This document shows, piece by piece, positions 1-40,676 of a DNA stretch of 40,676 bases. Origin of the DNA: a virus; IMG/VR virus record IMGVR_UViG_3300044678_001129, positions 1-40,676 of that record. The stretch is one strand, 5' to 3'. Numbering within the stretch: the stretch's first letter is position 1; every line of letters begins with the position of its first letter. Made by a program: the position numbers and the translations under genes. Below the pieces are notes generated by a model that was not told where the DNA came from, made no database searches, and saw only the letters and a list, made by a program, of their open reading frames with translations.

Positions 1-2
1 GG

Positions 3-272
3 CAGGAGCAGGCGTACAAGACAGCGGAGCAGGTACAGGTCGCACAAAACGCACCAGCGGACGCAGCAGCGGGGTTCGGGGTTGCGGGCGGGGCAATGGT
101 TGGCGGCGGGCTGTTTGGCCTTGTAGGGGGCATGACAGCGGGTGCAGCGGCCAACACAGCGGTCCCACCGGGCCAACAGGAGCGGGACGAACGCGACCGC
201 CGTAAAGAAGCAGCGTTGGCAAAGATTGCAGAAAAACCTCCTATTGTTTTTGAAGTGGCAGGTGCTCAATGA
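3..272 (+). CDS. C-terminal part of an unknown Gly/Ala-rich, possibly membrane-inserting protein (cut by window edge)
   Basis: An open frame runs in from the window edge and stops with TGA that overlaps the ATG of the next gene (ATGA). The visible 89 residues have a polar, Gln/Ala-rich start, then a Gly/Ala/Met-rich hydrophobic stretch of about 28 residues (FGVAGGAMVGGGLFGLVGG core) resembling a glycine zipper or a transmembrane hairpin, then a strongly charged segment (QERDERDRRKEAALAK) and a short tail. The position ahead of probable virion genes suggests a structural or membrane-penetrating protein, but I do not recognise a family. The start lies outside the window. Confidence 0.55.
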   Translation, partial: QEQAYKTAEQVQVAQNAPADAAAGFGVAGGAMVGGGLFGLVGGMTAGAAANTAVPPGQQERDERDRRKEAALAKIAEKPPIVFEVAGAQ

Positions 273-1144
273 CGGCAAGTTTACTCGGGCGGCTGGAGTG
301 GGGCGGCAGTATAGACGCACAGGGATACCGCACGTGGGACATCACGTGGCTGATCGAAACCACAAGCGTGAACGACGGGCCTGCAGTTGTGGCCACATGT
401 GCCGGGCTGCCTGTGGTTGGCAGTCAGTGGTTCATGGGCAACGACATTGACGGGTGGGCCTGGTGCCTGCCCACAATGACCATCCGGCAGATCCCAGACA
501 GCACACCGGGTCTGTGGACGGGCCTGTGGACGGTCAAGCAACAGTTCAGCACACAGCCCACCACCCGCAACACCAGCGACCGGATGGAGGACCCACTGTT
601 GGAGCCTTGGAAGATCCGGGGCAGCTTCAACCGCTCCCAAAAGGAAGCCAGGGAGGACCGCCACGGCAACCTCCTGCTCACCAGCTCCATGGAGTTTATC
701 CGTGGCCTGATGCGGGACGTGGGCGGTGCCACCGTAACGCTGTCAAAGAACTTTGCGAGCTTGCCACTGGCCAGCACAACGGCCCTTCGGTGGCATCTAA
801 ACGACGGCCCGATGTGGGGCATGGCAAGGCGTTGCGTCAAGTTGGCCGGGTTTGAGTTCCAACAGCAAAAGTTCGGAACGTTTACGTATTGGAATTGCGG
901 GTACACGTTTGAGGTGGCCTTTGAAGGCTTTGACGAGCGTGTAGTGGATCAGGGGACGCGTGTGCTCGTAGAGGGCGGCACGTTGGGCAACCTGGTTGAC
1001 TACAGGCCCACAACTGATGGCAGCACAGTTCTCCTGAACGGACTGGGCAAACGGGCCACCAGTTTGGGCGGTGTTGCCACGGCGGTGCCGGAGGTTGCAC
1101 AGGAAGCGAATTTGTTTGTGATTGGGGTTCCGACATCATTTTAG
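269..1144 (+). CDS. Probable virion structural protein, unknown family
   Basis: Predicted 291 residues, mostly beta-type composition rich in Trp, Gly and Thr, with no signal peptide, membrane segment or enzymatic motif. The centre (about residues 110-130) holds a polar motif, EPWKIRGSFNRSQKEAREDR, and the second half has aromatic segments typical of phage tail or baseplate proteins. The start ATG overlaps the stop of the upstream gene and a 15-base gap separates it from the next gene, so it sits in a co-transcribed structural cluster. The virion role is inferred from context only. Confidence 0.7.
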   Translation: MTASLLGRLEWGGSIDAQGYRTWDITWLIETTSVNDGPAVVATCAGLPVVGSQWFMGNDIDGWAWCLPTMTIRQIPDSTPGLWTGLWTVKQQFSTQPTTRNTSDRMEDPLLEPWKIRGSFNRSQKEAREDRHGNLLLTSSMEFIRGLMRDVGGATVTLSKNFASLPLASTTALRWHLNDGPMWGMARRCVKLAGFEFQQQKFGTFTYWNCGYTFEVAFEGFDERVVDQGTRVLVEGGTLGNLVDYRPTTDGSTVLLNGLGKRATSLGGVATAVPEVAQEANLFVIGVPTSF

Positions 1145-1159
1145 TGGGGGAGTGTTCTT

Positions 1160-1660
1160 ATGTCAGACGGGTCGCCTATTTTCAGCAAGACGGACGCGGT
1201 GCCAGTGCCCAACGTGGGGGCAGCACCGGCCCTCAACCGCGTCACATGCGTGGCCACTTTGTACCACGTGTTCAATGGCCAACAGCCTTACCAGTTTGAC
1301 CTTCATTACGGGCACCAGGTTACGGAACCGGAGCAGGCATACGTCCGGGAACGAACGCTGGGGGCTGCAGGCCCACGGGAGCACATTGTTGGGCTGGATT
1401 ACCTCACGGGCAAGGTGGGCGGCATTGTAATCCAAAACATGGCCGGGCCACAGACCCTGACCGTGCAACCCACGGACGAGGAGCGTGCCATCATAGCCAA
1501 CACAGTGCTCAAGGTGACCATGGGCGGGCTGGTGTTCCTTGTGCGGCCCGGACGGTTTATGCTGTTTGAGTTGTACGACGACACCAGCGTCACCATCAAG
1601 ATCGAACCACAGGACCCACAGTATCCACATCCCTTCCGGCTCATAGGTTTGCCACGATGA
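1160..1660 (+). CDS. Unknown protein of the structural cluster
   Basis: Predicted 166 residues. The ATG follows a GGGGGAG ribosome binding site, and the stop overlaps the next start (ATGA). The sequence alternates hydrophobic and polar residues (YQFDLHYGHQV, GGIVIQNM, LKVTMGGLVFLV), suggesting a compact beta fold such as a tail or head-completion protein. No motif gives a function. Its place between two other unknown proteins in the plus-strand block supports a virion assembly role by inference. Confidence 0.65.
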   Translation: MSDGSPIFSKTDAVPVPNVGAAPALNRVTCVATLYHVFNGQQPYQFDLHYGHQVTEPEQAYVRERTLGAAGPREHIVGLDYLTGKVGGIVIQNMAGPQTLTVQPTDEERAIIANTVLKVTMGGLVFLVRPGRFMLFELYDDTSVTIKIEPQDPQYPHPFRLIGLPR

Positions 1661-2394
1661 CACAACGTGCCCCAGGCTTTTTGGTCAGTGCCGAGTTCTT
1701 GGCGGAGCAGCGGCTGGTCAACACCCTTGTTCGCACGGAGCTGGGGTATGGCCTGCCCACGTACACGGAGCCAATCAAAGGGGCAACACGGCCCGACGTG
1801 CGACTGGTGGTCACGCCACCGGAAGGCATCAAGGGAATGAAGTATGTGGACCCGGTGATCTATGGGGCGGACTGCAGCATATTGGAAATCTATGACAGCG
1901 TCGACATGGTTGCAGAGGCCACCAAAAACGAGCGGCGGGTCCGCTATGTAAAGGCGGGCGGCAACAATGTGAAGCAGTTTGTGCTCAACCCCAGCGTCAA
2001 CCCGGTGCCGGGGTACACTGTGGTCCCTGTGGAGGTGTCTGTTGGCGGGGAGTATGTGGTGATCGGCACAGAGTGGGAAGTGCCCGCCATTGTTGCAGCA
2101 GACTTCAGCGAACCGGACGGGTACAACACACCACGCATCGCCACCGTGAACGTGTTGGCGGCCACAGGCGACGCACCAGCGGACACACCGGGCGACCCTG
2201 ATTACCAGGTGACCCCGTATGTGCTGAAGGTTGTTGTGCGTGGCAAGGGCCTGAACCTCGACAAGGGTGTGCCATGCAGGGTCCGCACCGTGGGTGGGGT
2301 GTGGATGTTTAGCTGGACAGATTGCAGCCCGGACGAAGTATTGTTGGCCCAGTTGACCACACCAGCACCGTATCCAGATAGATTTGAACCGTAG
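1657..2394 (+). CDS. Unknown protein of the structural cluster
   Basis: Predicted 245 residues starting at an ATG that overlaps the previous stop. It contains repeated beta-rich segments (YVLKVVVRGKGL, VPVEVSVGGEYVVIGTEWEV) and an acidic Pro/Asp loop near residue 175. There is no signal peptide or transmembrane segment. It lies 9 bases ahead of the large 776-residue gene. I do not recognise it; a baseplate or tail accessory protein is plausible from the neighbours. Confidence 0.65.
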   Translation: MTQRAPGFLVSAEFLAEQRLVNTLVRTELGYGLPTYTEPIKGATRPDVRLVVTPPEGIKGMKYVDPVIYGADCSILEIYDSVDMVAEATKNERRVRYVKAGGNNVKQFVLNPSVNPVPGYTVVPVEVSVGGEYVVIGTEWEVPAIVAADFSEPDGYNTPRIATVNVLAATGDAPADTPGDPDYQVTPYVLKVVVRGKGLNLDKGVPCRVRTVGGVWMFSWTDCSPDEVLLAQLTTPAPYPDRFEP

Positions 2395-2403
2395 GAGTAC
2401 ACC

Positions 2404-4734
2404 ATGCCAGCCGGGGGAAACGATTGCGACTGCCATTGCGGGGGAACCGTTTGCACAAAGTGGTTCGTGGGGCAGCATAATGGGGGCTATTCCGACACCA
2501 CCGCCTTCGGTGTCCTGGGACAGTTGACTGACACAGGCGGTGGCATTGGCCCCAACTGTGGTGGCGGCCCACCTGACCGCATCCTACACGACAGCCAATA
2601 CTGCCGCACGGACTTAGAATTTGCATACGACACAGACACGCACGAGATGCTCATCACCAGCACCGTGCCACCACACGTCGACTGTCAGCCGGGGGTGTAT
2701 CCGTACGGTTACGGCGGCGACACCAGCATGTGCAAACGGCGGATCAAACACAGCTCCTTCGGGGCTGGAGTAGGTTACGAGCCAAGCGGGCTCAACGCTG
2801 TGCTGGCCACTCGTGTGATCCGCCTCCAAGCGGGGTGGCGTGTGCGTGCCCGGTTGGTAACGGACAGCGTCAGCGGCCACTGCAACACACCGCAAAGCCT
2901 GCTCCATTATCTGCACACAGCCAGCGGGAACGGCACGTACTGGCACACCCAAGAAACAGGCAGCGGCCCGGTCCGGTACAGCCCCCGGATGTTTGTGATG
3001 CCAGCGTCGGAAAAGATATGGAAGTCCAAAGCATGCCAACTCATGGGAACGCAAACGGTTCCGAAGTGGTATCCGGCAGGCGTGTGGCCATACGCACCGA
3101 CACCACCGTGGACTGGATACCTGCCAGGAAGCACCATTGGGGACATTGACACAAACAAGCCGACAGCAGCATACAATCTAAGGGCCTATAACGGGAAGGC
3201 CCGACACTGTTTCATGCCCGCCACGGCACCACTCACACCACCGGAACCACATCCAACAGCACCACTCGCGGACAAGCACCCGGCAGTCTATCAATATATG
3301 ACCGGTTCTAGTGGCCCTTGGATCGCTCATGGGTTCTGGGAAAGTGGTGGTGACAACTTCTGGGAGACCCCGCCTGGTGCAGCCACGGACGAGTCGTTGA
3401 AGGTTAAAAAGGCCCCCGGATCATTGTTGGCCGACAAATACAGATACGCCCCAGGGATGCCGAATTGGTTTGCTGTGAAACACGCAATGTGGCCTCTCAT
3501 GGAGTGGCACGATCAGGAGTTCTATAATAGCGGCACGGTCCACGACCTTGCGGACTGGCACAAGAGCATCTGGTCCAACCCGGACGCATGGCAGGCACAA
3601 ACAGAACCGGATGCCGTGGAGGAGGGGGCACCACCGCCACCAACACCGGAACCAATTACAGGCCCACCCCGCCGTTGCTACCAACTCATCGTCCCCGTGT
3701 TGGGGCGTGGGCGTATGGGCAGCAACAAGCACCGGGCGGATGCAGCCTATCCCAATTTCGTCTCCTACCATATCCACCCACAGTTGCCAACGGACACGGC
3801 ATACGTGGCGGCACAGAAGGCAGGGCTGGAAGCCCACTTCGAGAACTTGACCATCCACGAGCTTACATTACCAGAGTTTCCCGTCACATCCACGGGCCGT
3901 CCTTACATTGTAGAAACAGACAGCGGCCCCGGATACTTGTGGCGGCTCAAGTACACACCAACAACACCGACCGACAAGTGTGGGCTGGATGGTGTTCAGA
4001 ACGGTTGCACATCCTATGGAATGTGTGACATGGAAATGGAAGTGCTGATCGAAAAGACCGGGCCGTGGGTGTTAGGATTTAGCGACGCGAGTAGCCCACT
4101 GACTACGGACGGGAGCACAACGGTTGGTTCCTTTATTGTTGAGAAGCTTGCACCTAAAGAAAACGAAGGCGACCCGGACGTGTGGGAGGCTGTTGATCTC
4201 CGCACCGCATGCAAGCCCAACGACACACCGGACCTCAACGGGTGGGCCATGGCCGGTGACATGTATACAAACGCGAGGCCGTTTGCCCCTATTATCCGGG
4301 ACCTCCATCGGTTTGTGCCCCCCAAACGTGTTGACAAGGCTGGCAAATGTAAGGGGTTTGAGTTTAACGACACAGGGGTCAGCCACCTGGGGCAACAGGC
4401 GGAGCCGCTATACAACTTCTGGGCGGCGTCCAGCTCCTTAAATGTGATCCGCAACGGGACCACGTTTACAAACTTCAAAAATGCGAACTCTGCTATGTGG
4501 AACGCCATCCCCCAGCTTCTGGTCTACCTCTATGACTACAGGTACGGGAGGGAGCCTGTTTGCTGTGGTTACGACTCTTTGAAGTGGCCCTTGATACCCT
4601 CAAGCTGCCACCACAATCACAATTGGGCAGACTTGTGGACGTATACCACAGGTGGCCTTCCTATGATGCGTGACACCAACCACGGAGCAGAGACGTTTCC
4701 ATTAGGTGACAAATCGTGGAGGCTGCCATGGTAA
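2404..4734 (+). CDS. Large Cys-rich probable structural protein (776 aa)
   Basis: The longest gene in the window. The ATG is preceded by GTAGGAGTACACC. The N-terminus is dense in Cys (DCDCHCGGTVC within the first 17 residues, more Cys near 52 and 67), and further Cys, Trp and His residues recur throughout. A Pro-rich stretch near residue 403 (EEGAPPPPTPEP) looks like a hinge between two halves. The C-terminal part has an HHNHNWADLW motif. No catalytic signature is seen. The size, the aromatic and Gly content and the place at the end of a structural block fit a tail-tip, fibre or receptor-binding protein, but this is inference. Paired Cys might bind metal or form disulphides in the virion. Confidence 0.7.
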   Translation: MPAGGNDCDCHCGGTVCTKWFVGQHNGGYSDTTAFGVLGQLTDTGGGIGPNCGGGPPDRILHDSQYCRTDLEFAYDTDTHEMLITSTVPPHVDCQPGVYPYGYGGDTSMCKRRIKHSSFGAGVGYEPSGLNAVLATRVIRLQAGWRVRARLVTDSVSGHCNTPQSLLHYLHTASGNGTYWHTQETGSGPVRYSPRMFVMPASEKIWKSKACQLMGTQTVPKWYPAGVWPYAPTPPWTGYLPGSTIGDIDTNKPTAAYNLRAYNGKARHCFMPATAPLTPPEPHPTAPLADKHPAVYQYMTGSSGPWIAHGFWESGGDNFWETPPGAATDESLKVKKAPGSLLADKYRYAPGMPNWFAVKHAMWPLMEWHDQEFYNSGTVHDLADWHKSIWSNPDAWQAQTEPDAVEEGAPPPPTPEPITGPPRRCYQLIVPVLGRGRMGSNKHRADAAYPNFVSYHIHPQLPTDTAYVAAQKAGLEAHFENLTIHELTLPEFPVTSTGRPYIVETDSGPGYLWRLKYTPTTPTDKCGLDGVQNGCTSYGMCDMEMEVLIEKTGPWVLGFSDASSPLTTDGSTTVGSFIVEKLAPKENEGDPDVWEAVDLRTACKPNDTPDLNGWAMAGDMYTNARPFAPIIRDLHRFVPPKRVDKAGKCKGFEFNDTGVSHLGQQAEPLYNFWAASSSLNVIRNGTTFTNFKNANSAMWNAIPQLLVYLYDYRYGREPVCCGYDSLKWPLIPSSCHHNHNWADLWTYTTGGLPMMRDTNHGAETFPLGDKSWRLPW

Positions 4735-6173
4735 ATCCAAGGCACAAGTTCGACAAATTAAAGGCGGCCCAGCGGCCACCGTTGCCACTGGCACACACAG
4801 CAACATCAGATGACGTGACCGTGGTTGTGCCCTGCCACAACTATGCCCAGTATCTGGGGTCCTGCCTGCACAGTTTGCGACACAGCACCTTACCACCGGG
4901 CCGGATCATTGTGGTGGATGATGCCAGCAAAGACAACCCGGCAGCAGTGGCGGCGGCATACGGTGCGGAATGCATCCGTGGGGAATGGCGGGACCAGTCC
5001 ATGGCATGCCAACACGGGTTCCGTTTAGTCTCCACACGGTATGTGATGTTTTTCGACGCGGACGACATTTTGCACCCGGAGTATATTGCCACGGCAGTGG
5101 CACGCATGGAAGCGGAACGGGACGTTGCCTTTGTGTACCCGTGGCTGGACGCCTTTGGTGAAGGGACAGGCCCATGGCACGGCACGGAACGGGCACCGGA
5201 CGAGGTGCGTGGACATGATTTAGAGATCCGCAACTGGTGCCCGGCTGGCACGGTGTACCGGACGGCCGTCCTGCACCAGGCCAGGGCCGTGGGGCAGCGG
5301 GTGCCGGGGTGTATGTGCAACGACTGGCTGACGGCCCGTGCCGTGTTGCGTGCGGGGCCTTGGCGGGGCGTTAAGACCCACATCCCCATCCACTACAGGA
5401 TCCACAAGGGGCAAATGTCGGAGGTGGCCCGAGGGAGCTACGCTCAGCAGGCCAACCACGCGAAAGAGGTTGTGACCATTATTGTACCCTTCAGCGGCAG
5501 GTGGGCAGCGTGGCACCGCCTGGTCGCGTGGCTGCAGGGACAAACCTGGCCAGCGGCCCAAACCCGGCTTCTCGTCTTAAACAGCACCCACGGGCCACTG
5601 ACGGCGGCCATGCTGGGGCTGGGGGACTGGCAGGGGGCAAGCCTGCACATCGAACGCATTGATGTGGGCTGGCCGGGGCTGGCAGACTTGGACAGGCGGA
5701 CGGCACCACCGGCAGTGACCAAGGCAGTGGAGTCGGCGGTGGCTGGGTTGTACAACGAGGCCTTCCGTCTGGTGCGTGGGGAGTGGTGTTTGACCTTGGA
5801 GGACGACGTGATCCCACACCGGCCCGACGTGATCGCTCGCCTGTTTGAATCAGTGACGCCCTTTACAGCGGGCGTGTCCGGGTTGTACAAGCACAGGTAT
5901 CACGACGCGGCTGTGGCCTTTAATTGGAACGACGGTTCCTTTGTGTTGCTGCCAATGGAAGGCCCGGAGCGGGAGGATGTTGTGGGGACCGGGTTTGGTT
6001 GTTTGTTGGTGCGGCGGTCCGCCATGGTGGGCATGCCACTGGCCAACGACAGCCCATACAAATTCTTTGACGTGGATGTGGCCGTGCGGGCCAAGACGGC
6101 GGGGTGGCGTTGGCACCTTGACCGGACCGTGCCGTGCGACCATATGACAGAGGCAACCTATGGGGGCACGTGA
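4728..6173 (+). CDS. Glycosyltransferase with two GT-A (family 2-like) domains
   Basis: The first domain begins with the family-2 nucleotide-sugar motif VTVVVPCHNYAQYLGSCL, then IIVVDDASKDN, and the metal-binding FFDADD near residue 110. A second GT-A-like domain starts near 245 (VTIIVPFSGRWAAWHRL) and has LEDDVIP as its DxD equivalent. The two halves suggest a bifunctional or duplicated sugar transferase that could glycosylate virion proteins or host surface polymers. I chose ATG 4728 because GGAGG lies 5 bases upstream; a GTG at 4716 is also in frame but sits inside that Shine-Dalgarno region. It overlaps the end of the 776-residue gene by 7 bases. Confidence 0.85.
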   Translation: MVNPRHKFDKLKAAQRPPLPLAHTATSDDVTVVVPCHNYAQYLGSCLHSLRHSTLPPGRIIVVDDASKDNPAAVAAAYGAECIRGEWRDQSMACQHGFRLVSTRYVMFFDADDILHPEYIATAVARMEAERDVAFVYPWLDAFGEGTGPWHGTERAPDEVRGHDLEIRNWCPAGTVYRTAVLHQARAVGQRVPGCMCNDWLTARAVLRAGPWRGVKTHIPIHYRIHKGQMSEVARGSYAQQANHAKEVVTIIVPFSGRWAAWHRLVAWLQGQTWPAAQTRLLVLNSTHGPLTAAMLGLGDWQGASLHIERIDVGWPGLADLDRRTAPPAVTKAVESAVAGLYNEAFRLVRGEWCLTLEDDVIPHRPDVIARLFESVTPFTAGVSGLYKHRYHDAAVAFNWNDGSFVLLPMEGPEREDVVGTGFGCLLVRRSAMVGMPLANDSPYKFFDVDVAVRAKTAGWRWHLDRTVPCDHMTEATYGGT

Positions 6174-6462
6174 ACTCTTCGACAAGTTCAAGCAAGCAAA
6201 GGCCACGCGGGCGGCGGTGGCCCTGGCCCAGTTTGTTGGCGGCGGGGGCAAGACGGTTCCACCGGAGGTTTACGACCAGCGGATGGCCACGTGCCAAGCC
6301 TGCCCACACTTCCGCGACGGGGAGTTCCCACACTGCAGCGACTGTGGATGCTACCTCAAGGTCAAGTGTCAGTTCCCTGCAGAGGCCTGCCCACAAAACA
6401 AGTGGCAGGCCCACCGGGAGCTCACTAAAAAGGAAACAGAGGTTTGCTGTCCGGGGTCGTGA
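6160..6462 (+). CDS. Small Cys-cluster (zinc-ribbon-like) protein
   Basis: Predicted 100 residues. The centre holds CQACPHF, then CSDCGCYLKVKC and a later CP..KW, a spacing typical of small phage and bacterial metal-binding proteins (DUF6171-like, from memory). The N-terminus is a basic amphipathic helix. It overlaps the glycosyltransferase gene by 14 bases, so it is probably translated with it and may serve the same modification. Its 3' end overlaps the opposite-strand gene at 6425 by 38 bases. The molecular role is unknown. Confidence 0.7.
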   Translation: MGARELFDKFKQAKATRAAVALAQFVGGGGKTVPPEVYDQRMATCQACPHFRDGEFPHCSDCGCYLKVKCQFPAEACPQNKWQAHRELTKKETEVCCPGS

Positions 6463-6760
6463 TCAGCGGCCCACCATCAAGGACCCACACATGGTCCCCG
6501 TCCGGGCTGCCCTTCCCGTGGCGGCCACGGCACTGCAACAGCAAACAAGTGGGCCGGTCGTTGTCCACAGCCTGGCCCACGATGGAGATGTACGCGGCGG
6601 CAGGCACACCACACAGCCCACACGACACTCTGGACTTAAACTTCTGGTCATAGATGGGCTCCACACCGGGGATGTGGAAGTTGAAGCCAACAGTCCCGTC
6701 TGGGTTCAGCAACACGTGGGTCCGTGGGCCTTTGTAAACAACCAGTCCAACAGCAATCAC
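6425..6760 (-). CDS. Unknown protein, last gene of the minus-strand operon
   Basis: Predicted 111 residues starting from a GTG that overlaps the stop of the SbcC C-terminal gene (GTGA). It has a beta-rich N-terminus (VGLVVYKGPRTHVLLNPDG), a CGLC pair near residue 48 and an ending rich in Gly, Asp and Pro. No family is recognised. It closes the recombination operon and converges tail-to-tail with the plus-strand Cys-cluster gene, overlapping its coding end. Confidence 0.55.
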   Translation of the reverse strand: MIAVGLVVYKGPRTHVLLNPDGTVGFNFHIPGVEPIYDQKFKSRVSCGLCGVPAAAYISIVGQAVDNDRPTCLLLQCRGRHGKGSPDGDHVWVLDGGPLITTPDSKPLFPF

Positions 6761-7374
6761 AGCTCCACCACCTCTCCAATCCGAAGTTCTGGTATGTGCG
6801 TCACCATAATGATCTGGACCCCCAACTCCTCACAAAGCACCTGCAGCAACTGCACAAGGCGGGGCCTATAGTTTACAGACACAAAGCGGAACGGCTCGTC
6901 CATCACAAGCACACCACGCGGGGCCGGGCGGCACATGGCCAAGGCGGCACAACGCAAGCCAAAGCTCGCCACATCCACAGCACCCAAACCGGACTCCTCT
7001 ATGGGGTCGATCTCATGGCCGTCCCTATAGAACACACAGCGGGCGGCGGTGCGGTTGGCATGTGCGTCAAACACAATGCCGAACGTGTATGGGTCGTCAA
7101 ACACAGCGGCCAGGCAACGCGTCGCAATTTCCGACAAGCGGGCGGCGGTGCCTTGTTGCACGTGCTCGGCCAGGGCCATCATGGTCCCGTGTGCCAGTTG
7201 GCAAGCGGCCAGCACGTCCTCCGCCATGGCCAGGCGTTTGTCTGTGGCCAGGTACGCGTCGGCGGCGGCAGCGTACGCGGCCTGTTCTGCCGCAACACTG
7301 TCTTCAATTGCCTGGAGTTCCGACCGGAATATATGTGGCCCGAAAGGCGGTGAGCTGCTCAAGGAATTCGTCAC
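6757..7374 (-). CDS. SbcC/Rad50-like ATPase, C-terminal half (signature and Walker B)
   Basis: The 205 residues correspond to the C-terminal part of an SbcC/Rad50/gp46 ATPase. An Ala-rich coiled coil (about 15-80) leads into the conserved globular lobe. The ABC signature region is SGLGAVDVASFGLR (about 128-141), Walker B is GVLVMDEPF with D159 and E160, and the switch histidine is in IIMVTHIPEL (H193). There is no Walker A; that is supplied by the separate gene at 8545-9573. The two chains should assemble with SbcD as the end-processing nuclease complex. The GTG at 7374 is the only clear start and overlaps the upstream 85-residue gene by 71 bases; the true start may be internal. Confidence 0.8.
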   Translation of the reverse strand: MTNSLSSSPPFGPHIFRSELQAIEDSVAAEQAAYAAAADAYLATDKRLAMAEDVLAACQLAHGTMMALAEHVQQGTAARLSEIATRCLAAVFDDPYTFGIVFDAHANRTAARCVFYRDGHEIDPIEESGLGAVDVASFGLRCAALAMCRPAPRGVLVMDEPFRFVSVNYRPRLVQLLQVLCEELGVQIIMVTHIPELRIGEVVEL

Positions 7375-7561
7375 GGGTAGTCTCCTCTGCTTGTTGTAAT
7401 TCCGCCAACACGTTTTCCGCTTCGTCCAGTGTGGTCACTTCTGGGTACAGGGCGGCAATCTGTTGCAGCCCCGCATCCACAGCACCACGGGCGGCGTCGT
7501 ATGCGGAACGCATGCGGGCGAGTTCGTTGGCGGCCTGGTTGTACTCTTGTTCTGGTGTCAT
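7304..7561 (-). CDS. Small coiled-coil protein between SbcD and the SbcC C-terminal half
   Basis: Predicted 85 residues, almost entirely alpha-helical and rich in Ala, Glu and Gln (NQAANELARMRSAYDAARG, ENVLAELQQAEETTRDEFL). A weak AAGGA site lies ahead of the ATG. It sits exactly where the ascending coiled coil of an intact SbcC would be, between the hook-bearing N-terminal half and the Walker B half, so it may be a third fragment of the arm or a coiled-coil partner. It overlaps the next gene by 71 bases. No independent function can be assigned. Confidence 0.6.
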   Translation of the reverse strand: MTPEQEYNQAANELARMRSAYDAARGAVDAGLQQIAALYPEVTTLDEAENVLAELQQAEETTRDEFLEQLTAFRATYIPVGTPGN

Positions 7562-7633
7562 GTCTATTCCTTGCGGCGGAGCAGGTTGCCGTCTTGCACG
7601 GGGCGTGGCTCCACAACCACAACCCCCGGTTCC

Positions 7634-8572
7634 CTACTCCACCGCCTGTATCAAAAGGTCTGCAACAATGGGGCTCACGTCATCCTGTGCGGCAAACTGC
7701 CTCACGTATTGGCGGAAGTCCACGTTGGCCGTGGTCACGTTGCCAACGGCCTTGGCAAATTCATCAACTCCGGTGTGTGCCACAGCATAGGACACCGGCA
7801 CAATGTGGTCGCGGCTAAACGCCTCATCTGTTGTGCTGTAGTGGTGCCTCTTGTAGGTCACACCGTTGCCTTGCCGGTATAACACAACCACACCGGGTTG
7901 ATGGAGTTGCTGGTCGGCGGTGCGGCGGTAGAAGCCACCTGTGTTGACCACCAGACGGCCGTTCTTTGTAATGTACTCGAAGGGAATGTGGTTGTCGCCA
8001 AAGTGGCAAACGTGAAAGCCTCGCAGCCCCTGCAGGTTGGCGGCACTTTGGTCCTCCGTGGCATGCTGGTGGCTGGTGTGCCCGCCGTTGTGGATGTATT
8101 GGTGGACCATGGCAATGGCGATGGTCCCTGGCCGGGCGGCCACTTCGGCGGTGACTGTGTCGCAGCCCCACGGGAAGCCCCGCACATAAACTCGGTCGCC
8201 TATTTTGTGCCACTCGTCCGGCACCACGTCCACCAGCGTGCCAGCCCGGACCAGTGTTCCGTACGCACCCCGGTCCCGGTTTTCATAGGCGTGCCCGGCG
8301 AGGTCGTGTTGGCCCGGTATGGCAAACATCTGGGGGCAGTTGTCGATGATGTAATTGATCACGGCGGGCGGCTGCGACCACCGGTCCCAGATGTCCCCAG
8401 CGGCCAGGATGGGCACGTTGCCAAGTTGCCGGGCCAACTGTTCCAGCCAGTGCAGGCGGCAGCCCATGGCAGCAAACCAGTCCGCCTCCCCGGCACGGGC
8501 CACGGGCGGGCCGAAGCTGAAGTGTAGGTCGCTCACCAGGATGGCTATGGGTTCCGGTTCGGTCTTTTGCAT
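7634..8572 (-). CDS. sbcD: SbcD/Mre11-like metallophosphoesterase nuclease
   Basis: Calcineurin-like phosphoesterase of 312 residues. The five metal motifs are visible in order: SDLHF near the N-terminus, AAGDIWDRW, IPGQHDLAG, MVHQYIH and HFGDNH. This order is that of SbcD/Mre11/T4 gp47, the nuclease subunit that trims DNA ends with the SbcC ATPase during recombination-dependent replication. I chose ATG 8572, 8 bases after AAGGTG; an in-frame GTG at 8581 is the alternative. Its start lies inside the 3' end of the SbcC N-terminal gene, where the zinc-hook codons are, so the two are translationally linked. Confidence 0.9.
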   Translation of the reverse strand: MQKTEPEPIAILVSDLHFSFGPPVARAGEADWFAAMGCRLHWLEQLARQLGNVPILAAGDIWDRWSQPPAVINYIIDNCPQMFAIPGQHDLAGHAYENRDRGAYGTLVRAGTLVDVVPDEWHKIGDRVYVRGFPWGCDTVTAEVAARPGTIAIAMVHQYIHNGGHTSHQHATEDQSAANLQGLRGFHVCHFGDNHIPFEYITKNGRLVVNTGGFYRRTADQQLHQPGVVVLYRQGNGVTYKRHHYSTTDEAFSRDHIVPVSYAVAHTGVDEFAKAVGNVTTANVDFRQYVRQFAAQDDVSPIVADLLIQAVE

Positions 8573-9573
8573 GTTGGGCACACCTTAAAGGAGGCAGCGG
8601 CGGCTTCCGCTTTCTTGAGTTGGGTCTTTGCTATGCCACAGCGTTCGGCGGCGGCACGGGCGGCCACCACCATGGGCAACAGTTGGTCGCGGGCGGCCTT
8701 GGCATCTTGCCACGCGGCACGGGCCTGCACAAGCCCCACAGGCATGGCAGGCGGCGGACCGTTGGCCAAGGCCATACAATGTGCCCGACAAGGCCCGACA
8801 AGCTGTTGCAGGGCCTTTGTCGCGTTTGCAGCGGCCTGCCATGTGTTGCCCACGTGTACCACGGCGGCCAAGTCTTTGCCCATGGTCCGCAAAGCGTGCA
8901 TCCGCACCCGGTGCTTCCGCAGGGTCTCCACCAGCCCGGCCACGGTTTCCCGTTTGTTGGCGGCGGCAGTGTAGGCTTCAAACGTCTCCATCACAGCATC
9001 CCACGCGGCGGCCTTTGCCGGGGTGCCCAGGAGCCCCTCATAGGTGGCCTTTGCAGTCCGCAAGTCTTCCGTGTAGATGGTGCAGCGGGTTTGGGCCTGC
9101 CTGTGCTGGGCACTGAGGCGGCTGGTGGCTGTGTCAATAACGGTCATGTCGACCAGCCTGTTGATCTCGTTAATCACCACACTGGATTTTTCATGGAACC
9201 AAAGGTGCGTGTCCACCTGCCGTTGCCAGTTGAGCCCACCGGCATCAAGGCCCAGCACATCCGTCACCTCTTTGGGCACCGTGGTCCCGAAACCCTTCAG
9301 CACCTTGCCATCCACTTCGTATGTGTTGACCCCTTTGCCACGGGCACGCGTCACCACATGGCCGTCCACGTACAGGGTCACCGTGCAAAGCTCGGCACCC
9401 CATGTGATAAAGTTGTCGCCGTTGGGTGTGTTGGTGCAGACCCAACGCAAGGCACGCATCACGGCACTCTTGCCCCGGTCACTGGGGCCAACAATGGTGG
9501 TCACGCCTTCCGCAAAGTCCACAACGAGGTCGGTGTGGCACTGGAAGTTCTTTATGTGTAAACGCTCAAACAA
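8545..9573 (-). CDS. SbcC/Rad50-like ATPase, N-terminal half ending at the zinc hook
   Basis: The 342 residues begin with the Rad50-type lobe (LHIKNFQCHTDLVVDF), Walker A GPSDRGKS at 29-36, and a conserved LNWQRQVDTHLWFHEKS segment. A coiled coil follows from about 165, and the chain stops 7 residues after VCPTC, a CxxC that matches the Rad50 zinc hook. The returning coil, signature and Walker B are encoded separately at 6757-7374. The start is a TTG, 7 bases after an AAGGAG inside the upstream gene. The protein is expected to act with SbcD and the second half at DNA ends. Confidence 0.87.
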   Translation of the reverse strand: MFERLHIKNFQCHTDLVVDFAEGVTTIVGPSDRGKSAVMRALRWVCTNTPNGDNFITWGAELCTVTLYVDGHVVTRARGKGVNTYEVDGKVLKGFGTTVPKEVTDVLGLDAGGLNWQRQVDTHLWFHEKSSVVINEINRLVDMTVIDTATSRLSAQHRQAQTRCTIYTEDLRTAKATYEGLLGTPAKAAAWDAVMETFEAYTAAANKRETVAGLVETLRKHRVRMHALRTMGKDLAAVVHVGNTWQAAANATKALQQLVGPCRAHCMALANGPPPAMPVGLVQARAAWQDAKAARDQLLPMVVAARAAAERCGIAKTQLKKAEAAAASFKVCPTCKRPNRNP

Positions 9574-10042
9574 AGCGGAGCTCCTTAAACTGTTCCGTCA
9601 CTGGGTCGGCCATCAGCATGGCGGCCAGAACGTGGGTGTGTGTGATGCGGAAGTCTGCTCTACGGAACACACTGGTCCACGCACCGATACCGGGGTGCCA
9701 CGGGTCCGCGTCACGGTCCCGCAAGATCAGCACCCCGTCGCGGTCGTAGATGTTGCAGCACTTTGTGAAGGCCTCTGTCTCCACAACGTGTTTCATGTAC
9801 AAGCGGCCCAGCAAGTCGAGCCGGTATTGGTAAAGGCTCAGCGGGCGGCCCTGCACCATGCGGCCATACTTTTGGCAGGCCAAGCGAAGGTTTTCACAAA
9901 CAAGCCCCGGCACCACCTCCACAGGCCCCAGGTGCTTTGGGTCCAGACGCTTGTGCCAAGAGCTGGCCTGGTGCAATGCTGTGTCAAGCCGGACACCCAC
10001 TTTGGGGTTTCCGGCTGTGTAGTTGGTCACGTAAACGGTCAT
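9566..10042 (-). CDS. Unknown protein upstream of the split SbcC
   Basis: Predicted 158 residues. The ATG overlaps the CsrA stop and the 3' end carries the Shine-Dalgarno site for SbcC, so it is embedded in the recombination operon. It has a Lys/Arg- and Tyr-rich middle (LSLYQYRLDLLGRLYMKHVV), a single LILRDRDADPW acidic motif near residue 105 and no membrane segment. I do not recognise a family. A role in recombination or DNA processing is suggested only by the neighbours. Confidence 0.6.
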   Translation of the reverse strand: MTVYVTNYTAGNPKVGVRLDTALHQASSWHKRLDPKHLGPVEVVPGLVCENLRLACQKYGRMVQGRPLSLYQYRLDLLGRLYMKHVVETEAFTKCCNIYDRDGVLILRDRDADPWHPGIGAWTSVFRRADFRITHTHVLAAMLMADPVTEQFKELRFV

Positions 10043-10206
10043 CGTGTGTCCCGTGGTGGCTTTGCAGCCTCCGGCCTTTGGATGTTGGTGTCCGGTGGTG
10101 CGGTCACGCCCAGTTGCACCCGCCCACCCTTTACTCCGATCACAGTGACCTCGATGCCACCGTCAATGATGATCTTTTGCCCTGGCAGGCGTGTAAGGAC
10201 TAACAT
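10039..10206 (-). CDS. csrA: CsrA/RsmA-family RNA-binding regulator
   Basis: A 55-residue gene starting MLVLTRLPGQKIIIDGGIEV and continuing VTVIGVKGGRVQLGVTAP, which matches CsrA along its whole beta-strand core (bacterial CsrA starts ML(I/V)LTR..G and has (V/I)LGVKGNQVRIGVNAP). The two RNA-contact zones are kept: L4/R6 in strand 1, and R44 in the short IQR segment. The C-terminal helix is replaced by a Pro/Lys/Arg tail (PEAAKPPRDTR). Known CsrA dimers bind GGA in hairpin loops or leaders and change translation or mRNA stability. A GGAG site precedes the ATG, and the stop overlaps the next ATG. It is therefore expressed with the recombination genes. Confidence 0.9.
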   Translation of the reverse strand: MLVLTRLPGQKIIIDGGIEVTVIGVKGGRVQLGVTAPPDTNIQRPEAAKPPRDTR

Positions 10207-10209
10207 GGT

Positions 10210-10584
10210 TTACTCCGTTCCGTATGTTTGGGTTCCGTTTGGCTCCGCTGCCTTCATGGCACGGTTTGCCCAGGTTTTTAACGCAAGGACAATGTCGTTC
10301 TTTTTTGGGTGTTGCACCGCATCAATCACCATGACCTTTTCCAGTTCCTGGATCGCTATACTGATCCTCAAATAGGCCACGTAATTGGCCCTGACGTCGT
10401 TTGGAATGTTTTGTGCGGGGGGTTCTGTGAACAGTGGCATCTGTAAGGCCCTTTCCGCCCACGCGTCCATCTCCGCCAAGGCAGCCGCACGGCTCGCCAG
10501 GGCCGTCTGGTCCACGGGGGCATCGTTTAAGTGGGGGGAGGCTAAATCCGCAGGAGCAACGCAAATAACCGGTCGGGTCTTCAT
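10210..10584 (-). CDS. Unknown protein upstream of csrA
   Basis: Predicted 124 residues, largely helical. It has an Ala-rich helix (ALASRAAALAEMDAWAERAL), a conserved-looking LRISIAIQELEKVMVID segment and a Lys/Asn-rich C-terminal helix. A GGGAG site lies ahead of the ATG, and the stop is 3 bases before csrA, so the two are co-translated. No catalytic motif or membrane segment is visible and the family is not recognised. Confidence 0.6.
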   Translation of the reverse strand: MKTRPVICVAPADLASPHLNDAPVDQTALASRAAALAEMDAWAERALQMPLFTEPPAQNIPNDVRANYVAYLRISIAIQELEKVMVIDAVQHPKKNDIVLALKTWANRAMKAAEPNGTQTYGTE

Positions 10585-10616
10585 GGAGCTTGTACTCCCA
10601 ACAACCGGGGCACAGT

Positions 10617-11219
10617 TTAGTCCCGGCAGGCGGACAGGAAGGCGACTGGGTTTGTTTCAAAAAAGTCAAGTTCGGTTACTCCTACAATTTCGATCACGTT
10701 GCCCCCAACGCCTTTGAGTGGCAGGTGGAGCCGGATCACGGCACCATGTCGGGGCTCCAATGCTATCGGGTCCGCAGCCTGTATCAAATCCACAAAGCGG
10801 GCGGGCATCCAAATCACGGCACAAGCCTGGTCGCGGCGGCTCACGAACACCCAATGGGCAGCCCCGGCCCCGTTTGCTGTTTGGACCAGTTTGGTTATGA
10901 ACACTTCCAACAGGTTGGCAACGCCTGGGGCCTCCAGCACCCGTTGCAGGTTCAGCTCCTTGTATCCACGCTTCAGTTCCCACACCACGTTCCGTGTCAC
11001 GTACGCATACTCCGGCAGCGTGGCGGCAATGTCACCGGCCTGGCCTGTGGTGTTGCGGCCTGCCTTTGCCCGGATCGTGTGGCGTGCCCCACTGGTCTGC
11101 GACCGCCAAAATGCCTCATCCGTTACACCACCAGTCAGCCACTCCGACAGGCGTACACAAAACTCACGTTCAAACGGGCTGCCCTTTGGCGAGCGGCCTT
11201 TACCTTTTTTGGATTTCAC
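10617..11219 (-). CDS. PD-(D/E)XK-type nuclease-like protein
   Basis: About 200 residues. The motif order fits the PD-(D/E)XK nuclease fold: an N-terminal helix with FEREFCVRL, then GDIAA (metal-binding Asp), then VVWELKRG (the ExK pair), followed by a basic helix. Resolvases and phage end-processing nucleases share this layout. I chose GTG 11219, 8 bases after GGGAAGGG and overlapping the 5' exonuclease end by 20 bases. An in-frame ATG at 11291 would add a 24-residue stretch lying fully inside the neighbouring gene, which looks like shadow coding. The substrate is unknown; Holliday junction or flap cleavage would suit the context. Confidence 0.7.
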   Translation of the reverse strand: MKSKKGKGRSPKGSPFEREFCVRLSEWLTGGVTDEAFWRSQTSGARHTIRAKAGRNTTGQAGDIAATLPEYAYVTRNVVWELKRGYKELNLQRVLEAPGVANLLEVFITKLVQTANGAGAAHWVFVSRRDQACAVIWMPARFVDLIQAADPIALEPRHGAVIRLHLPLKGVGGNVIEIVGVTELDFFETNPVAFLSACRD

Positions 11220-12063
11220 AGTCAAACCCTTCCCACAAGCGTGGCATTGCGACACTGTCGCGTTGGAAGCCCAAACGGTCGCACAGGGCATTCCATGCTT
11301 CCACCGTCAGGTCGTTGTCATTGTACTGGAACGAGGGGGTGCCGGGCCAGGGCAACTTCACGAGCCCTTTGTTAAACTCCACCAGCTCCGTGGCGGCCAA
11401 GATGGCCTTTGCCTTTACACTGGTCGGCTTCAGCGTGCCAAGGATCCATTCCACTGCACCCTTGTCGCCCACACCAGGTACACCGGGCACGTCGTCCGTG
11501 TCGCATCCTGTGATCGCTTTCACTTCCGCCCACAGCTCTGGCGGGATGCCCTTGGCCTCTTCAAACGCGTCCGCATCCCACAGCACCTTCGAGGCCGGGT
11601 TCCAGATCTTGACCCATGGCATGTAGAGCAGTTGGTACAGGTCCGCGTCACTGCTCACCACAATGATCGGCTCCGTATTGTGGTCCATGCAAAAGCGGGC
11701 AATGATGTCATCCGCCTCGTAGTGGTTGCTGTACCAGACGTTCTTGTAGCCCAGCCCCGGCAGGATGTCCGTCGCCATCTGAACCACGGCCTTGTGAATG
11801 GCAACCCGTTGGGCGTACTTGTCGGGGTCGCCTTGTGGGTCCGGTTTGCGTTTGTGCTTGTACGTTGGCAGCACACTGCAGCGGACGCTGGTCCCCTTGT
11901 CAAAGGCCCAGGCAATACGGTCGCAACTAAAACGGCCCACGAGCCAACCTGCCTCGGCCAGCATGCCAAACGGGACCCCAGTGGGGATGTCGTTGTGGGT
12001 CAGGTGGCCCACACTATGGAAGGCCCTGTTGGCCATAAAATTACCATCAATGACAATGATCAT
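11200..12063 (-). CDS. 5'-3' exonuclease / flap endonuclease (FEN-1, T4 RNase H type)
   Basis: The 287 residues start MIIVIDGNFMANRAF, the first acidic motif of the FEN/PIN-like superfamily. Further metal motifs are YEADDIIARF and VVSSDADLYQLL, and the helix-hairpin-helix that clamps DNA is DVPGVPGVGDKGAVEWIL. It should remove RNA primers and 5' flaps at the phage fork, a job that the short polymerase encoded here lacks. I chose ATG 12063 because GAGGG lies just upstream and the codon overlaps the preceding stop; upstream extension reads through the neighbour in another frame. Confidence 0.9.
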   Translation of the reverse strand: MIIVIDGNFMANRAFHSVGHLTHNDIPTGVPFGMLAEAGWLVGRFSCDRIAWAFDKGTSVRCSVLPTYKHKRKPDPQGDPDKYAQRVAIHKAVVQMATDILPGLGYKNVWYSNHYEADDIIARFCMDHNTEPIIVVSSDADLYQLLYMPWVKIWNPASKVLWDADAFEEAKGIPPELWAEVKAITGCDTDDVPGVPGVGDKGAVEWILGTLKPTSVKAKAILAATELVEFNKGLVKLPWPGTPSFQYNDNDLTVEAWNALCDRLGFQRDSVAMPRLWEGFDCEIQKR

Positions 12064-12434
12064 AGATCCCTCTTCAAACAACCGGTCCGGATGTTGCAGC
12101 GGGGGCACGTGCCGTCCGCCCTCTTTAATGGGCACGGGGTGCCCTGCACTTTCTTCCATGCGTGGTACGTCCTGCTCACCAGGTTGTCCACCACAAGCCG
12201 GGTCCACATGTCCAACTGAAGCCCAACGGCCTCCTTCAGTACAAGGTCCAACGCCTCGTTCTTACAACGCTCCCACAGGACGCGGGATGCTGTGCTGCCC
12301 GGTTGGCATGGGGCAACCTTCAAGGAGGCCTCCATGTTGCGGGCTGCAACGGATAGCACACCCCACGCGGCAGCCTCCAACAGGTACTGACGTTCCATAA
12401 GCGGGCGGTCGTGGTTGTAAAACCGAACAGTCAT
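12060..12434 (-). CDS. Unknown protein with C-terminal Cys cluster
   Basis: Predicted 124 residues, linked to both neighbours by ATGA overlaps. The N-terminal half is helical and hydrophobic (LLEAAAWGVLSVAARNMEA). The C-terminus carries CPLKRADGTCPRCNIRTGC, a probable zinc-binding knuckle with a basic context. It lies between the 137-residue gene after RecA and the flap nuclease, so it likely acts on DNA, but no family is recognised. Confidence 0.6.
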   Translation of the reverse strand: MTVRFYNHDRPLMERQYLLEAAAWGVLSVAARNMEASLKVAPCQPGSTASRVLWERCKNEALDLVLKEAVGLQLDMWTRLVVDNLVSRTYHAWKKVQGTPCPLKRADGTCPRCNIRTGCLKRDL

Positions 12435-12844
12435 AGGAGCCCCAGGGATGGCCGTGTTGTTGGCCGTTCAATGTCGCGGCGGTTGAGCAAGTGTTGCACG
12501 TACTCCGGGGTCAAGGCGGCGGCCTTGTCCGGTGGCAGCGTTTTGCGTTTCTGGTCAATGGTGTTCAGTGCGTCCACTTCGTTTGGTGTAAAGGCCAGGC
12601 CGGTGCGGTCCTGCCGTGGGCACGTGTTGGTCACGTCCCACAGCACACCGTTGTCCGCACTGCCGCCACACCAGCCCCACACGATCCGCTTCAATGGGTC
12701 AAACTGGGCCTCCGGTTTGCCACGCAAGGCAACACAGCGGTCCCCACTGACGCGGTCACATGTACGCAAAGCCCGGCCAGCAAACCACGCCTCATTCAAG
12801 CGGGCGAGCTGGGCCGGGGTCCATGGTGTGGCATTGTCACTCAT
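12431..12844 (-). CDS. Unknown protein downstream of RecA
   Basis: Predicted 137 residues. It overlaps the recA end by 8 bases and the next ATG by 4. The sequence begins with a possible DNA-binding helix pair (WTPAQLARLNEAWFAG), has Cys at about residues 29, 37, 59 and 75, and ends in a basic helix (VQHLLNRRDIERPTTRP). The helical start loosely resembles a homeodomain-like or Myb-type segment, which is only an impression. Confidence 0.6.
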   Translation of the reverse strand: MSDNATPWTPAQLARLNEAWFAGRALRTCDRVSGDRCVALRGKPEAQFDPLKRIVWGWCGGSADNGVLWDVTNTCPRQDRTGLAFTPNEVDALNTIDQKRKTLPPDKAAALTPEYVQHLLNRRDIERPTTRPSLGLL

Positions 12845-13934
12845 AACGTGGCTTTCTTACAACGGTCGCGGCAGCAGCGGCTTCCATTTCCAACCAATGC
12901 TCCTGGGCTATTAAACGCACCTCATCACCATAGTCGCAGGACTCCAGGTATTGAATAAAATGGTCGCGGGGCATGCCTTCCACGTTGAGGTCCTTGGCAG
13001 TGATGTTGCCAGCGGTGGCGGCCCAGCGTTTGTACTCCACCAGGTAGTCCACAAGGCTGCCAATGTCGTCGACCCCGATGTGGTTGTACAGCGGGATCTC
13101 CACATCAAATTTCCTGCCACGGACCCGGTTCTTGTCCACCTTGACCTTCATGTGGTTGCCCATGGTCACGTCATGGCCTTTGACGGTCTTTTTGATCTGG
13201 CCAACATCCGCCGTCCACATGCGGCAGTCCGCATAAAACCGCAAGGCACGGCCCCCGCTATAAACGGACTCGCTGAAGGTGCCGCCAAGGCTGTCGCGGG
13301 TTTGGCAAATGATGATCAACAGGCTGTTGGAGCGTACCAGAAACTCCATAATGGTTCGGATGTTCTGGCTGTTGGTGCGGGCCTTGCCGTCCCCATAGCT
13401 GCCTTGAAGGTCGTCGCCAACCAACACGCGGCGGTCGTTCTCCTCATTGACCCCTTGCTCTTGGTCACTGGACAGGCTGTCCATACTGTCCAGCACCCAC
13501 ACAAAGGGGCGTTCCGTTGCAGCGTGTGCCCGGAGGTTGGCGTAGAACTCTTCGATCTTGTAACTGATCCCCCGGCATGGTGCGGCCATACGGGCGACCA
13601 GTTTGCTGCCATACATCTTGGCCATGTCAAACAGGGCACCGCCTTCCGGTCCGTCGTAGATCAGTTCGTACTCATCAAACCGTGGGTCGTTGGCGGCCTC
13701 TGCCAGCGTGGCCAACGTGAGCAGGGTCTTGCCACTGCCACTGCCACCGGCGATGAGGTTGTAACCGCCCAGCGGCCACCCGCCATCCCAGCGGCCACTG
13801 AGGCCAATGTTGACCAGTGTGCTGCCAGTGTTTAGGAACTGGATGTTGCTTCGTGTGACGCTGGTGGTGCTTTTGATGTCCGCCATCAATTCCCGCAACG
13901 CCTTGTCGGATAGTTTGGCTGCCTTCTTTGCCAT
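12837..13934 (-). CDS. recA: RecA/UvsX-like recombinase
   Basis: The 365-residue protein carries Walker A AGGSGSGKT (about 62-70), a Walker B strand FVWVLDSMDSL, and a later LLIIICQTRDS strand typical of the RecA core. It follows phage UvsX more than bacterial RecA, lacking the extended C-terminal domain. It should form filaments on ssDNA coated by the SSB encoded just upstream, for strand invasion and recombination-dependent replication. The start codon ATG at 13934 follows the SSB gene and its terminator by 22 bases, so expression seems to depend on read-through, or on a promoter I could not find. Confidence 0.9.
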   Translation of the reverse strand: MAKKAAKLSDKALRELMADIKSTTSVTRSNIQFLNTGSTLVNIGLSGRWDGGWPLGGYNLIAGGSGSGKTLLTLATLAEAANDPRFDEYELIYDGPEGGALFDMAKMYGSKLVARMAAPCRGISYKIEEFYANLRAHAATERPFVWVLDSMDSLSSDQEQGVNEENDRRVLVGDDLQGSYGDGKARTNSQNIRTIMEFLVRSNSLLIIICQTRDSLGGTFSESVYSGGRALRFYADCRMWTADVGQIKKTVKGHDVTMGNHMKVKVDKNRVRGRKFDVEIPLYNHIGVDDIGSLVDYLVEYKRWAATAGNITAKDLNVEGMPRDHFIQYLESCDYGDEVRLIAQEHWLEMEAAAAATVVRKPRYE

Positions 13935-13956
13935 GGTGTTTGCCCTTTGTTAGATT

Positions 13957-13992
13957 CCAAAAAAAGAGCCGGGGGCCATTGCGACCCCCGGC
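13957..13992 (-). terminator. Rho-independent terminator after the SSB gene
   Basis: On the minus strand an 8-bp GC stem (GCCGGGGG paired with CCCCCGGC, 9-base loop) is followed by a run of seven T residues. It lies 22 bases beyond the SSB stop and just ahead of recA, so it would reduce expression of the recombination genes relative to SSB. Confidence 0.85.
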
Positions 13993-14014
13993 TTCCCCCT
14001 CTCCCCCTCAACAA

Positions 14015-15409
14015 CTATTCAGGCCAACCAAAATCAGCATCCGCAGCGGGTGCAGCGGGTGCAGCGGCTGGCCGTGGTGCCGCCTTTGCTGGTGCCCGTG
14101 GTGCAGCGGCTGGGGCTGCAGCAGCAGGCGGTCGCGGTGCGGCCTTGGCTGGTGCCTTGGCAGCGGGTGCCGGTGCGGCTGGTGCGGCGGCTGGCCGTGG
14201 GGCTGCCTTGGCTGGTGCGGCGGCTGGCCGTGGGGCTGCCACTGGTGCAGCGGCTGGTCGTGGTGCAGCGGCAGCAGGCGGTCGCGGTGCGGCCTTGGCT
14301 GGTGCCCGTGGGGCCGGTGCCGGTGCCGGTGGTGGTTCCGGTGCGGCCTCTTCCTCAAAAGGGATTTCGTCCGCGTACACCTCGCCTTCCGTTTCCGCGT
14401 ACTCCAACACAGCGTCCTCGTCGTTGGCAGGCACTTCCGCTTCGTCCCATGCAGCGTCCTCCTCCGCAGGGGCGGGGGCTGGTGCAGGGGCTGCAGCGGC
14501 GGCCCGTGGGGCTGCCTTGGCTGCAGGTCGGGCCGTTGGTGGCTTTGCAGCCGGGGCAGCGGCAGCGGGAGCGGCAGCGGCCTTGGTCGGCAAACGTCGT
14601 GGCGGCAAGGCACCCGTGGTCGCAACAGGCGGGTTCGCCATTGGCGTGTCCGCGTTGTGGGCGAGCAGATCGTTTGGTGTGGCTGCCAACAGTGCCGCGA
14701 TTTCCTCGTATGGCAACACGGTCAAACAGTCATCCAAAGGCGGGGCCATGTCAATGATGCCCTGTGCGTCGTACTGTTGGGCACGTGGGCGGAAGTCGAT
14801 GCTACTGCACTTCCAAAACTTCCGTCCCTCAAACCCGTCCTCCGCCCAGGTAATTTTCAGGCTCATGCCATTTTCTGGGTCAGCAAAGTACCGCCATCCC
14901 TGCTCAAACTGGTCGTTCGGGCTGGCCTTGGCAATACGGTTGCCCAGGAGCTTTGTGAAGAGGTAATGGCTCACGTCAAAGATCTGGATCCCGTCGTCCG
15001 GGCGGTCCAAGTCGTACACCACAAAGAGCGTTCGCTGTTTGGCTTCCAGTGCCTTGATGGCCTTCTCGATGTCCTTGTTGGCCGTGCCGTATGTTCGGCT
15101 CAAGCGGCTGGCAGCTTCACAGATGGGGCAAGGCTGCCCCAGGTCACGCGGGCACACCACACTGGTCCGTCCGTCCAGCCCCATGTTGCGGTGAACATTG
15201 TAGGAGCGGAACCATGTCCACGCACCCGGTGCCACCTTTGGGTTCGTTGTGGCCACGTATGGCAGGAAGTCCAGATAGCTGATACCGTTGCTGGCAATTT
15301 CAAACGCCTTAAATCCCTCCGGGATCGTCAGGTGGCTTTGCCCGGCCACAAGTTTGGTGGCGTCGTCATACGCGTCCATCATCTGACGCTGTTGTTGTTG
15401 CTGACTCAT
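14015..15409 (-). CDS. gp32-like single-stranded DNA-binding protein with long Ala/Pro tail
   Basis: The 464-residue protein has a T4 gp32-like core: H73, C86, C94 and C97 (H..CPRDLGQPCPIC) give a zinc ligand set with the same 13-residue His-Cys spacing as gp32. From about 275 on it becomes an Ala/Pro/Lys low-complexity tail interrupted by an acidic block (about 335-380), and ends in ADADFGWPE, an acidic aromatic tip of the kind SSBs use to recruit partners. It should coat ssDNA at the fork and in recombination. It is followed by a strong terminator. Confidence 0.85.
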   Translation of the reverse strand: MSQQQQQRQMMDAYDDATKLVAGQSHLTIPEGFKAFEIASNGISYLDFLPYVATTNPKVAPGAWTWFRSYNVHRNMGLDGRTSVVCPRDLGQPCPICEAASRLSRTYGTANKDIEKAIKALEAKQRTLFVVYDLDRPDDGIQIFDVSHYLFTKLLGNRIAKASPNDQFEQGWRYFADPENGMSLKITWAEDGFEGRKFWKCSSIDFRPRAQQYDAQGIIDMAPPLDDCLTVLPYEEIAALLAATPNDLLAHNADTPMANPPVATTGALPPRRLPTKAAAAPAAAAPAAKPPTARPAAKAAPRAAAAAPAPAPAPAEEDAAWDEAEVPANDEDAVLEYAETEGEVYADEIPFEEEAAPEPPPAPAPAPRAPAKAAPRPPAAAAPRPAAAPVAAPRPAAAPAKAAPRPAAAPAAPAPAAKAPAKAAPRPPAAAAPAAAPRAPAKAAPRPAAAPAAPAADADFGWPE

Positions 15410-15542
15410 AGTAGTTCAATTTCCTGATCAGTTTGGTGGCTCTGTGGCGTCCAACGTAGAAGCCCATCGTCACCAGTTTAGAAAAAAAGTACGCCCACGG
15501 CGGGGCACATAACACACACACCATCACAAGCCAATGGTTCAT
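15366..15542 (-). CDS. Small hydrophobic (probably membrane) protein, 58 aa
   Basis: An open frame in the gap upstream of SSB starts at ATG 15542, after GGGGGAG at the end of the previous gene, and overlaps the first 44 bases of the SSB gene. The product begins MNHWLVMVCVLCAPPWAYFF and continues with another hydrophobic stretch, then a basic segment (YVGRHRATKLIRKLNYYE), a pattern of a small inner-membrane protein with cytoplasmic positive tail. It fills an otherwise unexplained 137-base gap. No family is recognised, and chance coding cannot be excluded. Confidence 0.45.
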   Translation of the reverse strand: MNHWLVMVCVLCAPPWAYFFSKLVTMGFYVGRHRATKLIRKLNYYESATTTASDDGRV

Positions 15543-15546
15543 TTCA

Positions 15547-16032
15547 TTAGGCTCCCCCCTTCCTACGCCTCACCACGCCACTGCCCAACGCGGCGGCCAC
15601 ATTGTTATCGGTAACACGTGCGGCATCTGCTGCACTAACACGCGGCTCCGCCCAGTAATCCCGGCCATGGAGCTGCACCAGGTGCTCCAGCATGCGGCGG
15701 CGGTCGTCCAGTACACGGTCGGCGGCCCGGAGGAGTGCCAGTTGCGTGGCGGCCTCGCGGTACTCCGCATCCCTTTCCTGGTACTCTTTGTCACACTCCA
15801 CAGCGGCCCGGATGGCATCCACTGTGGGGCGGCCCACCAGCCCCAACTGTTGCGGCTCCTGTTGTGCGATCTGCATCAGTTGGGCGTGGAGCAGGTCGCG
15901 GGCGGCCTTGGCGGCGGCTGCCTGGTTTTCGGCAGCCACCATATCAAAGCCAATGCTCTGCCTCATATCCACCTGCCGCAAGCACTCCGTGTCCAGATGG
16001 TGCTTGTCGATGCTCAGTTTATATTCGGTCAC
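15547..16032 (-). CDS. Coiled-coil phage protein next to the clamp loader (possible recombination mediator)
   Basis: The 161-residue, mostly helical protein starts at a GTG that overlaps the clamp-loader stop (GTGA), with GGGGG just ahead. It begins TEYKLSIDKHHLDTECLRQ and has a long Ala/Gln coiled coil (about 35-70) and a second charged helix (RAADRVLDDRRRMLEHLV). Similar small helical proteins occur beside gp32-like SSB and UvsX genes in other phages, and by size and context a UvsY-like loading factor is possible, but I see no proof of this. Confidence 0.65.
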   Translation of the reverse strand: MTEYKLSIDKHHLDTECLRQVDMRQSIGFDMVAAENQAAAAKAARDLLHAQLMQIAQQEPQQLGLVGRPTVDAIRAAVECDKEYQERDAEYREAATQLALLRAADRVLDDRRRMLEHLVQLHGRDYWAEPRVSAADAARVTDNNVAAALGSGVVRRRKGGA

Positions 16033-16961
16033 TTTGCCCCCTTGGAGTTCTGGATCCACACATCGCCACAGGCACGCCACAGGCCCGGCTCTTTGCTGTC
16101 GTAAAACGGGAACTGGAAGATGCTCAGCACACGCATCGCGTGGCCATTAAAGCCCCGCACGAGTTGGCTCTTTGCGATGCCCAGCATGGCCCACCGTATG
16201 GACTCCACTTCCGCTTCCTGCTCCTTGAGGTCCTGCAGGCACTTCACAACGGCCAGCCAGTTGCCACCGTTCATACTCTGGTAGAGTTCCCACGTGCCCT
16301 TCTCACTGGAGGCTTTGCCAATGGTGTCCAACCGCATCTCACCCGTGACCATGCTGGCCTGTTCCAGTGCCACCAGCCCGGCCCGTGGGCTACCACCAGC
16401 CACCTCCACAATGGCGTCCAGCTCCTTGCCGGTAAACTCAAAGCCCTCGCCCTTGCACACGTGCTCCAACAGGGCCTTCATTTCAGCGGCCTTCAGGCTG
16501 GCCACCTTCACCTCTGTGCAGCGGGTGTGGATGGCTGTGCTGAGCTTGTCCGGTGCCGTGGTGGCCAGGATGTGGTACACGTAGTCCGGGCTGTCCTCCA
16601 GCATCTTGAGCATGGCCTCCTGTGCTGGTTTGCTGATTTGGTGTGCCTCGTCATAGAGGAAGACCTTTGTGGCACCAAACAACGGGCGGCTGTCGCAGTT
16701 GGCCATCACGGCACGGATGGTGTCAATGCCGTTGAAGTTGGCACTATTAAACTCGCGGAACTCGTTCTCGTGGCAACGCAAGCCCCCAGTTGCCACCATG
16801 CGGGCGATGGTTGTTTTGCCACAGCCCGACGGCCCTGTCAAAAGCAAAGCGTGTGGCGGCCCGTCCTTGCCCTTGAGCATGCGGCCCAGCACCGTGAGGG
16901 CGGTCTTGTTGCCAAACATCTGCCCCGGTGTTTGGGGTCTGTACTTGTGGTAAAGGCTCAC
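16029..16961 (-). CDS. DNA polymerase clamp loader ATPase
   Basis: AAA+ protein of 310 residues. It starts SLYHKYRPQTPGQMFG, the clamp-loader N-terminal motif. Walker A is TGPSGCGKT (about 42-50), the Walker B is VFLYDEAH (D104, E105), sensor 1 is ILATTAPDKL, and TRC (146-148) stands in the SRC arginine-finger position. It should load the sliding clamp encoded at 20287-21300 onto primer ends for the family A polymerase. No separate small gp62-like subunit was found, so it may form a homomeric loader. GTGA overlaps join it to the polymerase gene. Confidence 0.9.
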   Translation of the reverse strand: MSLYHKYRPQTPGQMFGNKTALTVLGRMLKGKDGPPHALLLTGPSGCGKTTIARMVATGGLRCHENEFREFNSANFNGIDTIRAVMANCDSRPLFGATKVFLYDEAHQISKPAQEAMLKMLEDSPDYVYHILATTAPDKLSTAIHTRCTEVKVASLKAAEMKALLEHVCKGEGFEFTGKELDAIVEVAGGSPRAGLVALEQASMVTGEMRLDTIGKASSEKGTWELYQSMNGGNWLAVVKCLQDLKEQEAEVESIRWAMLGIAKSQLVRGFNGHAMRVLSIFQFPFYDSKEPGLWRACGDVWIQNSKGAK

Positions 16962-18373
16962 TCGATCTTTTCCTTATCGGCCCAACAACCGCCAACGGGT
17001 GTGGCTTCAATTTCCACGTCCACGGTTGTACAAATGAAACGGAAGTGGTTTGGCAGATCCACAGTCATGATCTGCCTCGCCAGTGCCACATACGCATCGA
17101 ACTCGTCCACATACACATCGGCCAAAATGCTGTCATGAATTTGGCCCACCACGCGGGAGCGGAAGCCCTGCTCCTCCAGTGCCCGGTTCAGTTGGATCAG
17201 GCACCACAGCAAGCAATGGAAGGCGGCACCTTGGACCGGGTAGTTGATACACTGGTTGCGGGTCATTTCCCCTTCTATGCGGAAGCCGGTGAGCATGTCG
17301 ATGCCACCCGTTTCCAAGTACGCTTCGTAATGGCGTTCCCGCCACCGTTTATAGATGGGGTGGGTCACGTCCCAGAAGTTGTGCTCCACGTCTTTGATGT
17401 GTGCCATGTAACTGCCAGGCGTGGGCTCTGCCCGTTGGCCCTTGGCTTTGTGCAGCACACCCAACTCACGGAAGCCACAGGCATGCAGGTGGTCCAGTAC
17501 GGTGCCGTCGCCCAAACGCAAGTCCCCGGCATGCTTCCACAAACTGGCAGCACAGCTCGCAAACCAATCCCCGTAAAACTGGCTGAACACGAAGTCGCCC
17601 TTGGCGGCCTGCCGCATCGGTTTGGCGTCCTTCTTGGCCACGGTGGTCATGTCCAAGTTGAAGCAGTGCCCCGCCTGCTCTGTGTGCATGTCATACCCGG
17701 TGGCCAGGTAATGGAGCATCGTGGGGTCTTTGTGATACCACGCGGCGGCATGGACTTCGATCCCGCTGAAGTCAGACTCCACAAGGCGGCACCCTTCCGA
17801 GGCCAAAAACGCACGGCGGATCAGCGGGCCGGTCTCTGGGTTGCGGATGGGGATGTTTTGGAAGTTGGGGTCGCTGGATGTGCTTCGGAAGGTGCGTGCG
17901 ATGTTGAGGTTGTATACGGGGTGCAGGCGGTCGCCCCACATGTTGCGGAGCATGCCCCGGATGTAGGTGCTTAGAAGCTTTTCCAACTTCTGTGTCTTTA
18001 AGTACTCGGCCACCCATGGGCTCTTGAGGGCACTTAGAACTTCGTCGTCCGCAGTGTACTTTACCTTCCCGTCTGTTTCGCTGAGCGGCCCGTGGTACTC
18101 ATAGCCCAGCGTCCCGAATAGGATCTGCCCCAACTGCTCCCGGCTGTCCAGGTTGGTTTGCTGTCCATAGCGGGCCTGCCACTCGTTATAGATGCGGCTG
18201 CCTGTTTTGAGGCGTGTTGTGGCCCCCCGGATCTTATGCTCCGTGTCGTGTTCCAGTTGCTGCAGGTAAGGCAGGTCCATCCGGATGCCACGTGACTCCA
18301 CAACGCTCAGGGCCAACGTTCCGTCGTGGATCAGTTGGCAGGCCTCTGGCGTGGACGGTCTATTCACAAACAT
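16958..18373 (-). CDS. polA: Family A DNA polymerase, polymerase domain only
   Basis: The 471 residues cover only the thumb-palm-fingers part of a Pol I/T7-type enzyme. Motif A is VESDFSGIEVHAAAW (D201, E206), motif B is RQAAKGDFVFSQFYG (R254, K258, Y267), and motif C is GQIHDSILADV (H413, D414). The second acidic residue of motif C is Ser rather than Glu, and the Lys to Tyr-Gly distance in motif B is one residue longer than in Pol I. There is no exonuclease domain; a DnaQ-like proofreading domain is encoded at 19079-20287. It is the main replicative polymerase of the phage. Confidence 0.92.
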   Translation of the reverse strand: MFVNRPSTPEACQLIHDGTLALSVVESRGIRMDLPYLQQLEHDTEHKIRGATTRLKTGSRIYNEWQARYGQQTNLDSREQLGQILFGTLGYEYHGPLSETDGKVKYTADDEVLSALKSPWVAEYLKTQKLEKLLSTYIRGMLRNMWGDRLHPVYNLNIARTFRSTSSDPNFQNIPIRNPETGPLIRRAFLASEGCRLVESDFSGIEVHAAAWYHKDPTMLHYLATGYDMHTEQAGHCFNLDMTTVAKKDAKPMRQAAKGDFVFSQFYGDWFASCAASLWKHAGDLRLGDGTVLDHLHACGFRELGVLHKAKGQRAEPTPGSYMAHIKDVEHNFWDVTHPIYKRWRERHYEAYLETGGIDMLTGFRIEGEMTRNQCINYPVQGAAFHCLLWCLIQLNRALEEQGFRSRVVGQIHDSILADVYVDEFDAYVALARQIMTVDLPNHFRFICTTVDVEIEATPVGGCWADKEKIE

Positions 18374-18376
18374 TAT

Positions 18377-18547
18377 TCAATCCCTGTTCCCGGCTGTGCG
18401 GCCTGCCCGCCTGTTGTACTTGCCACCATGTGTGGATCGTGCCCCGTGTGTAATCTTTTGGCACACGGGGCAGATCCTATTCCCCGGCCCTGTGCTATGA
18501 AACAGGGTTTGGCACTTCAGGCACTTCCGTGGCTTCGTTTGCGTCAT
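18377..18547 (-). CDS. Small zinc-finger protein (56 aa)
   Basis: Starts at ATG 18547 and carries RKCLKCQTLFHSTGPGNRIC followed by PVC, a CxxC...CxxC knuckle, then a basic Gly/Arg tail (GGKYNRRAGRTAG). Small proteins with this KCLKC..F.S.G..NRICP.C pattern are common in phages and are thought to bind nucleic acid or the transcription machinery, but the function is unproven. It overlaps the MazG-like gene by 53 bases in a different frame and lies 3 bases before the polymerase start. Confidence 0.75.
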   Translation of the reverse strand: MTQTKPRKCLKCQTLFHSTGPGNRICPVCQKITHGARSTHGGKYNRRAGRTAGNRD

Positions 18548-19082
18548 TAGGTCTCTCCACCCAATCGCGTTTGAGTACTTTCTTTGCAACGGGCAACAAG
18601 ATGTCCGCCACATAATCCTTCAGATCCACCGTTGGGGTCGACCGGTTGAGGCTGACCCACAGCACCGCAACGGCCTGCCGTTGTGCGGTCACAAACACAT
18701 GCAGGTCATTAAAGCCCCGGATGCCCTGTGCTTGTTTTAAGTGGGCACGGCATAGCAACGCAATCCCAGCGGTGATCCCATTGATCGGATTGCCCATGTA
18801 ATACTTCGGGTCCACGCCTGTGGTTTGTGCAACCTCCTCCAAGTCCAGCCCAGCCCGGCAACAGTAGTCGCACAGGTACACGCCAATGTCACCAAAGGCG
18901 TCCAAGGCCTCTTCCGCACTGACGGCTTCTGCCAGCTCCCCGGCTTCCTCCGCAAGGCCCAACAGTGGGGCCACGTGTTCTAATTGTACGCTCTCCAACA
19001 CACCGTGCTTCGCAATCTGGCTGCCAAAGTTGCGGCGGGACCAGTTGCCAATCTGCTCTTGGATGTTCTTTAATACGCTCAC
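18495..19082 (-). CDS. MazG-like nucleotide pyrophosphohydrolase
   Basis: The 195-residue protein contains the all-alpha NTP-PPase signature: GLAEEAGELAEAV (EExxE) followed by LDAFGDIGVYL (the DxxGD helix). Members hydrolyse (d)NTPs or (p)ppGpp and in phages may tune nucleotide pools or the host stringent response. The C-terminal 30 residues are polar and probably disordered. The start is GTG overlapping the exonuclease stop. The C-terminus is unusual in sharing DNA with the small zinc-finger gene. Confidence 0.8.
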   Translation of the reverse strand: MSVLKNIQEQIGNWSRRNFGSQIAKHGVLESVQLEHVAPLLGLAEEAGELAEAVSAEEALDAFGDIGVYLCDYCCRAGLDLEEVAQTTGVDPKYYMGNPINGITAGIALLCRAHLKQAQGIRGFNDLHVFVTAQRQAVAVLWVSLNRSTPTVDLKDYVADILLPVAKKVLKRDWVERPNDANEATEVPEVPNPVS

Positions 19083-20287
19083 GTGAATAGTTCCTGGAAT
19101 AATGGGTGTTCTAAAATCTGCATCTGCATGTACGCTACATCAAACTCAACAGCACTGTCGACCCCGTTGTATTGCAACAACTGGTCTATGTCGATCTTGT
19201 GAATGTCATTCACATCATTAGATGTTCCCCCTGTGTCGAAAAACTGGTGGATGTGGCTGTCGTATAACGGCCACCCGGTTAGAATATAAGCCTGCTTCTT
19301 TATGCTGGTAAACATAGGCCGGTTGTCGATCACGTGGGCCATGTTCATGGTGTCCCATGCCAGGCCCTGCACCCCAAACCCAAACACGGCACGCGTCCAA
19401 CGGTCCTCGAACTTCATGTTAGATGCGAACTTAGGTTGCGGCCCGGCAAGGTACTCGGCCACAGCCTGCACCACGTCGCCAACCATGGGGCAGGCAATGG
19501 TCCGCTCCCCGTTCTCGCAGATGCTGATGCTGTAGATCTTGCGGGCCGGGTTCTCCGGCTTCAGCATGTTGGTTTCATAGTCAAAGGCAGTGGGGCCGCC
19601 CCTTGCGGTGATCCCCCGGATGATCTTGGCGGCCACTTTGTGGTCCCGTACGATGCGGACCTGCTCGTTGTAATCCCGGTGGCCTGTTGGCGGCCCACTG
19701 TGCCGCAACTCCAACGCGGCACGCATGTGATGCTCAAAGAACTTCTCCCGTACGTTGCCGGGGCTGTTGGCAAGGCGGGCCGGGTCCTGCACTGGGCACA
19801 GCCACGCCAATGGGTTGCGGCTGGGGATGCGGGTGCCAGCCCACTCATCTATCGTCTTGAGCTCTTCCGTGTCGTAGCTTTCCCCCACAACGGACTGGAG
19901 GGCGTACTGGCCACACAGGACCACCACACTGGGCTTCAGCTCGTTGATCCGCTCCATAAGAAGCGGCCTGCACCAGCGGGCACGGTCGCCACTGGGTTTG
20001 CCACAGCATGCCAACGCACTGGTCACCCACAGGTCGGCGTCCCACGACAAACCAGCCCCACGTACCAGCTCCCGCAAACGCGTCCCCGTACTGCCGCCCC
20101 ATGCGACGCCAAGGCCATCCCCGGCCACGTCTGGTGCATCGGCCACCAGCATGACCCCGGCACGGCCCTGGCCCTGGACGGCCATCTTTGGGCTGATGCA
20201 GCCATTGAGCAGGCCACAGGCCCCACACTGGGGCCGGGTGTGTTTGGGTTCCGGTACAACAAAGAGGCTCTCGCTAAAGAAGCCCAT
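19079..20287 (-). CDS. Fusion of a type 4/5 uracil-DNA-glycosylase-like domain and a 3'-5' exonuclease
   Basis: The 402-residue protein has two parts. The N-terminal ~190 residues follow the Fe-S uracil-DNA glycosylase layout: CGAC near residue 22, then VTSALACCGKP and RWCRPLLMERINELKPSVVV, giving four Cys in the family order. The catalytic motifs are changed: ADAPD replaces GEAPG, and a PVQDPARL segment stands where HPS is expected. The C-terminal part (from ~232) is a DnaQ-type exonuclease: FDYETN (Exo I), ASNMKFED (Exo II) and YNGVD (Exo III). It probably proofreads for the exonuclease-free polymerase downstream. ATG 20287 follows AAGGAT. Confidence 0.82.
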   Translation of the reverse strand: MGFFSESLFVVPEPKHTRPQCGACGLLNGCISPKMAVQGQGRAGVMLVADAPDVAGDGLGVAWGGSTGTRLRELVRGAGLSWDADLWVTSALACCGKPSGDRARWCRPLLMERINELKPSVVVLCGQYALQSVVGESYDTEELKTIDEWAGTRIPSRNPLAWLCPVQDPARLANSPGNVREKFFEHHMRAALELRHSGPPTGHRDYNEQVRIVRDHKVAAKIIRGITARGGPTAFDYETNMLKPENPARKIYSISICENGERTIACPMVGDVVQAVAEYLAGPQPKFASNMKFEDRWTRAVFGFGVQGLAWDTMNMAHVIDNRPMFTSIKKQAYILTGWPLYDSHIHQFFDTGGTSNDVNDIHKIDIDQLLQYNGVDSAVEFDVAYMQMQILEHPLFQELFT

Positions 20288-21300
20288 CACACATCCTTCA
20301 CGCTGGTGATGTAGGTCATGCCACCGCTACGCACACACAGGCGGCCACTGCTGAGGAAGACCTGGCTGTGGGCCTTGGCAAGCTCTGCCAGCAAGGCGGG
20401 GCTGGATACAAAGCCAATGTCCGGGCCGGTGTACTGCACTGGCACAAACTCTTCGAACTTGCCACTGGCACCTTCCCCGGTCACCTTCAGCCGGTTGCTT
20501 TTTATTTCCACCGTGATCACATCATCCCCCACGGCCAGCATGGACATCACGTTGGCACGTGCGATGATTTCCTGCAGCCCGGCAGGCAGTGCCAGCGGGG
20601 CACCGGGGTCCGCATCCAGCAACCCGTTCAGGTCAATGTACTCGCGGTGATGGGTGCGGCAACTGAAGATCGCGTTGGCGGCATTGGTAAAGTGAATCCA
20701 GTTGGCAGTGAGTGCCCAGTGGGTGAAGTGCATCTCGCCAATGCGGCGGATCGTGGCACCACGCACCAACAGGTCGCAGCCCAGCTCCGGCACACTGATC
20801 CGGCTCAGTTGTTCGTTGTCGCATGCCTCCACGTAGTCCGGGCCAAGGTGGACGCACTGGGCAATGAACTTGTCGCTGTCCTTTTTGGTGCAGCCTGCCG
20901 CGATCACACACCCATCCACAAGGCCAGGCGGCAGCGGCAAAAACTCCTCCGGCATTTCTACCAGATGGGTCGGCAGAACGATCTCTGCTTGTTTGTGCAA
21001 GGTAAGGCGGCGGGCTGGGCCTTGGAGCACCAGCGTGGCCTCCCCGTTGTTGATGGTAAGGTTGTCGTCCGGAAGCTTGTCCAGCATGTCCAGAACGCCT
21101 TTGCTGGGCACAGCACCAGCAACACCCTCAAAGTCCAGCGGGGCACGGCACGCGATCTCTTCGTTAAACGTAAACACCCACCCGTCTTGGAACACGTAGC
21201 AACTGGACTGCTCGCAGGTTTCACGTCCGGGGGCCAGGCCCGGTGCAACAATGGCCAGGGCGTTGTACAACGCCACACGGTTGGCAATGATCTGAGTCAA
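20287..21300 (-). CDS. DNA polymerase sliding clamp (beta/PCNA-like)
   Basis: About 337 residues with the repeating beta-alpha-beta pattern of DNA clamps (VLDMLDKLPDDNLTINNGEATLVLQ; VEIKSNRLKVTGEGASGKFEE). It is grouped with the clamp loader, polymerase and exonuclease, which supports the processivity-factor assignment. There is no catalytic motif, as expected for a ring protein. I prefer the TTG at 21300, 9 bases after GGGGGAG; an in-frame TTG at 21318 is also possible. The stop overlaps the next ATG (TGATG). The fold assignment is inferred from pattern and context rather than a diagnostic motif. Confidence 0.75.
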   Translation of the reverse strand: MTQIIANRVALYNALAIVAPGLAPGRETCEQSSCYVFQDGWVFTFNEEIACRAPLDFEGVAGAVPSKGVLDMLDKLPDDNLTINNGEATLVLQGPARRLTLHKQAEIVLPTHLVEMPEEFLPLPPGLVDGCVIAAGCTKKDSDKFIAQCVHLGPDYVEACDNEQLSRISVPELGCDLLVRGATIRRIGEMHFTHWALTANWIHFTNAANAIFSCRTHHREYIDLNGLLDADPGAPLALPAGLQEIIARANVMSMLAVGDDVITVEIKSNRLKVTGEGASGKFEEFVPVQYTGPDIGFVSSPALLAELAKAHSQVFLSSGRLCVRSGGMTYITSVKDV

Positions 21301-21369
21301 GGTAAAGGGCTCCCCCAAAGGTTAAACGGTCCGACACACCGGGTAAACGTACCACAACGCAACAAGAAC

Positions 21370-21396
21370 AAAAAGGCCCCGCACGGTGGCGGGGCC
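21370..21396 (-). terminator. Rho-independent terminator after the histone-like gene
   Basis: On the minus strand an 8-bp stem (GGCCCCGC with GCGGGGCC, loop of 6) is followed by five T. It lies about 30 bases beyond the stop of the 21425-22522 gene and isolates it from the clamp gene. Confidence 0.85.
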
Positions 21397-21424
21397 AGGG
21401 TTGGTTTCTGTTTAGGCTGCCACA

Positions 21425-22522
21425 CTATGCGGCGGCACGTTCCGTGTCACGGGCTTCCGCCTGTGCGTCGTTTTCCACACCAAAGTATCCACGCAGGATG
21501 TGCCATCCGTTGCGGATGGCAAAGCCGGTCTCCCGTGGGTTCTTGGCGTCTTCCGGCATGTAGGCTTCCACCGCGTCGATCATTTCCTGGGTCACACCGT
21601 TCTGGATCCCAAACTCTGCCAGCACCACACCGGCAAAGTATGGCCGGGTCAGGCCAAAGCGGGCACCCACACACACAGGCATGTCAGCTTCCGCAATGCC
21701 GTGGCTGGTTGCCATGGCCTCTGCCGTGTCCCATCCCATGTATCCACGCAACACGTGCCATCCGTTGCGGATGGCAAACATGCTCTCCCGTGGGTTGGCG
21801 TCCCCGTACTGGGCGTCCACAGCGGCCACCATTTCCGGTGTCAGGCCACCCAACACACCGTGCTCCAGCAACACCTGTCCGCACACATACGGGCGTCCCG
21901 CCGTGTACCGCACCCCCACACACTTGCTCTTCGCCTCTGCAGGCTCCGCAGGGGCCACAGGGGCCTTTTTGGCGGCAGTCTTTTTGGCTGGGGCTGGTGC
22001 AGGCTCTGCAGCGGCTGCAGGTGCCTCAGCGGCGGCCACAGGGGCCTTTTTGGCTGGGGCCTTTTTGGCCGGTGCTTTGGTGGCAACAGAGTCCACAGCA
22101 ACTTCAACAGCGGTGTCCGCAATGGTGCCCTTCTTGGCTGGTGCCTTCTTGGCTGGTGCCTTGGCAGGCGGTGCTTCTGCAGCAGGCTCAGCGGGGGCCA
22201 CTGGTGCCTTCTTGGCCGGGGCCTTTTTGGCCGGTGCCTTGGCGGCTGGTGCTTCCGGTGCAGCGGCTGGGGCAGCGGCGGGGGCAGCGGCTGTTTCCGC
22301 TTCCACAATGTCGATCTCCTTGGCCTTCAGCAGTGCTTTAATGTCCGCCACAATGGTGGTGTCCTTAATGCCCGCCAACACCTCGTCCGTGGCAATGGTT
22401 GCCAGGCCCATGTTGATGGCGTTGGTAAGTTGCAGCACCTTCCAGTTCTTTGCGGTGCGGCGGCCCAGTGCAGTGAAGATCTCAATTCCGCGTGCCAGTG
22501 TCAGGGTAATGTTCTTGGCCAT
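21425..22522 (-). CDS. Histone H1-like linker protein with two C-terminal repeat domains
   Basis: Predicted 365 residues. Residues 1-72 form a small helical basic domain. Residues 75-200 are an Ala/Pro/Lys linker with repeated KAPAKKAPAKKAP blocks like the C-terminal tails of eukaryotic H1 and bacterial Hc1/HctB proteins. Two tandem repeats of about 66 residues follow (201-267 and 284-350), each containing RPY..G.VL.E.G.. and F.AIRNGWH.LRGY; the repeats are similar but not identical. The gene has its own promoter and terminator and an AAGGAACC leader, so it is probably made in large amounts. A nucleoid-like or DNA-compacting role is inferred from the linker; the repeat domains have no assigned function. 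Confidence 0.75.
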   Translation of the reverse strand: MAKNITLTLARGIEIFTALGRRTAKNWKVLQLTNAINMGLATIATDEVLAGIKDTTIVADIKALLKAKEIDIVEAETAAAPAAAPAAAPEAPAAKAPAKKAPAKKAPVAPAEPAAEAPPAKAPAKKAPAKKGTIADTAVEVAVDSVATKAPAKKAPAKKAPVAAAEAPAAAAEPAPAPAKKTAAKKAPVAPAEPAEAKSKCVGVRYTAGRPYVCGQVLLEHGVLGGLTPEMVAAVDAQYGDANPRESMFAIRNGWHVLRGYMGWDTAEAMATSHGIAEADMPVCVGARFGLTRPYFAGVVLAEFGIQNGVTQEMIDAVEAYMPEDAKNPRETGFAIRNGWHILRGYFGVENDAQAEARDTERAAA

Positions 22523-22602
22523 GGTTCAGGTTCCTTTTTTAACTCTCAGCAGTGATCGCCAACCCCGTTCCACTTGGCCCGGTTCCCGTTGGCGTTGGGT
22601 GA

Positions 22603-22630
22603 AGTATACAACGGCATTCACACAGAGCAA
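22603..22630 (-). promoter_or_regulatory. Sigma70-like promoter for the histone-like gene
   Basis: Minus-strand TTGCTC (22630-22625), 16-bp spacer, TATACT (22608-22603), about 80 bases ahead of the ATG at 22522. It matches the other promoters in this window in sequence and spacing. Confidence 0.7.
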
Positions 22631-22633
22631 TCT

Positions 22634-23038
22634 TTAGTCCTTCGTTTTTTTATTTTTTGCAGAAGTTCTTTTTGGGGCTGCAATGGCACGCGGCGGGGGC
22701 GGCTGCAGCCACTCCCGTGATACGTGCCACACCTCGTGCAGGAAGCCAAGGTAAGGGCAGCGGGCCTCACTGGCCACGTCCGCAACGGCGTCCTTGAAGT
22801 TGGTATAGTCGATCTGATCCACCGTCCAGAGCATAAACTGCTCCGCCTGCCTGTTGGTAATCACAATCCGGTAAGGGTAGTCACTGTCCAACGTGTGGAT
22901 GATGGTGCAGGCATGGAAGCCACTGAAGGCGTGTTTGATCCGGGTCATGTGTTTGGCGTTACGTGCCCGCAACACCTTGCCCGGCCCCTGGCTGTTCCGC
23001 ACCAACGAAAAGAACCCTTGTCGCAAACAAAGCCACAT
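22634..23038 (-). CDS. Conserved phage protein of unknown function (MWL..GFFS type)
   Basis: Predicted 134 residues starting MWLCLRQGFFSLVRN, followed by a basic segment and DYPYRIVITNRQAEQF, then IDYTNFKDAV and VWHVSREWL. I recall this arrangement (N-terminal MWL, DYPxR, YxNFK) from hypothetical proteins found widely in phages, but no function is established. The C-terminus is a basic tail (KRTSAKNKKTKD). AGGGGAT precedes the ATG. It follows the helicase gene by 11 bases and precedes the strong promoter of the histone-like gene. Confidence 0.75.
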   Translation of the reverse strand: MWLCLRQGFFSLVRNSQGPGKVLRARNAKHMTRIKHAFSGFHACTIIHTLDSDYPYRIVITNRQAEQFMLWTVDQIDYTNFKDAVADVASEARCPYLGFLHEVWHVSREWLQPPPPRAIAAPKRTSAKNKKTKD

Positions 23039-23049
23039 AAACGCATCCC

Positions 23050-24429
23050 CTAAAAAGTCGCAGCAATAGCAATCCGGCCAATGGGCAAACAGGCGGCAAC
23101 GTGTACAGGCTTGGTCACTTCCAGCTCACGTCCAAGGATCCAGTTCAAGCGGGTCACCTGCAGGTCCTTTTCTATCTCAACCTGGTTGATCCCCACCATG
23201 CCGGTCACGTGGGCGAACTTGCGTTTGTCCTCACTAAAATTTGCACGGCCCAAAGTGTGAACGGAGTAGCTTGCTGCATCTGCTTGTGTCGCAGTCAACA
23301 CAAGGCAGTCCAGCTCCTGACTAATCCTTCGCAGTTCCTGCCATGTGCGATTGTTTTGGTGGCGGCTGTCGTCCCCGCCGTTGATCGGTGCAAGGATGTC
23401 CGCGTAGTCAATCACAATAACATCCGGCGGCCAATCACTGTGGAGCAAGCGTGTGGCCCGGTGCCTTACACCTTCCGCGGTCATGCTGGCCATGGGTGCG
23501 TCATAGAGCCGGATGTTCTGTCCAACTGGGGTCACGCTCCACTTGTGCAGTGCAGCAGAAAACTCTTCCCGGCTCAGCTCCTCCGCAAAGGTAACACGGC
23601 GGAAGTTGACGCTGTCCTCGTCCATAACACCACCGGGGGCAATAAACGTCGGCAGCATCACATCGCGGGCCTTGATGGGGCGTTTGCAGAACCGGCTGAT
23701 CAAACGGCGGCGGATCTGTTTTGCGTTCATGTCCCCAACGCTAAAGAAGGCCACACGTTGCCCACACTGGGCGGCACGCCATGCCATCTCCATCAGCCAC
23801 CAACTCTTTCCGATCTTTTCTGCAGCCATAAAACTCACAAAGCAACCCCGGCCCAACTGGTCCGCAAAGAAAGTGTCCAGTGCTTCGTATGGCTCCCCCC
23901 AGTTGATCAGGTCCGGGCCTTGTGCGTAGTCGTACGCTTCCAAAAACGCATCCACGTCCCCGAGGGTTGTGTAGGCGTTGGTCCCTGTTGTGATCTGTTG
24001 CAGGCCCTCAATGATGGCCCACGCGTCCTCCGTGCGGTGGGCATCCAACAGGGTGCCAGCCTCCTGGAGTTTGGTGCGGGCGAGGTGCGTGTTGAAGTAG
24101 TGGCCAGCCTGCTCGATCACATAGGACGGCGGGATGGGCTTGTACTCCGTGCTCAGGTAAGTGAGCATCCGTGCAATAAACGGGGCCTCCTCGCTATCCG
24201 GGTTCCGCTCCACCCAACTGTCGAAGGCTGTTTGGATCACGTGCCCCGGTGCGGCCCCATGCTGGCCAAAGTATGCCACGCACCAACCGGCAACGAGGTT
24301 CTGATAGCGGTGTTGGAAGAGGCCCTGTGGTGGCCAGTACCCTGTCACCTCTGCCAGCACCACGGGGTCCGTGATCATGGCAGCCAAAATGGTCCGGGGC
24401 AGCCTGCCGTCAATCTGTGTAATTTCCAC
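23050..24429 (-). CDS. Replicative DNA helicase (DnaB/RepA-like RecA-fold ATPase)
   Basis: The 459 residues comprise a helical N-terminal domain (1-150, IDGRLPRTILAAMI like the DnaB N-domain) and a RecA-fold motor. Walker A is AAEKIGKSWW (about 202-211), the strand PDVIVIDYADIL is Walker B, and LDCLVLTATQADA is the sensor strand. The AEKIGKS form resembles phage and plasmid RepA-type helicases. It should unwind DNA at the fork together with the primase encoded two genes upstream. The start is GTG 24429 after AAAGGTGAT, a very good Shine-Dalgarno sequence. Confidence 0.85.
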   Translation of the reverse strand: MEITQIDGRLPRTILAAMITDPVVLAEVTGYWPPQGLFQHRYQNLVAGWCVAYFGQHGAAPGHVIQTAFDSWVERNPDSEEAPFIARMLTYLSTEYKPIPPSYVIEQAGHYFNTHLARTKLQEAGTLLDAHRTEDAWAIIEGLQQITTGTNAYTTLGDVDAFLEAYDYAQGPDLINWGEPYEALDTFFADQLGRGCFVSFMAAEKIGKSWWLMEMAWRAAQCGQRVAFFSVGDMNAKQIRRRLISRFCKRPIKARDVMLPTFIAPGGVMDEDSVNFRRVTFAEELSREEFSAALHKWSVTPVGQNIRLYDAPMASMTAEGVRHRATRLLHSDWPPDVIVIDYADILAPINGGDDSRHQNNRTWQELRRISQELDCLVLTATQADAASYSVHTLGRANFSEDKRKFAHVTGMVGINQVEIEKDLQVTRLNWILGRELEVTKPVHVAACLPIGRIAIAATF

Positions 24430-25075
24430 TCTGTATCACCTTTGCTACGTTGGGGTCAATAACACCGGCCAACTGGTCGGCGTCTTTACAATCAGGAAGC
24501 CAGTACACACACCGGGACAGGAGCGGTGGGCAGCCGTCCCATCCCTGCCACTTGCGGGCCTTGTAGGACAACCACGCGGCGGCCAGGGGCCACCCACAGG
24601 GCTGTCCGTGGCACACGTTGAAGATGTGCAGTTGCATCCGCAGGGCCACCACAGCGTCAGATGGTGTGGTGCCACCGGGCCACTCCAATGCAAACCGCAC
24701 CGACCACGCCTGCCACTTACCACCAGCGGGCAACCCTGGCAGTTCTGTAAACATGTGGGGGGCCTTCTGTTTTGCCAGGGCCAACAGCGGTCCAAACTGC
24801 TCCCGAAGGGTCTCCGGCCTTGTGTAATTCATTTTCGGCATGTACTGCTCAAGGCACGTGATCAACAGCTCCGCTTCCTGTGCAGTAAACGACTTCAGGA
24901 TCATGCGGAAGGCATGGACCCACTTCTTGGTCGCTGGTTTGCTTACATGCATCCGCACCCGTTGCGACATGAGCCGCATGTAACGGCAGGCCAACTCGGT
25001 GGCCACTGGGTCCGGCTCGGGTTCAGGTGCAAAGATGTTCAAGTTTGCCACAGCCATATCCATTCCCAAAAACAT
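24410..25075 (-). CDS. Unknown protein between primase and helicase (possible helicase loader)
   Basis: Up to 221 residues, mostly helical, with an N-terminal acidic patch (FAPEPEPDP), a basic stretch (MSQRVRMHVSKPATKKWVHA), and a C-terminal half rich in Trp and Cys. No ATPase motif. Its place between primase and helicase, overlapping both, suggests a replisome organiser or helicase-loading factor, as found at this position in several phages; this is inference. ATG codons at 25075, 25063 and 25057 are all in frame; I list the longest. Confidence 0.6.
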   Translation of the reverse strand: MFLGMDMAVANLNIFAPEPEPDPVATELACRYMRLMSQRVRMHVSKPATKKWVHAFRMILKSFTAQEAELLITCLEQYMPKMNYTRPETLREQFGPLLALAKQKAPHMFTELPGLPAGGKWQAWSVRFALEWPGGTTPSDAVVALRMQLHIFNVCHGQPCGWPLAAAWLSYKARKWQGWDGCPPLLSRCVYWLPDCKDADQLAGVIDPNVAKVIQSGNYTD

Positions 25076-25928
25076 ACTTCCGCAGCTCGGTCAGTTCCGC
25101 GTACGTGGCGGCACCGGGGTCGCTGCCTGTGTCTAGTTTGATGATCTCGTTGGTGCCCGGCAGCATGGACAGCACCCCGGCCAACTGGGCCACGGCATTG
25201 TCCCCGGCACGGTTGGCGTCCCTGTCATACACCAACACGCGGCGGCTGAACTTTGCAAGACGGTTGAGCTGTGCTGGGGTAAAGGCGGTCCCAAAGGTAC
25301 ACACAGCCCCAGGCCCCACAGCCCACACGTCCAACGGCCCCTCGCAAACAATAACGCTCTGGTCGCAATGCTCCTCCCCGTAGAGGAGCGTCTTGTGTGG
25401 CACCAGCTCTTCCGTCGCGTCTGCACTGATGTATCGCAAGCCTGGGTTCTTGGCAATGCTCCGGCTGGTCCAGCTCACTGGCACCCCGTCCAGGTGGATG
25501 GGGATCACCAAACGCCACAGCATGGGACCCGGCTGCCAGCATGTGCCCGTGACGTGCCACAGGGCGGCCACAGCGTCCGGGTCGTACCCACGGTGGAGCA
25601 AATACCCTTTGTGGAGTATGTCCAGCGGCCCGGCCCCTTGTGGTGGCTTGTACGTGCCCGCACCTTTGACGGCCGTCTGGTGGCTGTACTGGACGCCTTT
25701 GACGCCAACGCGGCCACCACTGATCATCCACAACACGTCACCAACGCGGCGGCTCCCGCACCGCCAACAACTGGCACGAGGCTTCGCCAAGTTGAGCCCC
25801 ATGTGGAACCCGCCTGTGTTGGCACAGTACGGACAGTCCACTTGCACCCACCCGGCCCTTGCGTGGTGGTGTTGCCCGTTGACCCGGTGTGGGATGTTGT
25901 ACTTGATCAACAGCTCTACAACATTCAT
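25023..25928 (-). CDS. DNA primase with zinc ribbon and TOPRIM domain
   Basis: The 301 residues begin MNVVELLIKYNIPHRVNG and contain a CPYC...CWRC zinc ribbon (about 32-58). The TOPRIM centre has VIVCEGPLDVW (catalytic Glu) and VLVYDRDANRAGD (the DxD pair). This is the DnaG-type order, in the short form seen in phages such as P4/T7-like primases without a fused helicase. It should make RNA primers for the polymerase. I chose ATG 25928, which overlaps the preceding stop (ATGA); upstream in-frame codons read inside that gene. Confidence 0.87.
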   Translation of the reverse strand: MNVVELLIKYNIPHRVNGQHHHARAGWVQVDCPYCANTGGFHMGLNLAKPRASCWRCGSRRVGDVLWMISGGRVGVKGVQYSHQTAVKGAGTYKPPQGAGPLDILHKGYLLHRGYDPDAVAALWHVTGTCWQPGPMLWRLVIPIHLDGVPVSWTSRSIAKNPGLRYISADATEELVPHKTLLYGEEHCDQSVIVCEGPLDVWAVGPGAVCTFGTAFTPAQLNRLAKFSRRVLVYDRDANRAGDNAVAQLAGVLSMLPGTNEIIKLDTGSDPGAATYAELTELRKYVFGNGYGCGKLEHLCT

Positions 25929-26365
25929 CTGATGGCCCCAGCCAACTCCAGATCCTCTGTGCAGGCCCATTCCAACAGGGCGGCCACTGCAAAGCGGATC
26001 TCATAACCACGCTTCAAACAGTATGCGTGGAAGTTGCGGCTGGTGTAAATCGGAACGGCCCGGATGTGGATGGCGGCGGTGCCCGTGGTTTCTTTGTAGA
26101 GTGGTGCAAGGTTGAGGTTGTTGCTGGTTGCCCAACGCATCAGGCAGAGCACAGCGTGGCGGAGTTTGTAGTTCCTCCGCTCGCAGTACAACCGGAACTC
26201 CTCCGACACGTCATCCGGCAGGCACCGGACATACACAGTGGACACGCCACCGGGGATGGAGGTTGGTTTCAGGATTGGTGTTTCTGGTTGTGCCCCTGGG
26301 TTCAGCAACGTGTGGCCGGGGTGGCGGCCATTGCGGCCCAGTTTGTTGTTCGGTCTATTTGCCAC
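25925..26365 (-). CDS. Tandem ribbon-helix-helix-like protein
   Basis: The 146 residues start at GTG 26365, 7 bases after GGAGGAG. After a basic N-terminus there are two similar units: a beta strand plus two helices, STVYVRCLP/DDVSEEFRLYCERRNYKLRHAV (about 42-82) and AAIHIRAVP/IYTSRNFHAYCLKRGYEIRFAV (about 96-135). Each looks like one subunit of a ribbon-helix-helix dimer, so one chain would form a whole DNA-binding unit. It could be the repressor or partition-like factor for the palindromes upstream of the early genes, which is speculative. The upstream extension to 26536 reads through the helicase gene and is not used. Confidence 0.6.
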   Translation of the reverse strand: MANRPNNKLGRNGRHPGHTLLNPGAQPETPILKPTSIPGGVSTVYVRCLPDDVSEEFRLYCERRNYKLRHAVLCLMRWATSNNLNLAPLYKETTGTAAIHIRAVPIYTSRNFHAYCLKRGYEIRFAVAALLEWACTEDLELAGAIR

Positions 26366-27725
26366 TTTGCAACTCCTCCACCAAAAGGTCAAAGATGTTG
26401 AGGTTGTATATGTCGGAACGCCCGTCCATAATTGTAGAAATGATGTCTTGTTTGTCCTGCAGCAACCGGCACATCTTTTCCTCCACAGTGCCACGCCCGA
26501 CCAGGTAATGGTCAAAGGTTGGCACGTGCTGGCCAATGCGGTGGTCGCGGTCCTCTGCCTGGCACATGATGGCGGGCCGGTAATCCATCTCCATCATGGC
26601 CGTGTGGCTGGCAGCGGTCAAGGTGCAGCCCGCACCCATGGCCACCACCTGCCCCACGATGAGCGGCTGGTTGGTGCTTTGGAACTTGTCGATCCTGTGC
26701 TGCCTGTCGATGGCTTTGACCCCGCCGTCAATAAACGGGGTGTCCGGCCAACGATCCAGCACCGCCTGCAGCATCTTGTCGTGGCATGTAAACAGAATCA
26801 TCTTGCCCACCTGATCCACGGTGTCCGCAACCCAATCCAACGCGGCGGGCGTCTTGAGCTCTGCAGCCAGGCGTCGCAAGTACCCAACGCGGGCAAGGGT
26901 TGCGGAGCGGCTGGCCCGTTTGGCCTTGGCGGCGTTCTGCTTCTTGAGCCAAAGGATCACATCCTTGGCGGCCCGTTCGTACTCTGCCGGGTCGCTCAGC
27001 TCCAACACCTGCACCGTCCGGGTCTTTTCCGGCAGCTCCAAAGCGACATCCGTTTTAAGGCGGCGGATCATGATGTTGTTCACGAGCAGGTTGTGCAGGC
27101 CCAGCTCGTCCCGGCTGCCATTGTAGGTCCAACTATTCTTTTCCCACCGTGGCTCGCAGTAGGACATCCCAAAGGCAAGGCGGCTGTCAAACATGTCGGG
27201 CCGGAGCAGATGCAGGATGTGCCAAAACTCACCCGGCCTGTTGTTGATGGGTGTACCACTGATCCCCAACGCGGCCACCACTTGCGGGGCCTTGAAGAGC
27301 TTGTCAGCGGCCCGGCTCCGTGCGGTGTCTGGGTTGCACAGCGTGTGGCACTCGTCCGCCACACACGTGCGGATGTTGGCCTGCAGCAACGGCTCCACCC
27401 AACTGGGAAGGATGTCGTAGTTTAGGATGTACAGATCCACATCCGTTTCTAAGCTCCTTCCCTTTTTGTAGCGGCCCTCGATCACCTGGCTTGTGAGCCC
27501 GCACTGGTTCAGGGCCTCCCGTTGCCACATGTACTTCACACCACTGGGGCACACAATCATCGCAGGGAGCAGACCCCGTGGCCTGCCACGGCGGAGCCAG
27601 TGCAGGGCCTGCAGCGTTTTGCCAAGGCCCATGTCGTCGGCCAGCAAGGTGCGGTCCCCGAAGGCCTCTATCCCCAACACGCCTTCCTTCTGGTACTGCC
27701 TGATCTTATTCACAACGGGTGGCAA
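26355..27725 (-). CDS. SNF2-family DNA helicase/translocase
   Basis: The 456 residues show the two-lobe SF2 motor: Q-motif-like RQYQKEGV, Walker A LADDMGLGKT (29-37), motif II VADECH (D124-H127), motif III ISGTPINN, then lobe 2 with ILFTCHDKM and motif VI QAEDRDHRIGQ. It resembles phage members of the SMARCAL1/RapA type. Such enzymes translocate on dsDNA and help fork regression, annealing or protein removal. The start is TTG 27725 with GGAGA 6 bases upstream; it overlaps the sigma-like gene by 20 bases. Confidence 0.9.
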   Translation of the reverse strand: MPPVVNKIRQYQKEGVLGIEAFGDRTLLADDMGLGKTLQALHWLRRGRPRGLLPAMIVCPSGVKYMWQREALNQCGLTSQVIEGRYKKGRSLETDVDLYILNYDILPSWVEPLLQANIRTCVADECHTLCNPDTARSRAADKLFKAPQVVAALGISGTPINNRPGEFWHILHLLRPDMFDSRLAFGMSYCEPRWEKNSWTYNGSRDELGLHNLLVNNIMIRRLKTDVALELPEKTRTVQVLELSDPAEYERAAKDVILWLKKQNAAKAKRASRSATLARVGYLRRLAAELKTPAALDWVADTVDQVGKMILFTCHDKMLQAVLDRWPDTPFIDGGVKAIDRQHRIDKFQSTNQPLIVGQVVAMGAGCTLTAASHTAMMEMDYRPAIMCQAEDRDHRIGQHVPTFDHYLVGRGTVEEKMCRLLQDKQDIISTIMDGRSDIYNLNIFDLLVEELQSGK

Positions 27726-28227
27726 GGTAGTCTCCTAACTCATCAAAGGCCAACTGAACCCGGTCACGTGCCCAGCCCAGCTCTTCCACAAAGTATTTCC
27801 GCAAACAGCTTCGGAGGTTGGTGGTGGTGTTGCCCCTTGCATATGCTTCCGCAGCAACATGGGGCGGCGGGTTTAAGGCACAACACGCAACCAACCAACC
27901 ATCATCACTCAGCACACTTAGGTCCAGCGGCTCCACCAGTGTTTTCGCAACCACGGTGTCAAGGGCGGTGGCGTCCACCGTGGCCCGGCACTTTGCCAGG
28001 CTCTTGCGTAGGCTGTCGATCCAACGTCGCCAAAGGCATCCGTGGAGGTAAGGCAACCAGTCACGGTCAGCAGGAAGCTCAGCATGTATTTCAATAAACA
28101 ACTCATCGGCAATTCCTAAGAGCTCGTCAAAGTCATAACTAAAACGGCGGGCAAAACGGTCCGCTATGTTGCGGATATAAGGCAAGGACTCTTCGTAGTC
28201 CATACTCAACGCGGCTGTGTTGGTCAT
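27706..28227 (-). CDS. Sigma-70 region-2-like protein (possible phage sigma factor)
   Basis: The 173 residues contain DFDELLGIADELFIEIHAEL followed by WLPYLHGCLWRRWIDSLRK (about 32-77), which resembles the region-2 helix pair of ECF sigma factors (DLxDLxQExF..., W...R..D.LR). The C-terminal half has a basic helix (LRSCLRKYFVEELGWARDRV) but no obvious region-4 helix-turn-helix. It may direct RNA polymerase to phage promoters or act as an anti-host factor. It is joined to the methyltransferase gene by TAATG. Assignment rests on pattern only. Confidence 0.6.
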   Translation of the reverse strand: MTNTAALSMDYEESLPYIRNIADRFARRFSYDFDELLGIADELFIEIHAELPADRDWLPYLHGCLWRRWIDSLRKSLAKCRATVDATALDTVVAKTLVEPLDLSVLSDDGWLVACCALNPPPHVAAEAYARGNTTTNLRSCLRKYFVEELGWARDRVQLAFDELGDYLATRCE

Positions 28228-29237
28228 TATTGTTGCGGCTCCACGTTTACAAGCTCGGGAAGTTCGGCGGCGGCCAACGCTGGGTCGCCCTTTACAAACA
28301 CAAGGATATTCTGGTGCAGTTTGACCACCTTGCGGTGTCCCCGCAAGAAGTTGGTGTTGGCACGCAACGCACCAGTTCCAACAGCATTGATCAGGATGAT
28401 GTCATTGTAATAGGTGGCACCCGCATCCTCAAAGGCACGCACCGTGTCCCCCACAAAGTCGACCATCTTGCCCTTGCCACCTTTGGGCCTGTAATTGGCC
28501 ACCACCCAAACCACAAAACGGTTCGGTTTCAGTTTGGCAACAGCGGCGGCCACGATGGCACGGTAGCCCTCCAGGAAGGCCTCGTGGGTGCGGTTACTGA
28601 TGTCGGCTGGGTCGTCGCTATACACCTCCAGGTTCCCATACGGCGGGCAACTGAAAATCATGTCCGCTTCGCCGTCGTATGCGGGCACGTTTACAAGGCT
28701 GTCACCAGGCACCCAGATGGGCCGTGTCTGCAGGAGTGGGCCATGCTTCTGTTTCAGTGCCAGTGCCTGTTCGTTGTTGGCCTGCACCTGCTCCGCACGG
28801 AGTTCAAACCCCACATACTTGCGGCCCAACACACTGGCCACAATCCCACGCACACTGCCACCAGCAAACGGGTCCCAAACCACTTGGCCCGGTGCCGACC
28901 ACCACATGTACGCAAGCTCGCACACCATGGGGTCAAACACACTGGTCCCGGTGTCCTCCGCACCGTTGACCGTGATCCTGGCCTTCTTGCCGTCTGCCAG
29001 TGTGGTGGGCACACCGTAGGTCATGGCGGCATCCCGGCCCAGCTCCGATTTAATGCCAAGGCCCAGCCACGCACGGCGGCGGTCCAACCAAAACGCGTCC
29101 CGTGTGTTGAGCGTGCTGTAGGGTGCCACAATGCAGCGGCTGCTCAGCGGCCCACGGTTGTCGTCCTTGGCGGCCATGTCCATGACCCCCAGCCCGGTTC
29201 CGTAAAGAGCTTTGTCTGTATCCACTTTCTGTTTCAC
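28227..29237 (-). CDS. DNA methyltransferase (N4/N6 type)
   Basis: The 336 residues contain the SAM-binding motif I VVWDPFAGGSVRG (about 119-131) and, downstream, motif IV FSCPPYGNLEVY (about 194-205). The order (SAM motif first, catalytic PPY second) is that of an alpha/gamma-like amino-methyltransferase; the SxPPY form is often cytosine-N4. It likely modifies phage DNA against restriction or controls packaging or replication. The start is GTG overlapping the upstream stop. No restriction partner is nearby, so it is probably an orphan. Confidence 0.87.
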   Translation of the reverse strand: MKQKVDTDKALYGTGLGVMDMAAKDDNRGPLSSRCIVAPYSTLNTRDAFWLDRRRAWLGLGIKSELGRDAAMTYGVPTTLADGKKARITVNGAEDTGTSVFDPMVCELAYMWWSAPGQVVWDPFAGGSVRGIVASVLGRKYVGFELRAEQVQANNEQALALKQKHGPLLQTRPIWVPGDSLVNVPAYDGEADMIFSCPPYGNLEVYSDDPADISNRTHEAFLEGYRAIVAAAVAKLKPNRFVVWVVANYRPKGGKGKMVDFVGDTVRAFEDAGATYYNDIILINAVGTGALRANTNFLRGHRKVVKLHQNILVFVKGDPALAAAELPELVNVEPQQ

Positions 29238-30136
29238 TGGTAATCTCCTAAAAATCCTGTCGGCACTTCGGTCACTTTCTTGCGTTGTACAACACTGCCC
29301 TTCCGCATCTTAATCACTGGCACCATGCGGCCCTTGCCGGTGTGGTAGATGGCCGGGTGTGGCCGTCGCATGTGCGGGATGCTCTCCAACCCTGCACCAA
29401 CGCTGAAGCCAAAGCGGCCATTCGCACGGGCACGGGCAGCCAGTGCTTCCAGCTCTTCCGGTGTGGCGTTGCGGGCCTTGTCCGCGTCCCTGTTGAGCAC
29501 CTGTGGCGTAATCAGCTCCGGGTTGTTGTTCAACAGGCACAGGCAACAGGCAATCCGCACCAGTTTGAAGAGGGCCTGTTGGTCGTTCTGATAGATGGTT
29601 GTGTAGTTGCTGCCATCCGTTTGGTCCTTGTACGGCATCACATCCAACCACTCCTGGAGGGTCTTGCTGTCATCCGGCGGCGGTGCGTACACACTGGCCA
29701 CCATGAGCCCACTTTCGTCCCGCTCCCCAAAGTCACCACCAACCACAATAAACGGGTTCACTTCCTGGCCGTCCAGGCTGGTGCCCTGCCACCGTGTGGG
29801 CTGCCATGCAATAAACATGGTCCGGGCCGTCTTGTTGTCCGGGTGCTCCGGGAACCGCACCAACAAGTTCCGCAAGCCACCGGGCGGCTGGAGCGTGGTT
29901 GGTTTAATGTCGAGGGAGAGTTTGGCAAAGGGTTCTATCAGGCCGGGGTACAGATCATAATAGGGGCGGCCTGCAGCAACCCAGTCCCGTTCCCACATGG
30001 CGTGCCGGATGGCAAAGGTGCCACTGTCCGGGTGGTTCATGACCATGTTGTATATGCCCTCCCTGGTCATGTTGCTGTGCTTGCCAAACCGTTTCAGCAG
30101 GCGGGCCGTGTCGTCGTGGTATTCGTAAAACTTCAT
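29234..30136 (-). CDS. Unknown phage protein with AcrVA2-like C-terminal pattern
   Basis: The 300 residues start MKFYEYHDDTARLLKRFGKH after GGGGAG. The middle has a beta segment, then LFKLVRIACCLCLLNNNPEL near 195-214, and the C-terminus has SIPHMRRPHPAIYHTGKGR followed by KMRKGSVV and VTEVPTGF. From memory, AcrVA2 and its widespread phage relatives also have a hydrophobic LL..LC...E segment followed by an RPH.R..H...Y..G.G...V... ending. This similarity is impressionistic and functional equivalence is not claimed. No catalytic motif is present. Confidence 0.6.
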   Translation of the reverse strand: MKFYEYHDDTARLLKRFGKHSNMTREGIYNMVMNHPDSGTFAIRHAMWERDWVAAGRPYYDLYPGLIEPFAKLSLDIKPTTLQPPGGLRNLLVRFPEHPDNKTARTMFIAWQPTRWQGTSLDGQEVNPFIVVGGDFGERDESGLMVASVYAPPPDDSKTLQEWLDVMPYKDQTDGSNYTTIYQNDQQALFKLVRIACCLCLLNNNPELITPQVLNRDADKARNATPEELEALAARARANGRFGFSVGAGLESIPHMRRPHPAIYHTGKGRMVPVIKMRKGSVVQRKKVTEVPTGFLGDYQ

Positions 30137-30137
30137 G

Positions 30138-30383
30138 TCACTCCCCTTGTGGCAGTTGGTAGCGGCGGCACAGTGCAGCCAGCCCGTCCCGCACCAGTTG
30201 GTCCGGGTCCTTGTTCATTTCCCTATAGATGGCCGGGTTGTTGGCGGCAGCGTGCCCCCGTGTGATGGCATCCTTTGCGTCGCCAAGGTCGTGCCACTTG
30301 GCGGCCAGTGCCAGGGCCTTGCGGTGGTGCCCACCGGCCCACAGGTCGCGGAGGCGTTGCAGTGCAGTAATCAGTTCAGCCAC
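30138..30383 (-). CDS. Small conserved phage protein (AAKWHDLG..NPAIYREMNKDPD type)
   Basis: The 81 residues begin AELITALQRLRDLWAGGHH and contain LGDAKDAITRGHAAANNPAI followed by YREMNKDPDQLVRDG. I recall similar small helical proteins of unknown function in many phages (LG..K..I.RG..A..NPxFYR..GKDP). I chose GTG 30383, 6 bases after AAGGAGACC; the longer frame from 30425 would start inside the promoter and operator. It is the first gene of the long replication operon. Confidence 0.7.
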   Translation of the reverse strand: MAELITALQRLRDLWAGGHHRKALALAAKWHDLGDAKDAITRGHAAANNPAIYREMNKDPDQLVRDGLAALCRRYQLPQGE

Positions 30384-30413
30384 GGTGGTCTCCTTGTGTT
30401 GTGGGCGGGCGGT

Positions 30414-30442
30414 GGTGTAACACATGTTGCACCACCACGCAA
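30414..30442 (-). promoter_or_regulatory. Promoter with internal palindromic operator for the replication operon
   Basis: Minus-strand TTGCGT (30442-30437), 17-bp spacer, TACACC (30419-30414). The spacer and -10 are occupied by the near-palindrome GGTGTAACACATGTTGCACC (30414-30433, one arm mismatch), the same site as at 31138 and 33489. It lies about 30 bases ahead of the GTG at 30383. Confidence 0.6.
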
Positions 30443-30453
30443 GCCCGGCCCGG

Positions 30454-30693
30454 TTACTTTGTGGCGGCCTTGTGCAGCACTTGCATCAGGCGTGGCACGT
30501 TGTGGCACTTCCGCACCACTTCCCGCAACTGGGCAGCGTCCAGGGCCTGCAGGGCGGCCTCCATAGCGGCAAGGCGGCAGGCCATGCAGGTGGTCCGTTT
30601 AATGCGGGCCTTCCAGCGGGCGGTGAGGTGTGTTTCACGGGCAGCGGTCTTTGTGGAGGTGTGGCCACAGGTGTGGGTTGCTTCTATTAACAC
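30454..30693 (-). CDS. Small basic protein with Cys/His motif
   Basis: Predicted 79 residues. The N-terminus is LIEATHTCGHTSTKTAARETH, with CGH and a later CMAC giving a possible zinc site; the rest is a basic then amphipathic helix (AALQALDAAQLREVVRKC). The start is GTG 30693 with AAAGGAACC upstream, the shared early-gene leader. Function unknown; DNA or RNA binding is possible. Confidence 0.6.
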   Translation of the reverse strand: MLIEATHTCGHTSTKTAARETHLTARWKARIKRTTCMACRLAAMEAALQALDAAQLREVVRKCHNVPRLMQVLHKAATK

Positions 30694-30714
30694 GGGTCGG
30701 TTCCTTTGTTGGTG

Positions 30715-31098
30715 TTAGGCGGGCAGGTTGGCAAGGGCGGTTTCCAGTGGGGTGCCGTTGTGCAGCACTTCCAACTCGTTTCCCTCTTCGTCCATCTGGG
30801 CCACGTACACGGTGGCCAGGTTAAACTCGTCGTTTTCCCAGTCGGCTGCACTGAGCAACAAGTAGCCCAGGGAGTTGTCCTTCTGGTAACACAGGCACCA
30901 CTCCGTCGCGTCCGTCCAGCCATTGGCACGGAGGGTACAGTGGGCTTCCAATGCGGCCCGGATCTTGTTGGGGATGGCGTTTGGGTCGTCCATGTACTCT
31001 GCAGCATGGTCGGCGGGCACGCCCAGCAACCGCAAGGCGTTGCCAAGAGCGTCCGGTGTAAGGTTCCGCCAAAGTTGGGTTCGTAGTTTGCGGGCCAT
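30715..31098 (-). CDS. Unknown early protein (127 aa)
   Basis: Starts at ATG 31098 (MARKLRTQLWRNLTPDALG) after AACAAAGGAAAC. It is rich in acidic and aromatic residues with a Trp/Cys motif (TDATEWCLCYQKDNSLGYLL) and ends ETALANLPA. The frame extends upstream to 31146 but that part lies in the promoter. It is the first gene behind the 31137-31164 promoter and its palindrome. No family recognised. Confidence 0.65.
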   Translation of the reverse strand: MARKLRTQLWRNLTPDALGNALRLLGVPADHAAEYMDDPNAIPNKIRAALEAHCTLRANGWTDATEWCLCYQKDNSLGYLLLSAADWENDEFNLATVYVAQMDEEGNELEVLHNGTPLETALANLPA

Positions 31099-31136
31099 GG
31101 TTGTTTCCTTTGTTGGTTGTTGGTGCCGGTGTGGTA

Positions 31137-31164
31137 AGTGTAACACATGTTACACACTTTGCAA
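31137..31164 (-). promoter_or_regulatory. Promoter with perfect-arm palindromic operator
   Basis: Minus-strand TTGCAA (31164-31159), 16-bp spacer, TACACT (31142-31137). The palindrome GTGTAACACATGTTACAC (31138-31155; 8-bp perfect arms, 2-base centre) covers the -10 and most of the spacer, the usual position of a repressor site. Confidence 0.7.
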
Positions 31165-31176
31165 GGCCAAAAGTTT

Positions 31177-31419
31177 CTAAGGGGCAACACTTGCGTAGAG
31201 GAGGCCCGTTGCAAGCTCGGCGGCCATGGTGGTGGCCACATGGTTGCGGAGCCACTTCTTGGCGTCGGCCAGTGTGCTGGAGTGTGGGGCAAACACTGTG
31301 GTCACCACGCGGCCACAACTGCCGTCCACAAGTTCAAACGCCCACAGGCCAAAGCCACGCGGGTTGGTGCCGTGTGATTTAACGTATGCAAGGTTGTCGA
31401 TCTCAAGTTTGTGGGCCAT
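31177..31419 (-). CDS. Unknown early protein (80 aa)
   Basis: Starts at ATG 31419 (MAHKLEIDNLAYVKSHGTNP) after AACAAAGGAACC. It has a beta-type start (GFGLWAFELVDG), a segment VTTVFAPHSSTLADAKKWLR, and an Ala-rich helix at the end. It stands behind its own promoter (31475-31502). No family recognised; the upstream frame to 31551 crosses the promoter and is not used. Confidence 0.65.
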   Translation of the reverse strand: MAHKLEIDNLAYVKSHGTNPRGFGLWAFELVDGSCGRVVTTVFAPHSSTLADAKKWLRNHVATTMAAELATGLLYASVAP

Positions 31420-31474
31420 GGCCGGGTTCCTTTGTTGGTTGCGTTTGTTGTTGCCACCCTTGTGGTATCGGCCA

Positions 31475-31502
31475 AGTGTAGCGGGCAGATTAATCAAAGC
31501 AA
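31475..31502 (-). promoter_or_regulatory. Sigma70-like promoter for the 31177-31419 gene
   Basis: Minus-strand TTGCTT (31502-31497), 16-bp spacer containing TAATCTGCC, TACACT (31480-31475), then TTGGCCGATACC. The spacer and downstream bases are nearly the same as in the 34682-34709 promoter. Confidence 0.7.
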
Positions 31503-31514
31503 CACCAAAGGGCA

Positions 31515-31532
31515 AACATTCTGCAGAATGTT
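31515..31532. promoter_or_regulatory. Perfect 18-bp palindrome upstream of an early promoter
   Basis: AACATTCTGCAGAATGTT is its own reverse complement over 18 bases. It ends 12 bases upstream of the -35 of the 31475-31502 promoter, a position suited to an activator or a second regulator. It differs in sequence from the GTGTAACA operator. Confidence 0.5.
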
Positions 31533-31743
31533 GCGAAGTAGGAAATACCACGCACTTATCCCCCCTGCCAATGGGCTGGGCCTGTTGGGCTTTGCCTTGG
31601 CGGGTGTCGGAAGTCTGGTGTTACGTTGCGGCCACCGGCTTTGTTCTTTGCGTACCCTTGCGGGCTGGCATGGGGGCCGGGTTGCTGTGTTGGCATTGCC
31701 CGGAATTAAATTCAAACCCAAAGAACCGCCCCGGTTTGCAGTG

Positions 31744-31771
31744 TTGTGGATCACTGCCCCCCGGCTACAAT
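31744..31771 (+). promoter_or_regulatory. Candidate plus-strand promoter of a small RNA
   Basis: TTGTGG (31744-31749), 16-bp spacer, TACAAT (31766-31771). It is the only plus-strand promoter-like element in the coding-free gap and the first predicted transcribed bases (about 31778) begin the 5' arm of an RNA stem. Confidence 0.45.
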
Positions 31772-31777
31772 ACACCC

Positions 31778-32009
31778 CGCATGTTGTGAGTGGTTGATCT
31801 GACACTTTCCAGGGCGGCAGATCCCCGCAACATGCGGCGACCACTTCCAGTGCCCTTGTGTTTGCGGCAACAAGCTCTCTGAGTCTTGCTATACCGTATC
31901 CGGGGAGGGTGGTGGCGGGACCGTTATAGCGGCAGGCGTTGCAGGATTGCAACTCCCTGCCGCAAGAACCAAAAAAGGCCACAGGGCTGCAAACCCAGTG
32001 GCCTTTTTT
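31778..32009 (+). ncRNA. Candidate structured phage small RNA (about 230 nt)
   Basis: The segment lies between the candidate promoter and a strong terminator, and no convincing gene is seen on either strand. Visible stems: CCGCATGTTG (31777-31786) with CAACATGCGG (31828-31837); as an alternative, AGTGGT/ACCACT (31789-31794/31840-31845) enclosing GATCTG/CAGATC and CCGCA/TGCGG, a three-way junction; and a 14-bp hairpin at 31929-31963 (GCGGCAGG/CCTGCCGC, GTTGCA/TGCAAC) with GGAT as its loop. The GGA loop resembles CsrA targets, and the phage encodes CsrA. It could alternatively be only a long terminator or regulatory spacer. Confidence 0.4.
31971..32009. terminator. Bidirectional Rho-independent terminator
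   Basis: AAAAAAGGCCAC (31971-31982) pairs with GTGGCCTTTTTT (31998-32009), plus an inner GGG/CCC. It ends the candidate plus-strand RNA and, on the minus strand, the DUF932-like operon whose stop is at 32024. Confidence 0.9.
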
Positions 32010-32023
32010 GTGTCCTGCCATTC

Positions 32024-32749
32024 CTATGCCACCGCCACCGTGGGCAGCAAGCTTCGGAAGGCGTTGATCTGCGTCATCTGCTCCAACGGCGGGTTCTTTT
32101 TCACAACCCATGTAAAGGCGTTCAGGAGTGCCCAACTGGTGCCCATGCCGTGGTCGCTGAAGCGTGGGTTGTGGTACTCCGCATCCACTTCCCCGATCCG
32201 GCTCCAGCACATGATCCCCTGTCGGCCAGCCTCGCACAACACGGCCTCCTCCATGGTGCGTGTGAGTGGTGTGTGCTGCAGGTTGGCCACAATGGTCTTC
32301 ACGTTGGCGGCCTCCTCCCGGTACTTGCCAAACGCCTCCTCCAGGTTGGCGGCCAGGTCAAAGTTCCTTGTGTGCTTCTTGCGGAGCACCACCTGGCCAG
32401 TGGCACACCCGTTGTGGCACACAAACACATTCGTCCCCACCACCAACCGCAACGTCCGTTCCATGTTGTTGCTGGTCAGGACCCCCATGCTAAACGTCTG
32501 CCCCTCTGGTGCAGGCAGGCCGGGGATGTCCAAGGCCAACGCACCGGCCAGGCTGGTGCCGCCTTTGCTTACACTGTAAACCTCCTCCGTGACCTTCCAA
32601 CCCATAAACAGGGCCTGGTCCTTCAGGGTTTCCACAAGGGCACCGTGTTGGATACCCTGCCACACCGGCCCCGCCCCTTTGGGCCGTACCAGTGGGATCT
32701 CATGGAGCTGTTCCAGTGTTAGTTTTTCGCCTTTGATCACATTAATCAT
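32024..32749 (-). CDS. DUF932-like phage/plasmid protein
   Basis: The 241 residues start at ATG 32749, overlapping the previous stop. The central region, TLRLVVGTNVFVCHNGCATG followed by a basic RKKHTRNFDL segment, and the C-terminal WALLNAFTWVVKK match the general pattern of DUF932 proteins (a G..VFVC.N motif, then a KH basic motif, then a late W..N..T segment), found on plasmids and phages with unknown function. It ends 15 bases before a strong terminator. Confidence 0.7.
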   Translation of the reverse strand: MINVIKGEKLTLEQLHEIPLVRPKGAGPVWQGIQHGALVETLKDQALFMGWKVTEEVYSVSKGGTSLAGALALDIPGLPAPEGQTFSMGVLTSNNMERTLRLVVGTNVFVCHNGCATGQVVLRKKHTRNFDLAANLEEAFGKYREEAANVKTIVANLQHTPLTRTMEEAVLCEAGRQGIMCWSRIGEVDAEYHNPRFSDHGMGTSWALLNAFTWVVKKNPPLEQMTQINAFRSLLPTVAVA

Positions 32750-32985
32750 GACCCATACTCCAACGCATACGCTTCCAAAAATTCCACAAGCCACGCGGCC
32801 CGTCGGATACTTGGACCATCTTGGTCCTCTAAGGCCAGGGCGTGCAAGTCTTTTGCAGGCCCATCCAGTGCCACCACCAGTGCCTCCAGGGCGGCCCATG
32901 CTGCCCCGGTGTCTGGTGCTTCGTTACAAGCCAGGGCCACCGCCACAAGGGCGGTCGGCCCGTCCACATTCACACCAATACTCAT
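32746..32985 (-). CDS. Small unknown protein (79 aa)
   Basis: Starts at ATG 32985, overlapping the stop of the upstream gene, and ends overlapping the DUF932-like start. It is Ala-rich and helical (AWAALEALVVALDGPAKDLH; RRAAWLVEFLEAYALEYG). No Cys cluster or membrane segment. Function unknown; tight coupling suggests a partner of the DUF932-like protein. Confidence 0.6.
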   Translation of the reverse strand: MSIGVNVDGPTALVAVALACNEAPDTGAAWAALEALVVALDGPAKDLHALALEDQDGPSIRRAAWLVEFLEAYALEYGS

Positions 32986-33176
32986 TTCAGGTCCTTTGCG
33001 GGTTTGCAGCCCACCAGGTCCAGCTTCCGCACCTTTAATCCGCTGTCGTGCATGTTGTTCAACACGCGGCGGCGGGCACGGGTTTCCGTGCTGCCAGTGG
33101 CCTGCAGCGGTACAAGCTCGCAGTTGTGCGGGTTGGTTGTGTAAACGGCAGCGGTAAAGGTAAAGATCTGGTTCAT
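32982..33176 (-). CDS. Small unknown protein (64 aa)
   Basis: The ATG at 33176 follows GGAG. The product begins NQIFTFTAAVYTTNPHNCEL, then has a basic RARRRVLNNMHDSG segment and a C-terminal KVRKLDLVGCKPAKDL. It resembles a small beta-hairpin protein with positive charge. The stop overlaps the next ATG. Confidence 0.6.
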   Translation of the reverse strand: MNQIFTFTAAVYTTNPHNCELVPLQATGSTETRARRRVLNNMHDSGLKVRKLDLVGCKPAKDLK

Positions 33177-33202
33177 GGCAAGCTCCAGGGGTCAGGGTTT
33201 GC

Positions 33203-33221
33203 GGCCACCACAGCGGCGGCC
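33203..33221. other. GC hairpin between small genes
   Basis: GGCC arms with an inner CC/GG pair around an ACAGC (or GCTGT) loop. The same loop and inner stem occur at 34018-34040. There is no T-run, so termination is doubtful; it may stabilise mRNA ends. Confidence 0.4.
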
Positions 33222-33227
33222 AGGGGT

Positions 33228-33431
33228 TTAAGCCAGTTGGTCCACACAGTACAAAAACAAGCCACAAGGCGTGTGGCCACCTTCCAGCACAGTGTGCCCA
33301 AAGGTGGCGGCCCATTCGTCACAGGCGTTACAGGCAGCTTCAAAGTTCGTAAACTGCAGCGGGTGCTCCAGTTCCGTGCGGTAGTCCGGGCCGGGTATAA
33401 AACAGGTCCGGGTCAGGCGGTAAAGTTCCAC
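33228..33431 (-). CDS. Unknown early protein (67 aa)
   Basis: I chose GTG 33431, 7 bases after GGAG, because the frame further upstream enters the promoter. The product has a Tyr/Leu-rich start (ELYRLTRTCFIPGPDYRTEL), a CNACDEW motif and a Cys/Phe/Tyr-rich end (TPCGLFLYCVDQLA). It may bind metal by its Cys residues. It is the first gene of the DUF932-like operon. Confidence 0.55.
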   Translation of the reverse strand: MELYRLTRTCFIPGPDYRTELEHPLQFTNFEAACNACDEWAATFGHTVLEGGHTPCGLFLYCVDQLA

Positions 33432-33487
33432 GGCAAGCTCCAAAGTCAGTGGCCAGTTGTTGCACAGTAAACACCGGGCAAGGCCCA

Positions 33488-33515
33488 AGTGTAACATGTG
33501 TTACACCGGGCACAA
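33488..33515 (-). promoter_or_regulatory. Promoter with palindromic operator for the DUF932-like operon
   Basis: Minus-strand TTGTGC (33515-33510), 16-bp spacer, TACACT (33493-33488). GTGTAACATGTGTTACAC (33489-33506) fills the spacer and -10, with perfect 8-bp arms and a TG centre. Confidence 0.65.
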
Positions 33516-33532
33516 GTCCGCACCAAACAATT

Positions 33533-33985
33533 TCATAAAATTTCGTAATCCAGGATTTCCTTGCCACGGCAGTGGGCATAGGTCACCACAACCATCCGTT
33601 CCCCGGCAGTGTACCGCCACTCCCAAGATTCGTTCCGTGGGCCGTCCGGTGCGGCCCACTTGTGATCCAACACCCATCCGGGGCTCTTTACCATGGCACG
33701 CATGGCGTCACGGAGCTTTGTTTGCGGCTGGTCGGGATCGTTGATCACCACACCCATGTCCGCACTGTCCGGCCACACCTGGCCACGGTTGCACAACAGG
33801 CCAGCCACTTGCAAGGCCACGGGGCCACCATAGCGGGCCTGGCACGCCTTGCACACGTTGCCCTTGCGGGCATGGCCTTGGCGGGGCACTGGCAGGCTGT
33901 CCGCCTTGCGTCCACACACCACGCGGCCACACTGTTGGCACAAACAGTCATCCCCACCACATCCACAGTTGCAAAATCCACCCAT
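33533..33985 (-). CDS. Cys-rich early protein with double zinc knuckle
   Basis: The 150 residues start at ATG 33985 (MGGFCNCGCGGDDCLCQQCG) and have further Cys at about residues 24, 44 and 47 (VCKACQ), indicating one or two zinc-binding sites. The rest is a mixed domain ending VTYAHCRGKEILDYEIL. It is likely a nucleic-acid-binding or host-interaction protein; no family recognised. Confidence 0.65.
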   Translation of the reverse strand: MGGFCNCGCGGDDCLCQQCGRVVCGRKADSLPVPRQGHARKGNVCKACQARYGGPVALQVAGLLCNRGQVWPDSADMGVVINDPDQPQTKLRDAMRAMVKSPGWVLDHKWAAPDGPRNESWEWRYTAGERMVVVTYAHCRGKEILDYEIL

Positions 33986-34017
33986 GTCAATACTCCACAA
34001 GGCAAAGGCACAAAGGC

Positions 34018-34040
34018 GGGGCCACCACAGCGGCGGCCCC
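34018..34040. other. GC hairpin (GGGGCC/GGCCCC)
   Basis: Six GC pairs plus an inner two or three pairs and an ACAGC loop; on the minus strand it is followed by a short CCTTTG only. It may be a weak terminator or processing site between small genes. Confidence 0.45.
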
Positions 34041-34053
34041 GGTTGGTTGTTGG

Positions 34054-34260
34054 TTACTTGGCCACCACAATGGTCACCAAGTCTGTTCCGCGGAGGTTTA
34101 CAGGGTATCCGCTGAGGTTGGTGTGGGCCATAATGTACCCCCGGTGCGTTGGGCGTGCGTTGGTGGTGCAGGTGCGTGTTGTGCGTGTTTCAATGTTGAG
34201 CACAACCATGCCTTCCACAAGGTCTTTGGCGGGGATACGTTTGGTGTTGGTAAGATCCAT
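34054..34260 (-). CDS. Small basic early protein (68 aa)
   Basis: Starts at ATG 34260 after AACAAAGGAACCTGAC. Sequence MDLTNTKRIPAKDLVEGM, then a beta-strand-rich middle (VVLNIETRTTRTC), and VTIVVAK at the end; Thr- and Arg-rich. It looks like a small beta-barrel protein, perhaps nucleic-acid binding. No family recognised. Confidence 0.6.
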   Translation of the reverse strand: MDLTNTKRIPAKDLVEGMVVLNIETRTTRTCTTNARPTHRGYIMAHTNLSGYPVNLRGTDLVTIVVAK

Positions 34261-34290
34261 TGTCAGGTTCCTTTGTTGGTTGGTTGTTGG

Positions 34291-34626
34291 TTACTCTGGG
34301 CAGGCGGCTGCACACATAATCACAGCGGCCAGGGGGCTGCACCAGTTGGGCTCCAGGGTCTGTGTGTCCCCTTCCACGTTTACCAGTTCAATCAGGAGGC
34401 CACCTTTGCGGATGGTAATGTAAAGGTCATGGGTGTGGCCGGTGCAGCCACTGATCGCGTCGCCTTTAATGGCGTCCACATGTATTCCCATGGCACCCCA
34501 CAAGCGGCAAACCACCTGCAGCCAGTGGCAGCGTTCCGCCTTGCTGCCTGTTTGCATTTCAAACAGGGCTTCCGGGTCTGTTGCAAAGCGTGCGGCTGTT
34601 TTTGCGATCTGGTTCATGTCGGCCAT
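34291..34626 (-). CDS. Unknown early protein (111 aa)
   Basis: Starts at ATG 34626 (MADMNQIAKTAARFATDPEA) after AAAGGAACCTGAC. The middle is LQVVCRLWGAMGIHVDAI and a beta segment THDLYITIRKGGLLIELVNV. The last gene read from the outermost early promoter of the minus block (34682-34709). No family recognised. Confidence 0.65.
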   Translation of the reverse strand: MADMNQIAKTAARFATDPEALFEMQTGSKAERCHWLQVVCRLWGAMGIHVDAIKGDAISGCTGHTHDLYITIRKGGLLIELVNVEGDTQTLEPNWCSPLAAVIMCAAACPE

Positions 34627-34681
34627 TGTCAGGTTCCTTTGCTTGTCGGCTGGTTATTGTTGCCCCATTGGGTATCGGCAA

Positions 34682-34709
34682 AGTATAGGCGGCAGATTAG
34701 CCAATGCAA
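34682..34709 (-). promoter_or_regulatory. Sigma70-like promoter, first of the minus-strand block
   Basis: Minus-strand TTGCAT (34709-34704), 16-bp spacer with TAATCTGCC, TATACT (34687-34682), then TTGCCGATACC. This is nearly the same element as at 31475-31502. It lies about 55 bases ahead of the ATG at 34626. Confidence 0.75.
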
Positions 34710-34777
34710 GATGCTTCTGTTTGTTTTTGTGATTATTTTGTGAAGTATCCGTTTTGCCTGTCTTTTCGTGGATGCAC

Positions 34778-34806
34778 TTGCCAGCGGGTGGGCGTTGGGT
34801 TTATGG
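34778..34806 (+). promoter_or_regulatory. Weak candidate promoter for the packaging genes
   Basis: TTGCCA (34778-34783), 17-bp spacer, TTATGG (34801-34806), about 20 bases ahead of the terminase ATG. The -10 is poor, and late control by a phage factor is equally possible. Confidence 0.25.
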
Positions 34807-34825
34807 TGCGGCCCGGAGGTAACAT

Positions 34826-35659
34826 ATGGCAGGGGCATGGGACGCAGTGGAAACCCCACTGGAGCTGCACTTGGCAGCAATAGAAGGGCTGTCCGTTACA
34901 GCGGCAGCCAAGCGGCTGGGCGTTACGGACCAGACGTTGCGGAACTGGTTTAAGCAACACAAGTCGGCACGGCGGGCATGGGAGCACGGCACAGCCACGC
35001 GGGCCGATGTTACAGCAGAGGGCAAAAAGGGTGGCAGCTTTGCCAACTATGTCTTCCGCCACCTGTCCCAAGACATGCAGGACCTGTGGGAGCTGGCAGT
35101 TGGGGACAACCCGGATGGCGACATTGACTACACTGTGAGCAGTGGTGTGATCCGTGCGGCTGGGGACTACGCAAGGAAGCGGTTGTATGCCCACGCCCTG
35201 GCCTGCAGCAACTGGAACACGAACATCGCAATGCAGATCTGTGGCATTGCCTACAAGGAGCTCAAAAAGTGGCAGCAGCAGGATGAGGACTTCCTGCAGT
35301 TGATGCATGAGCTGGAGTGGTATAAGAAAAACTATTGGGAGCAGCAACTGCACAACCTGGTCGCAAGGCAGGACAAGGACGCCGTGTTGTTTGTGAACAA
35401 AACGGTCAACAAGGACCGGGGCTATGGGGAGCAGGTGGCCGTCCAACACAGTGGCACGGTCGGCCAACACCACACAGGCACCATCCAACACGAGCACAGC
35501 CAGTTGGTTAACCTGGGGGCCTTGGACCTGCCTGTGGAAGTGCTGCAACAGGTCATGGAAGCAATAGAGCGGGCAGCAACACAGGCAGCACCGGCACAGG
35601 TGGAGGTCAAGGGGCGGGACGGTGAAATGTATTTGTTGCCACCGGGGGTGCGGGCATGA
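34826..35659 (+). CDS. terS: Terminase small subunit
   Basis: The 277 residues have two helix-turn-helix-like segments: GLSVTAAAKRLGVTDQTLRN (about 20-39) and NTNIAMQICGIAYKELKKWQ (about 129-148). DNA-recognition helices at the start of a long helical protein are typical of small terminase subunits, which select the packaging site. The tail is rich in Gln/His (HSGTVGQHHTGTIQHEHSQ) and may contact the large subunit. GGAGGT lies just ahead of the ATG and the stop overlaps the large-subunit start (ATGA). Confidence 0.82.
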   Translation: MAGAWDAVETPLELHLAAIEGLSVTAAAKRLGVTDQTLRNWFKQHKSARRAWEHGTATRADVTAEGKKGGSFANYVFRHLSQDMQDLWELAVGDNPDGDIDYTVSSGVIRAAGDYARKRLYAHALACSNWNTNIAMQICGIAYKELKKWQQQDEDFLQLMHELEWYKKNYWEQQLHNLVARQDKDAVLFVNKTVNKDRGYGEQVAVQHSGTVGQHHTGTIQHEHSQLVNLGALDLPVEVLQQVMEAIERAATQAAPAQVEVKGRDGEMYLLPPGVRA

Positions 35660-37098
35660 CGGCAGCAATGGCCCCACAGTTTAACCGCACCGATCTGAAG
35701 GCACAGATCTGCAGGATGTCGTTCTATGACTACGTGAGGGAAATGTGGGACACCATTATTCCACAGGAGCCCTCTTGGAACTGGCACATTAAATACATCT
35801 GCGACGAGCTTCAAACTATGTCCCAGCGTGTATACAATTGGGAGCCAAAGCTCTACGACGAAATCATTAACATTAGTCCGGGCACAACCAAGTCCACGGT
35901 CTGCAGTGTAATGTATCCAGGCTGGGCATGGGCTAACATGCCAAGCTTCCGGTTCATTGGCATCAGCTATACAATGCCACTCAGCCACCAGTTGTCCCTT
36001 CTATCCCGTGACGTAATCCAGAGCGACAAGTACCGCGAGCTCTTCCCATACGTTCGCATCCGCAAGGACATGAACACCAAGAGCCACTTTGCCAACACAC
36101 TGGGCGGCAGCCGGTTTGCCACGACCATTGGTGGCTCGGTGACCGGGATGCACGGCCACGCCATTGGCATTGACGACCCGTTGGACCCCACACAGGCAGC
36201 CAGCGAGCAGGAGCTGGCCACGGCCTTGAGCTTCTGTAGGGAAACGATCCCCAGTCGTAAGGTGGACAAAAAGGTCAGCTTCATATTTTTGATCATGCAG
36301 CGTTTGCATGAGCTGGACCCGACCGGGGACTGGTTGTCCCGCAAGCGTGGCAAAGGGTTGCGGCACGTGTGCCTCCCGGCAAGGCTGACGGACAAGGTGC
36401 AGCCACCGGAGTTGGCGGACAGGTACATCAATGGCCTCATGGACCCAGTACGCCTGAACGATGGTGTGCTGAACGAAGCCCTGTTGGACCTTGGCGAGTA
36501 TGGATTCGCGGGGCAGTACCTCCAATGGCCTGTGCCACGGGAAGGCGGTATGTTTAAGGCCCACCGCATCCTTGTGGACACACCACCACAGGTGTTCAAG
36601 TGTGTGATCCGGTATTGGGACAAGGCGGGCACGCTCAACGACGGGGCCTTTACATGCGGCGTCAAAATGGGGCTGGACTTGACCGGGCGGTTCTGGTTGC
36701 TGGATGTGAAACGGTTCCAACTGGACAGCCACCAGCGGGAGCAGGTGATCCTCCAAACAGCCAGGATCGACGGGAAGGGTGTGCGTGTGATGGTGGAGCA
36801 GGAGCCGGGCAGCGGTGGCAAGGAGTCAGCGGAAGCGACCGTGCGTTTGTTGGCGGGCTTTAATGTCAAGGCGGACCGCGTAACGGGGGACAAGGAGACA
36901 AGAGCGGACCCCTATAGTGCTCAAGTCAACGGCGGGAACGTTTACATGGTGCAGGCGGAGTGGAACGCGGCATACATCAACGAGCTGACCCTGTTCCCCC
37001 GTGGCAAGTACAAGGACCAGGTGGACGCATCCAGTGGGGCCTTTGCGGCCCTAAACGTTCACAAGCGTGTCATCAAAACATTAGGGGGCGGCAAGTGA
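35656..37098 (+). CDS. terL: Terminase large subunit
   Basis: The 480 residues have an N-terminal ATPase (EIINISPGTTKST as a deviant Walker A around 71-83, AIGIDDPLDPT as Walker B about 169-179) and a C-terminal RNase H-fold nuclease (RYWDKAGTLNDGAF, VEQEPGSGGKES, KDQVDASSGAF as the acidic motifs). This is the gp17-type packaging motor that cuts and pumps DNA into the prohead. The usual GKS of the Walker A is replaced by TKS, a known variation in terminases. Confidence 0.9.
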   Translation: MTAAMAPQFNRTDLKAQICRMSFYDYVREMWDTIIPQEPSWNWHIKYICDELQTMSQRVYNWEPKLYDEIINISPGTTKSTVCSVMYPGWAWANMPSFRFIGISYTMPLSHQLSLLSRDVIQSDKYRELFPYVRIRKDMNTKSHFANTLGGSRFATTIGGSVTGMHGHAIGIDDPLDPTQAASEQELATALSFCRETIPSRKVDKKVSFIFLIMQRLHELDPTGDWLSRKRGKGLRHVCLPARLTDKVQPPELADRYINGLMDPVRLNDGVLNEALLDLGEYGFAGQYLQWPVPREGGMFKAHRILVDTPPQVFKCVIRYWDKAGTLNDGAFTCGVKMGLDLTGRFWLLDVKRFQLDSHQREQVILQTARIDGKGVRVMVEQEPGSGGKESAEATVRLLAGFNVKADRVTGDKETRADPYSAQVNGGNVYMVQAEWNAAYINELTLFPRGKYKDQVDASSGAFAALNVHKRVIKTLGGGK

Positions 37099-37364
37099 GA
37101 CGGTTCTTTGTTACGTGTTGGGACTTGTTTGTGGTGGCGTGGTTCTTTTTGGCCTTTGTTGGGCTCACCACATGTTGGAAGTTGTTGTCTAGGAACGGAA
37201 AGGACTGTGTAAGTCGTGGCTTCGAAAAAACCATCAGAACCCACCTTGCAAACGCGGCAGCAAGCTATCGAAAAGCTCATCCAATGCAAGATGATCAGAA
37301 GGGGGTCCACCCACAAGCGTGCCCGGCTCAAGGCTGCACCACCACGGGACCCCACGCCAACTGA
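37095..37364 (+). CDS. Small membrane protein after the terminase
   Basis: A GTG overlapping the terminase stop opens an 89-residue frame whose first 30 residues are hydrophobic (RRFFVTCWDLFVVAWFFLAF and then VGLTTCWKLL), a clear transmembrane segment with a basic N-terminus. Only the first third has this character; the rest overlaps the next gene in another frame and looks like shadow coding, so the real protein may be shorter or the frame spurious. A holin-like or inner-membrane function is possible. Confidence 0.4.
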   Translation: MRRFFVTCWDLFVVAWFFLAFVGLTTCWKLLSRNGKDCVSRGFEKTIRTHLANAAASYRKAHPMQDDQKGVHPQACPAQGCTTTGPHAN

Positions 37365-37554
37365 GCGGAAGTATTACCAACAGCTCGCACGGGAATATAT
37401 TCGTTTGTGCGGCACGGTAACACCGGACAAGATGAAGCGGTGCGTGTTGATCCTGCAGCGGATTTGTGACCGGGAGTGGGGCTACCACATTGACAACCAT
37501 CACAAAGACTACATCCTTGCGGAAGCCTACCACATACGGCACGGGGAGGGCTAG
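37216..37554 (+). CDS. Unknown protein downstream of the terminase
   Basis: The 112 residues start at GTG 37216 and are basic in the first half (KKPSEPTLQTRQQAIEKLI, RRGSTHKRARLKAAPPRD) and contain a helical YYQQLAREYIRLCGTVTPDK and a C-terminal WGYHIDNHHKDYILAEAYH. It may be a DNA-binding accessory protein. The stop overlaps the start of the next gene. Confidence 0.6.
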   Translation: MASKKPSEPTLQTRQQAIEKLIQCKMIRRGSTHKRARLKAAPPRDPTPTERKYYQQLAREYIRLCGTVTPDKMKRCVLILQRICDREWGYHIDNHHKDYILAEAYHIRHGEG

Positions 37555-38189
37555 TGGATATCCTTGTTGGTTGTGAATGCAGCGGCCACGTCCGGGAAGC
37601 CTTTCGGGCACTGGGGCACAACGCATGGTCCTGTGACCTGGGGCCTGCCTGGGACGGCAGCCCATGCCACTTCCAAGGGGACGTCCGGGAGGTGGCCACC
37701 GCGTACCGTTGGGACATGCTGATCGCCCATCCGCCCTGCACCTACCTCAGCAACAGCGGTGTCCGTTGGCTATGGTTGCCGGATGGCAGTAAGAACGAAC
37801 CCCGGTGGGCGGCCATGCGGGAAGGGGCGGCACTGTTCCGCTTCCTGTTGGAGCTGGACACCATCCCGTTGCGTGTAATAGAAAACCCAGTCATCCACAA
37901 GTATGCCGTGGAGGAGATCGGGGCACGGCACAGCCAAACGATCCAGCCCTGGCAGTTTGGCCACACAGCGTGCAAACGGACGGCCCTGTGGTTGCGTGGT
38001 GTGCCACCATTGCAGCCGACACAGATTGTTGGCCCACCGCCGTCAGCCAATAGCATGGACCGGGCAACACGGGCCGTGTGGCATGCGTGCCACCTTGCCC
38101 CGCCAAGCCCCGACAGGCAGGCCATCCGGTCGATTACATACACAGGCATCGCGGCTGCCATGGCGGCCCAGTGGGGGACATTACAGTGA
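37554..38189 (+). CDS. Cytosine-methyltransferase-like phage protein
   Basis: The 211 residues start MDILVGCECSGHVREAFRALG, the SAM-binding start of C5-type enzymes, and have AHPPCTYLSNSGVRWL as the catalytic PC motif and VIENPVIHKYA as the ENP-like motif. Downstream are QPWQFGHTACKRTALWLRG and a C-terminal ITYTGIAAAMAAQWG. The enzyme is short for a complete C5 methyltransferase and the target-recognition region is minimal. Start GTG overlaps the upstream stop. Confidence 0.8.
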   Translation: MDILVGCECSGHVREAFRALGHNAWSCDLGPAWDGSPCHFQGDVREVATAYRWDMLIAHPPCTYLSNSGVRWLWLPDGSKNEPRWAAMREGAALFRFLLELDTIPLRVIENPVIHKYAVEEIGARHSQTIQPWQFGHTACKRTALWLRGVPPLQPTQIVGPPPSANSMDRATRAVWHACHLAPPSPDRQAIRSITYTGIAAAMAAQWGTLQ

Positions 38190-38461
38190 CCAACAAAACA
38201 AGGCAGCCCACAACACTGGCAAGGGCAGCCAGTACCACGTTCCTTCGGTTGCGTGGTGTGGAAATGTGGGAGGGGTATTTGGCCCAGCGGCGGCCCACTG
38301 GTGTGGAGGTGTTGCCAGCTCCACGGGCGGTGTTCCTTGAGGGGTTGCGGATTGGATTTGAGGCGGCGTTTCTAACAATTTTGTCGCTGGAGGAGAACGG
38401 TGGGCAAGTGGATGCAAGCAAAGTGGCACCGCCTGATCCTGTGGATCCGGTGGGAGCTTAG
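38186..38461 (+). CDS. Small unknown protein (91 aa)
   Basis: I chose GTG 38186, overlapping the methyltransferase stop. The product has a basic N-terminus (TNKTRQPTTLARAASTTFL), MWEGYLAQRRPTGVEVLP and an acidic, Pro-rich end (VAPPDPVDPVGA). No motif or family is recognised. It overlaps the next small frame by 62 bases. Confidence 0.5.
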   Translation: MTNKTRQPTTLARAASTTFLRLRGVEMWEGYLAQRRPTGVEVLPAPRAVFLEGLRIGFEAAFLTILSLEENGGQVDASKVAPPDPVDPVGA

Positions 38462-38573
38462 AATTGGGTGGACATGCACGATGCGTGTCTACATCAACAG
38501 GGACGGGGTCCGGTGGTCGGAGTCCGTGTGGTATTGCAAGGCAACGGGTGAAAAGAGAAGGGTCCAAGGGTAA
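38400..38573 (+). CDS. Small Trp/Arg-rich protein (57 aa)
   Basis: A GTG 5 bases after GGAGGAG opens MGKWMQAKWHRLILWIRWEL, continuing to a basic end (CKATGEKRRVQG). Seven Trp in 57 residues and high basic charge suggest a membrane-associated or nucleic-acid-binding peptide. It overlaps both neighbours, ending at the next ATG (TAATG). Not recognised. Confidence 0.5.
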   Translation: MGKWMQAKWHRLILWIRWELRIGWTCTMRVYINRDGVRWSESVWYCKATGEKRRVQG

Positions 38574-38827
38574 TGGCAAGCACAAGCAAGGGCACAGGCA
38601 CAAGGCATAAGGCAAAGGATCAGCCGCCACTCCAACTCACACGGGATCAGGCGGATGCCCTGTGCGTGTTGTTGGATGTGGCAACAGAGGAAGGGTGGCC
38701 ACACATTGTGGGGCAGCTCAAGGAACGCGGCATCGACATCCAGGTGTTGCGGCTGGCATGGGGCATCCTGGAGACCACAGCGGGTGTGGATGGCGGGGTG
38801 CCGGACTTGGCGGACTTTGACCAGTGA
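38573..38827 (+). CDS. Small unknown protein (84 aa)
   Basis: ATG overlapping the previous stop. A basic Gly/Ser/Thr N-terminus (ASTSKGTGTRHKAKDQPP) is followed by helices (LTRDQADALCVLLDVATEEG; RLAWGILETTAGVDGGV). No motif; might be a DNA-binding or scaffold-related protein. Confidence 0.55.
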   Translation: MASTSKGTGTRHKAKDQPPLQLTRDQADALCVLLDVATEEGWPHIVGQLKERGIDIQVLRLAWGILETTAGVDGGVPDLADFDQ

Positions 38828-39051
38828 GTGCCGACACCATCTGGGACGACACACCTGTGGGCAAGATCTTGCGGCACTTCAACTTCACATGTATGCAAGC
38901 GGCCAAACGGGCGGCAGCGTTTGAAGTGGCACAGGACGCAACAGCGGCGGCAGAACAGTGGGCAGCAAGCCGGGCGGCTGCAGCCCACTCCGACCATGTG
39001 GAGAAGGCGTTGTTGGTTTACTTAGAAGCAACAAAGGAACACCCGGTATGA
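38824..39051 (+). CDS. Small Ala-rich helical protein (75 aa)
   Basis: GTG overlapping the previous stop. It is almost wholly helical (MQAAKRAAAFEVAQDATAAA; VEKALLVYLEATKEH) with a short N-terminal acidic segment. Function unknown; the stop overlaps the nucleotidyltransferase ATG. Confidence 0.55.
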   Translation: MSADTIWDDTPVGKILRHFNFTCMQAAKRAAAFEVAQDATAAAEQWAASRAAAAHSDHVEKALLVYLEATKEHPV

Positions 39052-39440
39052 CATTTGTCACAGGAAGCTTTGCGTTTGGCACACCAACGGCACAAAGCGA
39101 CATTGATGTGGTGGTGCTTGTTGACCATGACACAGAGGAGACCATCCGCACTGCACTGGCATGCCCAAAGGGGACCACAGTACGTGCCGGGCGGTTGAAC
39201 CTGATCCTGTGTACCAGCCCGGAGGACTACGCCATTTGGCGTGTGGGCACACTGCAACTCCAGGCACAGGTCCTTGACATGAACATTGGCCAAGGGGGCG
39301 ACCCGTTTAGCACAGCCCCACGCCAAACGTTCGACAAAAAGGTGGCCAAGGCGTTCTTGGACACATTGTTTGAAGCGGCTGGGCGGCCACGGTGTGGTCC
39401 CCAGACAGACAGCGGCGGTCCTATGCCGTATGTCCCGTAA
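39048..39440 (+). CDS. Minimal nucleotidyltransferase (MNT/KNTase-like)
   Basis: The 130 residues start MTFVTGSFAFGTPTAQSDID, giving the polymerase-beta-like signature GSxxxGTxxxxSDIDV, and a third acidic site may lie in RLNLILCTSPEDY. This is the catalytic core of small nucleotidyltransferases such as MNT domains of HEPN/MNT toxin-antitoxin pairs, tRNA-modifying and antibiotic-modifying enzymes. No HEPN partner is present next to it. The start overlaps the upstream stop (ATGA). Confidence 0.75.
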   Translation: MTFVTGSFAFGTPTAQSDIDVVVLVDHDTEETIRTALACPKGTTVRAGRLNLILCTSPEDYAIWRVGTLQLQAQVLDMNIGQGGDPFSTAPRQTFDKKVAKAFLDTLFEAAGRPRCGPQTDSGGPMPYVP

Positions 39441-39489
39441 CCTTAGAATCTGCGATGTAACACAACACACAAACGAAAGGTCTTATATT

Positions 39490-40155
39490 ATGGTCCCAGG
39501 ACTCAAAGGCGATGCGGAGGCACCAGTGCCACTCGCGGTGGAGGTACAGGTGCTCATCAACGGGGTGCCAGTCACATGGCGGCGGGACACCAACCACGTG
39601 CCACCACCAGGCATCAGTGAAGCCAATGTCGCGGACATCCTGGCAGGGTTGCGGGCCATGCAATTACTCCAGCGGCAGTACAGTGGGGTCTTTGCTGGCA
39701 ACGGGGATGTGATGATCACACCATGGAGCAGCCTGCCTTACATTGCAGCCGTCAACAAAGCCATCGAAGCGGCGGGCCTGCACCACGAGCAACCACTGCA
39801 GCCAATGGTCCCGTCAATCGCAGCCAGTGCCGCAAAATTTGGCCAAGGGGCCATCCAGGTGACCGGTATTGAGCCACCTGCAACACTGGACGCCATCAGG
39901 CTGGTGCGTGGTGCCACTTTCTACCAAACCAGTGACGGGCCACGTGTGGTGTTCAACTACAATGGCAACCCATACACGGCCACCGTTGTGGGCGACAACA
40001 CAGCCACACTCGCAGACGGGCAGGCGGTCTACTTTGTGATCCGCCACCAGGCCCACAACATGATCGAACTGACTGTGAAGCCGGTTGGCGGGCAGTGGGA
40101 GCACAAGGCACCACAGCCAGCGGACAACCTGCCCACAATGGACACAGCCTACTAA
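39490..40155 (+). CDS. Unknown late protein (221 aa)
   Basis: The ATG lies 10 bases after GAAAGG. It begins MVPGLKGDAEAPVPLAVEVQ, has a central helical segment (SEANVADILAGLRAMQLLQR) and a beta-type C-terminal part (VVFNYNGNPYTATVVGDNTA) resembling a virion decoration or fibre protein. No enzymatic motif. A structural role is inferred only from its late position and beta content. Confidence 0.6.
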   Translation: MVPGLKGDAEAPVPLAVEVQVLINGVPVTWRRDTNHVPPPGISEANVADILAGLRAMQLLQRQYSGVFAGNGDVMITPWSSLPYIAAVNKAIEAAGLHHEQPLQPMVPSIAASAAKFGQGAIQVTGIEPPATLDAIRLVRGATFYQTSDGPRVVFNYNGNPYTATVVGDNTATLADGQAVYFVIRHQAHNMIELTVKPVGGQWEHKAPQPADNLPTMDTAY

Positions 40156-40228
40156 CACCCACCAGCACCACCAACACACCGGGCCTGATAACACATCAAC
40201 AACGTCTTAAAAAGGAAAGAGGAGACCA

Positions 40229-40654
40229 ATGGACAAGGACCAAGGCAATACACCACCCCCACCAGTTGGCCAGCCATATGGGGCGGCAGCGGGGGCCATG
40301 GCCGTGGGGCACAGGGTGCAGCAGTATGGCGAAGCGATGGCCAGTTGGCACAAGCGGGTCGGGCCAAGTGTGAACCCCCGTGTTGTGGCCCACAAGGCGG
40401 CACTGACTTTCAGTGAGCTTTGCGTGGCGGCAGGCAAGGCCAGGGACGTGGAGTGGCAGGCACAGTACCGGGCAGCCATTGCAGCGGCTGGCCTGGCCCC
40501 TGTGCCCCTGTGCTACGCCGACACGGACAAGGACGGCAACTGCCACCTGTGTGCGGCGGCAGGCGGTTGCGTGCCCCATGGCGGGCCTTTAATTGGCACA
40601 GGGGAGCCACAGTATGCGGCGGCCCCATGCGGCCCAGTTGGGGACCCACTGTAA
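40229..40654 (+). CDS. Unknown late protein (141 aa)
   Basis: GGAGA lies 5 bases before the ATG. The N-terminus is Pro/Gly-rich (NTPPPPVGQPYG); the middle is helical (FSELCVAAGKARDVEWQAQY), then LCYADTDKDGNCHLCAAAGG with a C-x-x-C pair that could bind metal or form a disulphide, and a Pro/Gly/Ala end. Not recognised. Confidence 0.55.
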   Translation: MDKDQGNTPPPPVGQPYGAAAGAMAVGHRVQQYGEAMASWHKRVGPSVNPRVVAHKAALTFSELCVAAGKARDVEWQAQYRAAIAAAGLAPVPLCYADTDKDGNCHLCAAAGGCVPHGGPLIGTGEPQYAAAPCGPVGDPL

Positions 40655-40661
40655 CGGAACA

Positions 40662-40676
40662 AAAAAAGGCCCCAGG
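40662..40676 (+). terminator. Probable left half of a terminator cut by the window edge
   Basis: AAAAAAGGCCCCAGG directly follows the last gene and looks like the A-run and 5' arm of a bidirectional hairpin similar to those at 21370 and 31971; the partner arm lies outside the window. Confidence 0.35.

Follow-up and report, generated by a model that had tools for sequence, protein, structure and literature searches.

A candidate structured RNA gene in the only large non-coding gap of a tailed phage genome

Introduction

Stand-alone structured RNAs are sparsely documented in phages outside well-studied prophages. The question raised by the locus considered here is whether a gap between two minus-strand phage genes holds such an RNA. 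An earlier note had read positions 31744-32009 as an RNA gene of no known class, and had suggested that it might be a sponge or partner of the CsrA protein encoded by the same phage. The sequence features that it described were confirmed. We analyzed the window in full, that is, the whole virus record of 40,676 bases. On balance, we lean towards a plus-strand gene, running from about 31777 to 32009, for a stand-alone non-coding RNA that would bind a protein. The locus is probably an orphan phage small RNA gene, with a function that we can only infer.

Results and discussion

The genome has a single large non-coding gap

According to gene modeling and profile searches, the record is that of a tailed phage. 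Its minus strand carries a replication module (polymerase, clamp loader, clamp, DnaB-like helicase, primase, and recombinase), and its plus strand the terminase genes. The candidate RNA sits in a region of small genes flanked by the replication module and the terminase; a minus-strand block of these, without known function, occupies 30-34.6 kb. In the gene model, all genes neighboring the candidate are on the minus strand, and two of them flank the gap:

32024..32749, minus strand: DUF932 domain protein gene (Pfam PF06067, E 7e-7; gene model), convergent with the candidate RNA
31177-31419, minus strand: 80-aa gene, the next minus-strand gene (gene model)

The 604-nt gap separating these two genes is non-coding in all six frames. 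Its coding score is at most 1.2 in every 30-codon window, compared with a median of 8.4 for known genes, and codon scores in no frame reach the typical coding range, in agreement with the earlier description of 31744-32009 as free of coding sequence. A minus-strand open frame at 31494-32237 (247 codons) was considered as a hidden protein and rejected (score −17.9 below 32023). The other long gaps tested from the initial gene model (7375-7633, 12160-12430, 24430-25022, and 38190-38572) each hold a coding-like frame, which leaves the 604-nt gap as the one large non-coding gap in this genome. No tRNA or tmRNA was found by search. The most extreme fold windows of the 40.7-kb genome, on both strands, lie in this gap.

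A leader of almost constant sequence, (C)AACCAACAAAGGAACC, lies directly before the start codons of several small genes (31419, 31098, 30693, 34260, and 34626 on the minus strand, and 39048 on the plus strand). A degenerate copy of this leader at 31675-31693, within the gap, suggests that a gene may have been lost there.

The structured region consists of strong and ordinary parts

On the plus strand, the structured region can be divided as follows:

31777..32009, plus strand: predicted non-coding RNA of ~233 nt, with a predicted 5' end near 31777-31779 (stem 6 nt past the -10 hexamer, terminator, fold, and non-coding status)
31777..31837, plus strand: 5' stem-loop of 61 nt, with a 12-bp outer stem and an inner GATCTG/CAGATC stem
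31788..31846, plus strand: alternative three-way junction of the helices GAGUGGUU/GACCACUU, GATCTG/CAGATC, and CCGCA-ACA-UGCGG (constrained fold)
31849..31928, plus strand: middle part with several weak hairpins, by itself ordinary (z 0.06)
31929..31963, plus strand: hairpin of 14 bp (8+6) with a GGAU tetraloop within CAGGAU (fold against shuffles)
31971..32009, plus strand: intrinsic terminator, bidirectional (−24.4 and −26.9 kcal/mol on the two strands; 0 shuffles as good)

With the terminator included, the plus strand folds with a z of −4.4 relative to shuffled sequences; without it, z is −2.65, and 3 of 300 shuffles fold as well. Much of the fold stability of the candidate belongs to the terminator, which the DUF932 gene would need in any case. 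Folding is no weaker on the minus strand (z −6.2, or −4.0 without the terminator).

The outer 5' stem comprises ten Watson-Crick pairs, followed by a U-G and a G-C pair. Its 10-bp part had been recognized in the earlier note, and 31777-31786 and 31828-31837 are indeed 100% complementary. The energy of the stem-loop is −28 kcal/mol (z −3.4), a value matched by 1 of 200 shuffles. The three-way junction proposed as an alternative does exist, but by constrained folding the 5' domain is ~6 kcal/mol weaker in this form (−22.2 versus −28.4), and it and the outer stem are mutually exclusive. A pseudoknot holding both the 10-bp stem and the GAGUGGUU/GACCACUU helix is sterically impossible and was rejected; these helices are alternatives.

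The GGAU hairpin, found where the earlier note had placed a 14-bp hairpin with a GGAT loop, has a z of −4.7 to −5.5, with no shuffle as good, and its loop has an unpaired probability of 1.0. Base-pair probabilities show the RNA to be nearly all paired, with four short open stretches: UCCA (31808-31811), CUAUA (31889-31893), GGAU (31944-31947, the most exposed), and the terminator loop. Because the RNA is almost entirely paired, presentation of a structure to a protein is likelier than antisense pairing. Against the gene starts of the phage itself, shuffled RNA gave duplex energies just as good (mean z −0.07), and antisense action on phage genes is therefore not indicated.

The terminator, also described as strong in the earlier note, is strong on both strands. 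On the minus strand it lies 14 nt past the stop codon of the DUF932 gene, and it probably also ends the DUF932 mRNA.

A candidate promoter of the phage's own spacing class precedes the first stem

The promoter-like sites that bear on the locus are the following:

31744..31771, plus strand: candidate promoter TTGTGG-N16-TACAAT, with TTGTGG at 31744-31749 and TACAAT at 31766-31771 (sequence, spacer class, and matrix score)
31475..31502, minus strand: promoter TTGCTT-N16-TACACT for gene 31177-31419 (pattern search and matrix)
31923..31952, minus strand: rival promoter-like site TTGCAA-N18-TATAAC, overlapping the GGAU hairpin (score 9.9)

The plus-strand site is present as the earlier note had given it, although a stricter consensus scan omits it, fewer than 9 of 12 positions being matched. 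In a regular-expression search of the whole genome for TTGNNN-N(12 to 22)-TANANT, a spacer of 16 gave six intergenic and two coding sites, whereas spacers of 12-15, 17, and 18 gave no intergenic site. Five of the six intergenic sites precede minus-strand genes (34709, 33515, 31502, 31164, and 22630), and the sixth is 31744 on the plus strand. Since five other intergenic promoters of this phage have exactly the same spacing, the promoter reading at 31744 is supported.

A matrix was trained on the five minus-strand sites, with the plus-strand site outside the training set. By this matrix, the plus-strand site ranks ninth among 81,296 genome positions, five of the nine being training sites, and it is the top-scoring intergenic position outside the training set. 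Its score of 9.4 is nevertheless the lowest of the class, the five training promoters scoring 11.2-17.6 in leave-one-out tests. The first stem starts 6 nt past its -10 hexamer, at the expected transcription start (31777).

The TTG...TANANT form of these promoters suggests that the main sigma factor of the host RNA polymerase is used. The polymerase would start near 31777 and stop at the terminator ending at 32009, so that the RNA gene would converge on the DUF932 gene and share its two-way terminator. The RNA itself would most likely act by offering a protein its structure, chiefly the open GGAU loop. The anatomy, the absence of coding sequence, the exceptional folding, and the promoter class are what the analysis shows, and from there transcription, strand, protein binding, and any role in infection are inferred. 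Several points weigh against this best reading: the plus-strand promoter is the weakest of its class (-35 TTGTGG), folding is equal or better on the minus strand, and the middle third is unremarkable.

The promoter set of the phage can be written TTGCNN-N16-TAYACT, with spacers of strictly 16 nt and an almost exclusively intergenic distribution. Two promoters of the class have their spacer and -10 overlapped by perfect 18-nt palindromes, at 33489-33506 (GTGTAACATGTGTTACAC) and 31138-31155 (GTGTAACACATGTTACAC), which are probably operators of one repressor. Another perfect 18-nt palindrome, AACATTCTGCAGAATGTT at 31515-31532, closely precedes the -35 element of the 31502 minus-strand promoter and is possibly a further operator.

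A possible terminator with relics and no RNA gene

The gap might hold no RNA gene at all: the two-way terminator would end the DUF932 mRNA, and the hairpins would be transcription barriers or relics between two minus-strand units. The position of the terminator just past the DUF932 stop, the decayed-looking copy of the early-gene leader in the gap, and the chance-level folding of the middle part all speak for such an arrangement. It leaves unexplained, however, both the 61-nt 5' stem-loop together with the 14-bp hairpin, and the placement of a promoter of the phage's class exactly ahead of the first stem. We consider this account unlikely, though to be taken seriously. Bidirectional intrinsic terminators between convergent units are a familiar parallel, and 31971-32009 should work both ways by its A and T runs; unlike plain terminators of this kind, it is preceded by a promoter and another 190 nt of structured sequence.

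A possible structured RNA on the opposite strand

The strand of the RNA cannot be read from its folding, given a z of −4.4 for the plus and −6.2 for the minus strand. Assignment to the plus strand is argued for, short of proof, by the promoter and by the layout, convergent with DUF932 and with a common terminator. A minus-strand RNA, either free-standing or forming the long 5' leader of the 80-aa gene, would start from TTGCAA-18-TATAAC near 31952. Besides the folding, this agrees with the strand of all neighboring genes and with a promoter-like site scoring similarly to the plus-strand one. The 18-nt spacer is off for this phage, however, all five reference promoters having 16, and a start at this site would interrupt the GGAU hairpin and place the terminator upstream of the transcript. 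On that strand, only weak terminator-like sites (31718-31742) are listed before the next gene. With a strong promoter of its own at 31502, the 80-aa gene need not take the structured region as its leader. Taken together, we regard a minus-strand RNA as improbable.

A possible CsrA connection

As a special case of the plus-strand RNA gene, the transcript could be a CsrA-binding sponge or partner in the manner of CsrB or McaS. The phage does encode CsrA (10039-10206, minus strand, 55 aa; PF02599, E 7e-18; phrog_9500). The protein starts MLVLTRLPG, and a by-eye alignment matches the arginine in its NIQRPE segment to RNA-binding arginine 44 of E. coli CsrA. Relatives of csrA occur in 61 of 50,697 phage records, mostly from Vibrio and Pseudomonas, and since the gene is thus found in dozens of phages, its presence is by itself no evidence for an RNA partner. 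AAAGGA is found at the ribosome-binding site of several early genes of the phage, which makes CsrA targets in this phage conceivable.

The exposed CAGGAU loop shares 6 of 7 letters with the CsrB repeat CAGGA(U/A/C)G (consensus from PMC7652899). GGA is not enriched in the candidate RNA, with 3 occurrences against 3.3 (3.29) expected; only one is exposed, and ANGGA is absent from its plus strand. CsrA sites selected by SELEX are mostly hexaloops with four or fewer contiguous pairs (PMC7652899), whereas the candidate hairpin, a tetraloop on a 14-bp stem, is far stabler and has a smaller loop. Of the suggestion in the earlier note, the encoded CsrA and the open CAGGAU loop hold up, but the lack of GGA enrichment and of ANGGA, the single site, and the overly stable stem do not fit it, and a CsrA sponge or partner appears distinctly improbable. 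A single site falls short of a CsrB-type sponge. Phage or host CsrA is nonetheless the sole named candidate partner for the GGAU loop, and the loop sequence may point weakly to it. It is very doubtful that the candidate stands for a structured phage RNA of a new class, known so far from one phage, whose CAGGAU loop would bind the phage-encoded CsrA; if it were true that the RNA binds this protein, the phage would carry a complete regulator-plus-RNA module.

Relation to known RNAs

Rfam at gathering score gave no match for the candidate RNA. Matches at E values up to 5 were weak and terminator-driven and were rejected; they include CsrC (RF02767), at 21.1 bits against a cut-off of 279. No homologue was found by blastn with the candidate in phages, plasmids, and all fetched loci, or by exact DNA patterns in viral contigs. 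Among viral contigs, no relatives were found of the neighboring DUF932 gene, 29234-30136, the SNF2-like helicase, or the 80-aa gene, and for DUF932 the searches of phages and of a set with one genome per species were negative as well. Relatives are remote, with the terminase at most 55% and the polymerase at most 41% identical. The loci of terminase and polymerase relatives contained no similar RNA by blastn, and nothing comparable was recognized in six terminase-relative loci inspected for gaps and promoters.

The locus has a promoter of its own (by sequence match only), a Rho-independent 3' terminator, and no encoded protein, which are the marks of a small RNA gene. The view that this is an RNA gene of no known class is borne out by the promoter class, the start at the first stem, the terminator, the non-coding status, the exceptional fold, and the Rfam result, but not as to strand, which folding leaves unsettled. 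Such a complete gene-like anatomy, in a phage without a close sequenced relative, makes the locus a good candidate for direct testing.

Like CsrB, CsrC, and RsmZ, the candidate is a stand-alone non-coding RNA with a terminator and a CAGGAU-like element in a hairpin loop, in a genome with csrA. It departs from the CsrB/CsrC type in GGA enrichment, in score under the Rfam covariance model, and in exposed sites, having one exposed GGA compared with the 22 GGA sites of CsrB (PMC7652899). McaS and GadY, which bind CsrA and also base-pair, offer a parallel in general idea as small RNAs with a CsrA site outside the CsrB family; unlike in these, no accessible antisense seed was found in the candidate, and its complementarity to phage gene starts is at chance level. 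With IpeX, 24B_1, and SprY (reviewed in PMC12197685) it shares being phage-borne, although the known phage small RNAs have been studied mostly in prophages. Those RNAs act on host mRNAs or small RNAs, mostly by pairing, whereas the candidate is nearly all paired, and no sequence relation is apparent.

Other features of the region and genome

A replication origin or DNA-level regulatory site, with the palindromes acting as DNA, would suit the sole large non-coding gap, the palindromes themselves, and the location near the cumulative GC-skew minimum and a switch in gene direction, but is highly improbable, as no iterons were found, the structured part has no AT-rich unwinding region (0.37-0.48 AT in 60-nt windows versus a genome 95th percentile of 0.52), and the skew merely tracks gene orientation.

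Elsewhere in the genome, the matches to DNA polymerase (region 16958-20287, minus strand) fall into two genes, 19079-20287 and 16958-18373, which an unrelated 195-aa gene separates. A 21-nt perfect hairpin sequence, TGCCATCCGTTGCGGATGGCA, occurs in two identical copies (21501-21521 and 21756-21776) within gene 21425-22522 on the minus strand.
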